From: Burkholderia sp. GAS332
GTDB lineage: Bacteria; Pseudomonadota; Gammaproteobacteria; Burkholderiales; Burkholderiaceae
Direction of reading: 5' to 3'
Length of the DNA stretch: 64,000 nucleotides
Assembly (NCBI GenBank): GCA_900142905.1
Contig: FSRV01000001.1
Coordinates: 1,054,001-1,118,000 of the forward strand
Shown: positions 1-64,000 of the stretch, piece by piece
Numbering within the stretch: position 1 is the stretch's first letter
How the letters are laid out: each line of letters begins with the position of its first letter
The notes under the pieces: generated by a model
Told to the model about the DNA's origin: nothing
The model's input: the letters and a program-made list of their open reading frames with translations, nothing else
Database searches by the model: none
Made by a program: the position numbers and the translations under genes

Positions 1-166
1 CCGGGGCGCCGGACGAGGTGGTGCGGCGCGCGCGGCGGCCCGCGTATGAAGGGCCTTGCCGGCAAAAATGGGATAATGCGGATTCTCCGCTCCGCGTCTC
101 GTACACGCCGGGCGATTCGACTCTCCGGCCATCGTCAAACGCATGGCCACAATCGCGAGAAATACG

Positions 167-1090
167 ATGATCTACAGCATGACTGGCTATGCGAGCGCCA
201 CGCGCGAACTCGTCGCGGCCTCAGGCACCGGCGGCGTGAGCGTATCGGTCGAACTGCGCACCGTGAACTCGCGCTTTCTCGATCTGAACTTCCGGATGCC
301 GGAAGACGTGCGCGTCTGCGAACCGACGCTGCGCGAAATGCTGATGAACAAGCTCTCGCGCGGCAAGGTCGATATCCGTATCAACCTGCAACGCAGCGAA
401 CAGTCGGCTAACGCCGGCTCGCTCAGCCGCGATGCACTGACGCAACTGGCGCTGCTCGAACGCACGGTGTTGTCGACGTTCCCGGAAGCCGGGCGTCTGC
501 GCACTGGCGAAATTCTGCGCTGGCCGGGCGTGCTGGCCGAAAGCGGTGTCGCGCCGGACGTGCTGCGCGACGCGGTGCTCGCGTGTGGCAAGCAGGCGAT
601 TACCGATCTGATCGACGTGCGTGGCCGCGAAGGCGCGCAACTGGCGACGATGCTGCTCGCCAACGTCACCGAGATGGAAACGATCGTCACGAAGATCACG
701 CCGCTCGTGCCGGAACTGATCGCCAAGCATCAGCAGAAGATCGTCGAACGTCTGCAGGAAGCGCTCGGTATCGCCGCGCCCGATACGGCGACGACGACCG
801 TCTCGCGCGAAGAAATCAACGAACGGATTCGCCAGGAAGTGACGATGTACGGCATCCGCATCGACATCGCCGAAGAACTGTCGCGCCTCACGGCTCACCT
901 GAACGAAACGCGTCATGTGATCGAGAAGGGCGGCAAGGTCGGCAAGCGGCTCGACTTCATGATGCAGGAACTGAATCGCGAAGCGAACACGCTCGGCTCG
1001 AAGGCGGCCGCGAAGGAACTGGCCGATTCGTCGATGACCCTGAAGCTGCTCATCGAACAGATGCGCGAGCAAGTACAGAATCTGGAGTAA
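167..1090 (+). CDS. yicC: YicC/YloC family endoribonuclease
   Basis: Protein of 307 residues. It opens with the N-terminal signature MIYSMTGYAS shared by YicC/YloC proteins and ends with the conserved C-terminal block around GKRLDFMMQELNREANTLGSK. The family is known as stationary-phase-linked stress proteins with endoribonuclease activity. The ATG at 167 is preferred over the in-frame ATG at 143 because the family signature begins there. It lies 18 nt upstream of gmk on the same strand, a pairing seen in many proteobacteria, so cotranscription is likely. Family assignment is firm; the RNA targets here are unknown. Confidence 0.93.
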   Translation: MIYSMTGYASATRELVAASGTGGVSVSVELRTVNSRFLDLNFRMPEDVRVCEPTLREMLMNKLSRGKVDIRINLQRSEQSANAGSLSRDALTQLALLERTVLSTFPEAGRLRTGEILRWPGVLAESGVAPDVLRDAVLACGKQAITDLIDVRGREGAQLATMLLANVTEMETIVTKITPLVPELIAKHQQKIVERLQEALGIAAPDTATTTVSREEINERIRQEVTMYGIRIDIAEELSRLTAHLNETRHVIEKGGKVGKRLDFMMQELNREANTLGSKAAAKELADSSMTLKLLIEQMREQVQNLE

Positions 1091-1108
1091 GGCAGGAGCC
1101 TCGATAAT

Positions 1109-1789
1109 ATGACCGACCACACACGCGAAACCAGCGCACCGCGCAACCCCTACGCTGGTGCTTATCCCGGCAACCTGTTCATGGTGGTCGCGCCTTCGGG
1201 CGCGGGCAAGTCGACGCTCGTGAACGCGCTGCTCGCCGGCGACAACGCGATCCGTCTGTCGATTTCGTACACGACGCGCCCGCCCCGTCCGAAGGAGCAG
1301 GACGGCGAGCACTATCACTTCACGACGGTCGACGATTTCCTGACGCGTCACGCGGCCGGCGAGTATCTGGAAAGCGCCGAAGTGCACGGCAACTACTACG
1401 CGACTTCGCGTGTGTGGATCGAAGAGCAGATGAAGAGCGGCCACGACGTGCTGCTCGAAATCGACTGGCAGGGCGCGCAACAGGTGAAGAAGCAGTTTCA
1501 CAACGCGGTCGAAATTTTCATCTTGCCGCCGTCGCTGGATGCGCTCGAAGAGCGTTTGAAAAAGCGCGGCCAGGACGAACCGAACGTGATTACGCGCCGT
1601 CTGCTTGCAGCCGGCAGCGAGATGGCGCACGCGGCCGAAGCGGAGTACGTCGTGATCAATGACAACTTCGATCGCGCGCTCGGTGAACTGCGGTGCCTCG
1701 TGGCCGCGACGCGTTCGCGCTTCGCCTCGCAATACGCGCGCCACACGCAGCTTTTCGTGCAGCTCGGTATCCACCTGCCACACGCGTGA
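1109..1789 (+). CDS. gmk: Guanylate kinase
   Basis: This 226-residue protein phosphorylates GMP to GDP with ATP. A P-loop [14 protein letters not shown] segment ([12 protein letters not shown]) lies near residue 28, followed by the GMP-binding block [19 protein letters not shown] and the lid region with [10 protein letters not shown]. An AGGAG ribosome site lies about 10 nt before the ATG. The N-terminus carries roughly 18 extra residues before the usual start, as is common in Burkholderia homologues. The gene sits between yicC and rpoZ and supplies GDP, the precursor pool for the (p)ppGpp made by spoT downstream. Confidence 0.97.
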
Positions 1790-1849
1790 GCGCGGCGGTG
1801 TGTCGAGCACATAAGGTAGAATAAGCAACATACTGAGAAGGAACCCAAC

Positions 1850-2053
1850 ATGGCCCGCATTACCGTCGAAGACTGCCTCAAACAGATCCCGAACCGTTTC
1901 GAACTCGCGCTTGCCGCAACCTATCGCGCGCGTCAGCTCGCTCAAGGCCACACGCCGAAGATCGAAAGCCGCGACAAGCCCACCGTCGTCGCACTGCGCG
2001 AAATCGCAGCCGGCCAGGTTGGCGTCGAAATGCTGAAGAAGGTGCCGGTTTAA
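1850..2053 (+). CDS. rpoZ: RNA polymerase omega subunit
   Basis: Sixty-seven residues beginning [10 protein letters not shown], the family signature, with the conserved [14 protein letters not shown] and [11 protein letters not shown] segments. Omega chaperones the beta-prime subunit and forms part of one ppGpp-binding site on RNA polymerase. An AGAAGGAA ribosome site precedes the ATG. It lies 60 bp after gmk and about 110 bp before spoT, the standard beta-/gammaproteobacterial order. This places a ppGpp-responsive polymerase subunit next to the ppGpp enzyme. Confidence 0.97.
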
Positions 2054-2161
2054 GGCGCACTGTTCGGTTTTCGATTGCGAGCATTTGCCACACCTTTTTG
2101 CCACACCTAGTTGCATCAACGTGCAGACCGGCGTCCAACCCTAACCGCTACGGAGGCGAAA

Positions 2162-4516
2162 ATGAGTGCTACCCCGCCCACCGCCACGGAAGTGGAACAC
2201 GACGCTGACTCGCCCTCGTCTGCACGGAAGTACATCGACGCGGTCCTCGAACAGTCGTTTCGCCATCTGTTCGGGCCGACCGCCACGCCGGAGCAACCGC
2301 GCCGGCATGACGTCGTTTCGATCGCCAAGCTGACATCCGCCTTGTCCGGCTATTTGCCGCCGGAAGAGATCAAGGACATCAAGGCGGCGTTCCATTTCAG
2401 CGACGAAGCCCACCTCGGCCAGTATCGCCAGAGTGGCGAGCCCTACATCACGCATCCTGTCGCCGTCGCGGAAATCTGCGCGGGCTGGAATCTCGACAAC
2501 CAGTCGATCATGGCGGCGCTGCTGCATGATGTGATGGAAGATCAGGGCGTGACCAAAGCCGAACTCGCCGAGCGATTCGGTGCGAAGGTCGCGGAACTGG
2601 TCGATGGGTTGTCAAAGCTGGACAAGATGGAGTTTCGCAATCGCGAAGAGGCGCAAGCGGAAAATTTCCGCAAGATGCTGCTCGCGATGGCGCGCGACGT
2701 CCGCGTCATTCTGGTCAAGCTCGCCGACCGGCTGCACAACATGCGCACGCTGGGTGCGGTGCCGCATGAAAAGCGCCGCCGCGTGGCGCGCGAAACGCTG
2801 GACATCTACGCGCCGATCGCGCACCGGCTTGGCCTGAACAATACCTATCGCGAGCTGCAGGACCTGAGCTTCGCGAACTTCAACCCGCATCGCTACGCCA
2901 CGCTCGAGAAAGCCGTCAAGGCCGCGCGTGGCAACCGGCGTGAAGTGGTTGGCAAGATTCTGGAGTCGGTGCAGCGCGCGATTGCCGACGCGAAGCTCAA
3001 CGCCGAAGTCACCGGCCGCGAAAAAACCATCTTCAGTATCTACAAGAAGATGCGCGACAAGCAGTTGTCGTTCTCGCAGGTGCTCGACGTGTACGGCTTC
3101 CGTGTGGTGGTCGAAAGCGCGCTCGAGTGCTACACCTGCATCGGCGCGCTGCATGCGCTCTACAAGCCGGTGCCGGGCAAGTTCAAGGATTACATCGCGA
3201 TCCCGAAGGTGAACGGCTATCAGTCGCTGCACACCACGCTGGTCGGCCCGTTTGGTGCGCCGATCGAGTTCCAGGTGCGCACGCGCAAGATGCACGAGAT
3301 CGCCGAAGCGGGCGTCGCCGCGCACTGGCTGTACAAGAACGGCGGCGCGGATCTGAACGATGTGCAGAAACGCGCGCACCAGTGGCTCAAGTCGCTGCTC
3401 GACATTCAGAGCGAAGCGGGCGATTCGAGCGAATTCCTGGAGCACGTCAAGATCGACCTGTTCCCGGACGCAGTCTACGTGTTTACGCCGAAGTCGAAGA
3501 TCATGGCGCTGCCGCGCGGCGCCACCGCCCTCGACTTCGCGTATTCGATCCACAGCGACCTGGGCAACCAGTGCGTCGCAGTCAAGATCAACAACGAACT
3601 GCTGCCGCTGCGTACCGAGCTGAAGAGCGGCGACATTGTTGAGGTGATCACGGCGCCGTATTCGAAGCCGAATCCGGCGTGGCTGGGTTTCGTGCGCACC
3701 GGCAAGGCGCGCTCGGCGATCCGCCACTATTTGAAGACGATGCGCCTGAACGAGTCTGTCCAGCTCGGCGAGCGTCTCGTCGACCAGGCGCTGAAGGGCT
3801 ACGGGCTGGCGCTGTCGGACGTGACGCCGGAAGCCTGGGAAAAGCTCGTGCAGTGGACGGGCAATAAGAACCGTCAGGAAATTTTTGCGGATATCGGTCT
3901 TGGCCGGCGTGTCGCCGCGGTCATGGCCAAGCGTATCGAAGTGCTGATGAGCGGCCGCGATGCCGACGACGACGGTTCGCGCGACGGCAACGCGCCGCAT
4001 GCGCCGCCGGTCGTCATCACCGGCACCGAAGGCATGTCGGTGCAGTTGTCCGCGTGCTGCCGTCCGATTCCGGGCGACGACATCATGGGCTACATCGGCA
4101 TTGGCCTTGGCATGGCCATTCACACCACGGATTGCCGCGTCGCGCAGCGTATCCACAAGCGCGATCCGGGCCGCTGGATCGACGTGGCGTGGGCGCCGCA
4201 ACCGGGGCGTCTGTTCGACGTCGCGGTGAAGGTGCTGGTCAAGAACACCAAGGGCGTATTCGCCCGCGTGGCTGCCGACATCACGTCGGCGGATGCGAAC
4301 ATCGTCCACATCGCGATGGACGAAGACCTGTCGCAGGAATCCACGGTGCTGCGCTTCGTGATCCAGGTGAGCGATCGGGTCCATCTCGCCAACGTCATGC
4401 GCCGCGTGCGTACGAATCCGGACGTGATGCGTATTGCGCGCGAGCGGCCGAGCGAGGAAGGGCATCATCGTCACGACGGCGGGATGCGGATCGACCGCGA
4501 ACGGGCGGATTACTGA
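2162..4516 (+). CDS. spoT: Bifunctional (p)ppGpp synthetase/hydrolase (SpoT/Rel type)
   Basis: A 784-residue RelA/SpoT-homologue. The HD hydrolase motif HDVMED is intact (His122-Asp123), so the hydrolase should be active, which argues for SpoT/Rel rather than RelA. The synthetase domain follows (YGFRVVV near residue 309, PKVNGYQSLHTT near 350). A TGS domain comes next (VYVFTPKSKIMALPRGATALDFAY) and a C-terminal ACT domain closes the protein (FAR VAADITSADANI region). The ATG at 2162 has a GGAGG ribosome site nine bases upstream; an upstream GTG in frame lacks one. It makes and degrades the stringent-response alarmone. Confidence 0.96.
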   Translation: MSATPPTATEVEHDADSPSSARKYIDAVLEQSFRHLFGPTATPEQPRRHDVVSIAKLTSALSGYLPPEEIKDIKAAFHFSDEAHLGQYRQSGEPYITHPVAVAEICAGWNLDNQSIMAALLHDVMEDQGVTKAELAERFGAKVAELVDGLSKLDKMEFRNREEAQAENFRKMLLAMARDVRVILVKLADRLHNMRTLGAVPHEKRRRVARETLDIYAPIAHRLGLNNTYRELQDLSFANFNPHRYATLEKAVKAARGNRREVVGKILESVQRAIADAKLNAEVTGREKTIFSIYKKMRDKQLSFSQVLDVYGFRVVVESALECYTCIGALHALYKPVPGKFKDYIAIPKVNGYQSLHTTLVGPFGAPIEFQVRTRKMHEIAEAGVAAHWLYKNGGADLNDVQKRAHQWLKSLLDIQSEAGDSSEFLEHVKIDLFPDAVYVFTPKSKIMALPRGATALDFAYSIHSDLGNQCVAVKINNELLPLRTELKSGDIVEVITAPYSKPNPAWLGFVRTGKARSAIRHYLKTMRLNESVQLGERLVDQALKGYGLALSDVTPEAWEKLVQWTGNKNRQEIFADIGLGRRVAAVMAKRIEVLMSGRDADDDGSRDGNAPHAPPVVITGTEGMSVQLSACCRPIPGDDIMGYIGIGLGMAIHTTDCRVAQRIHKRDPGRWIDVAWAPQPGRLFDVAVKVLVKNTKGVFARVAADITSADANIVHIAMDEDLSQESTVLRFVIQVSDRVHLANVMRRVRTNPDVMRIARERPSEEGHHRHDGGMRIDRERADY

Positions 4517-4632
4517 TCTGAGGCTGGCTGAGGCCTGCTCGACGAGAACGTCTGGTCGCCTCAGGCGGCCCTCGTTCGAATCTGAGCGCACCTGCGCCAG
4601 TGAGTCTCACTGGAACGTCAGGGAGAACGCTT

Positions 4633-5121
4633 ATGAAAGTAGCTGACCTCACCGGCTTGGCGCTCGACTACTGGGTCGCCCGCAGCCTGCACGACTTCGT
4701 GCGCGAAATCTTCTTTACCGACAGCGGCGAAACCGTCTCGATCCGCGGCATCGACCGCGGCCGCCCATGGGATGGCCGTTTCACGCCGTCCACATCATGG
4801 GAAGCGGCGTCTGCGGTGCTGGAACGCGCGCAGCGGCTGGAGGTGCGTGAACGGACCGTTCATGGCGCGGCACATTGCGTCGCCGAGTTCGAAGGCGGCC
4901 ATCGAACCGTGGAAGGGCGGGGCGACTCGTTGCGGGTCGCGTTGCTGCGGGCGTTTGTCGAAAGCCGTTTCGGCGATAGCGTGGACGAGGTGTTGTGGCA
5001 GGCGCAGTCTGTGACTGGTCCGCGAGCGGCGCTGATCGGCGAGGAAACGGAAGACGATTCGTTTGAGGATGTGCCGAGTCCCGACGGACAGATCGGCGAT
5101 ATTCAGTCGATACCGCGATAG
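4633..5121 (+). CDS. NinX-like DUF2591 family protein
   Basis: A 162-residue protein starting MKVADLTGLALDYWVAR, which matches the opening of phage NinX/DUF2591 proteins (ALDYWVA signature). The ATG at 4633 has GGGAGAA upstream. DUF2591 proteins occur in lambdoid phages and are also scattered on Burkholderia chromosomes without a prophage; their function is unknown. It lies about 115 bp after spoT and about 100 bp before tRNA genes, so a decayed phage origin is possible. No integrase or attachment repeat is visible nearby. Confidence 0.72.
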   Translation: MKVADLTGLALDYWVARSLHDFVREIFFTDSGETVSIRGIDRGRPWDGRFTPSTSWEAASAVLERAQRLEVRERTVHGAAHCVAEFEGGHRTVEGRGDSLRVALLRAFVESRFGDSVDEVLWQAQSVTGPRAALIGEETEDDSFEDVPSPDGQIGDIQSIPR

Positions 5122-5185
5122 CAGCGGTGACGCCGCCAAGGCCTACGGGCCTAGCGGGGCGGACCGGATGAAGCAGAACCGGCCA

Positions 5186-5221
5186 CGCAAAAACAAAGGG
5201 CCTTCCGATTGGAAGGCCCTT
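5186..5221 (-). terminator. Rho-independent terminator of the downstream tRNA-Arg
   Basis: Eleven-base-pair stem (AAGGGCCTTCC / GGAAGGCCCTT) with a 4-nt loop. On the minus strand it is followed by a T-rich run (TTTGTTTTTG). It begins 6 nt after the 3' end of the tRNA-Arg at 5228-5304. Confidence 0.88.
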
Positions 5222-5227
5222 CATAGG

Positions 5228-5304
5228 TGGTGCGGCTGGCAGGATTCGAACCCACGACCCCTTGGTTCGTAGCCAAGTACTCTATCCAACTGAGCTACAG
5301 CCGC
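5228..5304 (-). tRNA. tRNA-Arg (anticodon ACG), copy 1
   Basis: 77 nt including an encoded CCA. The acceptor stem is GCGGCTG/CAGCCGC. The D-arm contains AGCTCAGTTGGATAGAG, the anticodon loop is CTACGAA (anticodon ACG), and the T-arm is GGTTCGAATCC. The body is identical to copy 2 at 5405-5481. Confidence 0.97.
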
Positions 5305-5364
5305 ACGCTAAACAGGTGACGCTAATTTCAATGATACCGCGATGAAATTTGTGTAAAACCGGGG

Positions 5365-5396
5365 TAAAACATAGGGCCTCCCCGGAGGGAGGCCCT
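5365..5396 (-). terminator. Rho-independent terminator between the tRNA-Arg copies
   Basis: Ten-base-pair stem AGGGCCTCCC/GGGAGGCCCT with loop CGGA, followed on the minus strand by ATGTTTTA. It ends the transcript of tRNA-Arg copy 2, so copy 1 probably has its own promoter. Confidence 0.8.
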
Positions 5397-5404
5397 CGAA
5401 TAAG

Positions 5405-5481
5405 TGGTGCGGCTGGCAGGATTCGAACCCACGACCCCTTGGTTCGTAGCCAAGTACTCTATCCAACTGAGCTACAGCCGC
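5405..5481 (-). tRNA. tRNA-Arg (anticodon ACG), copy 2
   Basis: 77 nt with encoded CCA and the same sequence as copy 1 across the mature tRNA, with anticodon ACG. A perfect minus-strand -10 hexamer TATAAT lies at 5495-5500, placed correctly for a start a few bases before the tRNA 5' end. The -35 match is poor. Confidence 0.97.
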
Positions 5482-5601
5482 ACGCAGAAACGAGATTATA
5501 GCAAAGGTTTTCAAAAAGGGAAGCATGTAACTGCGATTTGTCTCATTGCCCTGATCGTGTACCCTTGATAGGCAGTCGCTTGCTGCAGTTACTGGACCAT
5601 C

Positions 5602-6171
5602 ATGAACAAGGCCTTTGTTAAAGAGTCGAGTGAAGAGAATGACGACGATCTCGACGTCGCCCAGCCCGAAATCCCACCGGGTACGAAAAACTACATCACG
5701 CCTGCCGGATACCGGCGTATGCGCGATGAGTTGCTGCATCTGATCGATGTCGAGCGGCCGGAGGTGGTCAAACTGGTCTCATGGGCGGCCTCGAACGGCG
5801 ACCGCTCGGAAAACGGTGACTACATCTACGGTAAGCGCCGTCTGCGAGAAATCGACCGGCGGATCCGCTTTCTGACCAAGCGCCTCGACATCGCCGAGGT
5901 GGTCGATAGCAGCAAACAGGAAAACGTCGATCAGGTTTTCTTCGGCGCGACCGTCGAGTACGCGACGGAAGACGGGGAAGTGCATACCCTGACGGTCGTC
6001 GGTGTCGATGAGGTCGATCTGGACGTTGGTCACGTGAGCTGGATCTCGCCGATCGCGCGGGCGCTGCTCAAGGCGAAAATCGGCGATACGGTGACTTTGT
6101 ACACACCGGCCGGCCCGCAGCCGATAGATATTCTGGACGTCAAATATCCGCTGCCGGAAACCGATGGCTAA
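5602..6171 (+). CDS. greB: Transcription elongation factor GreB
   Basis: A 189-residue protein. After an acidic 30-residue N-terminal tail it shows the GreA/GreB coiled-coil start YITPAGYRRMRDEL and the tip region SNGDRSENGDYIYGKRRLREIDRR. The last motif is typical of GreB (YIYGK) rather than GreA. A C-terminal FKBP-like domain follows. It stimulates the intrinsic RNA-cleavage activity of backtracked RNA polymerase. It is transcribed divergently from the tRNA-Arg pair. Confidence 0.94.
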   Translation: MNKAFVKESSEENDDDLDVAQPEIPPGTKNYITPAGYRRMRDELLHLIDVERPEVVKLVSWAASNGDRSENGDYIYGKRRLREIDRRIRFLTKRLDIAEVVDSSKQENVDQVFFGATVEYATEDGEVHTLTVVGVDEVDLDVGHVSWISPIARALLKAKIGDTVTLYTPAGPQPIDILDVKYPLPETDG

Positions 6172-6343
6172 GCCAATGCATTAGCGCGTCGGAAGAGACG
6201 GCGAGGGCGCCCGCCTCAGGCTGTTTCGACGCAATCGCTTGCGCGGGGATCGAAACGTCGCGCGTGGCGGCGTCGGCCAGCAGGGCATCAACCTGGTCCA
6301 GCAGGCCGTCTCCCCTCTGCAAAGCGTGCTTTCGGTGCGGCAT

Positions 6344-6368
6344 AAAAAAAGGCGCCGCGAACGGCGCC
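6344..6368 (-). terminator. Terminator of the porin gene
   Basis: Stem GGCGCCG/CGGCGCC with loop CGAA, followed on the minus strand by seven T residues. It lies 32 bp past the porin stop codon. Confidence 0.9.
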
Positions 6369-6399
6369 TTCGATACTGCAGGTGTTGTTGCCAACTGCT

Positions 6400-7548
6400 T
6401 TAGAAGCGGTGACGCAGACCAGCGGTCACAGCGACTTGCTTGTTGTTGTTCGAAGCGCTCAGCCCGTTGATGTCGGCATCGACGATGGCGTTTTGGTTGG
6501 CTTGCTGGTATTCGCCTTGCAGGTACACGTCCGTACGCTTGGACAGCGCATACGCCGTTTGCAAGTTGAACTGGTTCCAGTGCGGACGCGTACCCGCCAG
6601 GCTTGCGCGCGTGTACGTGTACGAACCGGCGATGCTCACTGCCGGCGTCAGCGCGTAGCGAGCGTTAGCTTCGAAGTTCTGGAAGTGGGCACTGCTGGGG
6701 TTGGCGAATCCGATGCCAGCCGATTGACCCGACGCGCCCGCGCCGATGCCAGCCAGACTCGACAGATTCGTTTGCGAGTACACGAGGCCGACCGTTGCCG
6801 GGCCGAACGCATAGTTAGCACCTGCGCCCCACGTTTGCTGGCGCCCAGCGAAGAACGTGTTGTCGCTCGACACCGCACCGCCCGAATTGAACGCCGCAGC
6901 CGCGCCGGTTGCGCCGTTGCTGTTCAGTTGCAGGTAAGCGGCAGCGAGGTTCAGGCCGCCCCAGTTATACGATGCGCCCGCGCTGTAAGCACGGTTGTTG
7001 GCGAAGCCGTCAGCCTGGTTCGAGAAGCCGTACAGAGCGCCGAACTTGAAGCCGCCGTAGTTCACGCTCTGATACTTGACCGAGTTGTTGACGCGGAACG
7101 AGTTGTTCAGGTTGTCGTTATCGAACGGGTGCGCGAACTGCGTGCCGCCGTATTGCGTGCCGGTGAGTGCCAGCGGGCCCACGTAGTCGACCATGCTGTC
7201 ATATTGACGGCCGAGGGTCACGGCGCCGAACTGGTCGCTCGTCAGACCGACGAATGCTTGACGGCCAAATTCACGGCCGCCTTGTTTCAGCGTGCCGTCA
7301 TTGATGCCGAAGCCGTTTTCCAACGTGAAGATAGCCTTGAGACCGCCGCCCAGGTCCTCAGAACCACGCAGGCCCCAACGGCTGCCGTTCACCGAACCGC
7401 TCGTTTCTTGCCAGTTGCTGTGACCGTGCTGGTTATTCGTATAGGTGATGCCGGCATCGATCAAGCCATACAGCGTGACGCTGCTCTGGGCATGTGCTGC
7501 CGTTGCAAAAACGCCCGTGAGGGCCGCGACCATGAGTGTCTTTTTCAT
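6400..7548 (-). CDS. Gram-negative trimeric porin (OmpC/Opc family)
   Basis: A 382-residue outer-membrane porin. It has a classical signal peptide (MKKTLMVAALTGVFATAAHA, cleaved before QSS) and then the betaproteobacterial porin start SSVTLYGLIDAGI. Alternating beta-strands and the C-terminal VTAGLRHRF ending with terminal Phe are typical of barrel assembly signals. The start at 7548 is preceded by CGGAG. A clear terminator follows. It probably allows passive diffusion of small hydrophilic or anionic solutes; substrate preference cannot be read from sequence. Confidence 0.95.
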   Translation of the reverse strand: MKKTLMVAALTGVFATAAHAQSSVTLYGLIDAGITYTNNQHGHSNWQETSGSVNGSRWGLRGSEDLGGGLKAIFTLENGFGINDGTLKQGGREFGRQAFVGLTSDQFGAVTLGRQYDSMVDYVGPLALTGTQYGGTQFAHPFDNDNLNNSFRVNNSVKYQSVNYGGFKFGALYGFSNQADGFANNRAYSAGASYNWGGLNLAAAYLQLNSNGATGAAAAFNSGGAVSSDNTFFAGRQQTWGAGANYAFGPATVGLVYSQTNLSSLAGIGAGASGQSAGIGFANPSSAHFQNFEANARYALTPAVSIAGSYTYTRASLAGTRPHWNQFNLQTAYALSKRTDVYLQGEYQQANQNAIVDADINGLSASNNNKQVAVTAGLRHRF

Positions 7549-7963
7549 CTTGTAACTCCGAGAGCAAGAGTGGGTATTGAACCCAGGCTTAAGGAGACCT
7601 TCACGCGGGCGCTGCGAGAGGCGAAAGCCGCATGAGAAGCGCGCTGTACTCCAAACGCGCCGGTTTCCGATTAGGCAGAGTGTAGATAGGCGCTCAAGAA
7701 GCGGGCATTCCGATTTGCGCAATAAAGTATTACTGGATATGAAACGATGGGCGAATGCCGCCCAAGCCTTGCGGATAAAGGCTTGCAGCGTTATTGAGGG
7801 GGGATGAAAAGCGAATCAGTCGAATCGCGTTGCTCATTTGCTACAGTAATCGATGCAAAAAAACAACGCGATAAATCGTAAAAAATGATTGTTGTCGCAA
7901 TAGCAACAGATGATTGTTGATTATGCGAATAATCGATTTCGTCTAAGCCGCTATACTGAAATC
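7549..7963. promoter_or_regulatory. Intergenic control region between porin and sRNA candidate
   Basis: No credible coding frame across about 415 bp, and the sequence is clearly more AT-rich than its surroundings after 7820. It must hold the porin promoter (minus). Toward the sRNA candidate it contains two direct copies of ATGATTGTTG at 7885-7894 and 7910-7919, 25 bp apart start to start. These lie about 79 and 54 bp upstream of the predicted RNA start, a position suited to an activator. A TATACT -10 lies at 7952-7957. Confidence 0.5.
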
Positions 7964-8047
7964 TCTGCTTTCCGAAGCAGACTTTTTCGTTGACGAAAAA
8001 GATCTCCAAACCTTTGTCGGCGCGACTTCCCAGTCGCGCTTTTTTTT
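7964..8047 (+). ncRNA. Candidate small regulatory RNA of about 84 nt
   Basis: Three consecutive perfect hairpins without a coding frame. Hairpin 1 is TCTGCTT/AAGCAGA with loop TCCG at 7964-7981. Hairpin 2 is CTTTTTCG/CGAAAAAG with loop TTGA at 7982-8001. Hairpin 3 is GCGCGACT/AGTCGCGC with loop TCCC at 8020-8039, followed by eight T. A single-stranded stretch at 8002-8019 could pair with targets. The TATACT -10 at 7952-7957 puts the start at about 7964, exactly at the first stem. No -35 match is obvious. The final hairpin alone could be read as a stray terminator, but no upstream gene on this strand needs it. Confidence 0.62.
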
Positions 8048-8077
8048 GCCTTCCGGTTGCGGATTCGCGGACGTCAG

Positions 8078-8326
8078 TCAGTGCGCCGGCGCAGCACCCT
8101 CCACGTCGCTCCAATCGGTGGCCACCGAGACGCTCCAGTCTTCCATCACATAGCGCCGCGCGTCCATGGGGGACGACAGCAGGTTTTGCCAGTGATCCCC
8201 GTGCCACATGGGATCGAACTCGAAGGCAGAAGGTAACGCGGCGACGGGTCCGGATTGACCGGCAACTGTCTTTACTTGCGATTGGGCGAGCCAGGTGATG
8301 AGGCGGCGGAATTGATTGAACAGCAT
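8078..8326 (-). CDS. Small hypothetical protein, 82 aa
   Basis: An 82-residue ORF with a strong AGGAGA ribosome site five bases before its ATG. No signal peptide or membrane segment. The N-terminal part is basic and the C-terminal half acidic and Trp-rich (WHGDHWQNLL, MEDWSVSVATDW). I do not recognise a family. It runs convergently to the sRNA candidate and stops 30 bp past that RNA's terminator. The ribosome site and amphipathic composition support a real gene. Confidence 0.6.
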   Translation of the reverse strand: MLFNQFRRLITWLAQSQVKTVAGQSGPVAALPSAFEFDPMWHGDHWQNLLSSPMDARRYVMEDWSVSVATDWSDVEGAAPAH

Positions 8327-8603
8327 GGCGATCTCCTGACGCGCATGATTTCTCGCTATTGATTTCCATCATGCTGCCATGAGTGCAGCGCAACAACTCG
8401 GACAAACACTTACTAAATACATGTCTTGTTACATATTCTCACCGGCATGCTGAAATTTTTCCCGATATTGATCGTGCCCGGTATTGAATGAGTAATATTG
8501 ACGCGGGGAATTATTCGGTTTCTGCTGAATACGCTTCCGTGATCCCTGATTCATCTGGCATTGATTTATCGCGCTGCGTGCTAAGGGCATATGAAAAATT
8601 CGC

Positions 8604-8633
8604 TTGACGGTGATTCTTCGTTCCCCGTATAAC
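8604..8633 (+). promoter_or_regulatory. Promoter of the cold-shock gene
   Basis: -35 TTGACG (8604-8609), 18-bp spacer, -10 TATAAC (8628-8633). A start near 8640 leaves an untranslated leader of about 130 nt before the ATG at 8769. Long leaders are a hallmark of cold-inducible csp genes. Confidence 0.68.
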
Positions 8634-8768
8634 GGCAATGCTGAATTTCAATCGCCAGATCTGGGAGCGCATGGGCCTTCAAAAATGCTCGATCACAGAT
8701 GAAGTGGCCATGAGATACAGTTTGAGGGCAATGCCCGAATTTGATAAATCCTCGAGGGAAACTGGAAT

Positions 8769-8972
8769 ATGGAAACTGGTATCGTCAAATGGTTCAACGA
8801 TGCTAAGGGCTTTGGCTTCATCACATCGGATTCGGGTGGCGAGGATCTGTTCGCGCACTTTTCGGAGATCCGCACTGAAGGTTTCAAGTCGCTGAAGGAA
8901 AGCCAGCGCGTCTCCTTCGAGGTCAAGGCCGGCCCGAAGGGCAAGCAAGCGGCGAACATCCAGCCGCTTTAA
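8769..8972 (+). CDS. cspA: Cold-shock domain protein, CspA family
   Basis: Sixty-seven residues covering one cold-shock domain with both RNP motifs: KGFGFI at residues 13-18 and DLFAHF at 26-31. It binds single-stranded RNA/DNA and melts RNA structure. The spacing GAGGGA to ATG is 9 nt. A short overlapping ORF upstream is noise. The gene is monocistronic, with its own promoter, a roughly 130-nt leader and a terminator directly downstream. Paralogues usually exist elsewhere in these genomes, so the symbol is only indicative. Confidence 0.93.
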
Positions 8973-9020
8973 GCCGCGCTGCGGTGCTCCGCATGTGTTG
9001 CCGGGCAGCCTGATCGCCCA

Positions 9021-9051
9021 AAAGCCTTCGCGAGACGCGAAGGCTTTTTTT
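9021..9051 (+). terminator. Terminator of the cold-shock gene
   Basis: Twelve-base-pair stem AAAGCCTTCGCG/CGCGAAGGCTTT with loop AGA and a T run, located 48 bp after the csp stop. Confidence 0.92.
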
Positions 9052-9325
9052 ACGGCCGTTCATTATTATCGCTGTGCTTGAGGTGATTAACTACCTGGTC
9101 CGGATTAATTTAGCGAGGAGAATAGAGGTGAAATGGCGCCTTTTGAATTTCAAACCGGCATCGTAAAAACATAATAATTCGCAGTTTGCGAGCAGGTTGT
9201 GGATCGAGAGCAGGAAGGCAGTTTTGCGCCGCCCGGCGCCGACCGCAAAGAAATGCTGGCTGGGTGCGCGGCGGCTAACTGGTGCATACTTGCCGCAAAG
9301 CCACGCGTCCAAAGTATTCCTTTCC

Positions 9326-10480
9326 ATGTCTGAACAGTTTCTGCCGGAACCGGCCCTAGATGTGCCGATCGTCTTCGTCGATCTTGAAACCACCGGCGGC
9401 TCGACCAGCGAGCATCGCATCACCGAAGTCGGCGTGGTTGAAATAGGACCGGCCGGCGTGTCACGCTGGAGCAGCCTGGTCGACCCTCAGCAACCCATTC
9501 CTTCATTCATTCAGCAGCTCACCGGCATCACGAACGCGATGGTGCGGGGCGCGCCGACGTTCGAGTCGATCGCGCCAGCCTTGTTCGAGCGCCTGAACGG
9601 CAAACTGTTCGTCGCGCACAACGCCAGTTTCGATCGCGGTTTTCTGCGTGGGGAGTTTCGCCGGGCCGGACTCGCGTTCGATCCGGACGTGTTGTGCACC
9701 GTACGCCTGTCGCGCGCGCTATTTCCGGCGGAAAAGCGCCATGGGCTCGACGCGTTGGTGGAACGTCATGGCCTCGTGCCATCCGATCGTCACCGCGCAC
9801 TCGCCGACGCCGATCTGATCTGGCAGTTCTGGCAACGTCTGCATGGCGGTCTTGTGCCGCTGGACGTTTTGCAGGCCCAGATCGAGCGCACCACCCGGCG
9901 CTACCGGCTTGCCGGCGACATCACCGAAGATCTGCTCGACACTGCGCCGGCCGGATGCGGCGTCTATGCGTTCTATGGAGAAGGCGATCTGCCGTTGTAT
10001 GTCGGGCGAAGCGTACGTGTGCGCCAGCGGCTGCGTTCGCATTTGACGGGTGAGCGGCGTTCGGCGAAGGATATGCGGCTTGCGCTGCAAGTGCGGCGTG
10101 TCGAGTGGCGGGCGACTGGCGGCGAACTGGGCGCCATGCTCGCGGAGGCGCAGTGGATCGCGACGCTGCGTCCCGGCCATAACCGGGTGCCGCGCGTCAC
10201 GAAGAGCGATCCGGTGGATGCGCCGTGGCCGTTCGAAGGTCCAGTCGTATTTGAGGAGCGTGAAGAAGCGTCGCACGCGCGCGCTTTTCACGTTGTCGAC
10301 CGGTGGCGTTACCTCGGGCATGCACCTTCGCTCGCGCAGGCGGCGGCGCTGCACGCGTCGAGCGTGGCCGGGGCATTCGAGCTATCGACCTATCGTCTTC
10401 TGCAGAGCCATCTTGCGCGCGGCTTGCGTGTGATGCCATTAAGCGTCTCGAGTGGCACGCCTGTGCCGAGTCTCGCTTAA
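9326..10480 (+). CDS. DEDDh 3'-5' exonuclease fused to a GIY-YIG nuclease domain
   Basis: A 384-residue two-domain nuclease. The N-terminal DnaQ-like exonuclease has Exo I FVDLETTGG (near residue 16), Exo II HNASFDRGFL (near 98) and Exo III HRALADADLIW (near 155), giving all five DEDDh residues. The C-terminal half has a GIY-YIG fold of the UvrC/Cho type (CGVYAFYGEGDLPLYVGRSVRVRQRLRSH near 212). This DnaQ-Cho arrangement is known from several bacterial lineages and suggests a role in excision repair. The ATG at 9326 matches the start of the exonuclease domain. It lacks a polymerase-clamp motif that I can see. Confidence 0.88.
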   Translation: MSEQFLPEPALDVPIVFVDLETTGGSTSEHRITEVGVVEIGPAGVSRWSSLVDPQQPIPSFIQQLTGITNAMVRGAPTFESIAPALFERLNGKLFVAHNASFDRGFLRGEFRRAGLAFDPDVLCTVRLSRALFPAEKRHGLDALVERHGLVPSDRHRALADADLIWQFWQRLHGGLVPLDVLQAQIERTTRRYRLAGDITEDLLDTAPAGCGVYAFYGEGDLPLYVGRSVRVRQRLRSHLTGERRSAKDMRLALQVRRVEWRATGGELGAMLAEAQWIATLRPGHNRVPRVTKSDPVDAPWPFEGPVVFEEREEASHARAFHVVDRWRYLGHAPSLAQAAALHASSVAGAFELSTYRLLQSHLARGLRVMPLSVSSGTPVPSLA

Positions 10481-10583
10481 CGGGCTTGGCGCGGCGACCC
10501 GCTGCTCAGGGCGGACTCAGTCCACACCTGGGCGCTGCGGACCGATGGGGGTTCCAAGCCCCCGGTTCGACCGCACAGGTCGG

Positions 10584-11180
10584 TCAGCCCGTTGCACCGA
10601 CGCCACCCGCTTCGCACACGTGGCCCAGCGCGCGCGTCAACGCGCTCGAACGGGTCGAATCGTAGCGCGTCAGCGATTTCCAGTTAGCCAGCGATTGCGC
10701 CACGCGTGACGGACAATCCTGCGCCGCGCGCAGCGGTTGCACACGCGCGAGTGCGGCCACGAGCGACTGCGTCAGCCGATCCAGTTGCGGCCGCGTGCTG
10801 GTGGCCAGATCGGGCGCGGGGCCTTCGGGCGGCCGCGTGCTGCGCCAGGTGTCAAACAGAGCGTTCTGCACGTCCTTGCTGGCGTCGATCTGATCCTGGA
10901 AGAAGGCGTGCGCGAACGCCGGGTCGACGTTCGCGGCTACGGCGCGCTTCTCGACGTCGGCGAGCAATGCGTTCTCGCGCGGCGTATCCGTAATCGCCTG
11001 ATGGTTTGCCCACTTCCAGCGCGCAACGGGCTCCGCGAGGGCGAGGCGCTGCGAAGCCAGTGCGATCAGATTGGTAAGCGCGGTGTCGTCGCCGTCAGCA
11101 ACGGCGGGGGCGGGCGCGAATGCAAGCGCGGTGAACAACGCGAGCGCGCATGACGCTCCAAAGCGGTACGAGCGATTCAT
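10584..11180 (-). CDS. Periplasmic chorismate mutase (AroQ gamma class)
   Basis: A 198-residue protein with a signal peptide ending AVA|DGDD (about residue 28). An all-alpha chorismate mutase follows: LTNLIALASQRLALAEPVARWKW, then FFQDQIDASKDVQ, typical of the secreted *AroQ class (Mycobacterium Rv1885c, Pseudomonas). It would convert chorismate to prephenate in the periplasm. Several Cys near the C-terminus (DCPSRVAQ, GHVCEAG) could form a disulfide, as in the Mycobacterium enzyme. It stands alone; its physiological role is unclear in this family. Confidence 0.88.
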   Translation of the reverse strand: MNRSYRFGASCALALFTALAFAPAPAVADGDDTALTNLIALASQRLALAEPVARWKWANHQAITDTPRENALLADVEKRAVAANVDPAFAHAFFQDQIDASKDVQNALFDTWRSTRPPEGPAPDLATSTRPQLDRLTQSLVAALARVQPLRAAQDCPSRVAQSLANWKSLTRYDSTRSSALTRALGHVCEAGGVGATG

Positions 11181-11465
11181 GGAAGGCGGGAGTGGCCGGT
11201 CGGCCGCGGGAGAAAAACCAGAAGAATAGACGATGCGCGGATCAAGCGGGCGCGCTGATCAATCGAAAAACAAACTACCAAGATAGTTAAGACGCTTGTT
11301 ATAAACGTGCGCTACCGCTGGGCCGGGCTATATGAGCCAGGCGCCGCAATCAGCTAAGCGAATCTCGCGCCGCGACAGTAGCAAAAGATAATCGTAGGGG
11401 CGCGTGCGAACCTTCGCCGCGCGCCGGACGCGCGGACGCTGATGTTGCATCGCGCCACTGCACAA
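11181..11465. other. Non-coding gap
   Basis: Between the chorismate mutase start and the 49-residue ORF I see no gene, hairpin terminator or clear promoter. The chorismate mutase promoter (minus) should lie at 11181-11300, but no convincing hexamer pair stands out. Confidence 0.4.
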
Positions 11466-11615
11466 TTACTTCGAGTCGCACGACTTTCGTTGTTCGTCGA
11501 AAAATGCGCGAACGTGCTCAGGCAGTTCGGCACCCAGAAACTCGACGCCAGCGGGTTCCGGATCCGGGCTAAAAACTTTATCCGGGGTCGGAATCTTCGG
11601 TGGTTTGGCATCCAT
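11466..11615 (-). CDS. Small hypothetical protein, 49 aa
   Basis: A 49-codon ORF with an excellent ribosome site (AAAGGAG, seven bases before ATG) on the minus strand. It begins MDAKPPKIPTPDKVF and ends with FFDEQRKSCDSK. The first half is Pro-rich and acidic (PDPEP), while the second half can form a helix. There is no signal peptide. A longer overlapping reading frame starting at 11611 lacks this quality. I do not recognise a family. Confidence 0.6.
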   Translation of the reverse strand: MDAKPPKIPTPDKVFSPDPEPAGVEFLGAELPEHVRAFFDEQRKSCDSK

Positions 11616-12071
11616 GATCTTTCTCCTTTACAAACCGATTATCTGCCTCGGTCCCCGTTTTGCACCAGTGTCTGATGCGGCTCACATGTTGTTTGTTGCT
11701 TTAACGGTACAGCCCAACATCGGAACGGAATGTTTGAATAGAATTTATCGGTTGACTGCGCGTGACTGAATTCACTGCGGCCAATCAAAATCGTTCGATA
11801 TCCCTCGCGTTCCCTTCCCAGCCTTGCCCCGCGCACCTTCTGCGGATTATCTCTGTTGCATCACAACACCGCCTCTTCATATGTGTTGATATGAACAAAT
11901 CACGGCGATTTTTGTGCACTGCCGCATCGGCAGGATTTTCTCTGTGGTAGACCGAACGTTCGTTAATTACCGATCGGTTCAGTACGTTCATTCAGCCCCC
12001 TAATTGTTGGTAAACGAACGATTGCGCGACTTCGTTGACGAGTGAGAATACTTTTCTGAATATTTTCTGCA
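11616..12071. other. Long AT-rich intergenic region
   Basis: About 450 bp with no convincing gene. It holds a perfect 10-bp palindrome CGAACGTTCG near 11953-11962, with further ACGAACG copies just downstream (around 12014), which resembles a regulator site. A short frame beginning MNKSRRFLCTAASAGF near 11891 looks like the start of a signal peptide but stops after 19 codons; it may be a gene remnant. Confidence 0.35.
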
Positions 12072-12108
12072 AATAAAATGGCGCCGCCTTCTGGACGAAG
12101 CGCGGCGC
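12072..12108 (-). terminator. Probable terminator of the aldo-keto reductase gene
   Basis: GC-rich stem GCGCCGC-CTTC / GAAG-(C)-GCGGCGC with one bulge. On the minus strand it is followed by CATTTTATTTGC. It lies just past the gene's stop codon. Confidence 0.55.
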
Positions 12109-12124
12109 TTGCAGTGGGCGATCT

Positions 12125-13240
12125 TTAAGCGTTCGGCGCCGGAATTCTCACGGGTGCCGAGTAGGCCGCGGGTTTGTCGGCGACTTCGACCTGTCCGTGG
12201 ATCCGTGCCTGATGACCGTCGGCAAACATGTAGTACGGGAACGGACGAGCAGGCTCCGAGACGGCGTCGAGCCGTGCGATCAGTTCCGGCGCGAGGGTGA
12301 AATCGAGTGAGCCAAGCGACTCCTGCAGTTGCTCCGGCCGGGTCGCGCCGACAATGATGCTCGACACGCCGCGCTTTTGATGCAGCCAGTTCAGCGCGAC
12401 TTGCGCCATCGGCCGCTCCGCCAGATTCGCAACGGCCTCCAGTTCCGCAACGATGCGAAAGTTACGCTCGGTCAGTTTGTCGAATCCCGGCGGCGGCGCG
12501 CTTGCCATACCCGCAAGGCGCCCGTCGCCGGAAACAGTGCCCGCCGCTCCCCCTTGGGAAGGACGGTATTTGCCTGACAGCACTCCCATACCCAGCGGAC
12601 TCCAGGGCACGAGCCCCATGCCCAGATTGGCGGCGAGATCGGCGAACTCGTTTTCGGCGTTGCGCTCGATCATCGAGTACTCGAGTTGCATCGCCGCGAC
12701 CGGTTCGAAGCCGCGCCAATCGGCAAGCGTCTGCGCGCGCCCGGCAAACCACGCGGGCGTATCCGACAGGCCGACGTAGCGGATCTTGCCCGCGCGCACC
12801 GCGTCGTCCATTGCGCGCATCACTTCGTCCACCGGCGTGACGCGATCCCACGTGTGCAGGTAGTACAGGTCGATGTAGTCGGTGCCCAGACGTTTGAGCG
12901 ATCCGTCGAGCGCACGCAGCAGATTCTTGCGATGGTTGCCACCCGCGTTCGGATTGCCGGTCTCGGCGTTGTAGCCGTACTTGGTGGCGATCACGAGCCG
13001 GTCGCGCAGACCGCGCGCCGCAACGAATTTGCCGAGCCATTTTTCGCTGGTGCCGTCGGTGTACAGGTCGGCGGTATCGATGAAGTTGCCGCCGCTATCC
13101 ACGTACAGGTCGAACAGGCGTTGCGCCGATTGTTCGTCGGCGCCCCAGCCCCATTCGGTGCCGAAGGTCATCGTACCGAGTGCGATCGGGCTCACACGAA
13201 GGCCCGAGCGGCCGAGCAGGTTGTAGCGGTCCATCGTCAT
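12125..13240 (-). CDS. Aldo/keto reductase
   Basis: A 371-residue TIM-barrel NADP(H) oxidoreductase. It has the opening YNLLGRSGLRVSPIALGTMTFG and catalytic elements DTADLYTDGTSE (Asp, Tyr) and IATKYG (Lys). His of the tetrad is in DLYYLHTWDRVTP, and the cofactor-binding end reads SSIIVGATRPEQL. It resembles the YajO/IolS group of broad-specificity reductases. AAGGAGA lies six bases before the ATG. It is divergent from a LysR gene that starts 129 bp away, which probably regulates it. Its substrate is unknown. Confidence 0.93.
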   Translation of the reverse strand: MTMDRYNLLGRSGLRVSPIALGTMTFGTEWGWGADEQSAQRLFDLYVDSGGNFIDTADLYTDGTSEKWLGKFVAARGLRDRLVIATKYGYNAETGNPNAGGNHRKNLLRALDGSLKRLGTDYIDLYYLHTWDRVTPVDEVMRAMDDAVRAGKIRYVGLSDTPAWFAGRAQTLADWRGFEPVAAMQLEYSMIERNAENEFADLAANLGMGLVPWSPLGMGVLSGKYRPSQGGAAGTVSGDGRLAGMASAPPPGFDKLTERNFRIVAELEAVANLAERPMAQVALNWLHQKRGVSSIIVGATRPEQLQESLGSLDFTLAPELIARLDAVSEPARPFPYYMFADGHQARIHGQVEVADKPAAYSAPVRIPAPNA

Positions 13241-13368
13241 ATCAGTCTCCTTGAGCGGTCAGGTGGGAACAGTTGAATCGATGGGGCTATCGTGCGCCGA
13301 TTTTTTCCTTGGAAAAATGCCGTCAGTCTGCAAGGATTATGAAGTGTGACTTAATAATGGAGGCTGCA

Positions 13369-14280
13369 ATGGACCCCGCCCAGTTGCCGGCGCTGATGGC
13401 GTTCACGAGCGTGGCGCGCCACGGCAGCTTCACACACGCGGCGGCTGAAACCGGTGTGACGGCGTCGGCGTTGTCGCAAAGCATTCGCTCGCTCGAGACT
13501 CAACTGAATGTGCGCCTGTTCAACCGGACCACCCGGCGTGTTGCGCTGACGGAGGCGGGCGCGCAGTTTCTCGCGCGCGTGCTGCCTGCTTTGGGCGAAC
13601 TGCAGGCGGCCTTCGAAGCGCTCGATGAAACTCGCGACCAGCCCGCCGGCACGCTGCGCATCAATTTGCCGAGGGTCGCGAGCGAGTTGCTGGTGCTGCC
13701 GCATCTGGCCGAGTTCACGCGCCGCTATCCACAGATCCGTCTCGACCTGACGCTCGATGACGGTTTTGCCGACGTGGTCGGCGAAGGTTTCGACGCGGGC
13801 ATCCGGCTCGGCGAACGGGTCGCGCAGGATATGGTGGCGGTGCCGTTGGGTGGAGACATCCACATTGCCGTTGCAGGCTCGCCGGCTTACTTCGAGCGTT
13901 ATCCCGTGCCGGCGACGCCAGCCGATCTCGCGGCTCACGATTGCCTGCGTTACCGTTTTTCGACAAGCGGCGGTATCTATCGATGGGAGTTCGCGCAGCC
14001 TGGCGATCCGTCCCGCGTGTTCGAAGTCGAGACACGCGGGAGTCTTGTCACCAATGATTTGCGCACGATGGTGCAGGCGGCGGAGCAGGGCGCGGGTCTC
14101 CTGCACGTGATCGACGACTACGTGAGTGAACAACTCGCGGACGGCCGGTTGGTGCGCGTGCTGGACGCGTGGTGTCCGAGCTTTCCGGGCTTTTATCTGT
14201 ACACGGCGAGCCGCGCGCAAATGCCGTTCAAGTTGCGCGCGCTGATTGATTTTCTGAGGGAGAAGCGCGGGGTCCGGTAG
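13369..14280 (+). CDS. LysR-family transcriptional regulator
   Basis: A 303-residue regulator with an N-terminal winged HTH (FTSVARHGSFTHAAAETGVTASALSQSIRSLETQLNVRLFNRTTRRVALTEAG) and a C-terminal periplasmic-binding-protein-like effector domain. The ATG at 13369 follows GGAGG by five bases; upstream in-frame ATGs lack a site. The divergent layout with the aldo/keto reductase is the classical LysR arrangement, so autorepression and effector-dependent activation of that gene are likely. Confidence 0.94.
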   Translation: MDPAQLPALMAFTSVARHGSFTHAAAETGVTASALSQSIRSLETQLNVRLFNRTTRRVALTEAGAQFLARVLPALGELQAAFEALDETRDQPAGTLRINLPRVASELLVLPHLAEFTRRYPQIRLDLTLDDGFADVVGEGFDAGIRLGERVAQDMVAVPLGGDIHIAVAGSPAYFERYPVPATPADLAAHDCLRYRFSTSGGIYRWEFAQPGDPSRVFEVETRGSLVTNDLRTMVQAAEQGAGLLHVIDDYVSEQLADGRLVRVLDAWCPSFPGFYLYTASRAQMPFKLRALIDFLREKRGVR

Positions 14281-14496
14281 AACTCGCGCGGTGCTTTAGA
14301 TTCAGGCCGCGCCCCATTGCTTCAGGCAGGTTGCCGTGCAGCGCTGGTGCGCGCACCTTCAGCCGGCGTGCCGCTCGCCACGAACGTGTCGCCGCCTATC
14401 ATTGAAGCAACTATCCGCGGCGCAGAGTGCGGTGGATAACGGACGTGCCGGCACCGGTGCGGAAGATGGCTGTCTTCGCCCTTTAGAGAGTTCGCC

Positions 14497-14697
14497 ATGG
14501 AAAACGCTGTCTACTGGAAAGGACGTCAGGTCGGTATCGAGTGTGCCGGCCGGATCTTGTGGTTTTCGTCAGCGCCGCAAGAGGCGGTAATGGCGTATGG
14601 TGCGAAGCCGGCTGGGAACGTGATCGTTGAAGATGCGGTGGTGGTTCGCAATCTCAGCGTGACCGCGCGATGCGATCGATTGGATTTTGGCGGATGA
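14497..14697 (+). CDS. Small hypothetical protein, 66 aa
   Basis: A 66-residue ORF beginning MENAVYWKGRQVGIECAGRILWF, which has the look of a conserved Burkholderia small protein. The hydrophobic/aromatic pattern suggests a small beta-rich fold. AGAGAG lies upstream as a weak ribosome site. No transmembrane helix is seen. Function unknown. It sits alone between the LysR gene and the tRNA-Thr region. Confidence 0.5.
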   Translation: MENAVYWKGRQVGIECAGRILWFSSAPQEAVMAYGAKPAGNVIVEDAVVVRNLSVTARCDRLDFGG

Positions 14698-14829
14698 GCT
14701 TGCGCCGCTGCTTGTTATTGCCGCGGTTGGCATTGAAGTAGCCGCAGTCGCGGTGACCGTGACCGAGGCTAAGGTGAGCACCCGCGGATTTCAGAAAGCA
14801 GAAGCAGGGGAAAAGCAGAAGCAGAAAGC

Positions 14830-14860
14830 AAAAAGCCCAGTCACGAGGACTGGGCTTTTT
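14830..14860 (-). terminator. Terminator of tRNA-Thr (stem usable in both directions)
   Basis: Thirteen-base-pair stem AAAAAGCCCAGTC/GACTGGGCTTTTT with loop ACGAG. It is 12 bp past the 3' end of the tRNA on the minus strand. Confidence 0.9.
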
Positions 14861-14872
14861 GCTTGAATCTTG

Positions 14873-14948
14873 TGGTGCCGGAAAGAGGAATCGAACCCCC
14901 GACCTTCGCATTACGAATGCGCTGCTCTACCGTCTGAGCTATTCCGGC
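14873..14948 (-). tRNA. tRNA-Thr (anticodon CGT)
   Basis: 76 nt with encoded CCA. Acceptor GCCGGAA/TTCCGGC, D-arm TAGCTCAGACGGTAGAGC, anticodon loop TTCGTAA (CGT), T-arm GGGTTCGATTCC. The anticodon arm is the same as in E. coli tRNA-Thr(CGT). Confidence 0.97.
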
Positions 14949-14963
14949 ATCAGGAGAAACGAG

Positions 14964-14993
14964 ATTATAGGGACTTCTTTACGAACTTGGCAA
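14964..14993 (-). promoter_or_regulatory. Promoter of tRNA-Thr
   Basis: On the minus strand: -35 TTGCCA (14988-14993), 18-bp spacer, perfect -10 TATAAT (14964-14969). Start predicted about 8 bp before the tRNA 5' end. Confidence 0.82.
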
Positions 14994-15003
14994 GCCCCTG
15001 CGA

Positions 15004-16020
15004 TCACTTTTTTGTTTCGAGATGGTAGCGGGTCACGCGGTCGACTTCGTTCTTCGAGCCGAGGAACACCGCCACACGCTCGTGCAGGCTTTTCGGCTGG
15101 ATGTCCAGAATACGCTTCTCGCCGTTGGTCGCGGCGCCGCCCGCCTGCTCGACGATGAAGGCCATCGGGTTTGCCTCGTACATCAGGCGCAGCTTGCCTG
15201 GCTTGTCCGGCGTGCGCTTGTCAGCGGGGTACATGAAGATGCCGCCGCGGTTCAGGATACGGTGCACGTCGGACACCATCGACGCGATCCAGCGCATGTT
15301 GAAGTCGCTCTGGCGCGGACCTTCCTGGCCGGCCTTCAACTCGCCGATGTATTTCTCGACCGGCGGGTACCAGTGGCGCTCGTTCGAAGCGTTGATCGCG
15401 TATTCACGCGTTTCGACCGGAATGCGCATATCGCTTTGCGTGAGCACCCAGGAACCCAGTTCGCGGTCCAGCGTGAAGCAGTTCACGCCGTTGCCGGTGG
15501 TCAGCACCAGCACGGTCTGCGGGCCGTACACCGCGTAACCTGCCGCGACTTGCTGCGTGCCGGGTTGAAGGAACGACTGTTCGGTGGGCTGCTGGCCGTC
15601 CGGGCAGCGCAGCACCGAGAAGATCGTGCCGATCGACACGTTGACGTCGATGTTCGATGAGCCGTCGAGCGGATCGAACACCAGCAGGTATTCGCCCTTC
15701 GGGTAGTTGGCCGGGATTGGGAAGAACTGCTCCATTTCCTCGGACGCCATGCCCGCCAGGTTGCCGCCCCATTCATTCGCTTCGAGCAGGATTTCGTTCG
15801 ACAGGATGTCGAGCTTCTTCTGCACTTCGCCCTGGACATTCTCGCTGCCCGCCGTGCCGAGCGCATCGCCAAGCGCGCCCTTGCTGACGTGGTAGCTGAT
15901 CGCCTTGCACGCGCGCGCGACGACTTCGATCAAAAGGCGCAGGTCGGCCGGCAGGTTGTTGGTCTCGCGCTGCTGCTCGATCAGATACTTCGTGAGAGTG
16001 GTACGACGTTGCAAAGCCAT
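15004..16020 (-). CDS. fbp: Fructose-1,6-bisphosphatase class I
   Basis: A 338-residue enzyme that hydrolyses fructose-1,6-bisphosphate in gluconeogenesis. The metal-binding signature [13 protein letters not shown] is near residue 115, and the sugar-phosphate site [34 protein letters not shown] is near the C-terminus. The ATG at 16020 ([16 protein letters not shown]) agrees with homologues and has GGAG eight bases upstream. It stands alone between tRNA-Thr and higBA. Confidence 0.96.
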
Positions 16021-16142
16021 TGCTGTACTCCGGGAAGGCTTGGGGAATGTCTCGATTTTAACCGCTCGCTGTGTCGATTCCGTGCTTTTGAGATAGAAGG
16101 GCGTGCGTCCGTGTTGCTGAATGCTGTAAAGGCCCGTCAAAT

Positions 16143-16598
16143 TCAGGCTTTGCGGCGCGCCTTGATGGCCGTGACATGGCCGGTGAGGCTCGTGGCGAGC
16201 GCTGCGGCACGGGCGTGTTCGGCGGAGACTTTCGGCATTTTCGGCCGGTTCGCCTTGGGCATCGGTTCGATCTCACGTTCGATCTGCTCGCCGACTGCCG
16301 CGGTGGCGACGCGCAGGTCATAGGCGATCTGCAGATTCAGCCAGAACTGCGCGCTCGCCCCGAAGTAGCGTTCGAGCCGCAGCGCGGTGTCTGCCGAGAT
16401 GGCGCGTTTGCCGCGCACGACGTCGTTGATGCGCGGCGCCGGTACGCGCAGCGCAAGCGCTAGCGCATTGACGGACATGCCGAGCGGTTCGAGGAACTCG
16501 CGGCGCAGAATCTCCCCCGGATGAATCTCCGGAATACTTTCGCCGGTGCTGATGTCGGAGAAATCGATGCTGCCCAGATCGGAGCGTTTGATGACCAT
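16143..16598 (-). CDS. higA: HigA-type antitoxin (XRE HTH)
   Basis: A 151-residue antitoxin. The signature [56 protein letters not shown] defines the VapI/HigA HTH family. A Lys/Arg-rich tail follows. The ATG at 16598 with GGGAGA upstream is preferred over the in-frame ATG at 16631, leaving a 16-nt gap after higB. It should neutralise HigB and bind the palindrome upstream of higB. The order toxin then antitoxin is typical for HigBA. Confidence 0.93.
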
Positions 16599-16614
16599 GC
16601 CGGTCTCCCAATAA

Positions 16615-16896
16615 TCAGTGATAGTCGACAATTTCGGCGTTCAGCGCCTCCCCGTCGACAAAATGAAAACAGATGCGCCACTGCGCGTTGATGCGAATGC
16701 TCCACTGCCCGCTGCGCTGACCTTGCAAGGCTTCAAGCCGGTTGCCCGGCGGCGCATGCAGATTGCGGATGGATTCGGCCGCATCGATCATCAGCAGCTT
16801 GCGGCGTGCGAGCGCCTGCATGTAAAGCGGCAGTGAATGCACAAACTTGCCTTGAAAGATTGCCGCCGTAGCCTTGTCGCCGAATGTCGTGATCAT
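16615..16896 (-). CDS. higB: HigB-type RelE-superfamily toxin
   Basis: A 93-residue basic protein with the HigB signature: LPLYMQALARRKLLMIDAAESIRNLHAPPGNRLEALQGQRSGQWSIRINAQWRICFHF. The conserved C-terminal RxNxxWRxCF block carries the RNase residues. It would cleave mRNA at the ribosome. It is the first gene of the higBA operon, whose promoter contains a perfect palindrome. Confidence 0.93.
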   Translation of the reverse strand: MITTFGDKATAAIFQGKFVHSLPLYMQALARRKLLMIDAAESIRNLHAPPGNRLEALQGQRSGQWSIRINAQWRICFHFVDGEALNAEIVDYH

Positions 16897-16899
16897 AGG

Positions 16900-16928
16900 A
16901 TGATATAACGCATCGCGTTAAACGTAAA
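16900..16928 (-). promoter_or_regulatory. higBA promoter with embedded operator
   Basis: On the minus strand: -35 TTTACG (16923-16928), 17-bp spacer, -10 TATCAT (16900-16905). The spacer holds the perfect palindrome TAACGC-ATC-GCGTTA (16906-16920), positioned so that HigA binding would block polymerase. Confidence 0.72.
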
Positions 16929-17033
16929 CCGTTAAATGAATGCGTTTACTTTCACCCTGCCACGCCGGTATGAACAGTCGTCCAGACGGCTAACGTTGAG
17001 GTCCGCACGCCGCCTCATGGCGAATTTCAGGAC

Positions 17034-17064
17034 GAAAAAAAGCCGGCATCACGTGCCGGCTTTT
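17034..17064 (-). terminator. Terminator of pepN
   Basis: Eleven-base-pair stem AAAAGCCGGCA/TGCCGGCTTTT, loop TCACG, T run on the minus strand. It lies 29 bp past the pepN stop. Confidence 0.9.
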
Positions 17065-17092
17065 CAATGCGGGAAGCAGTTTCAGACGATCA

Positions 17093-19789
17093 TCACGCTA
17101 ACGCTTTCTCCACGATCTCGCGCACATCGCGCGATTTCACCTGCGACGCCACTTTCTCCAGCGCCGCGCGCATGCCATCACGCAGCGTCGGCGTAAAGCG
17201 GCGCCACAGTTCCAGCGAACGGGCGAGGCGGGCGGCCACTTGCGGATTGATGGCGTCGAGCGCGATCACCTGATCGGCCCAGAAAGCGTAGCCCGAGCCG
17301 TCTTCGGCGTGGAACTGCGCGGGGTTCGCCGCACAGAAGCTGAAAATCAGCGAACGAGCGCGGTTCGGGTTCTTCAGGTTGAACGCCGGGTGCGCCATCA
17401 GCTTGCGCACAATCTCGATCACCGGACGCTGCGCGCTGCCGCGTTGCGTGGCTTGCAAGGCAAACCACTTGTCGATGACGAGCGGCTCCTTTTCAAAGCG
17501 CCGGTAGAAGTCGTCCAGCGCCTGCTGCGCCTCAACGCTGCCGCCATTCGCCGCCGCTGCATTGAGCAATGCCGAGAGCGCCGCCGAGCGGTCGGTCATG
17601 TTGTTGGCGGCGTCGTATTGCGCGGACGCGAGGCGCACGGCTTCAGCCGGATCGTCCAGTTCCGCGAGATACGACAGCGCAAGATTCTTCAACGCGCGAT
17701 GACCGGCGGCCTCCGGCGTCGCTTCATAGGCGCCCGGCGTGCGGTGCTTTTCGTACACGGCGAGCCAGTCCTTCCTGAGCGCATTCGCGAGGCGTTTGCG
17801 CACGAATTGCCGAGCGGCGTGTACAGCAGCCGGATTCGATTCGGCCATCTGTTCAGCCAGATACGCTTCCGACGGCAGCATCAACGCCAGTTCGCGGAAA
17901 GAGGGCGAGAGCGACTCGTCGGTCAGCACGCGGGCGAACGCGGCGACCACCGAGTCGTCGAGCTGCAGCGGCACGCCTGTGGCGGCGCGCCCGGCGAGGG
18001 TCAGCAGCTCGCGCGTGGCGAGCCGTTGGCCGGCCTCCCAGCGGTTGAACGGATCGCTGTCATGCGCGAGCAGGAAGGCGAGCTGGTCGGCCGAGTAGTC
18101 GTACTCGACGATCACCGGCGCCGAGAAATTACGCAACAGTGAGGGCAGCGGTTCTTGTGCGACGTTGACGAACGTGAAGGTCTGTTCGGTCTGCGTGAAA
18201 TCCAGCACGCGCGTGGTGGAGTTCGAAGCTTTCGTTTCGCCTTCCAGTTGCAGCGGCAGGTCGGCACCGTCCTTGCCGATCAGACCGATCGCGAACGGAA
18301 TCAGCAGCGGGCCCTTTTGCGTTTCACGCGCGGCCGGCGCGGTGTCGCCGTAGCCTTGCGTGAGCGTCACGCTGTAGCGCTGTTGCGCGGCGTCGTACTT
18401 CGTGCGCACCGAGACGCGCGGCGTGCCGGCCTGGCTATACCAGCGCTCGAATTGCGCGAGATCGCGGCCGTTCGCGTCGGCCAGCGCGTGACGGAAATCG
18501 TCGCAGGTCACGGCCTGGCCGTCATGACGCTTGAAGTACAGGTCCATGCCCTTGCGGAAACCGTCGCGGCCGAACAGCGTCTGATACATCCGCACGACTT
18601 CGGAGCCCTTTTCGTAGACCGTCATCGTGTAGAAGTTGTTGATCTCGACGTAGCTTTCCGGACGCACCGGGTGCGCCATTGGACCCGCGTCTTCGGCGAA
18701 CTGCATCTGGCGCAGCACGCGTACGTCTTCGATGCGCTTGGTGGCGCGTGCGGCTTCGTCCGTCGCGCCGCCCGCCATGTCGGCCGAGAACTCCTGGTCG
18801 CGGAACACCGTCAGGCCTTCTTTCAGGCTCAGCTGGAACCAGTCGCGGCACGTCACGCGGTTGCCGGTCCAGTTGTGGAAGTACTCGTGGCCGACCACCG
18901 CCTCGATGTTCGCGAAGTCGGTGTCCGTTGCTGTTTCGGGGTTTGCCAGCACGTACTTCGTGTTGAAGATGTTGAGCCCCTTGTTCTCCATCGCGCCCAT
19001 ATTGAAGTCGCTCACCGCGACGATCATGAAGCGGTCCAGATCCAGTTCCAGCCCGAAGCGCGCCTCGTCCCAGCGGATCGAGTTGATCAGCGAGTCCATG
19101 GCGTGACGGGTCTTGTCCAGATCGTGCGGTTCGACCCACACCTGCAGCAGCTTTTCCTTACCCGAGCCGCTCTTCACGCGTTCTTCGAGGGCGACCAGCT
19201 TGCCCGCGACCAGCGCGAACAGATAGCTCGGCTTTCTGAACGGATCTTCCCAGCGGGCGAAATGGCGGCCGTCCGGCAGATCGCCTTCTTCGAGCAGATT
19301 GCCGTTCGACAGCAGCACCGGATAGTCGGCCTTGCTGGCGCGCAGTGTGACCGTGAAGGTCGCCATCACGTCAGGACGGTCGAGGAAATAAGTGATGCGG
19401 CGGAAGCCCTCGGCCTCGCACTGCGTGAAGAAGTTGCCGCCCGACACATACAGACCCGACAGCGTGGTGTTTTCCGCCGGATTGCAGATGCTGGTGAGCG
19501 TGAGTTCGAAGTTATCCGGCACGTTGTCGAGCGTGAGGCCGTGCTCGTGCGCATGCGCGTTGGCGAACGCGGCGCCGTCGATCGCGGCGCTGATGAACTC
19601 GAGTTGTTCGCCCATCAGTTCGAGATTCGAAGCGTGGGACGCGTCCGGGTTGCGGCGCACCCGCATGGTGTTCCTGACGACGGTGCGTTCAGGGACCAGA
19701 TCGAACTCCAGAGCGACGGTGTCGATCAGGAAGGCGGGCGGCGCGTAATCGGCGCGGCGGATCACATTGGGCGTTGCGGTATCGGCCAT
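17093..19789 (-). CDS. pepN: Aminopeptidase N (M1 family)
   Basis: An 898-residue zinc metallopeptidase that removes N-terminal residues from peptides in the cytoplasm. The exopeptidase motif GAMEN is near residue 265, and the zinc site HEYFHNW begins at His301 with the distal Glu in LKEGLTVFRDQEFS. The C-terminal helical DUF3458 region is complete. The ATG at 19789 (MADTATPNVIRRADY) matches homologues; a GTG 33 bp upstream is possible. It is divergent from a lipoprotein gene. Confidence 0.95.
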   Translation of the reverse strand: MADTATPNVIRRADYAPPAFLIDTVALEFDLVPERTVVRNTMRVRRNPDASHASNLELMGEQLEFISAAIDGAAFANAHAHEHGLTLDNVPDNFELTLTSICNPAENTTLSGLYVSGGNFFTQCEAEGFRRITYFLDRPDVMATFTVTLRASKADYPVLLSNGNLLEEGDLPDGRHFARWEDPFRKPSYLFALVAGKLVALEERVKSGSGKEKLLQVWVEPHDLDKTRHAMDSLINSIRWDEARFGLELDLDRFMIVAVSDFNMGAMENKGLNIFNTKYVLANPETATDTDFANIEAVVGHEYFHNWTGNRVTCRDWFQLSLKEGLTVFRDQEFSADMAGGATDEAARATKRIEDVRVLRQMQFAEDAGPMAHPVRPESYVEINNFYTMTVYEKGSEVVRMYQTLFGRDGFRKGMDLYFKRHDGQAVTCDDFRHALADANGRDLAQFERWYSQAGTPRVSVRTKYDAAQQRYSVTLTQGYGDTAPAARETQKGPLLIPFAIGLIGKDGADLPLQLEGETKASNSTTRVLDFTQTEQTFTFVNVAQEPLPSLLRNFSAPVIVEYDYSADQLAFLLAHDSDPFNRWEAGQRLATRELLTLAGRAATGVPLQLDDSVVAAFARVLTDESLSPSFRELALMLPSEAYLAEQMAESNPAAVHAARQFVRKRLANALRKDWLAVYEKHRTPGAYEATPEAAGHRALKNLALSYLAELDDPAEAVRLASAQYDAANNMTDRSAALSALLNAAAANGGSVEAQQALDDFYRRFEKEPLVIDKWFALQATQRGSAQRPVIEIVRKLMAHPAFNLKNPNRARSLIFSFCAANPAQFHAEDGSGYAFWADQVIALDAINPQVAARLARSLELWRRFTPTLRDGMRAALEKVASQVKSRDVREIVEKALA

Positions 19790-20005
19790 GGCGTTCTGTA
19801 GTGATGGGACTCGAGCCGTCACGCGTGCTTATGGCGCGCGAGCCGGGCTTGTCGAGCCATTGTACAAAGGCTCGGCGGATCGTGCGGAACGAACTTTTTA
19901 CCGAATCGCCTGGTCAGCGTATTATCGGGGCCGCTCTGCGCAGCAAAGCGTGCGCACGAGCCAACCCGCTCAAGAGTGGCGAAAACAGGCATCACGAGGT
20001 AGACC

Positions 20006-20707
20006 ATGAAATTCGATCGATGGACCCGCCGGGCCGCGCTGCTGCTCGGTGCGCTGACGGTGCTGCTGTCCGGCTGCACGACCTACGTGACTAGCCAGGT
20101 CACGGCGTTCTCCGACTGGAGCGGCAACGACGCCACCCGTACCTATGCTTTCACACGGGCAGCGGATCAGCAGAACAATCTCGAACTCACCACGTACGAG
20201 CGTTTCGTTGCCAACGAACTCGCCACGCACGCGTTCCGTCAGGTCGACGCCTCAGCGGCGCGCTATCTGGTTGGGCTGTCGTACGGGATTCGCTCGGACA
20301 TGGTGACGGTTGCGCAGCCCGTGTATTACAACCCGTGGCCATCGCCGTACTGGGGCCGGTCGTTCGATCCGTGGGGGCCATGGGGCCCGTGGGGTCCGTA
20401 TCCGACCGCGTACGTGAATCAGAGCTACCCGATTTTCACGCACCTGCTCGGCGTGCGGATTACCGAGCGGGCTAGCGGCAAGGAGGTCTATAACGTGACG
20501 GCGCGCAACTCAGACGGCGAGTCGTCGCTGGTGAGGGCGATGCCGTATCTGGCTCGCAGTGCGCTGGCCGACTTCCCCCTCGGCAACGGCGTGGTCCATA
20601 CCGTGAAGATTCCCGTTGATAAGAACGGCGGAGTCTCGAACGAAGTGGCTACGACGGGCGCCGCGGTCGCGCCGGCGTCAGCTTCGGGCGCGAAGGCCGT
20701 GCAGTAA
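20006..20707 (+). CDS. DUF4136-type lipoprotein
   Basis: A 233-residue protein with a lipoprotein signal ending LLSGC (Cys24), so it is probably anchored in the outer membrane. The middle fits DUF4136 (tYaF...n..l....v...I...L...G....da.YLVglsyg). A Trp/Pro/Gly-rich insertion (FDPWGPWGPWGPYP) lies near residue 125. The C-terminal tail is Ala-rich. Function of the family is unknown. A long perfect terminator follows. Confidence 0.82.
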   Translation: MKFDRWTRRAALLLGALTVLLSGCTTYVTSQVTAFSDWSGNDATRTYAFTRAADQQNNLELTTYERFVANELATHAFRQVDASAARYLVGLSYGIRSDMVTVAQPVYYNPWPSPYWGRSFDPWGPWGPWGPYPTAYVNQSYPIFTHLLGVRITERASGKEVYNVTARNSDGESSLVRAMPYLARSALADFPLGNGVVHTVKIPVDKNGGVSNEVATTGAAVAPASASGAKAVQ

Positions 20708-20745
20708 GCGCCGAGCGGCGCGCCCAACGGCATCCGCCTGGGCAC

Positions 20746-20792
20746 AAAGAAAAGCGGCCCGGCAGGGGACTCCTGCCGGGCCGCTTTTCTTT
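20746..20792 (+). terminator. Strong terminator after the DUF4136 lipoprotein
   Basis: A perfect 21-bp stem (20746-20766 with 20772-20792), core GCGGCCCGGCAGG/CCTGCCGGGCCGC, loop GGACT, ending in TTTTCTTT. Its A/T flanks make it usable from both sides. Confidence 0.9.
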
Positions 20793-21356
20793 GCTAACAG
20801 CACGGGCGGCGAGCGCTGCGTGAGTGGCTTCGCTCAAAATCGGACACGCGGCGCTTAACTCAGCAGCCAGGACCCGAAGCGTTGAAGTGTTCCGAAACGA
20901 AACACTTGTTTAGAAAGTTAAATGAAAGTATTTGTGCCTATTGGCGGATGCCGCTGGCGTCCAGCCGGGCCGCAAAGCGTGCTGCAGGCGGCTTTGCAGC
21001 CAGGTCGCGGGCGGTGTAAGGGCCGCCAGGCCTGCATTTTGGCGCTGTCCAGTCCCCCGTCGTACCAGCGATACGGATACAGATAGATACGTCTTTTGTG
21101 GCTGATTTAATCCACAATATTCAGTATGATCCCGGCGACCACAGGGAGCCTGAGACGATCCACCAGATTAATTGGCGAAGGCGCCTAAATAATCGGGGTC
21201 AAGTGCCGTTAATTGGCTGAACCCTATATAAGATAAGAAGATTGGATTGACCCCCGGCTGGAGATTGTCGTTCCGCGCGGCGCGCATACGCTGTGACGGT
21301 TGCGTATTCCGTCAGGCGCCCTCAGCCTCTCCTCGCTTCTACGCGCGAACACCGAT
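20793..21356 (+). promoter_or_regulatory. Upstream control region of the aryl polyene operon
   Basis: About 560 bp without a gene. It contains the inverted repeat AAGTGTT-N9-AACACTT (20885-20907) and a TTGTGG...CCACAA pair near 21096-21115. An AT-rich patch (CCTATATAAGAT) lies near 21223. No single -35/-10 pair is convincing. Given its position before a 16-gene overlapping operon, the main promoter and its regulator sites should be here. Confidence 0.45.
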
Positions 21357-22100
21357 ATGCCCGATCTGCACTGGACCATTCCGGTCGCTCGCTGGTCTAG
21401 CTGGCCTGCTGCCGCATCTGCCGCACCCGATATCGGCTTTATCGAGCCGATCGTGCGGCGTCGCCTGAGCACGCTGTCCAAGGTGGCGCTGAAGGTCGCG
21501 CACGATTGCGTGCCGCAAGGCGAGGTCCGGGTCGTGTTCGCTTCGCGCCACGGCGAATTGCGGCGCACGACGGACATCCTGCGCACCATCAGCGCGGGCG
21601 AGCCGGTCTCGCCAACGGCGTTCAGCTTGTCAGTGCTGAACGCAATGACCGGCGTGTTTGGCATCGCGCGTGGCGACCGTTCCGCGGCCAGCGCGATCTC
21701 GGCGGGCGCCGAGACGCTCGGCTACGCGCTGCTGGAAGCGTACGCGCAGTATGAAACGCAGCCTGGCTCGCCGGTTTTGCTGGTGTACGCCGACGAACCA
21801 GCCGATCCCGCGTACGGCACGATTGAAGACGAAGTGCAGGGCGGCGCGATCGCGATCCTCCTGAACGGTGAAGCGGCGGCGGGGCAGTTGATCTGCACGT
21901 TGTCCGGCGCAGGTGAGCCGGAGGCTGCGGAGGCCGGGCAGGCGGCCAGCCACGCAGGCCGGGAAAACGCGGCAAGCGCGGACGAACGTTTTGCGACCCA
22001 GAGCCAGGCGCTGCTACATTGTCTGGAAACGGGCCGGCCTGCCGTCTGGCAAGGCGCCGGTGCGGCCTGGCATTGGAGGTGGCATGAACGCGCGGCTTGA
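21357..22100 (+). CDS. Ketosynthase-like chain-length factor (ApeC type)
   Basis: A 247-residue protein of the Ketoacyl-synt_2 (short N-terminal ketosynthase-like) family, opening with LHWTIPVARWSSWPA and IGFIEPIVRRRLSTLSKVALKVA. It lacks the active-site Cys and the His residues of a working ketosynthase. In E. coli aryl-polyene biosynthesis a comparable protein pairs with the KS ApeO as a chain-length factor; I infer the same here. The ATG at 21357 is chosen by homologue-like start, although its ribosome site is poor. It is the first gene of the operon and overlaps the next by 17 nt. Confidence 0.8.
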   Translation: MPDLHWTIPVARWSSWPAAASAAPDIGFIEPIVRRRLSTLSKVALKVAHDCVPQGEVRVVFASRHGELRRTTDILRTISAGEPVSPTAFSLSVLNAMTGVFGIARGDRSAASAISAGAETLGYALLEAYAQYETQPGSPVLLVYADEPADPAYGTIEDEVQGGAIAILLNGEAAAGQLICTLSGAGEPEAAEAGQAASHAGRENAASADERFATQSQALLHCLETGRPAVWQGAGAAWHWRWHERAA

Positions 22101-22878
22101 TTACCTTTGGCGGTTCTGCGCGACGGGCATGGCCTTCGTGGTGTTCGGCATTTGCGGTGTGCTGTTTTCGGTACTGGTGTTCCCGTTTGCGTGGCTGTGG
22201 CCGCATCGTACGTCGCGTCAGCGCGCGGTGACGACCGTGATCCACTGGTTCTTTCGCGCGCTGGTCGCGGTGTTGCGGTTCGTCGGCGTGATGGAGCTCG
22301 AGGTGTCGGGCGCCGAGGCATTGCGCGCCGGCGGCCCGGCGATCGTGGTCGCCAATCACCCGACGTACCTGGACGTGATGGTGCTGCTGTCGCTTACGCC
22401 GCGTGCCTGTTGCGTGGTGAAAAACGCGCACTGGGGCAACCCGTGTTTCTGGGGAATCGTGCGCTCGGCGGAGTATGTGAGCAATGCCGACCCCTCGGAA
22501 CTCGTCGAAGCAGGCGCGCGACAGCTCGCAGCAGGCTATACGATGATTATTTTTCCCGAAGGCACGCGCAGCCCCGCGCCGAACCGGCTGCATGCGTTTT
22601 CACGCGGGTTCGCGCATATGGCGTTGAAGGTCGGCGCGCCCATCGTGCCGGTGCTGATGGATTGCGATCCGCCGGCGTTCACCAAGCAGATGCGCTGGTA
22701 CGACGTACCGGCGCGTGCTTTCCGGATACGCGTGAACGTGCTCGAGCCGCTTGGCGTCGAGCAATTCGCGGACCTCGACACTTCACCGTCTCTCGCGGCG
22801 CGCAGCGTGACCAGCGCCATCGAAGCACACATTACTCAGCACCTGTTCGATTATGGATTCTTTAAAACTGGAAATTAA
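22084..22878 (+). CDS. 1-acyl-glycerol-3-phosphate acyltransferase-like protein (ApeD type)
   Basis: A 264-residue PlsC-family membrane acyltransferase. N-terminal hydrophobic segments at about residues 12-37 and 52-65 precede the catalytic NHPTYLD (HX4D) and the glycerol-phosphate-site motif FPEGTRS. GGAGG lies six bases before the ATG. It probably acylates the lipid carrier to which the polyene is attached. It overlaps the ACP gene downstream by 26 nt, indicating translational coupling. Confidence 0.88.
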   Translation: MNARLDYLWRFCATGMAFVVFGICGVLFSVLVFPFAWLWPHRTSRQRAVTTVIHWFFRALVAVLRFVGVMELEVSGAEALRAGGPAIVVANHPTYLDVMVLLSLTPRACCVVKNAHWGNPCFWGIVRSAEYVSNADPSELVEAGARQLAAGYTMIIFPEGTRSPAPNRLHAFSRGFAHMALKVGAPIVPVLMDCDPPAFTKQMRWYDVPARAFRIRVNVLEPLGVEQFADLDTSPSLAARSVTSAIEAHITQHLFDYGFFKTGN

Positions 22879-23152
22879 ACAGCTTCTGATCGAAGCCCTC
22901 GATCTGGAAGACCTGAGCCCGGCCGATATCGACGACGACGCACCGCTGTTCGATACCGACGGCATCGGTCTCGACTCGATCGACGCGCTCGAGATCGGCA
23001 TCGTGCTGCGCAAACAATACCAACTGACCATCGCAGCGAACGACGAACGCACCCGCGATCACTTCCGCTCGATCAGCACGCTGGCCGCGCTGGTTGCGAG
23101 TCAACGCGAAGCGGCGCACGCTGTGAACGAAATCGAAAAAAAAGGGGAATAA
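22853..23152 (+). CDS. Acyl carrier protein 1 (ApeE type)
   Basis: A 99-residue acidic carrier protein. The phosphopantetheine site is Ser42 in GIGLDSIDALEIG. It is longer than a standard ACP because of a charged C-terminal tail (NEIEKKGE). In aryl polyene clusters two ACPs are usual, one loading the aryl starter and one extending. Which does which cannot be told here. Confidence 0.9.
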   Translation: MDSLKLEIKQLLIEALDLEDLSPADIDDDAPLFDTDGIGLDSIDALEIGIVLRKQYQLTIAANDERTRDHFRSISTLAALVASQREAAHAVNEIEKKGE

Positions 23153-23155
23153 ATC

Positions 23156-23407
23156 GTGTCCGAGGCAGAGATTCTTGAACGCATCCGCGCCATTTTCAAA
23201 GAGAACTTCGCGATCGAGCCGGAGCGCGTGACGCCCGACGCGCATCTCTTCGAAGACCTCGATCTCGACAGCATCGACGCTGTCGACCTCGCGATCAAAC
23301 TGCAGGAAATGACCGGCCGCCGTATCAAGCCGGAAGAGTTCAAGTCGGTGCGCACGGTCGGTGATGTGATCGCTGCGGTCGAATCCCTGCTGGCGGCGCA
23401 AGGCTGA
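23156..23407 (+). CDS. Acyl carrier protein 2 (ApeF type)
   Basis: An 83-residue ACP with Ser39 in EDLDLDSIDAVDLA and the typical late helix RIKPEEFKSVRTVGDVI. It starts at GTG, with AAAGGGG about ten bases upstream, three bases after the preceding ACP stop. It differs clearly in sequence from ACP1, so it is not a recent duplication. Confidence 0.92.
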   Translation: MSEAEILERIRAIFKENFAIEPERVTPDAHLFEDLDLDSIDAVDLAIKLQEMTGRRIKPEEFKSVRTVGDVIAAVESLLAAQG

Positions 23408-24065
23408 TGCCATCCGTGCGCTCGCGAATGCAAGCGGCGGCGAGCCAGCCCGCCGGGGCATCGCCCGGCACGGAGCGCCACTGGGCCAAAACGGTGGTGC
23501 AGGTCCTGCTGAAACTCGCTTATCCCGCGTTGATTCTGTGTGCCTGGCGCTGGGACACCCCGCGCTATGTCGGCTGCATGCTGTTTGCGATTCTGTGGCT
23601 GCAACGCTGGGCCGGCAGCGGTCCGGTGGCGACTTCGCTGCGCCGGCTCTCCACGATCGATTGGACCGTGGTCGGCTTGCTGAGCTGCGCCTCGGCGGCG
23701 ATCGTGTTCACCAATAGCGAGTTGCTGTTGCGTCTCTATCCGTCGCTGGTCAATCTGGGCCTGTTGATCGCGTTCGGCGCGACGCTTGTGCGCGGGCCGT
23801 CGATGATTGAAAAATTCGCGCGACTGGGTAATCCGAATTTGCCGCCTGGCGCCGTGCGCCATACACGGCGCGTGACGCAGGTGTGGTGCGGTTTCTTCGC
23901 ACTGAACGGCGCGTTCTCCGCTTATACGGCGTTGTACTGGAGCCGTGCGAGCTGGTCGCTCTACAACGGCGCGATTGCTTACGGGCTGATCGGCGTGTTG
24001 CTGGTGGCCGAGGTCATCTGGCGCTATCTGGTGGTGCTGCCGCGAGCGGCGCGTTCGGAGGCGGC

Positions 24066-24069
<4 letters not shown>
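23407..24069 (+). CDS. COG4648 membrane protein (ApeG type)
   Basis: A 220-residue integral membrane protein with about five hydrophobic segments (starting near residues 30, 53, 76, 98 and 160). The motif VNLGLLIAFGATL..GPSMIEKFARL and the CGFFALNG segment fit the COG4648 family always found beside aryl polyene ACP/ligase genes. Role unknown. Its start overlaps the ACP2 stop by one base and its end overlaps the ligase start (ATGA). Confidence 0.85.
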
Positions 24070-25834
<1,765 letters not shown>

Positions 25835-25838
<4 letters not shown>

Positions 25839-27634
25839 TGGGCATCGCTGCGTGCATCGTCATTCCGATTTACAACCACAAGGATGCGATCGGCGCGACC
25901 GTGGCCCACCTCGCGGTGCACGGCTTGCCGATCTTTGTCGTCGACGATGGCAGCGATGAAGCGACCCAGCAGGTGCTTGCCGCGCTCGCGCAACAGTACG
26001 CGGGGCAGCTCACGCTGCTGCGCTTGCCGGTCAACGGTGGCAAGGGCGCGGCCGTGATGGCGGGACTGCGTGCCGCGCGCGCTGCGGGGTACAGCCACGC
26101 TCTGCAGATCGACGCCGACGGCCAGCACGACGCGACGGACGTGCCGCGTTTCATCGAAGCCGCGCTTGCCGAACCGGGCGCAGTGATCCTCGGCCGCCCG
26201 GTCTACGATGAGAGCGTGCCGAAATCGCGCCTCTACGGGCGCTATCTGACGCATGTGTGGGTGTGGATCGAAACGCTCTCGCTGACGATTCGCGATTCGA
26301 TGTGCGGCTTCCGTCTCTATCCCTTGGCGCTTGCCTGCGAGCTGATCGACAGCGTGCAATTGCCGACGCGGATGGACTTCGACATTGAGATTCTCGTGCG
26401 CCTCTACTGGCGGCGCGCGGCGTTCCGCTCGATTCCGACGCGCGTCACCTATGCAACCGACGGCGTCTCCCATTTCGACGTGCTGTGGGACAACGTGCGC
26501 ATCAGCCGCAGCCATACGCGGCTTGTGTTCGGCATGCTGTGGCGTTTGCCGATGCTGCTCGCGCACAAAGTGATGCCACGCCGTTCGGCTATCGCAAGTG
26601 AGGCGGTCAAGCAGGGCGACCAGAACGAAGCGAGCAAGTCGAGCAACTTGAGCGAACCCGGCCAGCACGCTGAACCACGCGAACCGAACCCCCAGGACTG
26701 GTGGCGGATCGCCGAACGCGGCAGCCATCTGGGCATGTCCTTGCTCGCGCTCAGTTGCAAGCTGTTCGGCCGTCGTTTCACCGCGCTCTGGCTGCATCCG
26801 ATCGTCGCGTATTTTCTGCTGACCGGCCGCGCCGCGCGCGAGGCGTCGAGCAACTATTTCACGCATCTCGGCGAAGCCGCACCGCACGGCAATACGCCGC
26901 GTCCAGGTTGGCTGTCCGCCTATCGTCACATGCTGGCGTTTGCACAATCGGGCTTCGACAAACTTGCCGCATGGTCCGGCCGCGTCAACAACGCCGACGT
27001 CAAATTTGAGGATCCTTCGGCATTCGAAGCATTGGTGGCCAGTGGCAAAGGTGCGCTCGTGATCGGCGCGCATCTCGGCAATCTGGAGATGACCCGCGCG
27101 CTTGCCGCACAGGGTGCCTACGCGAAAGTCACTGCCGTCGTCTACACCGAACACGCACGGCGCTTCAATAGCGTGCTGGCGTCGGCCAATAGCCAGTTCG
27201 CGCGGCATCTGCTCGAAGTCAGCGACTTCGGCCCCGAGACCGCGATGATGATGCAGGAGCGTGTCGACGCGGGCGAGCTGCTGGTGATCGTCGGCGACCG
27301 CGTGCCGGCACACGAAGCGGGCCGCACGACCGAAGCGCAATTTCTCGGTTCGACCGCCCCGTTCGCGCAGGGCCCCTACGTGCTCGCGCATGCATTGGGC
27401 TGCCCCGTCTATCTGTTCTTCTGCCTGAAAGAGCACGACGGTTACCGTCTGTATTTCGAGCCGTTCGCCGAGCGCATCGAGTTGCCGCGCCGCGAACGCG
27501 CGCAGCATCTTGCCGCGTGGGCGCAGCGTTATGCGGCGCGCCTCGAACACTATTGCCGCAAGGCACCTTATCAATGGTTCAACTTCTTCGATTTCTGGGC
27601 CAGCCCCAAGCGAGGCACACATGGCCGAACATGA
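25835..27634 (+). CDS. Glycosyltransferase 2 / LpxL-like acyltransferase fusion (ApeJ type)
   Basis: A 599-residue two-domain protein. Residues 1-240 form a family-2 glycosyltransferase (CIVIPIYNHKDAI, VVDDGSDE, LQIDADGQHD). A charged linker at about 255-285 precedes an LpxL/HtrB-like acyltransferase (LALSCKLFGRRFTALWLHPIVAYFL; HLGN motif GAHLGNLEM). This is the usual ApeJ architecture, proposed to build the glycolipid anchor. GGGAG lies before the ATG; four-base ATGA overlap with the ligase. Confidence 0.9.
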
Positions 27635-29228
27635 TCTGATCGAGGCGCCGAACGCCAGCGCAACAGAGAACACCCGCGCAAACGCGGCGTCGGTGACGAT
27701 CGGCGGGCGCAAGCTGACGATCGAAGAGGTCGTCGCGATCGCGCAGCATCGCGCACCGGTTGCGTTGAGCGCCGATCCAGCATGGCGCGCGCGCATCCAG
27801 CGCGGCGCGGATTTTCTGCGCCGGCATCTGGCGTCGGGCGCGACCGTGTACGGCGTCAACACCGGCTATGGCGATGCGTGCGTGGTCGACGTGCCGATGG
27901 AACTCGTCGAAGCCTTGCCATTGCAACTGACGCGTTACCATGGCTGCGGAATGGGCCAGTATCTCGACGACGCACAAACGCTTGCAGTGATCGCCGCGCG
28001 CCTCAACTCGCTGGCCTACGGTTTTTCCGGCGTACGTCCTGTGTTGCTCGAACGCCTTGCCGATCTGATCAATCATCGCGTGTTGCCGCGTATTCCGTCG
28101 GAAGGCTCGGTCGGTGCAAGTGGCGATCTGACGCCGCTCTCGTATGTGGCCGCCGCGCTTGCCGGCGAGCGCGATGTGATGGTCGGCGGCGCCCTGCGCA
28201 ACGTGCGTGAGGTCTGGGCCGAACTCGGTCATGCACCCTTGACGCTCGCGCCGAAAGAAGGGCTCGCGCTGATGAACGGCACCGCCGTGATGACGGGCCT
28301 CGCCTGTCTCGCGTTCGCGCGCGCCGATCATCTGACGCGCCTCACCGCACGTCTCACGGCGCTCTCTACCGTTGCGCTCGATGGCCGCGCCGCGCATTTC
28401 GACGCAACCCTGTTCGAAGTGAAGCCGCATGCAGGCCAGGCCGAAGCCGCAGCGTGGATTCGCGAGGATTTGACCGGGCGTGACGATACGCCTGGGCATC
28501 GTCTGCAAGACCGCTATTCGATTCGCTGCGCGCCGCATGTGATCGGCGTTGCGCGCGATGCCTTGTCGTGGGTGCGCCGCGACGTCGAGAACGAACTGAA
28601 CAGCGCGAACGACAATCCGTTGATCGATCCCGACAACGAGCGCGTGCTGCACGGCGGCAACTTCTACGGCGGCCATATTGCGTTCGCGATGGACTCGCTG
28701 AAAGTCGCGGTCGCCAATCTGGCCGATCTGATGGACCGGCAGCTCGCGCTGCTGGTCGACGTGAATTTTAACAACGGCCTGCCGCGCAATCTGTCGGGCG
28801 CGGCTCCCGCGCGTGCCGCGATCAATCATGGCTTCAAGGCCGTGCAGATTTCATCGTCAGCATGGACGGCCGAGGCGTTGAAAAACACGATGCCCGCGAG
28901 CGTCTTCTCGCGTTCGACCGAAGCACACAATCAGGACAAGGTCAGCATGGGCACGATCGCCGCGCGCGACTGTTTGCGCGTGCTGGAGTTGACCGAGCAG
29001 GTCGCCGCCGCGCATACGCTGGCGACGGTGCAAGCCGCCCGTTTGCGTTTGAAGATCGACAGCGCCACGCCGGTTCCCGCGCCGCTGCAAGCCTTTATCG
29101 ACAGCGTGACGGCGCAGTCGCCGTTCGTCGACGAAGACCGCGCGCTGGAGAGCGACCTGCGCGCGCTGACCGCGCGCATCGCCGCGTGCGATTTGCTGAA
29201 CGACTATCGCGGAGGCTCGAACGCATGA
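27621..29228 (+). CDS. MIO-type aromatic amino acid ammonia lyase (HAL/PAL/TAL superfamily)
   Basis: A 535-residue enzyme. The cofactor-forming tripeptide Ala166-Ser167-Gly168 sits in EGSVGASGDLTPLSY, and the catalytic Tyr83 in GVNTGYGD. Other family signatures are NSANDNPLIDPDN and HNQDKVSMGTI. It would deaminate an aromatic amino acid to the aryl-acrylate starter, so the cluster can make its own primer. By eye the substrate-selectivity pair is Tyr106-His107 (QLTRYHGCGMG). This is unlike the His-Leu of tyrosine lyases, Phe-Leu of phenylalanine lyases or Ser-His of histidine lyases. It overlaps the previous gene by 14 nt. Confidence 0.9.
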   Translation: MAEHDLIEAPNASATENTRANAASVTIGGRKLTIEEVVAIAQHRAPVALSADPAWRARIQRGADFLRRHLASGATVYGVNTGYGDACVVDVPMELVEALPLQLTRYHGCGMGQYLDDAQTLAVIAARLNSLAYGFSGVRPVLLERLADLINHRVLPRIPSEGSVGASGDLTPLSYVAAALAGERDVMVGGALRNVREVWAELGHAPLTLAPKEGLALMNGTAVMTGLACLAFARADHLTRLTARLTALSTVALDGRAAHFDATLFEVKPHAGQAEAAAWIREDLTGRDDTPGHRLQDRYSIRCAPHVIGVARDALSWVRRDVENELNSANDNPLIDPDNERVLHGGNFYGGHIAFAMDSLKVAVANLADLMDRQLALLVDVNFNNGLPRNLSGAAPARAAINHGFKAVQISSSAWTAEALKNTMPASVFSRSTEAHNQDKVSMGTIAARDCLRVLELTEQVAAAHTLATVQAARLRLKIDSATPVPAPLQAFIDSVTAQSPFVDEDRALESDLRALTARIAACDLLNDYRGGSNA

Positions 29229-29656
29229 CCGGCTCCCCTAAAGTGCTGACCGCCAGCGCGACGGTCGAAGTGCCGTTTCACGACGTCGACGCGATGAACG
29301 TGTGCTGGCATGGCCACTATCTGAAGTACTTCGAGATTGGCCGCGCCGCGCTCTTGCGCACCTTCGATTACGACTACCGCGAGATGCAGGCCTCGGGTTA
29401 CCTGTGGCCGATCGTCGAGGCGCATCTGAAGTATGTGCGCCCGGCGACCTATGGCCAGGCGATCGAAGTACGCGCGCAACTGCTCGAACACGAGAACCGT
29501 CTGAAAATAGGCTACGAAATTGTCGATTGCGCATCCGGTACGCGGCTGACGAAGGGCTACACGATCCAGGTCGCGGTCGATGCCGCGACGCAGGAATTGC
29601 AGTTCGTGTCGCCGCCGGTCGTATTTGAAAAGCTGGAGCGCGTATGGGGACGATGA
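29225..29656 (+). CDS. 4HBT/YbgC-like acyl thioesterase (ApeK type)
   Basis: A 143-residue hotdog thioesterase. The active-site pattern VPFHDVDAMNVCWHGHYLKYFEIGR is that of the YbgC/4-hydroxybenzoyl-CoA thioesterase group. It would release or edit acyl-ACP/CoA intermediates of polyene assembly. ATGA overlap with the ammonia lyase; overlaps the LolA-like gene by 13 nt. Confidence 0.9.
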   Translation: MTGSPKVLTASATVEVPFHDVDAMNVCWHGHYLKYFEIGRAALLRTFDYDYREMQASGYLWPIVEAHLKYVRPATYGQAIEVRAQLLEHENRLKIGYEIVDCASGTRLTKGYTIQVAVDAATQELQFVSPPVVFEKLERVWGR

Positions 29657-30354
29657 ACTTGCGCGGTGTGGCGGCGGGTGGGTTGCTTGCACTAAGCACG
29701 CTGGGCGCGCCAAGCGTATTGAGCCTGTTGAGCGTATCAAGCGTGGCCGCATGGCCGACCCAGGCGTTCGCGGCAGAAGCCACGCAGTCCGCCGGCAACC
29801 CGGCTCTCGTCTCGCAGATCGCCTCGCACCTCGCCCAAGCCAAGGGTGTCCGCGCGCAATTCACGCAAACGCAAACGCTCGCCGCGATGAAGCAGCCGCT
29901 CGTCAGCACGGGCTCGTTGCTGTTCTTCCGCGATCGCGGCGTGATCTGGCAGATCGACACGCCGTACAAAGCCACTTACGTCATCACCGATGCAGGCGTC
30001 GTCCAAGTCGACGTCAACGGCCAGCGCGTGACCGCCCACAGCGCCCAGGGCACGCGCGGCGTCGCGCAGGTCTCGAAGATGATGCGTGCGATGCTCGGCG
30101 GCGATCTGTCGGCGCTGTACTCGCAATTCGACGTGCAGGCCGAAGGCAGCGCCGCACAGTGGCGCATGCAACTCACGCCGAATCAGCCGCAGATCGCGCA
30201 GTCGATCAAAGGCTTGCAGATGAATGGCGGCGATTACCTCCAAAGCTTGCGCATCACGCTCGCCAATGGTGACGTTACGAAGCTCGACTTCGCGAAGAGC
30301 GTGGCGGTGACGGAACCGACGCCCGCTGAGCGCGGTTTGCTCGGAGCGCCGTAA
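29644..30354 (+). CDS. LolA-like outer-membrane lipoprotein carrier (ApeL type)
   Basis: A 236-residue periplasmic protein with a long signal peptide ending near TQAFA|AEA (residue 44). The LolA-like fold signatures are VRAQFTQTQTLAAMKQPLVSTGSLLFFRDRGVIWQIDTPYKATYVI. In aryl polyene clusters it is thought to ferry the lipid-linked pigment across the periplasm together with the MMPL exporter next door. An alternative ATG lies three codons in (29653). Confidence 0.88.
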   Translation: MGTMNLRGVAAGGLLALSTLGAPSVLSLLSVSSVAAWPTQAFAAEATQSAGNPALVSQIASHLAQAKGVRAQFTQTQTLAAMKQPLVSTGSLLFFRDRGVIWQIDTPYKATYVITDAGVVQVDVNGQRVTAHSAQGTRGVAQVSKMMRAMLGGDLSALYSQFDVQAEGSAAQWRMQLTPNQPQIAQSIKGLQMNGGDYLQSLRITLANGDVTKLDFAKSVAVTEPTPAERGLLGAP

Positions 30355-32765
30355 TGCAGGTGCTGCGACAGCGGACCGCGAAACAGACATGGGGCGTGCG
30401 CGTCGCGTGGCTGCTGCTCGCGCTCGCCGCTGCGCTGTATTGCGGTTGGCGTTTCGCGGGTCCGTCGCCGCTGCAGACCAATCTGCTGGCATTGCTTCCC
30501 GCCACCGAAGCGGATCCGGTCGCCGAAAAGGCGGTCGATACGTTGGCGAGCGCGCTGGGTGATCGCACTGTTTTTCTGGTCACCAGCAACGATGACGCGC
30601 ACGCGAAAGCGGCAGCGAAACAACTCGGCGCCTCATTGCAGAAGAGTGGGGCGTTCGGCTCGGTGACGGCGGAATTGCCGCCGTTCGATCTGTCGCAGAT
30701 CGCGGCGTTGTACATGCCCTATCGCTTCGGTTTGCTGGCGCCAGCCGACCGTGCGGCGCTTGCGCAGAGCAGTGCTGCAAGCCCCGCGTTACGGGACGCG
30801 CTCGCGCAGCGCATCTACAGCCCGCTACGCGGCGGTCTGACTACGCCGCTCGCAGACGACCCGTTCGGCTGGCTCGAACACTGGCTCGGCGGTTTGCCGC
30901 TCGCCACGTCGAATCTCGAACTCGAAGACAACATGCTGGTGTCGCATCGGGGCGCCGCGACCAGCGTGCTGATCGTCGCCACGCTGCCGGGCTCAGCCTA
31001 CGAATCGAAGACGCAGCACGCCGTGCTCGCCGCGCTCGCACAAGGCGAAAGCGCGTTGAAGCAGACGTTGCCCGACGTGTCGGTGGCGAGGACCGGCGCG
31101 GTGTTCTACGCGGAATCGGCACGCAGCGCATCGGAACACGAGGTGCACCTGATCGGCGTCGCGTCGCTGTGCGGGATTGCGTTGCTGATGATGTGGGTGT
31201 TCCGCTCGCCACGTTTGTTGCTGCTCGGTTTTGTTTCGACGGCGCTCGGCATCGTCTGCGCGCTCGCGGTGACGATGCTGGTGTTCGGCCAATTGCATCT
31301 GTTGACGCTGGTGTTCGGCGCGAGTCTGATCGGTGAAGCGGTCGACTATTCGATTCAGTATTTCGTGGTCTATCTCGGCGCCGGGCGCGATTGGGATTCG
31401 CGTCGCGGTGCACGTGCGGTACGTCCGGCTCTGACGGTTGCGCTTGCCACCAGCCTGCTCGGTTACGCAATCCTCACGTGGGTGCCGTTCCCGGCGCTCA
31501 AACAGATTGCCTGCTTCGCGATTGCTGGCATTACGACGGCGTTTGCGTCCGTGCTGTGGTTGTTGCCCGCGCTGCTCACGCGCCCGCCGAAGCGCAGCCC
31601 ACAGCGCCTGTTCGCTGGCGCGGCGCGTGTGCTGGCGGTCTGGCATCGCACGATCGGCGGCAAGCGCGCATGGTTTGTGGCGGCGCTCCTGCTGATCGTG
31701 GCGATTCCCGGTTGGCTACGTCTGACGAGCGACGACGATATCCATCTGCTGATCCAGCGCGATCCTGCGTTGGTCGCGCAGGAAGACAAAGTGCGCGAGG
31801 CGGTCGGCGTCGATAACAGCGCGCAGTTTTTTGTCGTGCGCGGCGAGACGCCGGAAATCGTTTTGCAACGCGCCGAAGCGTTGGGCACGAAACTCGACGG
31901 GTTGAACGGCACGGCGAACCAGGTCGGCAGCTATCAGTCGGTGGTGCAATTCGTGCCGTCCGCGAAACAGCAAAACGAAGACCGGGCTTTGCTCGCGCAG
32001 CACGTATTCAACGATCCCACCGCACTGCGGGCGACGCTGCTGCAAGCGGGCTTCAAAGACGAAGTCGCCGATGCCTGGCTCGCCGCGTATGCGAAACCAC
32101 AGCCGCTGCTCACGGTCGACACGTGGCTCGCCGCGCCGTGGTCGCAGCCGTACAAACATCTGTGGCTGGGCGTTGTCGATTCGACAACCAAAGCGTATGC
32201 CGCCGTCGTGATTCCACAAGGCGTGACGCCCCAGAATGAACCTGCGCTGATCGCCACCGCAAAGGCACTGCCCGGCGTCGTATTCGTCGACAAGGCGGCG
32301 AGCGTCTCGACGCTATTCGGCGAGTATCGTGTGGATAGCGGCTGGTGGCTCGGTGGCGCGCTGGCGCTTGTGCTCGTGCTGCTGATGCTGCGCTACACCG
32401 TGCGCGGTGGCATTGCCGTGACGCTGCCGGTGCTGCTCGCGGTCGGCGTCACGCTCGCTGTGTTCGGCTACGTTCACGTGCCGCTCAATCTTTTCAACTG
32501 GCTCGCGCTGATGCTGGTGCTCGGCGTTGGCGCAAACTATGCGGTGTTTCTGCGCGAAGGCTGTTTGCGCGCGGACGCGGATCTCGGCGCGGTCTGGACC
32601 GGTGTGCTGCTGTCGTCGGCCACCACGCTGTTGTCGTTCGGCATGCTCGGCATGAGCGCGATGCCCGCGCTGAAGAGTTTCGGCGCCACGCTCGCGCTCG
32701 GCATTGCGGTATCGGTGCTGCTCGCGCCGATCGGCATGCCATCGGAATCAAGGAGGGCCGCATGA
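30354..32765 (+). CDS. MMPL/RND-family exporter (ApeM type)
   Basis: An 803-residue membrane transporter with the two-fold MMPL layout. TM1 is at about residue 14-34, a large periplasmic loop is followed by five clustered helices from about 265 to 425, and the pattern repeats from about 455 to the end. GASLIGEAVDYSIQYFVVYL and LMLVLGVGANYAVFLREG are the conserved intramembrane Asp-containing/equivalent segments; the second copy has Asn instead of Asp. It probably exports the polyene lipid. Overlaps both neighbours. Confidence 0.9.
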   Translation: MQVLRQRTAKQTWGVRVAWLLLALAAALYCGWRFAGPSPLQTNLLALLPATEADPVAEKAVDTLASALGDRTVFLVTSNDDAHAKAAAKQLGASLQKSGAFGSVTAELPPFDLSQIAALYMPYRFGLLAPADRAALAQSSAASPALRDALAQRIYSPLRGGLTTPLADDPFGWLEHWLGGLPLATSNLELEDNMLVSHRGAATSVLIVATLPGSAYESKTQHAVLAALAQGESALKQTLPDVSVARTGAVFYAESARSASEHEVHLIGVASLCGIALLMMWVFRSPRLLLLGFVSTALGIVCALAVTMLVFGQLHLLTLVFGASLIGEAVDYSIQYFVVYLGAGRDWDSRRGARAVRPALTVALATSLLGYAILTWVPFPALKQIACFAIAGITTAFASVLWLLPALLTRPPKRSPQRLFAGAARVLAVWHRTIGGKRAWFVAALLLIVAIPGWLRLTSDDDIHLLIQRDPALVAQEDKVREAVGVDNSAQFFVVRGETPEIVLQRAEALGTKLDGLNGTANQVGSYQSVVQFVPSAKQQNEDRALLAQHVFNDPTALRATLLQAGFKDEVADAWLAAYAKPQPLLTVDTWLAAPWSQPYKHLWLGVVDSTTKAYAAVVIPQGVTPQNEPALIATAKALPGVVFVDKAASVSTLFGEYRVDSGWWLGGALALVLVLLMLRYTVRGGIAVTLPVLLAVGVTLAVFGYVHVPLNLFNWLALMLVLGVGANYAVFLREGCLRADADLGAVWTGVLLSSATTLLSFGMLGMSAMPALKSFGATLALGIAVSVLLAPIGMPSESRRAA

Positions 32766-33946
32766 AGGCGCCATCAGTTTATTTGCACGCGCTCGGCATG
32801 ATCAACGCGCTCGGCGGCGACCTCGATGCAATCGTCCCGGCGCTTGCCGCCGGTCACGCACCCGGCATGGCAAACGCGCATACGGGCGTTGGCGAAGCGT
32901 TTGTCGGCAGCGTGCTCGCGCCGTTGGAGCTGGCGCCGCCGGCCGGGCTCGAGCGTTACGACTGCCGCAATAACCGCTTGCTGCTGGCCGCGCTGGCACA
33001 GATCGCGCCCGCCGTTGAAGCAGCGCGCGAACGTTACGGCGCGCATCGGATCGGCGTGGTGCTCGGCACCAGCACGTCGGGTATCGAAGCGGCTGAGGCC
33101 GCGTTCGTCTATCAGGCGCAAGCGGGCGACCTGCCCGCCAATTTCAATTACCGGCAGATGGAGATCGGCTCCGCCGCGCCATTTGCTGCCGCCGCCCTCT
33201 GTGTGCAGGGGCCGGCGTTCACGATCTCGACCGCTTGCACCTCGAGCGCGAAGGCGTTTGCGTCGGCGCGCCGGCTGTTGCAATTACGGCTGTGCGATGC
33301 GGTCGTGGTGGGTGGCGTCGATTCGCTGTGCGAGTTGACGGTGCAAGGTTTCGCCTCGCTCGAATCGACCAGTGGCGTGCGCGCCAATCCCATGAGCCGC
33401 AATCGCTGCGGGATCAACGTCGGCGAAGGCGCTGCCGTGTTCCTGATGAGCCGCGATGAAGCGGAAGTACGACTCGCGGGCATCGGCGAATCGAGCGACG
33501 CGTATCACATTTCCTCGCCCGACCCGCTAGGCGCGGGCGGCGAACTCGCGTTGCACGCGGCGCTGGCCGATGCGGGCGTCGCATCGTCGGCGATCGGCTA
33601 TGTGAACCTGCACGCCACCGCCACACGCAAGAACGACGAGATGGAAGCGAAGTTGATGGCGCGGGTGTTCCCCAACGGTGTCGCGACGAGCGGCACCAAG
33701 CCGCTGACGGGTCACCAGCTCGGCGCGGCGGGCGCGACCGAACTCGCCTTCGCATGGTTGACGCTGGCGCGCGAGAATGCGCCGCTGCCGCGCCATCTGT
33801 GGGACGGCGAAGCCGATCCCGCGCTGCCGGTGGTGGATCTGGTCGAAAGCGAACGCTTCCTGCCGCGCGGCGCGGGCTCGCAATACGTGATGAGCAATTC
33901 GTTTGCGTTCGGCGGCAGCAATGTCAGCCTGATCCTTGCACGGTGA
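32762..33946 (+). CDS. Beta-ketoacyl-ACP synthase (ApeO type)
   Basis: A 394-residue ketosynthase with a full Cys-His-His triad: Cys159 in ISTACTSSAKAF, His in YVNLHATATRKND and His in LTGHQLGAAGATE. Its N-terminal domain is shorter and more divergent than FabF, as in ApeO. I infer that it extends the polyene together with the chain-length factor encoded at 21357-22100. ATGA overlap with the exporter. Confidence 0.9.
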   Translation: MKAPSVYLHALGMINALGGDLDAIVPALAAGHAPGMANAHTGVGEAFVGSVLAPLELAPPAGLERYDCRNNRLLLAALAQIAPAVEAARERYGAHRIGVVLGTSTSGIEAAEAAFVYQAQAGDLPANFNYRQMEIGSAAPFAAAALCVQGPAFTISTACTSSAKAFASARRLLQLRLCDAVVVGGVDSLCELTVQGFASLESTSGVRANPMSRNRCGINVGEGAAVFLMSRDEAEVRLAGIGESSDAYHISSPDPLGAGGELALHAALADAGVASSAIGYVNLHATATRKNDEMEAKLMARVFPNGVATSGTKPLTGHQLGAAGATELAFAWLTLARENAPLPRHLWDGEADPALPVVDLVESERFLPRGAGSQYVMSNSFAFGGSNVSLILAR

Positions 33947-33954
33947 CGCGCACG

Positions 33955-34440
33955 ATGACCCAGACGCCCACCATCCAGGATCTCGTCCTGCAACCGATCG
34001 AAGCGATCATCCCGCATCGCGGCACCATGCTGCTGATCGATGCCGTGAACACGTTCAGCGAAGACGTGTTGAGCACGCGAGCAACCGTACGGGCCGACGC
34101 CTGGTATGCCGACGCCGACGGCGCGATGCCCGCATGGATCGGCATCGAATTGATGGCGCAGACCATCGCGGCGCACGTCGCGTTGCTCGCCATGCGCGGC
34201 GGTGGCACTGCGCGCCCTGGCGTGCTGCTTGGCTCGCGCAGCTACAAAGCGTTGCAGCCGTCGTTCGCAAGCGGCGCCCAGTTGCTGATCCAGGCAACAG
34301 AATTACTGCGCAGCGAAGCAGGCCACGGCGCCTACGAATGCACGATTTACCACGGCGGCGTGTGTTGTGCCGAGGCCGTGATCAAGGTTTTTCAACCGCC
34401 CAATTTCCAGTCATTCATCGAAGGGAGTTTCAGTTCATGA
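33955..34440 (+). CDS. 3-hydroxyacyl-ACP dehydratase-like hotdog protein (ApeP type)
   Basis: A 161-residue hotdog protein with the catalytic His in IIPHRGTMLLIDAV near residue 23 and the acidic partner region AWIGIELMAQTIAAHVALL near 63, typical of FabZ/ApeP-like dehydratases. It gives the cluster a second dehydratase beside the one fused to the ligase. ATGA overlap with the ketoreductase gene downstream. Confidence 0.88.
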   Translation: MTQTPTIQDLVLQPIEAIIPHRGTMLLIDAVNTFSEDVLSTRATVRADAWYADADGAMPAWIGIELMAQTIAAHVALLAMRGGGTARPGVLLGSRSYKALQPSFASGAQLLIQATELLRSEAGHGAYECTIYHGGVCCAEAVIKVFQPPNFQSFIEGSFSS

Positions 34441-35162
34441 GCCGGCGTGTTCTCGTTACCGGCGCAAGCCGCGGCATCGGTCGTGCGATTGCGTACAAGT
34501 TGGCCGCCGACGGCTTCGTGGTGTCCGTGCATTGCCGCACGGGCCGCACTGAAGCCGAAGCTGTCGCAACGGGCATCGCCGCGCAGGGCGGCACGGCGCG
34601 CGTGCTGCAATTCGACGTGCGTGAGCGCGCCGTGTGTCGCGAGGTGCTCGAAGCGGATGTCGCGGCGCACGGTCCGTACTACGGCATCGTGTGCAGCGCG
34701 GGCGTGACGCGCGACGCCGCGTTTCCCGCGCTCACCGAAGAAGACTGGGACATCGTGATCGAAACCGGTCTCGACTCGTTCTACAACGTCGTCCATCCGT
34801 TGACCATGCCGATGGTGCGGGCGAGGAAGGGCGGGCGCATCGTCACGATCGCGTCGGTCTCCGGCGTGATGGGCAATCGCGGCCAGGTCAACTACAGCGC
34901 GGCGAAGGCCGGCCTGATCGGCGCGTCCAAGGCGCTCGCCGTCGAACTGGCGACGCGCAACATCACCGTCAATTGCGTCGCGCCGGGCCTGATCGAAACC
35001 GGCCTGCTCGACCAGATGCCGCTCGAGCAGGCATTGAAGACGGTGCCGATGAACCGCGTCGGCCAGCCTGCCGAGGTGGCGTCCGTGGTCAGCTTCCTCA
35101 TGTCGGATGCGGCCTCGTACGTCACGCGTCAGGTGATCGGCGTCAACGGCGGGATGGTGTGA
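34437..35162 (+). CDS. 3-ketoacyl-ACP reductase, FabG-like (ApeQ type)
   Basis: A 241-residue short-chain dehydrogenase with cofactor motif TGASRGIGRAIA, NNAG-like segment CSAGVTRDAAF, and the catalytic Ser (IASVSGVMGNRGQ) and Tyr-X3-Lys (YSAAKAG). NADPH-dependent reduction of the polyene 3-keto intermediates is expected. One-base overlap with the following KS. Confidence 0.93.
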   Translation: MSRRVLVTGASRGIGRAIAYKLAADGFVVSVHCRTGRTEAEAVATGIAAQGGTARVLQFDVRERAVCREVLEADVAAHGPYYGIVCSAGVTRDAAFPALTEEDWDIVIETGLDSFYNVVHPLTMPMVRARKGGRIVTIASVSGVMGNRGQVNYSAAKAGLIGASKALAVELATRNITVNCVAPGLIETGLLDQMPLEQALKTVPMNRVGQPAEVASVVSFLMSDAASYVTRQVIGVNGGMV

Positions 35163-36388
35163 TGAAGCGCGTCGTCATTACCGGCATGGGGGGCGTCACG
35201 GCGTTTGGTGACGACTGGGACGAAATCGAAGCGCGCCTGAGGCTGGGTGTGAACGCGGTCCGGCGCATGCCCGAGTGGGATTACTTCGAGTCGCTGCATA
35301 CGCGGCTCGCGTGTCCGTTGCCGGGATTCACGGCGCCTGCGCATTATCCGCGCAAGAAAACCCGTTCGATGGGGCCGGTGTCGATGTATTCAGTGCGCGC
35401 GAGCGAACTGGCACTCGCCGACGCGGGCCTCGCCGATGACGTACTCATCAAGGACGGCCGCATGGGCGTCGCCTACGGGTCGTCGTCGGGCTCGGTGCAA
35501 CCGATTCGCGCGTTCGGCACGATGCTTGAAACCGGCTCGATGAGCGACGTCACGTCGAACAGCTACGTGCAGATGATGCCGCACACCACGGCGGTCAACG
35601 TCAGCCTGTTCTGGGATCTGAAAGGGCGCATCATCCCGACTTCGTGCGCTTGCGCGTCGGGCAGCCAGGCGATCGGCTACGCGTATGAAGCGATCCAGAC
35701 CGGCAAGCAGACGCTGATGCTGGCGGGCGGCGCGGAAGAGATGTCGGGTCCGGCAGTCGCCGTGTTCGACACGCTGTACGCGACCAGTACACGTAACGAC
35801 GAGCCGCATCTCACGCCGCGCCCGTTCGATGCCGCGCGCGACGGCCTCGTGGTCGGCGAAGGCGCGGCCACGCTGGTGCTCGAAGACTACGAACATGCGG
35901 TGGCGCGTGGGGCGCGGATTCACGCGGAGATTGTCGGCTTCGGCTGCAATTCGGACGGCGCGCATATGACCCAGCCAACCGCCGAAACCATGGCGCTTGC
36001 CATGCAGCTTGCTTTGAAAGACGCGCAACTGCCGCCCGAGGCGATCGCCTATGTGAATGCGCACGGCACCTCTACGGACCGTGGCGACATCGCCGAAAGC
36101 CATGCAACCGCGCAGACCTTCGGTGCGCGCATGCCGATCAGCTCGCTCAAGAGCTATGTCGGCCATACGCTCGGCGCGTGCGGCGCGCTCGAAGCGTGGT
36201 GGACCATCGAGATGATGAAGCGCAACTGGTATGCGCCGACCCTGAATCTGGAGAACGTCGATCCGGCCTGTGCACCGCTCGATTACATCGTCGGCACAGG
36301 TCGTGAAATCGACGCCGAACATGTGATGAGCAACAACTTTGCTTTCGGCGGGATCAATACGTCGCTGATCTTCAGGCGCGTTCGATGA
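35162..36388 (+). CDS. Beta-ketoacyl-ACP synthase (ApeR type)
   Basis: A 408-residue FabF-like ketosynthase. Cys164 (PTSCACASGSQAIG), His in YVNAHGTSTDRGD and His in VGHTLGACGALE make a complete triad. Position after the KR matches ApeR, which is proposed to start chains in the E. coli system. ATGA overlap with the third KS. Confidence 0.92.
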   Translation: MKRVVITGMGGVTAFGDDWDEIEARLRLGVNAVRRMPEWDYFESLHTRLACPLPGFTAPAHYPRKKTRSMGPVSMYSVRASELALADAGLADDVLIKDGRMGVAYGSSSGSVQPIRAFGTMLETGSMSDVTSNSYVQMMPHTTAVNVSLFWDLKGRIIPTSCACASGSQAIGYAYEAIQTGKQTLMLAGGAEEMSGPAVAVFDTLYATSTRNDEPHLTPRPFDAARDGLVVGEGAATLVLEDYEHAVARGARIHAEIVGFGCNSDGAHMTQPTAETMALAMQLALKDAQLPPEAIAYVNAHGTSTDRGDIAESHATAQTFGARMPISSLKSYVGHTLGACGALEAWWTIEMMKRNWYAPTLNLENVDPACAPLDYIVGTGREIDAEHVMSNNFAFGGINTSLIFRRVR

Positions 36389-37614
36389 GCGTGGCGCTGC
36401 AACGCGTGGTCGTCACCGGCATGGGGATCGTGTCGTGCCTCGGCAATACGCTCGGCGAAGTATCCGGTGCGCTGCGCGCCGGCCGCTCGCGTATCGAGCG
36501 AATCGACGCGTGGCGTGAGCGCGGTTTTGGTTCGCAGGTGGCAGGCGTCGCCTCGGTCGCGCAGGAGCCGCCGTTCGAGCGCAAGCTCGAACGCTTCATG
36601 GGCGATACCGCGCGCTTTGCATGCCACGCCGCACGCAAAGCGATCGACGACGCCGGACTCGACCCTGCCGCACTGCGTTCGCCGCGCGCGGGGACGGTGA
36701 TCGGCTCGGGCGTCGGCACGATGTCGAGTTACGACGTGGCCATGGCGATTGCGAATGCCCGCGGCGTCGACAAAGTGCCGCCGTACACGGTCCCGCACGC
36801 GATGAGCAGCACCGCGTCGGCCAACGTCGCGCAGGTGTTCGGACTTGAAGGCGTGAGCTATTCGCCGTCGTCGGCGTGCACGACGTCGGCGCTCGCCATC
36901 GGCCAGGCGATGCAGCTGATACAGACCGGCCGCCAGCAGATTGTGCTGGCCGGCGGCAGCGAGGCGCTGCACGACAACATGACGCTGATGTTCGATTCGA
37001 TGGGCGCGCTGTCGCGCGGTTTCAACGACACGCCGCAGCACGCTTCGCGTCCCTACGATACGGCGCGCGACGGCTTCGTGATCGCTTCGGGCGGCGGCGT
37101 GCTGGTGCTCGAATCGCTCGATCACGCGTTGGCGCGCGGTGCGCGAATCTACGCCGAACTGACCGGCTTCGGCGACTGCACGGATGCCGCCGGTATGGTC
37201 GCGCCGCGTGCAGCCGGCATCGCGCGGGCGATGCGCGGCGCGCTGGGCGAAGCGGGCAAGCGCCCGGACTACATCAACACACACGCACCGTCGACACCGC
37301 TTGGCGATGTCGAGGAATTGCGCGCACTAATCGATGTATTTGGCAGCGACGTCCCCGCGTTCTCGTCGACTAAAGGCATGACCGGGCACCCGCTCGGCGC
37401 ATGCGGCGCGCACGAGGCGATCTACACGCTGCTGATGATGCGTGACGGTTTCATCGCGGGGACGGCGGGCATCGAAACGCCGGAGCCGGGCGTCGACGGC
37501 ATGCGGCTCGTGCGCACGACGCGCGACGCGCGCATCGGTACGGCGATGTCGATTTCATTCGGGTTCGGCGGCAGTTGCGCAAGCCTGATGTTTGAAGCGT
37601 GGCAGGGCGGTTGA
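36385..37614 (+). CDS. Third beta-ketoacyl-ACP synthase of the cluster
   Basis: A 409-residue FabB/F-like ketosynthase. Cys165 (SSACTTSALAIG), His in YINTHAPSTPLGD (Pro replaces the usual Gly after His-Ala) and His in TGHPLGACGAHE. All catalytic residues are present, so it looks active. The first E. coli-type clusters I know end with one KS at this spot, so this may be an additional enzyme with a distinct chain-length or starter role. It is the last gene of the overlapping run. Confidence 0.9.
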   Translation: MSVALQRVVVTGMGIVSCLGNTLGEVSGALRAGRSRIERIDAWRERGFGSQVAGVASVAQEPPFERKLERFMGDTARFACHAARKAIDDAGLDPAALRSPRAGTVIGSGVGTMSSYDVAMAIANARGVDKVPPYTVPHAMSSTASANVAQVFGLEGVSYSPSSACTTSALAIGQAMQLIQTGRQQIVLAGGSEALHDNMTLMFDSMGALSRGFNDTPQHASRPYDTARDGFVIASGGGVLVLESLDHALARGARIYAELTGFGDCTDAAGMVAPRAAGIARAMRGALGEAGKRPDYINTHAPSTPLGDVEELRALIDVFGSDVPAFSSTKGMTGHPLGACGAHEAIYTLLMMRDGFIAGTAGIETPEPGVDGMRLVRTTRDARIGTAMSISFGFGGSCASLMFEAWQGG

Positions 37615-37650
37615 AACGGCCACGATTTTGAAAAAACGAGGGCAATAAAA

Positions 37651-38073
37651 ATGAAAAAACGTTTTGTACTGGCTGCACTGGCGGTGGTGGTGCTGACACA
37701 GGCGGGATGCGCCACGGACGTGAAGTCGCTGCCGCTCGCGGCAGCCGGCGGCCAGTCGCGCGGTGGCGTGCCGGTCTATTTCGGCCAGCAGAGTCACCCG
37801 GCAGTGACAGCCAAGTTGGGCGACGTGTCCTACTCGGTGCGGATCGCGCGCAAGGTGTCGAGCCCGGAAGATGCCTGCCATGAAGCGCTTGCCGAAGCTG
37901 TGGAGAAGCTGCGCACGGCAGCCCGCGAACGCAACGCCAACGCCGTGATCGACGTATCGACGCGCTTTCATAGCACCGAGACCAACTCGTCGACCGACTT
38001 TACGTGCGGCGTGAGTCCCAGCGCTGCCGCGATCGCGGTGAGAGGCCAGCTCGTCGTGCTGGAAGCGAACTAA
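37651..38073 (+). CDS. Secreted excinuclease-like hypothetical protein, paralogue A
   Basis: A 140-residue protein with a signal peptide. The cleavage region VVLTQAGC has a possible but non-canonical lipobox (Gln at -3). The mature part has VPVYFGQQSHPAV, a CHEALAEAVEKLRTAARERNANAVIDV helix/strand unit and DFTCGVSPSAAAIAV. The next gene is a clear paralogue. Such proteins are often labelled excinuclease ABC subunit A by mistaken transfer; nothing here suggests DNA repair. The ANAVI...G..V pattern faintly recalls YbjQ/UPF0145 proteins. It lies 36 bp after the last KS and is probably cotranscribed. Confidence 0.75.
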   Translation: MKKRFVLAALAVVVLTQAGCATDVKSLPLAAAGGQSRGGVPVYFGQQSHPAVTAKLGDVSYSVRIARKVSSPEDACHEALAEAVEKLRTAARERNANAVIDVSTRFHSTETNSSTDFTCGVSPSAAAIAVRGQLVVLEAN

Positions 38074-38126
38074 GCCGAATCCAGTTTAGAACTCACTAGA
38101 GCAACAAAAACCACCAAGGAGTCTCA

Positions 38127-38570
38127 ATGAAACGCAATGTGCTGTTTGCCGCGCTGTTCGCTTCGCTCGCCACGCTGAGCGCTACGCAGGCTTTTGCCCG
38201 CGACACGGTCGCCAACTATCCGGTCGCGCCGGCGCTGCAAAGCGAACCGGGCAAGGTCGGTGACGACGTCGCGCTGTATTTCGCGGGGCAGCCGCATCCG
38301 GCCGTGGAGAAAACGATGGGTGAATTCGCGACCAACAAGAAGACCAACGCCTTCGGCAAGAGCGACCTGGAAGCGTGCCAGCACGTGTTCCTGTCGGCCG
38401 TGATCGAATTGCAGGAACGCGCGCGCAAGGAAGGCGGCAACGCGGTGATCAACATCAAGAGCAACTACAAGAACGAAGTGCGCGAGAGCGCGACGGAGTT
38501 CACGTGCGGTGCGGGTGCGGTGATCGCCGGTGTGGCGCTGAAGGGCGATGTGGTGACGCTGCGCAAGTAG
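38127..38570 (+). CDS. Secreted excinuclease-like hypothetical protein, paralogue B
   Basis: A 147-residue protein with a signal peptide cleaved at QAFA|RD. It is collinear with paralogue A: LYFAGQPHPAV, CQHVFLSAVIELQERARKEGGNAVINI, EFTCGAGAVIAGVALKGDVVTL. Two Cys are conserved between them and could form a disulfide. An AAGGAG site precedes the ATG. Function unknown; position suggests an envelope role linked to pigment deposition, which is inference only. Confidence 0.78.
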   Translation: MKRNVLFAALFASLATLSATQAFARDTVANYPVAPALQSEPGKVGDDVALYFAGQPHPAVEKTMGEFATNKKTNAFGKSDLEACQHVFLSAVIELQERARKEGGNAVINIKSNYKNEVRESATEFTCGAGAVIAGVALKGDVVTLRK

Positions 38571-38633
38571 TCACGCAATTAAGCGCGCTGTGATGCTTGC
38601 CAGGGCGATGGCCTGCCACCGCTCTGGCAAGAT

Positions 38634-39362
38634 TTAATCGGCCTTGATCGCCGCGACATTGACCAGCGTTTCACGACGCTTGCCAGGCTGTGGATGGGTC
38701 AGGCCGAGGCGTTCAAGCAGGCCGAAGTCTTTTGCGCGGCTCCACCAGAGATACGGCAGCGAGACGTTGCGCTGATCGAAGCGGAAACCGCCGCGGCGGA
38801 TCATGTCGAGGTAGCCGTCGGCGCTTTTCTGAACGTGCATGGGATGACGGAACAGCAGCCGGATCACCCACGATTTGATGTACGCGTCGGTGGATTCGGC
38901 GAACAGCAGGATGCCGCCTGGTTTGAGCACGCGGCGGAATTCGGCGAGCGCGCGGTCCTGCTCGACGAGATGGTGAAAGGTTTGATGGCAGAACACAATG
39001 TCGGCGCTGGCGTCGGGCAACGGCAATTGCGCGCAGTCGCCGTGCAGCACTTCGATATCGGCGAGCGTGTCGCGGCACGCGTTGGCAGCGTTGGCGGCAA
39101 GCGCCAGCGACGGTTCGTGGAAATCGACACCGACAATGCGGCGCGGCTTGAACGCCTCGGCGAGCAGGTGAAACGAGATGCCTTGCCCGCAGCCGACGTC
39201 GACGATGACCGGTGCGGCAGGCAAGGGCGCATCGATCAGGCGCTTGAGGTCGTTGATCGCGACCCGCAGCACATGATGTTCCCACGTATAGGTACGCAGG
39301 AACCAGATCCCGAAGGCCGTTTCCGGCACGAAAGGCACACTGGATGTTTCGGATGGCGACAC
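38634..39362 (-). CDS. SAM-dependent methyltransferase
   Basis: A 242-residue class I methyltransferase with motif I VIVDVGCGQGISFHLL, acidic motif II GVDFHE, and HGDCAQLPLPDASADIVFCHQTFHHL plus RVLKPGGILLFAES. No ATG fits; the GTG at 39362 (VSPSETSS) is chosen because GGGGAG lies seven bases upstream. It is divergent from the halogenase-like gene with only about 60 bp between. A methyltransferase is common in aryl polyene clusters, where it decorates the aryl head group, so it is taken as part of the pathway. Confidence 0.82.
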   Translation of the reverse strand: MSPSETSSVPFVPETAFGIWFLRTYTWEHHVLRVAINDLKRLIDAPLPAAPVIVDVGCGQGISFHLLAEAFKPRRIVGVDFHEPSLALAANAANACRDTLADIEVLHGDCAQLPLPDASADIVFCHQTFHHLVEQDRALAEFRRVLKPGGILLFAESTDAYIKSWVIRLLFRHPMHVQKSADGYLDMIRRGGFRFDQRNVSLPYLWWSRAKDFGLLERLGLTHPQPGKRRETLVNVAAIKAD

Positions 39363-39423
39363 GCTGGGCTCCCCGGCGAAATTCTGTTCTTGATGCGACG
39401 CGTAATTGTAACGAGAAGTAAGG

Positions 39424-40722
39424 ATGCAGCGTAATGCTGTTCCGGGCAAGCAAACGATTGAGGCAACCTTGAGTACACATTCATCAAAGCGAGTGACCGT
39501 CGACGTAGCGATCATCGGCGCCGGTCCGGCAGGCGCCGTCGCGGCGGCGCTCTTGCGTAAAGCGGGCCGCTCGGTGCTGGTGCTGGAGCGCCAGCATTTT
39601 CCACGCTTCTCGATCGGCGAAAGTCTGCTGCCGCAAAGCATGGCCTACCTCGAAGAGGCCGGCATGCTGCAGGCGGTGATTGAAGCCGGTTTCCAGTACA
39701 AAAACGGCGCGCATTTCATTCACCGCGGCCAGTCGTCGGCGTTCGATTTCCGCGACAAGCATTCGCCGGGATGGGGCACTACGTACCAGGTCGAGCGCGC
39801 GGTGTTCGACGATATTCTGATTCGCTGCGCAGCAGAACAGGGCGCCGACGTGCGCTTCGGTCACACGGTCCGCGCGATGCACCCTGCCGGGACGGACACC
39901 AAGCCGGTGCTCGACGTGATCGACGAAGCGGACAACGCCTATGAAGTCGAAGCGCATTTCGTGTTCGATGCAAGCGGCTTTGGCCGTGTGCTGCCGCGCT
40001 TGCTGAATCTCGAAGCGCCCACGCGCATGCCGACACGCGCCGCAATCTTCTCGCATGTGCAGGATGGTATTCCGGCCGGCGCGACCGATCGCAACAAGAT
40101 CTGCGTGGCGACCCACCCGGAGCGCCGCGACGTGTGGTTCTGGATGATTCCGCTGGCGGGCGGCCGTTCGTCGGTGGGGTGCGTGGCCGAGGCCAGTTTC
40201 CTCGATGTACCGGAAGCCGAACGCGACGCGAAACTGCGTACGCTGATTCAGCAGGAGCCGACCCTCGGTCCATTGATCGGCAAGGCGCCGTTCCTGATGC
40301 CGGTACGTCACATCGGTGGGTACGCGGCGAATGTCGAACGTTTGCATGGCCCCGGCTATGCGTTGCTCGGTAATGCGGGCGAATTTCTCGATCCGGTGTT
40401 CTCGTCCGGCGTGACGATTGCGCTGCGTTCCGCGCATCTCGCGGTGCAAACGTTGAACCGGCAACTGGAGGGCGAGCAGGTCGACTGGTCGGCCGCTTAC
40501 GACGTGCCGCTGCGTAAGGGGATCGATACGTTCCGCGCCTTTGTCGAGCGCTGGTACACGGGCGAGTTGCAGGACATCATTTTCTATCCGCACCAGACGC
40601 CGTCAATTCGCCGCATGATCAGCGCGGTGCTGGCGGGGTACGCGTGGGATGAATCGAATCCGTATGTGGCCGATCCGGTGCGCCGTCTGAATGCGTTGCA
40701 CGATGTGTGCACCCACCATTGA
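39424..40722 (+). CDS. FAD-dependent oxidoreductase of the halogenase-like family
   Basis: A 432-residue flavoprotein. Dinucleotide motif GAGPAGAVAA begins at Gly32 and GESLLPQSM follows. Lys93 lies in GFQYKNGAHF, the halogenase-type motif WFWMIP (WxWxIP) at 238-243, and FLDPVFSSGV near 322. These are hallmarks of flavin-dependent halogenases, but related reductases and hydroxylases share some of them. Brominated or hydroxylated polyene heads are known from xanthomonadins, so head-group modification is a reasonable role. A TTG at 39469 with GAGG six bases upstream is an alternative start. Confidence 0.82.
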   Translation: MQRNAVPGKQTIEATLSTHSSKRVTVDVAIIGAGPAGAVAAALLRKAGRSVLVLERQHFPRFSIGESLLPQSMAYLEEAGMLQAVIEAGFQYKNGAHFIHRGQSSAFDFRDKHSPGWGTTYQVERAVFDDILIRCAAEQGADVRFGHTVRAMHPAGTDTKPVLDVIDEADNAYEVEAHFVFDASGFGRVLPRLLNLEAPTRMPTRAAIFSHVQDGIPAGATDRNKICVATHPERRDVWFWMIPLAGGRSSVGCVAEASFLDVPEAERDAKLRTLIQQEPTLGPLIGKAPFLMPVRHIGGYAANVERLHGPGYALLGNAGEFLDPVFSSGVTIALRSAHLAVQTLNRQLEGEQVDWSAAYDVPLRKGIDTFRAFVERWYTGELQDIIFYPHQTPSIRRMISAVLAGYAWDESNPYVADPVRRLNALHDVCTHH

Positions 40723-40747
40723 TCGGGCTGTACGGCACGAGTAAATA

Positions 40748-40781
40748 AAAAACGGCGCTTCTTTCACGAAGCGCCGTTTTT
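40748..40781. terminator. Bidirectional terminator between the pigment and purine operons
   Basis: Fourteen-base-pair stem AAAAACGGCGCTTC/GAAGCGCCGTTTTT with a 6-nt loop; A and T runs serve both strands. It ends the flavoprotein gene (+) and the guaD operon (-). Confidence 0.9.
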
Positions 40782-40825
40782 ATTCGATCGCCTGAATCAG
40801 ATCAGGCGTCAGCTCGGAAATCCAC

Positions 40826-42172
40826 TCAAGCTGCGATTTTCGCCACACGCGGTGCAGACTGACGCACGTCGTCGCGACGATGCACGCGCTTGCCCGCGGC
40901 ATACGTTTCGTAGATCGCGCGGTCGTCGCCGAGCAGCGCGAACGCGAACAGCAGTTCTTCGAGCGACTCGGTGCGTGCGGTACGGCGCGCGAGCAGCGGC
41001 GTGGCTTGCGGATCGAGCACAACGAAGTCGGCTTCCGACTTCGGCTTCAACGTGCCGACCTTGTCGGCCAGATCCAGTGCTTCGGCCGCGCCCGCCGTGG
41101 CGAGATAGAACATCCGCGTGGCCGTCAGATGATGGCCTGTCAGACGCGCCACCTTGTGCGCTTCGTTCATTGTTTGCAGCATCGAGAACGACGTGCCGCC
41201 GCCGACGTCCGTCGCCAGCGCGATCGGCATGCCGGCTTCGTCGGCCTTGTCGAAGTCGAACAGGCCGCTGCCGAGGAACAGGTTCGAGGTCGGGCAGTGC
41301 GAGGCGACCGTGCCGGTTTGCGCCATGCGCTTGCGGTCTTCCTCGTCGAGGTAGATGCAATGGCCGTACACCGCGCGGCGGCGCAGCAGGCCGTAGTGAT
41401 CGTAAATGTCCAGATAGCTGCGGTGGCCTGGGAACAGATCGGCGACCCATTTCACTTCGTCGGTATTCTCGGCGACGTGGCTCTGGATGAAGATGTCCGG
41501 ATGTTTGCCGGCCAGCACGCCGCACGCTTCGAGTTGCGCTTCGGTCGAGGTCGGCGCGAAACGCGGCGTGAGCGCGTACATCTGGCGGCCACGGTTGTGC
41601 CAACGTCCGATCAACTCGGCGCTGTCGTCATAACCCGATTGCGCGGTGTCGCGCAGAAACTCGGGGCAGTTGCGGTCCATCAGCACCTTGCCGGCCACCA
41701 TGCGCAGATTGCGCGCTTCGCTCTCGGTGAAGAGGGCGTCGGCCGATTCCTTGTGGACCGTGCAATACACGAGCGCGGTGGTCGTGCCGCACGCCAGCAG
41801 TTCTTCGACGAAGAAGCTCGCCGTATCGCGCGCGTAGGCCGGATCGGTGAAGCGGCGTTCGGTCGGGAACGTGTACGTGTCGAGCCACGGCAGCAGACCC
41901 GGCGCCGGTGAGGCGATCATGTCGGTCTGCGGATAGTGAATGTGCGTGTCGATGAAACCCGGCACGATCAGCTTGTCGCGCATCTCCTGCACCTGGGTGC
42001 CCGGCGCGAGTTGCGACGCGAGCGCGGCATACGGGCCCGCTGCGACCACATGGCCGTCTTCGACGATCAGCAGGCCGTCCTCGTTGAAGACTGCCGCGTT
42101 GGGCGATTGCGCAGGGTCGCCGTTGAAGGTCAGCAGTTGTGCGCGGAATGCTGATTGTGTCGATTGAGTCAT
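40826..42172 (-). CDS. guaD: Guanine deaminase
   Basis: A 448-residue amidohydrolase converting guanine to xanthine. The zinc motif PGFIDTHIHYPQTD, the HVAEN segment, GHCIYLDEED and the metal Asp in ALATDVGGGTSFSM are all present. It is the last gene of a minus-strand purine operon and feeds xanthine to the dehydrogenase encoded upstream. Confidence 0.94.
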   Translation of the reverse strand: MTQSTQSAFRAQLLTFNGDPAQSPNAAVFNEDGLLIVEDGHVVAAGPYAALASQLAPGTQVQEMRDKLIVPGFIDTHIHYPQTDMIASPAPGLLPWLDTYTFPTERRFTDPAYARDTASFFVEELLACGTTTALVYCTVHKESADALFTESEARNLRMVAGKVLMDRNCPEFLRDTAQSGYDDSAELIGRWHNRGRQMYALTPRFAPTSTEAQLEACGVLAGKHPDIFIQSHVAENTDEVKWVADLFPGHRSYLDIYDHYGLLRRRAVYGHCIYLDEEDRKRMAQTGTVASHCPTSNLFLGSGLFDFDKADEAGMPIALATDVGGGTSFSMLQTMNEAHKVARLTGHHLTATRMFYLATAGAAEALDLADKVGTLKPKSEADFVVLDPQATPLLARRTARTESLEELLFAFALLGDDRAIYETYAAGKRVHRRDDVRQSAPRVAKIAA

Positions 42173-42278
42173 GGAAAAACCGTCTCCGTATTTGTGAGGA
42201 GCTAAACAGCGCAGACGGCGGCTTTACTCTGGGTCTGAAACGAACCCGTGCCGCCGCCGGCTGCTATTCATTGGCCCG

Positions 42279-43337
<1,059 letters not shown>

Positions 43338-43427
43338 TCAGCAGTTCGTTGGAGTCGGTTCGCGCCGGATGCGGGATGCAGGGCTGAATGCAATCGCTTT
43401 GGGGCAGCAGGTCGATTGTGCGGCAAA

Positions 43428-44441
43428 TCAGACCGTCTGCGCTGCATGCGCGCCCGCATTCGCCTCCACAGCCTGCAACACCTGGGCGGCCGCCGAGATC
43501 GCGATGATCTCCGGCGACTTGTCGACGATACCGTCGACCCCTAGCGGGCACTTCATCCGCGCAATCTGCGACGGATCGATGCCGCGCGCGGCCAGCCGAT
43601 GTTCGAACTGCTTGCGCTTGCTGTGCGAGCCGATCATGCCGAAGAACGCGAAATCGCCACGCCGCAGAATGCGCTCCGCCAACTCGAGATCGAGCGCATG
43701 GTTGTGCGTCATCACGATGAAGTACGTGTGTGGCGCGGCTTGGTCGATGGCTTCGTCGGGCGCGTCGTTCGGATCGATTTTCACGTTCGGCGCATGCAGC
43801 GTTTCCGGGGGCGGAAACTGCGCGTCGCGTTCGTCGACCCAGCGCACGACGCAGGGCAGCGTGGCGAGCACGCGAACCAGCGCGGCGCCCACGTGGCCGG
43901 CGCCGAACAGCACGACCTGGAAGTCGCCTGGCGCGATGGTTTCGGTGAGCAGCGCGCCGCTGTCGTCGAAGCCGGCGCCGTCCCACAGCAGGCAGTCGGT
44001 GGCATCGACACCCGGTTCGGGGTCGGACAGCATCACCGCATCCGGTGCGGGGCCGAATGATACGCTACGCACCGTCGAAAGGCCCGCGGCCACGCGTTTC
44101 GCGAGTGACGTAATCCAGCCGAGGTCGCCGATGTCGAGGCGCTCAAAGGCGACAATCACGGCGCCGCCACAGCATTGGCCGAGGCTTGGGCCAAGCGCGA
44201 AGCGTTCGAGGCGGCGCATATGCGGTGAGCGCATGCCGTCGCGCAGCACCTGGCGTGCGGTCTCGATGGCTTTCCATTCGAGGTGTCCGCCGCCAATCGT
44301 GTGCTTGGCCGAATCACGCGTGACGATCATCTTGGTGCCGGCTTCGCGGGGCGCCGAACCTTCGACGCGCGCGACCGTCACCAGCACGACGGCGTCGCCG
44401 TGCGCGAGCAGTTGTTGCAGGTCAGGTAGCCAGGCTTGCAT
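43428..44441 (-). CDS. xdhC: Xanthine dehydrogenase accessory protein XdhC
   Basis: A 337-residue molybdenum-cofactor insertion/sulfuration chaperone. The N-terminal XdhC/CoxI domain has VTVARVEGSAPREAGTKMIV and the conserved Cys pair QCCGGAV. The C-terminal Rossmann domain has VVLFGAGHVGAALV and FFGMIGSHSKRKQFEHRL. The ATG at 44441 is preferred since GGAGAA lies eight bases upstream; another ATG is five codons earlier. It follows xdhB. Confidence 0.94.
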   Translation of the reverse strand: MQAWLPDLQQLLAHGDAVVLVTVARVEGSAPREAGTKMIVTRDSAKHTIGGGHLEWKAIETARQVLRDGMRSPHMRRLERFALGPSLGQCCGGAVIVAFERLDIGDLGWITSLAKRVAAGLSTVRSVSFGPAPDAVMLSDPEPGVDATDCLLWDGAGFDDSGALLTETIAPGDFQVVLFGAGHVGAALVRVLATLPCVVRWVDERDAQFPPPETLHAPNVKIDPNDAPDEAIDQAAPHTYFIVMTHNHALDLELAERILRRGDFAFFGMIGSHSKRKQFEHRLAARGIDPSQIARMKCPLGVDGIVDKSPEIIAISAAAQVLQAVEANAGAHAAQTV

Positions 44442-44568
44442 CCGGCGGTTCTCCATACGTGGCCGCGCGGGGTGTCCGTGCGGCCGGTTGAGTGCGGCGG
44501 GACGCGTTCGTGTCGCGTCGCGCCGTTGCTTAAAGTCGCTTAACGTTGTTCAACGTTTCGTCAAGTTG

Positions 44569-47016
44569 CTAAATCGGTGTGGTGGCGGCTGTGGCTGTGA
44601 CGGCCGCTTCCGTTGGTTGTTCGGCCGGTTGTCCTGTCGCGGGTTCCGTCGTCGTCCCAGGCAATTGCAACGCGTCCAGCGCATCGAGAATCGCTTCGGG
44701 CGTGGCCGGCGCGCGCAACGCTGGCGCATTGTCCGCGTCCGGCACCGCTGCCGCGATCGCGTCACGAATCGCGAGGAACACCGAGAACGGCAGCAGCAGC
44801 GGCGGCTCGCCGACGGCCTTCGAATGGAACACGGTCGGCTCGGCGTTCTGATTCTGATAAAGCTGCACGTGGAACGCCGCGGGGGTATCGCTGACGGCGG
44901 GAATCTTGTACGTCGACGGCGCGTGAGTCATCAGGCGGCCATCGCGGTTCCACCACAATTCTTCCGTGGTGAGCCAGCCCATGCCCTGGATGAAGCCACC
45001 TTCCACCTGGCCGATATCGATCGCCGGATTGATCGATTGACCAGCGTCGTGCAGGACATCCGCGCGCACCAGTTTCCATTCGCCGGTCAGCGTGTCGATC
45101 ACCACTTCCGACACCGCCGCGCCGTACGCAAAGTAATAAAACGGGTGACCGGTCAGCGTTTTCGCATCCCAGTGCACTTTCGGCGTCGTATAGAACCCGT
45201 CCGACCACAACTGCACGCGAGCAAGATACGCTGCGGCGACCAGTTGCTCGAACGGCATCGCACCGCCGTTCGCCGATACTTCACTGTTGGCGAATTCCAC
45301 CGCGTCTGCGGTGCCGCCGAGTTGCTTCGCCGCGAGTTGGGCGAGCCGGTCGCGAATGGTCCGGGCAGCGGCTTCGGCGGCTTTGCCGTTCAGGTCACTG
45401 CCGGTTGAAGCGGCGGTTGCCGACGTGTTGGCGATCTTAGACGTATCGGTCGCGGTCACGCGCACGCGCGAAAGCGGCAAGCCGAGCTGGTTCGCGACGA
45501 CTTGTGCGACTTTCGTATTGAGCCCCTGGCCCATTTCGGTGCCGCCGTGATTGACGAGTACCGAGCCGTCTTTGTACACGTGCACCAGTGCGCCGGCCTG
45601 ATTCAGGAACGGCACGTTGAACGAGATGCCGAATTTCACCGGCGAGAACGCGAGGCCGCGTTTGAGTACCGGACTGGTTGCATTGAACGTGGCGATCGCT
45701 TTGCGGCGTGCGCGGTAGTCGCTGGTTTCAAGCAACTGATCAGTCAGCGGCGCGATGATGTTGTCTTCGACGCGTTGTCCGTAGGGTGTCGTGTCGCGTT
45801 CGCCGATGCCGTAGTAGTTGGCGAGCCGCACATCGAGCGGATCGCACTTCAATTGACGCGCGATGCTGTCGACCATCACTTCCATGACCAGCGCGCCTTG
45901 CGGGCCGCCGAAGCCGCGAAACGCGGTGTTCGACTGCGTGTTGGTCTTGCAGCACAGCGCGACGATGTCGACGTCGGACAGGTAGTACGCATTGTCGAAG
46001 TGGCAGACCGCACGTGTGGCGACCGCACCGGACAGGTCCGCGGAATAGCCGGCTCTCAAAGCGATTTCGACGCGCGCGCCGAGAATGCGGCCGCTATCGT
46101 CGAAGCCTGCTTCGTACTCGTAGACCGCGTCGTGGCGCTTGCCGGTGATCATGAAATCGTCGTCACGATCGGCGCGCAGTTTGACCGGACGGCGCAGCAG
46201 TTTCGCCGCCAACGACGCCACGCACGCGAACACCGCCGATTGCGATTCCTTACCGCCGAAGCCGCCACCCATCCGCCGGCATTCGCACACGACGTTGTGC
46301 GCCGGCCAGCCGAGCATATGCGCGACGACCTGCTGCATTTCGCTCGGATGCTGCGTCGAACTGTAGACGAGCATGCCGTCCATTTCCTTCGGCACGGCGT
46401 AGGCGATCTGGCCTTCGAGATAAAACTGTTCCTGGCCGCCGACTTCGAACGTGCCGTGGATTTTATGCGGCGCGGCGGCGATTTTTGCGTCGGGGTCACC
46501 GCGCTTCAGATGCAGCGGCGGCAGGACGTACTGTTTATTGGCTTTCGCTTCGGCGGGCGTGAGGACGACTTCGAGCGGTTCATAGCGCACGACGTCATCG
46601 CTTTTAGCCAGCGCTGCGGCGCGGCGCGCGAGCTCATGAGTTTCGGCGATCACCGCGAACACCGGTTGACCGAGATACAGCACTTCGTCGACGGCGAGAA
46701 TCGGATCGTCGTGCAGCACCGGGCCGCAGTTGTTCTCGCCGGGGATGTCTTCAGCGGTTAGCACCGCGATCACACCGGGTGCTTTTCTTACGGCGTCGAG
46801 ATCGAGCGATACGATCCGTGCGTGTGCGTGCCGCGACAACCCAAGCGCCGCGTGCAGCGTGCCTTGCAATTCAGGGACGTCGTCGGTGTAGGTGGCTTCG
46901 CCGCTCACATGCAGCGTGGCGGATTCGTGCGGCAACGACACGCCGATCGCCGTCTCATTGTCCTGAGCCACGGCGCGCTGTGCAGCATGTTCGACGAAAG
47001 CATCAGTCCGGTTCAT
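44569..47016 (-). CDS. xdhB: Xanthine dehydrogenase, molybdopterin-binding large subunit
   Basis: An 815-residue large subunit. It has the a/b hammerhead start GEATYTDDVPEL, GGQEQFYLEGQIAYA, the cofactor segment GGGFGGKESQ, FRGFGGPQG, and the C-terminal Glu region KAVGEPPLLL. Together with XdhA it oxidises hypoxanthine and xanthine to urate. Its ATG overlaps the xdhA stop (TGATG), with AGGAG upstream. A Thr/Ala/Pro-rich tail of about 35 residues follows the domain. Confidence 0.95.
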   Translation of the reverse strand: MNRTDAFVEHAAQRAVAQDNETAIGVSLPHESATLHVSGEATYTDDVPELQGTLHAALGLSRHAHARIVSLDLDAVRKAPGVIAVLTAEDIPGENNCGPVLHDDPILAVDEVLYLGQPVFAVIAETHELARRAAALAKSDDVVRYEPLEVVLTPAEAKANKQYVLPPLHLKRGDPDAKIAAAPHKIHGTFEVGGQEQFYLEGQIAYAVPKEMDGMLVYSSTQHPSEMQQVVAHMLGWPAHNVVCECRRMGGGFGGKESQSAVFACVASLAAKLLRRPVKLRADRDDDFMITGKRHDAVYEYEAGFDDSGRILGARVEIALRAGYSADLSGAVATRAVCHFDNAYYLSDVDIVALCCKTNTQSNTAFRGFGGPQGALVMEVMVDSIARQLKCDPLDVRLANYYGIGERDTTPYGQRVEDNIIAPLTDQLLETSDYRARRKAIATFNATSPVLKRGLAFSPVKFGISFNVPFLNQAGALVHVYKDGSVLVNHGGTEMGQGLNTKVAQVVANQLGLPLSRVRVTATDTSKIANTSATAASTGSDLNGKAAEAAARTIRDRLAQLAAKQLGGTADAVEFANSEVSANGGAMPFEQLVAAAYLARVQLWSDGFYTTPKVHWDAKTLTGHPFYYFAYGAAVSEVVIDTLTGEWKLVRADVLHDAGQSINPAIDIGQVEGGFIQGMGWLTTEELWWNRDGRLMTHAPSTYKIPAVSDTPAAFHVQLYQNQNAEPTVFHSKAVGEPPLLLPFSVFLAIRDAIAAAVPDADNAPALRAPATPEAILDALDALQLPGTTTEPATGQPAEQPTEAAVTATAATTPI

Positions 47017-48563
47017 CACGACGACTCCTTCGCAACGGCCGCGTCCGGCACGCCGTTTTCGTACGCGAACGCATTCACGTCGAAGAGGGCGAGCGGCGCG
47101 TCATCGCGCGTTTCGAGGTGGAAGCGCCACAGCAGGTTGCGCGCCACTTTCAGTCGATAGGCGCTCGAGGCGCGCATGTCGGTGAGCGGCTGGTAATCGG
47201 CGACGAGTGCGTTCATCGCTTGCCGCGCGGTGCTTTCGTTCCATGTTGCGCCGTTCAGCGCGGCCTCGGTTTGCGCGGCGCGTTTAGGTGTCGCGGCCAT
47301 GCCGCCGAATGCAATACGGGCTTCCCTGATCGCGCCGTTTTCGCCGATATGCAGCGCGAACGCGGCGCATACCGCGGAGATGTCCTGATCGTAGCGCTTC
47401 GACACTTTGTACGTGCGGAAGCGCAGATCGCGCGCCGGACGCGGCACACGCAGCCCCGCCACAAATTCGCCGGGCACGAGTGCGGTCTTCTGGTAGCCGA
47501 GGTAGAACGAATCGAGCTTTAGCGTGCGGGTTTTCGAATCGTGGCGCAGCACGACTTCGGCGCCGAGTGCGAGCAGCGCCGGCATCGAATCGCCGATCGG
47601 CGAGCCGTTCGCGACGTTGCCGCCGAGCGTGCCGGCATTGCGGATCGGCAGCGACGCGAAACGCGTCCACAACTCGGCCAGTTCGGGATAATCGACGGCG
47701 AGTGCCGCATACGCGTCTTCGAGCGTGACGGCGGCGCCGATCGTGAGCATCTGCGCGTCGCGTTCGATCGTCTTCAATTCGGCGACGTTGCCGATGTACA
47801 GGATGTCGCCGAGATCGCGGAATTGCTTGGTGACCCACAGGCCGACGTCGGTGCTGCCGGCGAGGAGGCGTGCCTGCGGATGCTCGGCGCGCAGTTTAGC
47901 GAACGCGTCGAGCGTGACCGGTGCATGGAAGGTGGGCGAGCCGAACCCGGCGCCGCGCGTATCGGGCGCGCTGTATTCGAAGGTGTCGCGGCGTTGAATT
48001 TCACGCAGCGTGTCGGCGACCGCCTTGCGGTCCAGCGTCACGCGCGGGTATTGCGGGTAGTCGAACATCTTCTGCGAGGCGTCGACGATCGGCCGGTAGC
48101 CGGTGCAGCGGCACAGATTGCCGGACAGCGCGGCGTTGATTTCATCGCGGGTGGGCAGGCCGGCGGCGGCCGGCTGATTTTCGTACAACGCCCACATCGA
48201 CATCACGAAGCCGGGGGTGCAGAAACCGCACTGCGAGCCGTGGCAATCGACCATGGCCTGTTGGACGGGGTGCAGGGCGCCGTCGGCGCCGCGCAGGTCT
48301 TCGACGGTGAAGAGGGCTTTGCCGTCCAGCGTTGGCAGGAACTGAATACAGGCGTTGACCGCCTTCAGCGCGACGCCGCCTTGCGCATCCAGTTCGCCGA
48401 TGACGACGGTGCAGGCGCCGCAGTCGCCTTCCGCGCAGCCTTCCTTGGTGCCCGTGCAATGCAAATCCTCGCGCAGGTGCTGAAGCACGGTGCGCGAAGC
48501 CGGGACGCCCGTAACCTCATGGACGGACCCCTGGTGATAAAAGCGGATGGTTTGCGATGTCAT
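47016..48563 (-). CDS. xdhA: Xanthine dehydrogenase small subunit (2Fe-2S and FAD)
   Basis: A 515-residue subunit. Plant-type [2Fe-2S] ligands are in CTGTKEGCAEGDCGACTVV and the second cluster in GSQCGFCTPGF...GNLCRCTGYRP. The FAD domain follows with LLAGSTDVGLWVTK and the IRNAGTLGGNVANGSPIGD motif. The ATG at 48563 (MTSQTIRFYHQG) fits the domain start. It is the first gene of the five-gene purine operon. Confidence 0.95.
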   Translation of the reverse strand: MTSQTIRFYHQGSVHEVTGVPASRTVLQHLREDLHCTGTKEGCAEGDCGACTVVIGELDAQGGVALKAVNACIQFLPTLDGKALFTVEDLRGADGALHPVQQAMVDCHGSQCGFCTPGFVMSMWALYENQPAAAGLPTRDEINAALSGNLCRCTGYRPIVDASQKMFDYPQYPRVTLDRKAVADTLREIQRRDTFEYSAPDTRGAGFGSPTFHAPVTLDAFAKLRAEHPQARLLAGSTDVGLWVTKQFRDLGDILYIGNVAELKTIERDAQMLTIGAAVTLEDAYAALAVDYPELAELWTRFASLPIRNAGTLGGNVANGSPIGDSMPALLALGAEVVLRHDSKTRTLKLDSFYLGYQKTALVPGEFVAGLRVPRPARDLRFRTYKVSKRYDQDISAVCAAFALHIGENGAIREARIAFGGMAATPKRAAQTEAALNGATWNESTARQAMNALVADYQPLTDMRASSAYRLKVARNLLWRFHLETRDDAPLALFDVNAFAYENGVPDAAVAKESS

Positions 48564-48985
48564 GGCGAATCCGAAAGACAGTGCGGACCGGGCGCGCGTT
48601 ACGCATGGGGTCGCGCCAAAGCCGGCCTCGCGCACGTAGATCGCCATCCAGGTTCGAAGATAGCACTACCTCGTCCCGAAAAGATTTCCCAACTCGCATG
48701 AAGCTTATTCGCAAGCCGTCATGAGATCAGTACGATTCGTGCGAAAGCGGGAAGTTGCGTGAGGCGGGATGGGTGGCGCACTGCCTTGAGGGGCGGGGCG
48801 CAGCGAGAAAACGGGGCGGAGCGCGGCTGGCCGTGCGCGGCGCGGCACCCGGAAGGCTTGGCGGGGCTCGGGGGCTCGGTGTTTACGCTTGCAAGAAGCG
48901 TCTTTTATCGCAAAAAACGCCGCAAAGTACGAGCGGATGGGCGCTTCAGGTTGCCGCCACCGGGTTCACCAGGCCGTCGCTGATG
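48564..48985. other. Non-coding gap upstream of xdhA
   Basis: About 420 bp with no credible gene. The part next to xdhA must hold its promoter (minus), but no clean hexamer pair is visible. The very G-rich stretch near 48760-48890 gives several overlapping open frames with no ribosome sites, which I take as chance. Confidence 0.45.
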
Positions 48986-49034
48986 TGAAAACGCCGGCCT
49001 TCAACCGCCGTGGAAGACGGTGCAAAGGCCGGCG
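48986..49034 (-). terminator. Terminator of dsbB
   Basis: Ten-base-pair stem CGCCGGCCTT/AAGGCCGGCG with a 23-nt loop that holds a smaller hairpin, followed on the minus strand by GTTTTC. It lies 31 bp past the dsbB stop. Confidence 0.65.
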
Positions 49035-49065
49035 CGAAGCCAGTTACCTTACTGGAACAGCCCGA

Positions 49066-49707
<642 letters not shown>

Positions 49708-51087
49708 TTAGCGAATCGCTTTGAGCACGGCTTCCGCGCCGCGGCCGATCGCCAGCAAGGCGTCGTCGGCGTGCGGCGCGGCCGCCAGCATCAGGCCGAC
49801 CGGCGCGTCGCCGCGCAAATGGCAGGGCAGCGAGAGCGCGCAGGCGTCGAGGAAGTTGAATACGCTCGGGTTGCGCAGGATCAGTGCGTTGGTGCGGCCA
49901 AATGCGTCGTCGTCGTGGATCAGATCGGCCACGCGCGGCGGCAAGACCGGCACCGTCGGCGAAACGACCGCGTCGAAACGCTGCCACAGCGTGCGCGCGG
50001 CTTCGTCGAGCATGGCCTGGCGTTCGGCGAGCAGGTCCAGATAGTCGACGGCGCTGGCCGGCTGGCCTTTCAGGATGCGCACCAGTACGCGCGGATCGTA
50101 TTGATCGCGGTGCTTTTCCAGCAGCGGACGGTGCCATGCATACGCTTCAATCGGCGAAAAGCCGAAGCGGTTGATCTCGGGCAGGCGGTCGAGCGGCGCG
50201 AAGCGCACTTCCGTGACGATCGCGCCGGCCGCTTCCAGATGCTTGAGCGCTGTGTCGATCGCGGCGGCGACGGCCGGTTCGACACCGTCCGTCACGAAGT
50301 TGGTCAATACACCGAGGCGCACGCCTTCGAGCGGCCGCGCTGCCGGGATGCGCGGCTCCAGCCCGGCCAGCATCCGGTCGACCAGCGCGCAGCACGCGAC
50401 CGAGACGCCGATCGGACCGAACGAGTCGAGCGTCGAAGAGAGGGGTACGCCGCCCTGTTTCGGGATGCGGTCAGCCGTCGGCTTGAAACCGGTCAGGCCG
50501 CACAGTGCCGCCGGGATGCGGATCGAGCCACCGGTGTCGGTGCCGAGCGCGATGGCCGCCATGCCATCCGCGACGGACGCCGCCGCGCCCGACGACGAAC
50601 CGCCCGAAATCCGCTCGTCGCCCTTCACGCCGCGCTGATACGGCGACAGGGGATTCCCATAGTGCGGGTTCAAGCCGAGTCCGGAAAACGCGAACTCGCT
50701 CATATTGGTGCGCCCGACGATCACCGCGCCCGCCCGTTTCAGGCGCGCGACGGCGACTGCGTCCGCCTTGGCGGCGGGCGCGTCGGCCAGCACCACGGAG
50801 CCGGCGCGAGTCGGCTGGCCTTCGATATCGAACAGGTCTTTGACCGACACCGGAATCCCGGCGAGCGGCGAGAGGACCGTGCCCGCGGCGCGTAGCCGGT
50901 CGTGTGCGTCAGCTGCGGCGCGCGCGCTGTCGGCGTCGACGTGCATGAAGGCGACCGCGCCTTGACCGGCCGGATCGGCGATCCGTTCGAGCGCGGTTTC
51001 AACGAGCGTGCGGCTAGTGGTGCGGCCGGCGGCGAGGTCGGCGGCAAGCTGGGTTAGCGGCGGGAAGGGCGTGAATTCAGTGGCCAT
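49708..51087 (-). CDS. Amidase (amidase-signature family)
   Basis: A 459-residue serine amidase with the Ser-cisSer-Lys triad: Lys in GIPVSVKDLFD near residue 80, and both Ser in SGGSSSGAAASVADG and LGTDTGGSIRIPA. It hydrolyses an amide to acid and ammonia. It groups with a GntR regulator, an MFS permease and a DUF2848 gene on the same strand, suggesting uptake and breakdown of an unknown amide substrate. Confidence 0.92.
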   Translation of the reverse strand: MATEFTPFPPLTQLAADLAAGRTTSRTLVETALERIADPAGQGAVAFMHVDADSARAAADAHDRLRAAGTVLSPLAGIPVSVKDLFDIEGQPTRAGSVVLADAPAAKADAVAVARLKRAGAVIVGRTNMSEFAFSGLGLNPHYGNPLSPYQRGVKGDERISGGSSSGAAASVADGMAAIALGTDTGGSIRIPAALCGLTGFKPTADRIPKQGGVPLSSTLDSFGPIGVSVACCALVDRMLAGLEPRIPAARPLEGVRLGVLTNFVTDGVEPAVAAAIDTALKHLEAAGAIVTEVRFAPLDRLPEINRFGFSPIEAYAWHRPLLEKHRDQYDPRVLVRILKGQPASAVDYLDLLAERQAMLDEAARTLWQRFDAVVSPTVPVLPPRVADLIHDDDAFGRTNALILRNPSVFNFLDACALSLPCHLRGDAPVGLMLAAAPHADDALLAIGRGAEAVLKAIR

Positions 51088-51231
51088 GGTGTCGGGAAGA
51101 ATCCAGTTGGGCCGGGCGAAGCCGGTTAAGGGCAATGAAATACGGTCGAAGAATACGGTCGATCAGTTGGCGTCGATCGGATGCGGCTGTTCAGATGCGG
51201 CGGTTCAGATGCGTTACTCAGATGCATTCAC

Positions 51232-51912
51232 TCACATGCGGTTGAACAAGGTCGCGCGGAACGCTTCGATATGCTTTTGCACCGATTGCCGGGCGCCTTC
51301 GCCATCGCGTTCGCGCAGCAGACGAAACAGTTCCAGATGTTCTTCATGGACGTCTTCGAGATGATGAGGCTCGGACAGCGAAATGAACCAGAAGCGCAGC
51401 GAGCGTTCATGCAGTCCACGCAGGATATCGGCCAGCACCGGATTGCGCGACGCCGCCGAAATCGCCAGATGAAACTCGCGGTCGATATCCATCATGCCCT
51501 CGATATCATGCGCGGCGACGCAAATCGCCGAACGGTCGAGCAAGGCCTGCATCGCGTCGAAATCGTGTTGCTGCGCGTGACGCGCGGCCAGTTCGACGCA
51601 GTAGCTTTCGTTGACGAGCCGCACGTCGATGATCGCCAGCACATCGTCGAGGGAAACCGGGCGCACCATGATGCCCTTTCTCGGCATGATGGTGAGCATG
51701 CCTTCGTGCACCAGCCGGTGCAGCGCCTGATGAACCGGCGTTCTGCCGATGCCGGTCAGCGCCATCAATTCCGCCTCGTTGAGCACTTCGCTCGGCCGCA
51801 GGCGCATCGTGATGATCTCGCGCTTGACGAAGGCATAGGCCTGTTCGGCGAGGCTCGCCGTGGCGGTCTCGCGGGGGGCACTGGAACGGCGGGCAGTCTG
51901 CAAAAGCGTCAT
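51232..51912 (-). CDS. GntR-family regulator with FCD domain
   Basis: A 226-residue regulator. The N-terminal winged HTH (LAEQAYAFVKREIITMRLRPSEVLNEAELMALTGIGRTPVHQALHRLVHEGML) is followed by a helical FCD effector domain with metal-binding candidates (DIDREFHLAI, HEEHLELF, HIEAFR). The start at 51912 is chosen; a TTG at 51954 is possible, and neither has a strong ribosome site. It likely controls the amidase/permease group. An AAATAT-N7-ATATTT repeat upstream of the DUF2848 gene is a candidate operator. Confidence 0.9.
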   Translation of the reverse strand: MTLLQTARRSSAPRETATASLAEQAYAFVKREIITMRLRPSEVLNEAELMALTGIGRTPVHQALHRLVHEGMLTIMPRKGIMVRPVSLDDVLAIIDVRLVNESYCVELAARHAQQHDFDAMQALLDRSAICVAAHDIEGMMDIDREFHLAISAASRNPVLADILRGLHERSLRFWFISLSEPHHLEDVHEEHLELFRLLRERDGEGARQSVQKHIEAFRATLFNRM

Positions 51913-52058
51913 GTGAAGAGAAGAGCGGGCGATGTCGTCCGCATTGTAGAGCAAGGTTTTGCGCGGACGGCGCCTGGTGGGCGGTTGCTCACCGGCGCCG
52001 TCCTCGCGTAACGCGGCGGTCGGCCGCGCGGTGCCGCAATCGCGGCAGTCACTGCCTA

Positions 52059-53411
52059 TCAGGCGCTTCTCGGCGTCGCCGCCGCGGCGTGCTGCACCTT
52101 GACGCGCGGCATCATCAACGTGACCAGCCCACCGACGATCAATGCCCCTGCGATCAGCACCAGCCCGAAGGTCACGCTATGCGTCGCATCCTTGACGATG
52201 CCGAGCACATACGGGCTCACATAGCCGGCCAGATTCGCAATCGAGTTGATCACGGCGATCCCGGCAACGGCTGCGGTGCCTTGCAGGAAGGTCGTGGACA
52301 TCGACCAGAAGATGCCGAAGCCCGCCAGAATGCCGATATACGCGATCGACAAACCGGTGACGGCGAGCGGAATCGAGTTCGTCACCGAGGCACTGCCTAG
52401 CAGACCCGCCGCGCCGATGAAGCAGCACACGGCGTAGTGCCAGCGCCGTTCGCCGGTGATATCCGACGAGCGGCCGATCAGGATCATGCCGATGCCCGCC
52501 GCCAGGTAGGGAATCGCCGTGACGAAGCCGTTGGTGACGAGGTTCGTGACGCCGAGGTCCTTGACGATCTGCGGCAGCCAGAACGAGAAGCCCGCATTGC
52601 CGGTGACAAGGCAGAAGTAGATCAGCGTCAGCAGCCAGAAGCGGCTTGAACGCAAGGCAACCGCCAGACTATGCTCCGCGCCGGCTGCAGCCGCGGCCGT
52701 GTTTTCCCGCGAAAGGCGGCTGAGGATCACGCGTTTTTCGTCGCCGGTGAGCCAGGCGGCTTCGGCGGGCGTGTTGCGCAACACGGCGAGCGCCCAGAAG
52801 CCGGCGAGGATCGACGGAATGCCTTCAATCAGGAACATCCACTGCCAGCCGCGCAAGCCGTGCGCTTCATGCAGCGCCGACATCAAAAAGCCCGACAACG
52901 GCGCGCCGATGATGCCCGCGACCGGAATTGCCGCCATGAAGACGGCGACCATCCGCGCGCGCCGGTCGGACGGAAACCAGAAGGTCAGATACAGCACTAC
53001 GCCCGGCACCAGACCGGCCTCCGCGACGCCGAGGCAAAAGCGCAGCACGTAGAACATCGTTTCCGAGTGCACAAACATCATCAGACACGACAGCAGCCCC
53101 CACAGCATCGTGATGCGGGCGATGGTGGCGCGCGCGCCGAACTTCTTCAGCAGCAGATTACTCGGCACTTCGAACACGAAATAGCCGAAGAAAAAGATCC
53201 CCGCGCCGAGTCCGTACGCCGCGTTCGACAGGCCGAGGTCGCCGGTGAACTGCAGCTTCGCGTAACCGATGTTGACGCGGTCCAGGTACGACAACACGTA
53301 GACGAGAAACAGGAACGGCATGATGCGCCAGGTGATCTTGCGCAGCGCGGCGGCCTCGAGCCACGCATCAGAAGAGGCGTCGGCGTTGGCGGATAGCGGA
53401 GGGGAGCTCAT
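52059..53411 (-). CDS. MFS transporter, anion:cation symporter (ACS) family
   Basis: A 450-residue, 12-helix permease. The ACS-type opening is ITWRIMPFLFLVYVLSYLDRVNIGYAKLQF, and the motif-A-like GARATIARITMLWG and GLVPGVVLYLTFWFP segments are typical of organic-acid importers (tartrate, phthalate, hydroxyphenylacetate). It starts 7 bp after the DUF2848 stop. The substrate is unknown but should match the amidase group. Confidence 0.92.
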   Translation of the reverse strand: MSSPPLSANADASSDAWLEAAALRKITWRIMPFLFLVYVLSYLDRVNIGYAKLQFTGDLGLSNAAYGLGAGIFFFGYFVFEVPSNLLLKKFGARATIARITMLWGLLSCLMMFVHSETMFYVLRFCLGVAEAGLVPGVVLYLTFWFPSDRRARMVAVFMAAIPVAGIIGAPLSGFLMSALHEAHGLRGWQWMFLIEGIPSILAGFWALAVLRNTPAEAAWLTGDEKRVILSRLSRENTAAAAAGAEHSLAVALRSSRFWLLTLIYFCLVTGNAGFSFWLPQIVKDLGVTNLVTNGFVTAIPYLAAGIGMILIGRSSDITGERRWHYAVCCFIGAAGLLGSASVTNSIPLAVTGLSIAYIGILAGFGIFWSMSTTFLQGTAAVAGIAVINSIANLAGYVSPYVLGIVKDATHSVTFGLVLIAGALIVGGLVTLMMPRVKVQHAAAATPRSA

Positions 53412-53418
53412 GGGTGCC

Positions 53419-54108
53419 TCATTCGACGATAGGTAGCGCGTGCACGCGGTAAGCGTGGCGCAGCGTGCGGTTCAGGATGGGGTCGTGCAGTTCGAGTTCG
53501 AGCGCGTCGCCGTCGGCCATCCCGACGATGCCGCCTTGTACCGCCAGCGTGCCGCAGAACATCGCCGCACCCTCTGCCACGGGCGCGCGTTCCAGCAGAT
53601 CGGCGGCCGGCAGCAGCGAGGCGACAGTGCCCTGCTGGTAGACACGCCGCTCGCCATGGTTTGTCACCGCGAAAGCACGCAGTTCAAGCTGGTCCCAGTG
53701 GCCGACCACGTCGTCGAAGCGCCAGGCGTCGCGTGCGACCGGTTTCGGGCAGACCTGCTTGGAGACGGTGACCCCGTAGGCCTCGACTTCGCGGTCGGTA
53801 TGGTCGGAGCCGACGGTGACGAGCAGCCCCGTCTTCGAGCGCACCAGCACGCACTCGGCTTCGCCGCTGGACTTCACGCCGACCACGTCGATCTGCCCCG
53901 CCTGCGTCAGCAGCTCGGCGCCTAGGCGGTAAAAGCAGGGCGTGGTGGACGGCCGCTTCACGCCGAGTTCGGCCAGTTCCGCGATGTGATGCTCGATCGC
54001 CGCCTGATCGCGCCCGGCCCAGCCGGCGATCGTCAGACGATTCACTTCGGCGATATCGGCGCGACTGTCGCCGGAACGATCTACAACATTGAAGGACAGC
54101 TGCTGCAT
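53419..54108 (-). CDS. DUF2848 family protein
   Basis: A 229-residue protein, related by pattern to fumarylacetoacetate-hydrolase-fold proteins (GEAECVLVRSKTGLLVTVGSDHTDREVEAYGVTVSKQVCPKP; GAAMFCGTLAVQGGI). The family is uncharacterised. The ATG at 54108 has GGGAG seven bases upstream. First gene of the permease/regulator/amidase group, so it may act on the imported compound before or after the amidase. Confidence 0.8.
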   Translation of the reverse strand: MQQLSFNVVDRSGDSRADIAEVNRLTIAGWAGRDQAAIEHHIAELAELGVKRPSTTPCFYRLGAELLTQAGQIDVVGVKSSGEAECVLVRSKTGLLVTVGSDHTDREVEAYGVTVSKQVCPKPVARDAWRFDDVVGHWDQLELRAFAVTNHGERRVYQQGTVASLLPAADLLERAPVAEGAAMFCGTLAVQGGIVGMADGDALELELHDPILNRTLRHAYRVHALPIVE

Positions 54109-54135
54109 CACTCGACTCCCAGGAAAATATGCGTC

Positions 54136-54154
54136 AAATATTATTGTGATATTT
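54136..54154. promoter_or_regulatory. Candidate operator between DUF2848 and antiporter genes
   Basis: Inverted repeat AAATAT-TATTGTG-ATATTT in an AT-rich patch 28 bp upstream of the DUF2848 start, a fitting place for the GntR regulator encoded downstream. No experimental link. Confidence 0.4.
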
Positions 54155-54317
54155 CACTGCTGTCCAGCGCGTCAAAAAAGTTTTGGATCGACGCTCCCGC
54201 TGTGAAGCGCGTGGTCCGGCCAATCCCACGCCCTTTCTGCGTTTGCGCGATTCGGCGCGACGCACGCGTGCGTTACACTGCGTTTTTGGGATATTACTTT
54301 TTGTAAGGTACGCATCT

Positions 54318-56075
54318 ATGCACCATGGCATCGGCTTCATTCAGGATCTGGCGGTCGTGATGGCGCTCGCCGGCGTCGTCACCGTGCTGTTCCATCGCCT
54401 GAAACAGCCGGTGGTGCTGGGTTACATCGCCGCGGGCGTGATCATCGGGCCGTACACGCCGCCGTTCCAGCTGATCCACGACGAGCAGACCATCCAGACG
54501 CTCGGTGAACTCGGCGTGGTGTTCCTGATGTTTTCGCTCGGGCTCGAATTCAGCCTGCGCAAGCTCTTCAAGGTCGGCGCGACGGCGATCGTCGCGGCGC
54601 TTTCCGAAATCGTGCTGATGCTGTGGATCGGTTATGAGATCGGTAGCGCGTTCGGCTGGAGCCCGATGGACTCCCTGTTCCTCGGCGCGATCCTCGCGAT
54701 CTCGTCGACGACCATCATCGTCAAGGCGCTCTCCGAGTTGGGCCTGAAGCGAGAGAGTTTCGCGCAGCTCGTTTTCGGGATTCTGATCGTCGAGGACATT
54801 CTTGCCATCGCGATGCTGGTGCTGCTCTCCGGCATTGCGCAGACCGGGCAGTTGAGCGCGGGTGTTGCCGTGGTGACGCTCGGCAAGCTGCTGCTCTTCA
54901 TGACGGTGTCGTTAGTGGTGGGCATTCTGGTCGTGCCGCGCGCGTTGAACTACGTGGCGCGCGCCAAGAGCGACGAAATGCTGCTGGTGTCGGTGCTCGG
55001 CTTCTGCTTCGGTTTCTGTCTGCTGGTGGTGAAGCTCGATTACAGCATTGCGCTCGGCGCGTTCCTGATCGGCGCCATCATGGCCGAGTCGCGCCATCTG
55101 CATCGGATCGAGCACCTGATCGCGCCGCTGCGCGATGCCTTCTCCGCGATCTTCTTCGTGACGATCGGCCTGATGCTGAATCCTGCCGTGCTGGTTGACT
55201 ACGCATGGCCGATTGCGGTGATTACGGTGGCAGTGATCGTCGGCAAGATCGTGTCGTGCGGGCTCGGCACTTTTCTCGCCGGCAAGGATGGGCGCACGGC
55301 GATGCGGGTCGGCATGACCGTCTCGCAGATCGGTGAGTTCTCGTTCATCATCGCGTCGCTCGGTCTTACCTTGAAGGTGACGAGCGCGTTTCTGTATCCG
55401 ATTGCGGTGGCCGTCTCCGCCTTGACCACGTTGTTCACGCCTTACCTGATTCGCGCCGCCGATCCGCTGACGCAGCGCCTCGGCCAGGCGATGCCACGTA
55501 CGCTCGCCAATGTGTTCGGCATGTACGGGCAGTGGCTGCGCAGTCTGAGCACCGGAACCGGCGAGCCGACGCTGTTCAGCATGACACGGCGGATCATTTT
55601 GCAGATTGCCGTCAATCTTGCTCTGGTCGCGGCGATCTTCCTGATCGTCTCGTATAGCGCGCCTTACACCAGTACTTTGCTCGCGCGATGGATGGCTTCC
55701 GAGCCGATGCAGCGCGTGGTGTTGTGGAGCATTGCGCTGGTGCTGTCGATGCCGTTCCTGGTGGCGGTCTATCGCAAGACCAAGTCGCTCGCGCTGCTGC
55801 TCGCCGAGGTGAGCGTGCAGCCGGCGACAGCGGGGCGCTTCACCAGCGCGATCCGTTACGCGATCTCCGACCTGGTGCCGGTGGTCTCGATGGTTGGCGT
55901 GTTTTTGCTGCTCGCGGCGCTCTCCGGCAGCATCTTGCCGCCGACGGGCCTCCTGACCGTGGTGCTGGTGTGCGCCGCGCTGCTGCTGGCGCTGGTCTGG
56001 CGCTGGTGCGTGAAAATCCATGCGGCGATGCAGATCGCCCTGCGCGAAACGTTCGAAGAACAGCCGGATCCCTAA
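54318..56075 (+). CDS. CPA2-family cation:proton antiporter (KefB/KefC-like)
   Basis: A 585-residue membrane protein. The Na_H_Exchanger core covers residues 1-380 (GYIAAGVIIGPYTPPF, FSLGLEFSLRKL, ISSTTIIVKALSELGL, GAFLIGAIMAES). A hydrophilic stretch and more membrane helices replace the usual cytosolic TrkA-N domain, which is missing. AAGG lies about ten bases before the ATG at 54318. It probably exchanges K+ or Na+ for H+. Confidence 0.92.
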   Translation: MHHGIGFIQDLAVVMALAGVVTVLFHRLKQPVVLGYIAAGVIIGPYTPPFQLIHDEQTIQTLGELGVVFLMFSLGLEFSLRKLFKVGATAIVAALSEIVLMLWIGYEIGSAFGWSPMDSLFLGAILAISSTTIIVKALSELGLKRESFAQLVFGILIVEDILAIAMLVLLSGIAQTGQLSAGVAVVTLGKLLLFMTVSLVVGILVVPRALNYVARAKSDEMLLVSVLGFCFGFCLLVVKLDYSIALGAFLIGAIMAESRHLHRIEHLIAPLRDAFSAIFFVTIGLMLNPAVLVDYAWPIAVITVAVIVGKIVSCGLGTFLAGKDGRTAMRVGMTVSQIGEFSFIIASLGLTLKVTSAFLYPIAVAVSALTTLFTPYLIRAADPLTQRLGQAMPRTLANVFGMYGQWLRSLSTGTGEPTLFSMTRRIILQIAVNLALVAAIFLIVSYSAPYTSTLLARWMASEPMQRVVLWSIALVLSMPFLVAVYRKTKSLALLLAEVSVQPATAGRFTSAIRYAISDLVPVVSMVGVFLLLAALSGSILPPTGLLTVVLVCAALLLALVWRWCVKIHAAMQIALRETFEEQPDP

Positions 56076-56203
56076 GTTAGACCGCCGCGCCGCTTGACCC
56101 GCAACAATGTGAGCAATTGTGTGCGGGTTTGCGGGGCTTGCCGCGCTAGCGGATAATCAGGGCATATTCATTCGTTCGCGTGGAAGGGGCCTGTCTGACT
56201 GTC

Positions 56204-57682
56204 ATGAGCGAAAACAAACCTGAAAACGCCGGCGAGCCCGGCAGCCCATCGTCGCCTTCGGCGACGCCAACGCCCTCAACGCCGTCCGGCGCAACGCCTG
56301 GTGTGTCGAAACCCGACGTGACGTCGCCTGAGCCCGCGGCCTCGCTACCGCTCTCCCACGAAGATTCCATCCAGTCCCCGATCAAGGACGCGGTGACGCC
56401 GTCTCCGGCTGCCGGGGAGGCTGCCGTGAGGTCGTCGACCGACGACCCTCAGAGCGCTTCCACGGTCACCCCCACCGATTCGCAAACGGCGCAGCAACGC
56501 GACGCGGCCGAAGCGCGCAGTTCGGCGGCCACGTCGACCGCGCAGCAGGAGGCCGCGGTTCATGAGCGTGCGGCAGCGAAGGCGGGACATGCCGCAACAA
56601 GCCCAGCTTCGCGTCCGGGTACGCTCGGGAGCAGCGAACCGCTCGCCAGCGAATCGAGCGAGCCGGCCGACGACGCTGCGCTAACAGAAAAAGCGGAGAA
56701 AGCCGCCGCCCGACCGGCCGGCTCGCCGCCGCCGGGATTCGGTGCCGCGCCTGACTTCACGGCATCGAATCCGCCGCCGCCGAACGCGTTGCCCCCTTCG
56801 CCGCCGCGCTATCTGAAGCAAAACGATTCGGCGTGGACCGTGTTCGGCCGCATCATTGCGGCGCGGGCGCGTCAGCTGTTCGATCGCGCCGGCCAACGGA
56901 TCACGCAGCGCACGCTGCGTATCGGCGTGTCGGCGCGCATCTTCCACCCGGAGCCAGGCGCGAAGGGGCTGCGGGGCAAGACGCTGCAATACCTCGAGGA
57001 ATCGATTGCGCACTGGGTCATGTCGCGTGACGTTCTGGTGTTCATGATTCCGACGGTCGGCCATCAGGGCATGCTGCACCCGAGCAATATCCGTTTGCGC
57101 GACTATGCGAAGCATCTCGACGGTCTGCTGCTGCAAGGCGGCGCGGACGTCTCGCCGCAATCGTATGCGGAGCAGGCGACGAGCCACGAGTGGCCGGGTG
57201 ATCGTGTGCGCGACATGTACGAGCTCGAACTGCTGCATGAGTTCATCGAATCGGGCAAGCCGGTGCTTGGGGTGTGCCGCGGTTGCCAGTTGATCAACGT
57301 GGCGTTCGGCGGCTCCTTGTACCAGGACATTGCCACCGACGTGCCGACTGCCGGCGCGCACGTCAACGAGCACTACGATCAGCATCGGCACGGTATTCAC
57401 TTCCCGGACGGCTCGACGCTGGCCAACATGTTTCCGGGCCGGCGCGACGCGATCGTCAACTCGATTCACCATCAGGCGGTCAAGACGCTGGGCCGCGATC
57501 TGAACATCGAGGCGGTGTCGGCGTCGGACGGCATCATTGAGGCGGTGCGCTATCGGCGTGCGCCGTTCGTGATGGGCGTGCAGTGGCACCCGGAGTTTCA
57601 TCGCGCGGGCGGTCCGGAGTTGCTCGATTGCACGCCGTTGCTCGACACTTTCCTGCGAGTGGCGCGCGAAACGCGGTTTTAA
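56204..57682 (+). CDS. Gamma-glutamyl-gamma-aminobutyrate hydrolase-like amidotransferase with disordered extension
   Basis: A 492-residue protein. The C-terminal 255 residues are a class I glutamine amidotransferase of the PuuD/peptidase C26 type: LQGGADVSPQSYAE, nucleophile Cys in PVLGVCRGCQLINVAFGG, LYQDI, and the His/Glu pair in MGVQWHPEFH. The first 235 residues are low-complexity, rich in Pro, Ser, Ala, Thr and Glu, with no signal peptide. Such extensions are seen in Burkholderia homologues, but the role is unknown. Cleavage of gamma-glutamyl-GABA or a related amide is expected. Confidence 0.87.
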   Translation: MSENKPENAGEPGSPSSPSATPTPSTPSGATPGVSKPDVTSPEPAASLPLSHEDSIQSPIKDAVTPSPAAGEAAVRSSTDDPQSASTVTPTDSQTAQQRDAAEARSSAATSTAQQEAAVHERAAAKAGHAATSPASRPGTLGSSEPLASESSEPADDAALTEKAEKAAARPAGSPPPGFGAAPDFTASNPPPPNALPPSPPRYLKQNDSAWTVFGRIIAARARQLFDRAGQRITQRTLRIGVSARIFHPEPGAKGLRGKTLQYLEESIAHWVMSRDVLVFMIPTVGHQGMLHPSNIRLRDYAKHLDGLLLQGGADVSPQSYAEQATSHEWPGDRVRDMYELELLHEFIESGKPVLGVCRGCQLINVAFGGSLYQDIATDVPTAGAHVNEHYDQHRHGIHFPDGSTLANMFPGRRDAIVNSIHHQAVKTLGRDLNIEAVSASDGIIEAVRYRRAPFVMGVQWHPEFHRAGGPELLDCTPLLDTFLRVARETRF

Positions 57683-58290
57683 GGTCACGCCTTTAAGGCG
57701 CGCGTTCGAGGCTATCCATCAAGCCTGTGTTTTGCGAGGTGCTGCCGCCATGTTCGGCGGCGCGCCTTGTGCGACTGTTTTTCTTGCGCCGGATTCCGCT
57801 TTGTCTTCGCCCGTCTATCAGGGCGGTAACGGGTCATTCGCCAGTCATCGGCGGCACGTTATCAAGATAGTCAGGATGACGAGTGATCATTGATCAGGGC
57901 GCGCAAGTCGCCCGAGAATTCGCCTGGCGATATTTCCGTCGTATCTGACGCGGTCCCTACTTCATCCAGCTTGTGCGAAATGCTCAATGCGCAGGTCGAG
58001 CGATTTATCCATCTAGCTATCTCCATATTGTCGCGCTGCTCGATGTTGTATTCGCGCGAACTCCACGCAGATTGAGAAACGTCCGCACGCGTCATGCTTG
58101 AGTCAGATTGATGCGTTTTTGCCTTATCTGAAATCTTTTATTTCGCGACTGGCGCGTCCATCCGGACAAGTCATTCGTTATCGATTTATCTCGATTTAAA
58201 GTCCGTCAGTGCGACACTTGAATGCTTCGTTTAGCGGCTAATCCGCGCGATAATCTGCGGCTGTTTTGGATTTGCATGGAGCATGCACGT
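57683..58290. other. Non-coding gap before the DUF2968-like gene
   Basis: About 600 bp without a convincing gene. A GCCGCC-ATGTTC-GGCGGC hairpin lies near 57746. The segment 58100-58210 is AT-rich and should hold the promoter of the next gene, but no hexamer pair is clear. A minus-strand frame of 74 codons at 57871-58095 has no ribosome site. Confidence 0.4.
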
Positions 58291-59007
58291 ATGAAGTACC
58301 CCTTAATTGTACGGCGCGCCATGCTGCTCGCGGCCTCGTGTGCGCTGTTGCAGCATGGTGGTTTGGTGCTGGCAGCGCAAAGCGGCGAGGCTGCTCCTCT
58401 GGTCGGCACGCGACCTGCCATGAACACGCTAACGCCGCAGCCGGTCGCCGCGGCGCTGCGCAGCGCGGCATCAAGCACGCCGGCTACCGCCAGCGATGCG
58501 CAAGGCAATGTAGCCGAACTGATGCAGATGATTCACGATGCGAAGCTGAGCGAGTTGCGCACCACGTATAACGGCAGTTACGGCGCGAGTCTGTTCTTCT
58601 ATCCGCAGGAAATGACGTACTACGTCGCGCTCTTCCAGGATAAGCATTTCTGGCGCGTGATCAAGTCGGAGGACGTAGGCCGCGCTGAAGCGGTCTATGC
58701 CGGCTTCGTCCAGCAGACGGCGCAACTCGCGGACGTCGAGATTCGCCGCACGCAGTTACAAGCGCAGAAGGCGTATATCGAAGACATCATCGCGTTGTCG
58801 GAAGATCGCGCGAAACGGTTGCAGGCTGATCTCGACGTCGCGCGCACGCAGCAGGCCAAGGTCAACGACTACCAGCGGCAGACGCAAGGCGAGGCGGTTG
58901 CGCTGCACGCGGAAAAGGAAAAGGCGCAGGCGCAGTTGCGTCAGGTGCAGGGCGAAGTGATGCAGTTGCAGCGGCAAACCGAGTTCGGATTGCCAACACA
59001 GAAGTAG
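58291..59007 (+). CDS. DUF2968-like secreted coiled-coil protein
   Basis: A 238-residue protein with a signal peptide (cleavage near VLA|AQS). A Ser/Ala linker precedes VAELMQMIHDAKLSELRTTYNGSYGASLFFYPQEMTYYVALFQDKHFWRVIK, typical of DUF2968. The remainder (about 145-232) is a long coiled coil rich in Gln, Ala, Lys and Glu. Function unknown. Its terminator, immediately downstream, has been split by the mobile element at 59042. Confidence 0.78.
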   Translation: MKYPLIVRRAMLLAASCALLQHGGLVLAAQSGEAAPLVGTRPAMNTLTPQPVAAALRSAASSTPATASDAQGNVAELMQMIHDAKLSELRTTYNGSYGASLFFYPQEMTYYVALFQDKHFWRVIKSEDVGRAEAVYAGFVQQTAQLADVEIRRTQLQAQKAYIEDIIALSEDRAKRLQADLDVARTQQAKVNDYQRQTQGEAVALHAEKEKAQAQLRQVQGEVMQLQRQTEFGLPTQK

Positions 59008-59020
59008 GCGTATGAGCGCA

Positions 59021-59041
59021 AAAAAGCCCGGCCATTCACAG
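59021..59041 (+). terminator. Left half of the terminator split by the mobile element
   Basis: AAAGCCCGGC plus the loop sequence CATTCACA. The matching half GCCGGGCTTT is at 60876-60885. Joining the two sides while keeping one copy of CCATTCACAG restores a perfect 10-bp stem with an 8-nt loop and T/A runs on both sides. Confidence 0.85.
59032..59041 (+). repeat. Target-site duplication, left copy
   Basis: CCATTCACAG, repeated directly at 60867-60876. Because the outermost bases of the element match the flanks, the true duplication may be 10 to 12 bp. Confidence 0.88.
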
Positions 59042-59066
59042 CTACCCGTACCACAAAGGTGTTGGT
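59042..59066 (+). repeat. Terminal inverted repeat, left
   Basis: 25 bp beginning CTACCCGTACCACAAAGG and ending GTTGGT, identical in reverse complement to 60842-60866. Similarity stops abruptly inside. Confidence 0.92.
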
Positions 59067-59090
59067 AAACGGGCAGGCGTAGTGATTACT

Positions 59091-59118
59091 GCGAGCCTCT
59101 TCGGAGGCTCGCTTTTTT
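59091..59118 (+). terminator. Terminator just inside the left end of the element
   Basis: Nine-base-pair stem GCGAGCCTC/GAGGCTCGC closed by a TTCG tetraloop and followed by six T on the plus strand. It faces transcription entering from the DUF2968-like gene, antisense to the Fic gene. Confidence 0.88.
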
Positions 59119-59255
59119 ACGGACGTTGAAAGCCCATACGAGCCTTGGCCAAGCGGCGTCGACGAAAGAACGGTCGTGCAGCGCTGCACGCGCAACGGCG
59201 CAAAGCTCTTTGGCCTGTCACAAATGGCTTGACGTCCTTCTTGTCCGTGCGACGG

Positions 59256-59852
59256 CTAAGCAGTACTTCGCACGAAGACTAGGAGCAAACTGTAGTCACC
59301 CTTATCCGCCGCACGCAAGGCGGTTAAGTAATCCGATCGGGCGTTATCCGCTTTAACCAATGTCCCGCCGCCGCCCCACGAAAATGGCTCTTGTTTCATG
59401 CTGCGCAAGAGCGCATCAGCCATCATTCGTGAGTGTCGACCATTGCCGTTTGCAAAGGGATGAATCCACACCAGCTCGCGGTGAAATCGTGCGGCAATCC
59501 CATCGGGAGGGAATGTGTCGTTGTCGACCCACCACCGCGTGTTATCGAAAAGGTTTCTCAGTTTGACGCTGACCTGCGTCCAGTCACATCCGATGTTCTT
59601 GTCGGACTTGCGGAACGTGCCTGCCCACGACCAGGTCTGGTCGAACATTTTCTTGTGAAGGTTGCGACAGAACTCTTCACTGAGGACATCGACCTTGCGT
59701 TGACGGCGAGCCCATTGCACGGCTTGCAGGATGTTTTCCTGCTCCCAGTCATTCAGATCGCCCTTGGTGGTCAGGTGCGTCGGTATCAGCTCTGCAAGCT
59801 CGTCAGGGTCGAGCGGTGTCTGGCCGTCCTGTTCGTCTAAATCTATCTCCAT
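59256..59852 (-). CDS. Fic-domain protein, mobile mystery protein B type
   Basis: A 198-residue Fic protein. The active-site motif HPFANGNGRHSR starts at His131; Asn stands where the canonical motif has Asp/Glu, as I recall for this subfamily. The N-terminus TPLDPDELAELIPTHLTTKGDLNDWEQENILQA is typical of the group. Fic proteins transfer AMP or other nucleotide moieties to target proteins and often serve as toxins. Its start lies 10 nt inside the end of the HTH gene, so translation is coupled. The pair order (HTH first, Fic second) is that of the TIGR mobile mystery A/B families, known to sit near mobile DNA. Confidence 0.88.
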   Translation of the reverse strand: MEIDLDEQDGQTPLDPDELAELIPTHLTTKGDLNDWEQENILQAVQWARRQRKVDVLSEEFCRNLHKKMFDQTWSWAGTFRKSDKNIGCDWTQVSVKLRNLFDNTRWWVDNDTFPPDGIAARFHRELVWIHPFANGNGRHSRMMADALLRSMKQEPFSWGGGGTLVKADNARSDYLTALRAADKGDYSLLLVFVRSTA

Positions 59853-60304
59853 AGGTCGGACCAGCGGCCCCGGAGTAGTTCAGCCGTTCTCTGCTCAACC
59901 TGTTTGCGAAGTCGGTCAGTTGCCGGACGTTGGTCTTCCAGACTCATGGTGTGTGCAACGCCACTCACTTCCTGCAGGGCGATTGAGCGCGCCCGGTCTT
60001 CGACCACTTGAGTCAGTGGCTTTCTGGGCACCAGAGCATAGACCAGCTCGCAGTCCAGCCCGTCAGCCAACTTGCGCAGTTGTCCGAGCGTGATTCGCTC
60101 CTCAGCTTCCGCCAACTCCGACTTGTGCAGGGTCGAACCGGTAATGCCTAACCTAGCGGCTTGCTGTCGCTCGGTGAGCCCTAACGACTCTCGGATGGCC
60201 TTTAGCCATCCACGCGGCGGAGGCCGACGGTTGGTCAAATCCGAGTACGCTGCGACCGACGCCTGGACCTGCTCAAGCCGGAGTTGCCTCATTCTGGAAT
60301 CCAT
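59843..60304 (-). CDS. HTH protein, mobile mystery protein A type (putative antitoxin/repressor)
   Basis: A 153-residue protein with an XRE-like helix-turn-helix at about residues 43-70 (LTERQQAARLGITGSTLHKSELAE) preceded by RRPPPRGWLKAIRESLG, as in mobile mystery protein A. The C-terminus ends in a charged helix (LRKQVEQRTAELLRGRW). It is expected to bind the long inverted repeat that abuts its start codon and perhaps to restrain the Fic partner. I see no clear Fic-inhibitory helix motif (S/T-x3-E-G/N), so direct inhibition is unproven. Confidence 0.86.
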   Translation of the reverse strand: MDSRMRQLRLEQVQASVAAYSDLTNRRPPPRGWLKAIRESLGLTERQQAARLGITGSTLHKSELAEAEERITLGQLRKLADGLDCELVYALVPRKPLTQVVEDRARSIALQEVSGVAHTMSLEDQRPATDRLRKQVEQRTAELLRGRWSDLWR

Positions 60305-60306
60305 TC

Positions 60307-60367
60307 TGCTGGCCTATGGGCTATCAAGAATGCAAAAAATGATAGCCCATAGGCCAGCAACTATCAA
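60307..60367 (-). promoter_or_regulatory. Promoter and long palindromic operator of the HTH/Fic pair
   Basis: Perfect 20-bp inverted repeat: TGCTGGCCTATGGGCTATCA (60307-60326) and its complement at 60340-60359, 13-bp spacer. On the minus strand a promoter overlaps it: -35 TTGATA (60362-60367), 17-bp spacer, -10 TATCAT (60339-60344). The inner arm begins 3 bp before the ATG. Binding of the HTH protein would block both transcription and, as RNA, the arm could fold over the start. Confidence 0.82.
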
Positions 60368-60475
60368 GTTTATGCTTCATCGTAGAGAATCAAAAAAATG
60401 CATATGGCGTCGTCATAGTGACGCAAAGGTGAATAATGTGCTTCACTATATGGCATCAGTTTTCGCGTAATTGCT

Positions 60476-60819
60476 TCATTTTGGAGAAGCAAATTTCTTT
60501 GACTTGCTGCACCGCAAGCCAGCGATTGCGAGGTAGTTTGCTTCGAACATCGGTCGCGCGGTCCGATAAAAGAACGTCCGAACATTGACGATTTGCGTAT
60601 GTAGCACCTGGGCGTAGCTCTGTATTTCCGCCGAAATTCTTTGAGTCTCGGCCAGTTTGCTTTGTATTTCGGAAGCGAGTCTCTGAAGCTGGTCTCAAAG
60701 CTCTTGTTCCGCGCTTCTACCCCATGCTCCGGACTCAACGTCGAGGAATCTTGCGCCCGCCACCTCCCGGAAATATCTCCGGCAAGAAAAAGACGCGCAA
60801 TCCCCTTCGGGACGCCGGT
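60476..60819 (-). pseudogene. Frameshifted remnant of an unknown gene
   Basis: A minus-strand frame opens at 60819 without a start codon (TGVPKGIARLFLAGDISGR). It then appears to shift frame near 60690 into a coiled-coil-like stretch (LQRLASEIQSKLAETQRISA) ending at a TGA at 60476-60478. The heptad pattern and composition look like true protein rather than noise. No family recognised. It occupies the space between the operator and the right end of the element, where a lost mobility or accessory gene might have been. Confidence 0.4.
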
Positions 60820-60841
60820 CTAAGCGTTAATTAGCTCAAAA

Positions 60842-60866
60842 ACCAACACCTTTGTGGTACGGGTAG
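60842..60866 (-). repeat. Terminal inverted repeat, right
   Basis: Perfect reverse complement of the left end over 25 bp, ending GTGGTACGGGTAG. Confidence 0.92.
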
Positions 60867-60876
60867 CCATTCACAG
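60867..60876 (+). repeat. Target-site duplication, right copy
   Basis: CCATTCACAG, identical to 59032-59041, followed by the second terminator arm CCGGGCTTT. Confidence 0.88.
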
Positions 60877-60917
60877 CCGGGCTTTATTTGCAACTCAATT
60901 TTGCGATAACGACGCGC

Positions 60918-62123
60918 TTACTTCGTGAACTGATCGGGAACCTCGGTCACGCGGCGTTGTGAGATGCGATTGATCCATTCGGTCCCGCCGGTTCCATGTG
61001 AATCGATCGACGAAGCAGGGCGCGATGGCGGCGCAATATTGCGCAGGTGTGTGGCGGCCGATGTGGTCATCGACGCGTATTCGCCGGTGCCGAGTTGCGA
61101 TGGCGCAAGTGGCGAGTAAGGGCCCGCCGACGATGGCGCCGGTGACGTTCGTTGCGCGATCGCCGGCACAGCAATTTGCGACACTTCGGCGTTCACCGGC
61201 GAGTTGCGTGGCAACTGCGATGACAACTGCGGTGCCAACCGCGTCGCGATGGTGGGCTGCGAACGGCGGACGCTTCTTTCGTGCCGGTTCGCGGCGTCTT
61301 TGCGTTGCCTATCCTGGCGGCGCGATATGTTCTTGCCGGCTGTTGCGCGCGCCGGCGTTGCTTTGGCTGGCGTGACGATTTTCGTAGCGGGACTTGCCGA
61401 GAAATCGTGTAGCGGAGCCGCGGCAAGCGCGTTCGGCAAAATTTCAGGCGATGCGGGTACCGATGCGGGTGCGGACCCAGACGCGCCTGCCACGTACACG
61501 GGCGACGACGCGGCGCTCGGTGCAAGCACCGCTGCACGGTTGCTGGCGGGGGCATTGGAAACGACAGCGGCGTCAAACGAGTGACGAGGCGCCAGTTGCG
61601 CTTCCTGGCGGACCGGGGCCTTGGCCGCTGGTTTGACATCGCTAATCGTGTGACGCTGCGCCAGATGATCGAACGCAATCCAGGCAAGCATCGCGGCGCC
61701 GCCGAGCGCACAGGCGCCACCCGCTAGCGCGCCCCAGTGCGCCTGTGCGACGCGCGGCGAGGCCGAAGTCGCCGGTGCGCTAACCGGCGAGAAAGCCGCG
61801 GCTTCGGTGGACAATCGCAAAGATTCGTCGACCGGTGCGTCGAACACGGTTGTCGAGGGAGCAACTGAGGTGAAACCTGATGACGCAGCCGGCGGCAAGC
61901 GCCGCGATTCCCACTGGCAGAGCGCGCGGATGGTCTCCGCATTCAGGCAAAAGGTACGTAACACGGCCGCATAGAGCGCCTTGAGTTCAGCTCTCAAACT
62001 GTAGCCCGGCGGCAGCAGTGCCCAATCGCGGCCGAATGGCGGGGGCAGCAGGCGACCGAGCGGCGACAGGCTCGGCAGCGCCATGGAGCCTTCGATGAGT
62101 GTGAGGGGGATGGTGGTCGACAT
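60918..62123 (-). CDS. Single-pass membrane hypothetical protein, Ala/Ser/Pro-rich
   Basis: A 401-residue protein. Residues 1-120 are soluble and include a compact segment (PPGYSLRAELKALYAAVLRTFCLNAETIRALCQWESRR). One membrane helix lies at about 145-165 (WGALAGGACALGGAAMLAWIAF), and the remaining 235 residues are Ala/Ser/Pro-rich and probably disordered outside the membrane. This N-in layout recalls FecR/anti-sigma-like anchors, but no motif confirms it. Start ATG 62123 chosen by a weak GAAGAAA site. Its terminator was shared with the DUF2968-like gene before the element inserted. Confidence 0.62.
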   Translation of the reverse strand: MSTTIPLTLIEGSMALPSLSPLGRLLPPPFGRDWALLPPGYSLRAELKALYAAVLRTFCLNAETIRALCQWESRRLPPAASSGFTSVAPSTTVFDAPVDESLRLSTEAAAFSPVSAPATSASPRVAQAHWGALAGGACALGGAAMLAWIAFDHLAQRHTISDVKPAAKAPVRQEAQLAPRHSFDAAVVSNAPASNRAAVLAPSAASSPVYVAGASGSAPASVPASPEILPNALAAAPLHDFSASPATKIVTPAKATPARATAGKNISRRQDRQRKDAANRHERSVRRSQPTIATRLAPQLSSQLPRNSPVNAEVSQIAVPAIAQRTSPAPSSAGPYSPLAPSQLGTGEYASMTTSAATHLRNIAPPSRPASSIDSHGTGGTEWINRISQRRVTEVPDQFTK

Positions 62124-62404
62124 CGGTTTCTTCGCAGCGCCTCGTAGTGGGGCCGCGGGCTGGCGGCTCAGGGGGCTCTGGCTTCGGAGCGATGCGCATG
62201 AACGCGGTACACAACGCCATAGGGAAACGCCGTACTCAGGCCGAGCACGCCGCTGCATGAGCGGTCACTGTGAAGCCAACGGGGTGCGGAAGATGATGCC
62301 TGGAAGCGGCCGAACTAACGATCGGATAGTTCCGAAAAAGAAGCGCCTTGCCGTCCTGAGTTCGGCCCCGCTCTGGACGATGATCGAACCAGGGTGCGCT
62401 TATC

Positions 62405-62929
62405 TCACCGATCCAGCCGGTACACATAGCGCAACGCAGTAATATCCACGCCGCCGATCTGATCCGGTTCAGCGCCGACGAACTGCCAGCCGTGCCGCTC
62501 ATAAAAACCGATCGCCGGCGTGTTGCCTTCGAGCACGTAGAGGTACAACTGCTTCTCGCCTTGCGCGCGAGCCCAGTCTTCGGCAGCACGCATCAACAAC
62601 TTGCCTGCGCCGATGCCCTGGTGCGCGGGCAACGCATGCAGGTTGTCGAGCAGGACACCCCACGCGGACTCGGGTTGCTTTTCGACGCAGACGAAACCGA
62701 CCGGCTCGCCCGCGAGCTCGGCGATCAGGACGATGCGGCGCTCGCCGCCCGGTGCGCGCAGGCGCGCTTCCCAATAGGCGGCGCGCTCCCGCGTGACTTC
62801 GCCGTCGAGGAACGCGTCCGGCAACAGGCCGCGGTAGGTCGCCTGCCAGCTGGTGCTATGAATCGAGGCGATCAGCGCTGCATCCGCGAGGGTCGCAGGA
62901 CGCAGCGAAAGTGCGTGGGAGGTTTGCAT
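62405..62929 (-). CDS. GNAT-family N-acetyltransferase
   Basis: A 174-residue acetyltransferase. The acetyl-CoA site reads LPAHQGIGAGKLLMRAAEDWARAQG (Q-x-x-G-x-G/A), preceded by VGFVCVEKQ and followed by LYVLEGNTPAIGFYERHGWQFVGAE. The opening LRPATLADAALIASIHSTSWQATYRGLLPDAFL resembles the YhfO/PhnO-like group. ATG 62929 preferred over a TTG 15 bp upstream. Substrate unknown. Confidence 0.9.
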   Translation of the reverse strand: MQTSHALSLRPATLADAALIASIHSTSWQATYRGLLPDAFLDGEVTRERAAYWEARLRAPGGERRIVLIAELAGEPVGFVCVEKQPESAWGVLLDNLHALPAHQGIGAGKLLMRAAEDWARAQGEKQLYLYVLEGNTPAIGFYERHGWQFVGAEPDQIGGVDITALRYVYRLDR

Positions 62930-63235
62930 CGGGATGGTGGTCAACGGGAATTACCTGTCTGCAAAAAGTCTACCGCAAGGGTGAGCGGGTGTTGTCTGTA
63001 ATGAAACTGTATGGAATGCGCGACAGTGTCATCAACGGTAACATTACGTGTTGCGGAGTCCGGGTATTTCACAACGTTTACCCTGATATCGCGCGAATGT
63101 GTTCAGCATGAAAATTCAGCGCCCCCGGCGCGTTCCAAAAAGTTGCCTGTGGCATCCGCTTGCCAAGCGCAGTGGATCGATTCAACTGCCCGAGCGCCAT
63201 CCGTTTGCGTGGCGACGGGCTAATAAGAGAATGTC

Positions 63236-64000
63236 ATGTCTACTGAGTCACACGCCACCTCCTCATCCAGAGAATCCAAGGTCAAGACAGTTTTCCGCGT
63301 GGTCAGCGGCAACTTTCTTGAGATGTACGACTTCATGGTCTACGGCTATTACGCGTCCGCGATTGCCAAGACCTATTTCCCGAGTGGCAACGAATTCGCC
63401 TCGCTGATGCTGTCGCTGTCGGTATTCGGTGCGGGCTTCCTGATGCGCCCGCTCGGCGCCATCGTGCTGGGTGCCTACATCGACCATCACGGCCGGCGCA
63501 AAGGCCTGATCCTCACCCTCGGCCTGATGGCGCTCGGCACCCTCACGGTCGCCGCGATTCCAGGTTACGCGACCATTGGTGTGCTTGCCCCGGCGCTCGT
63601 GCTGTTCGGGCGGCTGCTGCAAGGCTTCTCCGCCGGGGTCGAACTGGGCGGCGTGTCGGTCTATCTGTCGGAGATCGCCACCAAGGGCAACAAGGGCTTC
63701 TATTGCGCGTGGCAGTCGGGCAGCCAGCAGGTTGCCGTGGTCTTCGCCGCGCTGATCGGCGTGTTCCTGAACAAGTTGTTGCCGGCTGACCAGATGACGG
63801 CCTGGGGCTGGCGCGTGCCGTTCCTGATCGGCTGCCTGATCGTGCCGTTCCTGTTCCTGATCCGCCGTTCGTTGCAGGAAACCGAGGAGTTCAAGGCGCG
63901 CAAGCATCATCCGAGCATGGGCGAGATCATGAAGACGATGGTCGCGAACTGGGGCATCGTGCTGGGCGGGATGGGCATGGTCATCATGACCACCGTGTCG
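63236..64000 (+). CDS. MHS-family MFS transporter, citrate/tricarballylate:H+ symporter-like (partial)
   Basis: The first 255 codons, open to the edge of the window, so the C-terminus is missing. Opening [30 protein letters not shown] is typical of the CitA/TcuC branch. The MHS motif between helices 2 and 3 reads [18 protein letters not shown], and [20 protein letters not shown] follows. About six membrane segments are encoded here. The ATG at 63236 is preceded by AAGAGA; an ATG five bases upstream is out of frame. A long minus-strand frame over the same stretch is its shadow. Confidence 0.9.

Follow-up and report, generated by a model that had tools for sequence, protein, structure and literature searches.

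The window, a stretch of 64,000 nucleotides from Burkholderia sp. GAS332, contains an 1825 bp element lying between two genes that both run towards an intrinsic terminator (Table 1). The terminal inverted repeats (TIRs) of the element are complementary at 25 of 25 positions, are 1775 bp apart, and are bordered on each side by a 10 bp direct repeat that corresponds to the loop region of the terminator, whose two arms now lie on opposite sides of the element. A sequence-only reading of the window had described the perfect 25 bp TIRs, the direct repeat and the separated arms, all of which we confirmed base for base, and had proposed that removal of the element together with one repeat copy regenerates an intact hairpin. 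Indeed, the restored empty site of 43 nt folds as a single hairpin (-23.2 kcal/mol, z -5.56) and 0 of 200 shuffled sequences folded as well. Two adjoining genes on the minus strand, overlapping by 10 bp, occupy the interior; the proteins that they encode both score above the curated cutoffs of the mobile mystery A and B families, in agreement with the pair type assigned by the earlier reading. The same reading had noted the lack of a recombinase inside, and our family-model search likewise found no recombinase or transposase family in the scanned ORFs of the element.

Table 1 Coordinates of the element, its contents and its flanks in the window
Feature	Position	Strand	Evidence
Flanking DUF2968 protein gene, running towards the terminator	58222-59007	+	ORF list, Pfam
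Left arm of the split terminator, AAAGCCCGGC, with an A-run before the arm	59023-59032	+	Direct reading; restored hairpin; intact orthologous terminators
Target-site duplication CCATTCACAG, 10 bp, left copy	59032-59041	+	Direct reading, repeat search
Non-autonomous transposable element, 1825 bp	59042-60866	.	Direct reading, repeat search, genome search, empty sites
Left TIR, same as in the transposase-bearing elements of P. elongata (25 bp identity)	59042-59066	+	Direct reading, repeat search
Inward-facing intrinsic terminator, left end, GCGAGCCTC-TTCG-GAGGCTCGC + T6	59091-59118	+	Stem rule, RNA folding
Mobile mystery protein B (TIGR02613), Fic-domain, motif HPFANGNGRHSR	59256-59852	-	251 vs cutoff 124.4 bits
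Mobile mystery protein A (TIGR02612), HTH	59843-60304	-	136.2 vs cutoff 122.6 bits
Inverted repeat, perfect 20 bp arms, 13 bp spacer, just upstream of gene A	60307-60359	.	Repeat search, folding, orthologues
Inward-facing terminator, right end, imperfect hairpin then T-rich run (on the minus strand)	60785-60821	-	RNA folding
Right TIR	60842-60866	-	Direct reading, repeat search
Target-site duplication CCATTCACAG, 10 bp, right copy	60867-60876	+	Direct reading, repeat search
Right arm of the split terminator, GCCGGGCTTT	60876-60885	+	Direct reading
Flanking ORF on the other side, running towards the terminator, without a Pfam or NCBIfam match	60918-62258	-	ORF list, family search

When up to two mismatches were allowed, the TIR pattern was present in 13 of 144 genomes of the genus, the window's own included, whereas a reversed control pattern was present in none (0/144), which argues that the TIRs are not a product of chance. 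The entire element used as a query gave some match in 11 of 59 genomes, again counting the window's own. Within that genome the 81 bp left end has no further complete copy and occurs only at this site; no match resembling the element was returned from plasmid DNA, and no relative was confirmed in viral contigs. The search for other copies that the earlier reading had recommended did uncover copies with target duplications at unrelated sites. Empty sites, also recommended for checking, were sought by comparing the joined flanks with 141 genus genomes including the window's own, 139 of which gave some match (many of them to the left gene alone), and 30 loci, those returned from a longer list, were realigned. 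At 25 of these 30 the sequence runs straight across the site with no element, and 20 of the 25, judged by eye, have one uninterrupted hairpin; L124, L128, L130 and L132 have two hairpins in succession, the first of them decayed in L128. The remaining five comprise L133-L135, which align only up to the hairpin, the window's own locus (L127) and L149, which stops short of the site. The terminator split by the window element is uninterrupted in sister species. The empty-site hairpin of L131 contains a different short insert. An empty site was also found for L021, a transposase-bearing element with the same ends: with 8 of 20 returned loci realigned, an uninterrupted terminator aligned on both sides was seen in three genomes (G017, G029 and G009), the first of which matches the joined-flank query at 88% over the whole 600 nt.

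L021 and a second element, L022, both 2072 bp long and both in Paraburkholderia elongata 5N (G019), represent the same-ended autonomous partner for which the sequence-only reading had suggested a search: their 25 bp ends are identical to those of the window element, and each has one ORF of 637 aa that encodes a candidate transposase. Both are in terminator loops, with duplications of 10 bp and 9 bp, and the left end including its terminator (79 bp) is 88% alike between them and the window element. Homologues of the 637-aa protein were found in 6 of 141 genus genomes and 6 of 399 genomes of the order, and an alignment used as query gave matches in 11 of 369 class genomes and 31 of 398 phylum genomes, numbers that include fragments and zinc-ribbon-only matches. 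No homologue was found in the window's own genome, so that any present mobility of the window element is hypothetical. Relatives are also encoded in 130 plasmid records, of which 90 are from Enterococcus (those listed at 25-26% identity), and five Pseudomonadota plasmid homologues that we looked at are all annotated as hypothetical protein.

Twelve aligned proteins with 33-46% identity to the 637-aa protein have invariant D258, D417 and E514, and the elements that contain the aligned relatives have similar TIRs and duplications of 9-10 bp. IS1 transposases are ~230 aa long, and the target duplications of IS1 fall in a range near the 9-10 bp seen here. The resemblance of the present family to IS1 is that all 12 members match the NCBIfam IS1 transposase model (NF033558) at E<=0.01; the differences are a length of ~600 aa and, for the L021 protein, a match that is below cutoff (33.3 vs 100 bits) and covers residues 158-231 only. 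An N-terminal zinc-binding domain is detected by NF050000 in L021 (29.9 vs 28 bits) and in 11 of the 12 members at E<=0.01, whereas Pfam models identified the catalytic domain in none of the 12 and PF03811 in one. A single-sequence structure model of the candidate transposase (pLDDT 35) was too poor to display a fold, and a PDB sequence search with the family (A1) gave 128 matches, the 60 listed being nearly all zinc-finger proteins. Because the sub-cutoff IS1 match is confined to residues 158-231 and no Pfam catalytic domain was recognised, the 637-aa protein is best described as a candidate DDE transposase from an IS1-related family of much larger proteins, apparently unnamed by comparison with NCBIfam and Pfam models, and we infer that it is the transposase of these elements. 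Not every homologue appears to be in a transposon, since credible TIRs accompanied by duplications are missing from nine divergent loci (L226-L234).

We evaluated the choice of insertion site in a set of elements whose ends had been located by inverted repeats together with duplications or by likeness to the window TIR, hairpins not being used. The final set consists of 27 insertions with both ends, representing 26 sites, and the flanks are mutually unrelated except for one same-site pair (L026/L157). A terminator hairpin is centred on the duplication in 18 of the 27 under a strict rule and in 20 under a relaxed rule, compared with 5 and 9, respectively, of 1563 positions that lie 8-90 nt beyond the 3' end of an ORF of 200 aa or longer and with 3 and 6 of 6750 random positions, all of these background positions being sampled from the same loci as the insertions and thus mutually non-independent. 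Counting the same-site pair once, by omission of L157, gives 18 or 20 of 26. The relaxed rule was framed only once L086 and L223, which resembled terminators, had not passed the strict one, and the background was rerun under the same rule. In an initial set of 21 insertions, the duplication was the centre of a terminator-like hairpin in 15 (background, 3/6300 positions), whereas the eight gathered after the strict rule had been fixed (L157, L159 and L220-L225) gave lower proportions, 4/8 strict and 5/8 relaxed. The seven that fail even the relaxed rule are L070, L084, L089, L090, L157, L221 and L224. The first two of these are still hairpins but have no qualifying T-run, and L157 shares its site with L026, an insertion that passes. 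The result answers the earlier suggestion that other insertions be mapped, in that most of them do fall in terminator loops, and the element family, as judged from these sites, tends to aim at terminators.

Several loci stand outside the 27. L055 was dropped for mismatched flanks near a contig end, L087 for two ends with different flanks, L066 as occupying the same site as L024, and L023 as decayed and at the same site as L054; eleven have one end only (L028, L052, L054, L058, L059, L060, L062, L063, L064, L067 and L088), and no credible ends were found in L117-L119, L082 and L085. Inspected by eye, an A-run and a G+C arm lie beside the TIR in L028, L054, L059, L060, L062, L063, L088 and at both ends of L087; they are absent in L052, L058 and L064 and doubtful in L067. 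At the L026/L157 site, A/B elements with two TIR types occupy a single ancestral terminator region in two species, which points either to two insertion events or to an exchange of ends.

The elements carry terminators of their own. By RNA folding with bulges allowed, an inward-facing terminator is present within 130 bp of 46 of 54 ends as compared with 49 of 540 background windows, and 20 of the 27 elements have one at both ends; a stricter plain stem rule applied to an earlier set found one within 150 bp at 36 of 46 ends vs 48 of 1380 windows. In the window element, the right inward terminator is the less convincing, as its 71-nt stretch has a z of -1.41 with 17 of 200 shuffles as good. As the left is strong and the right imperfect but both ends have one, transcription from either neighbour is predicted to stop soon after entering the element. 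With 46 of 54 ends so equipped, these elements seem to replace the terminator that they split. The earlier notion of terminators as harmless landing sites is incomplete, in that the elements also bring inward terminators that possibly replace the broken one.

Taken with the ends, the duplications, the empty sites and the same-ended element that encodes a candidate transposase, the enrichment of terminator loops and of inward terminators leads us to read the window element as a non-autonomous cargo transposon. The earlier proposal of a non-autonomous transposable cassette had pointed the same way, and copies at unrelated sites, empty sites and a same-ended candidate transposase now support it. 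We regard it as very probable that the element is a cargo transposon mobilised in trans, from a DDE family that targets terminators and replaces those that it splits. In such a scheme, a DDE-type transposase from same-ended elements elsewhere in the genus would act in trans on the 25 bp TIRs and might recognise a palindrome or cruciform; the unit would be inserted into an intrinsic terminator, at its dyad centre or close to it, where 9-10 bp are duplicated; and the broken terminator would be functionally replaced by the inward terminators of the element ends, provided that these work.

A different account of target choice, which we consider possible though rather unlikely, is that any short palindrome in non-essential intergenic DNA suffices, terminators being the commonest palindromes there and genic insertions being selected away. 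It draws on L070 and L084, which as hairpins failing the T-run rule would be targets of this kind, and on the precision of most passing sites, where the hairpin centre is no more than 0.5 nt from the duplication centre. It is opposed by the rarity of such structures in the relevant background: intergenic location alone does not yield 18-20 of 27, as the terminator pattern is seen at just 5 (strict) or 9 (relaxed) of the 1563 positions sampled 3' of ORFs, and only 13 of those 1563 reach a stem score of at least 8. It is also opposed by the composition of the insertions that reach that score, since 20 of these 22 carry an A- or T-run as well. This account concerns target choice only and is partly compatible with a trans-mobilised cargo transposon.

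Another possibility considered was an isolated genomic island, installed by a tyrosine or serine recombinase, the repeats then being chance or recombination products. That no recombinase was found inside the element, whose own machinery is unseen, would fit. Other species, however, have these TIRs at unrelated sites, bordered by 9-10 bp duplications, and this, like the empty sites and the DDE-candidate partner with the same ends, contradicts it; we rejected a recombinase-placed island as highly improbable.

The cargo varies with the ends held constant and the ends vary with the cargo held constant. Window-type ends enclose the A/B pair in the window, L024, L026, L027 and others, a nucleotidyltransferase (NTP_transf_8) in L025 and L061, and the candidate transposase alone, with no A/B, in L021 and L022; the 358 bp L023 consists of two ends only. 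Other end types accompany a transposase with restriction-modification-like genes (L084 and L081), a transposase with a CoiA-nuclease/DUF6035 protein (L083), and, in L070, remnants of a transposase together with a nucleotidyltransferase that belongs to a PADLOC candidate family. In L063, where a single end was located, a Phd/YefM antitoxin gene is adjacent to that end and may or may not be part of an element. Mobile mystery B exceeds its cutoff at 15 loci in 15 of 141 genus genomes: five of these have both window-type TIRs, two have one, two have TIRs of another subfamily (L157 and L159), and six have none recognised, although one of the six (L161) has a possible decayed left end. Since only some of the 15 have window-type TIRs, the pair is not tied to this type of element; it is associated with two or more end types and possibly also occurs with none. 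The occurrence of the pair in elements of two end types, that of the window and a CTAGCCGTTCTGTTAAAGAGTTG-like type (L157 and L159), could be taken to mean that the pair itself drives mobility, but window-type TIRs with other cargo or with the candidate transposase in place of A/B argue against this, Fic domains are not known to have recombinase activity, and the idea has very little to recommend it.

The usual Fic motif is HPFx[D/E]GNGRxxR, with D or E at the acidic position; all 15 genus B proteins have HPF[P/A]NGNGRHxR, with asparagine there. B scores 52 vs 24 bits against PF02661, retrieves FICD and other Fic proteins in a PDB sequence search (best E 9.7e-07), and has PDC-S04 as its best PADLOC match (E 2.5e-20); A has no PADLOC match. 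Among the 15 orthologous loci, an inverted repeat near A with arms of 19-22 bp and the same spacing occurs in L152, L153, L160 (the window) and L163, related shorter repeats occur in L154, L155, L157 and L159, and the best repeat of the remaining seven is elsewhere or short. As the repeat is just upstream of A and has similar counterparts in several orthologues, it is a probable operator of A. Judged from the families of its two proteins, the Fic/HTH pair would most likely be a toxin-antitoxin-like cassette, self-regulated and aiding persistence of the element. A conserved structural RNA, which the sequence-only reading had named as grounds for abandoning the transposon interpretation, is scarcely credible as the source of the inverted repeats: the repeat upstream of A folds very well, but no Rfam family scores above its gathering threshold, the four miRNA models that hit this repeat being far below theirs, and the TIRs, 1775 bp apart, recur as element ends.

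Mobile insertion cassettes (MICs), such as MIC231 of Bacillus, have IS-type ends and target duplications that enclose passenger genes, with a full IS having the same ends as presumed helper. With its TIRs, target duplication, passenger genes and no transposase found, the window element has the characteristics of a MIC, and L021 and L022 are the same-ended helper candidates; it differs in transposase family, host range and cargo, and terminator-loop targeting and inward terminators are not known features of MICs. Members of the IS1272/IS1182 family insert into inverted repeats, IS1272 replacing the repeat, and so resemble the present elements in targeting hairpin or terminator palindromes, but in the present elements the hairpin is split with 9-10 bp duplicated, and no IS1182 model is among the NCBIfam and Pfam matches. 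Group IIC introns are retroelements that recognise intrinsic terminators and insert next to the stem; they share the target, whereas here a TIR-bounded DNA element is in the loop, with a duplication. As for the cargo, both genes fit TIGR02612 and TIGR02613 in score, adjacency and overlap; the family name merely suggests an association with mobile DNA, and a defined TIR-bounded carrier is displayed here.

We think it reasonably probable that these elements constitute an undescribed transposon family, ranging from Burkholderiales to other Pseudomonadota, that targets terminator loops, brings a substitute terminator at each end and shuttles toxin-antitoxin-like and restriction genes, with cargo-only derivatives sharing the transposase. 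Such a family would be easily overlooked because its homologues are often named hypothetical protein, as in the plasmid records listed. If this is correct, one terminator would be exchanged for two and the neighbouring transcription units would be left insulated, a low-cost insertion design in which an element hits a terminator and brings terminators. The family, one of DNA transposons, would then join the few known mobile elements that aim at terminators, and the target choice of its transposase would be usable to place DNA between genes with the genes unbroken. The mobile mystery A and B genes, for their part, gain a concrete carrier.

The flanks of two A/B elements, each carrying the gene pair for mobile mystery proteins A and B (L026 and L157), are 84-88% identical, indicating a shared site in two species, yet the TIRs of the two elements are of unlike types. 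Because different TIR types occupy one site in two species, the arrangement would reflect either two separate insertions into one terminator region or a swap of element ends. In another species (L131, genome G125), the hairpin orthologous to the window's terminator contains a different insert, a few dozen bases long, in which there is a separate inverted repeat.

The L023 derivative is a MITE-like product of deletion; its site is that of the L054 element, which bears an A gene. In the window, no gene with a family match was found in the approximately 400 bp from the probable A operator to the right end (60370-60790); part of this stretch is kept in the 358-bp L023 element.

Loci discussed and their coordinates.
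Locus	Source	Coordinates	Feature
L026		1991-3520	A/B element
L157		690-2224	A/B element, TIR type differs from L026
L023		2061-2418	358-bp derivative built from both ends of an A/B element
L088	Polaromonas sp. JS666 plasmid 2		transposase homologue, one end adjoining a terminator-like arm
L200	Enterococcus faecalis plasmid pEF9594.2	1832-5107	distant homologue and dfrG

Homologues of the candidate transposase occur in other settings. At L088, AAA, HNH and further genes, possibly cargo, come after the homologue; a search of the locus for a second element end found none. The L200 homologue (about 25% identity, annotated "insertion element protein") is enclosed together with dfrG by 49-nt inverted repeats that are 86% complementary, and many Enterococcus plasmids carry relatives, as do some Staphylococcus plasmids; two records of Staphylococcus phages also contain them. 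Divergent homologues at nine further loci (L226-L234; L226-L233, eight of them, from one genus) have open frames of about 480-530 aa; inspection for ends at these loci revealed no credible TIRs with duplications, and the group is possibly a domesticated branch of the candidate transposase.
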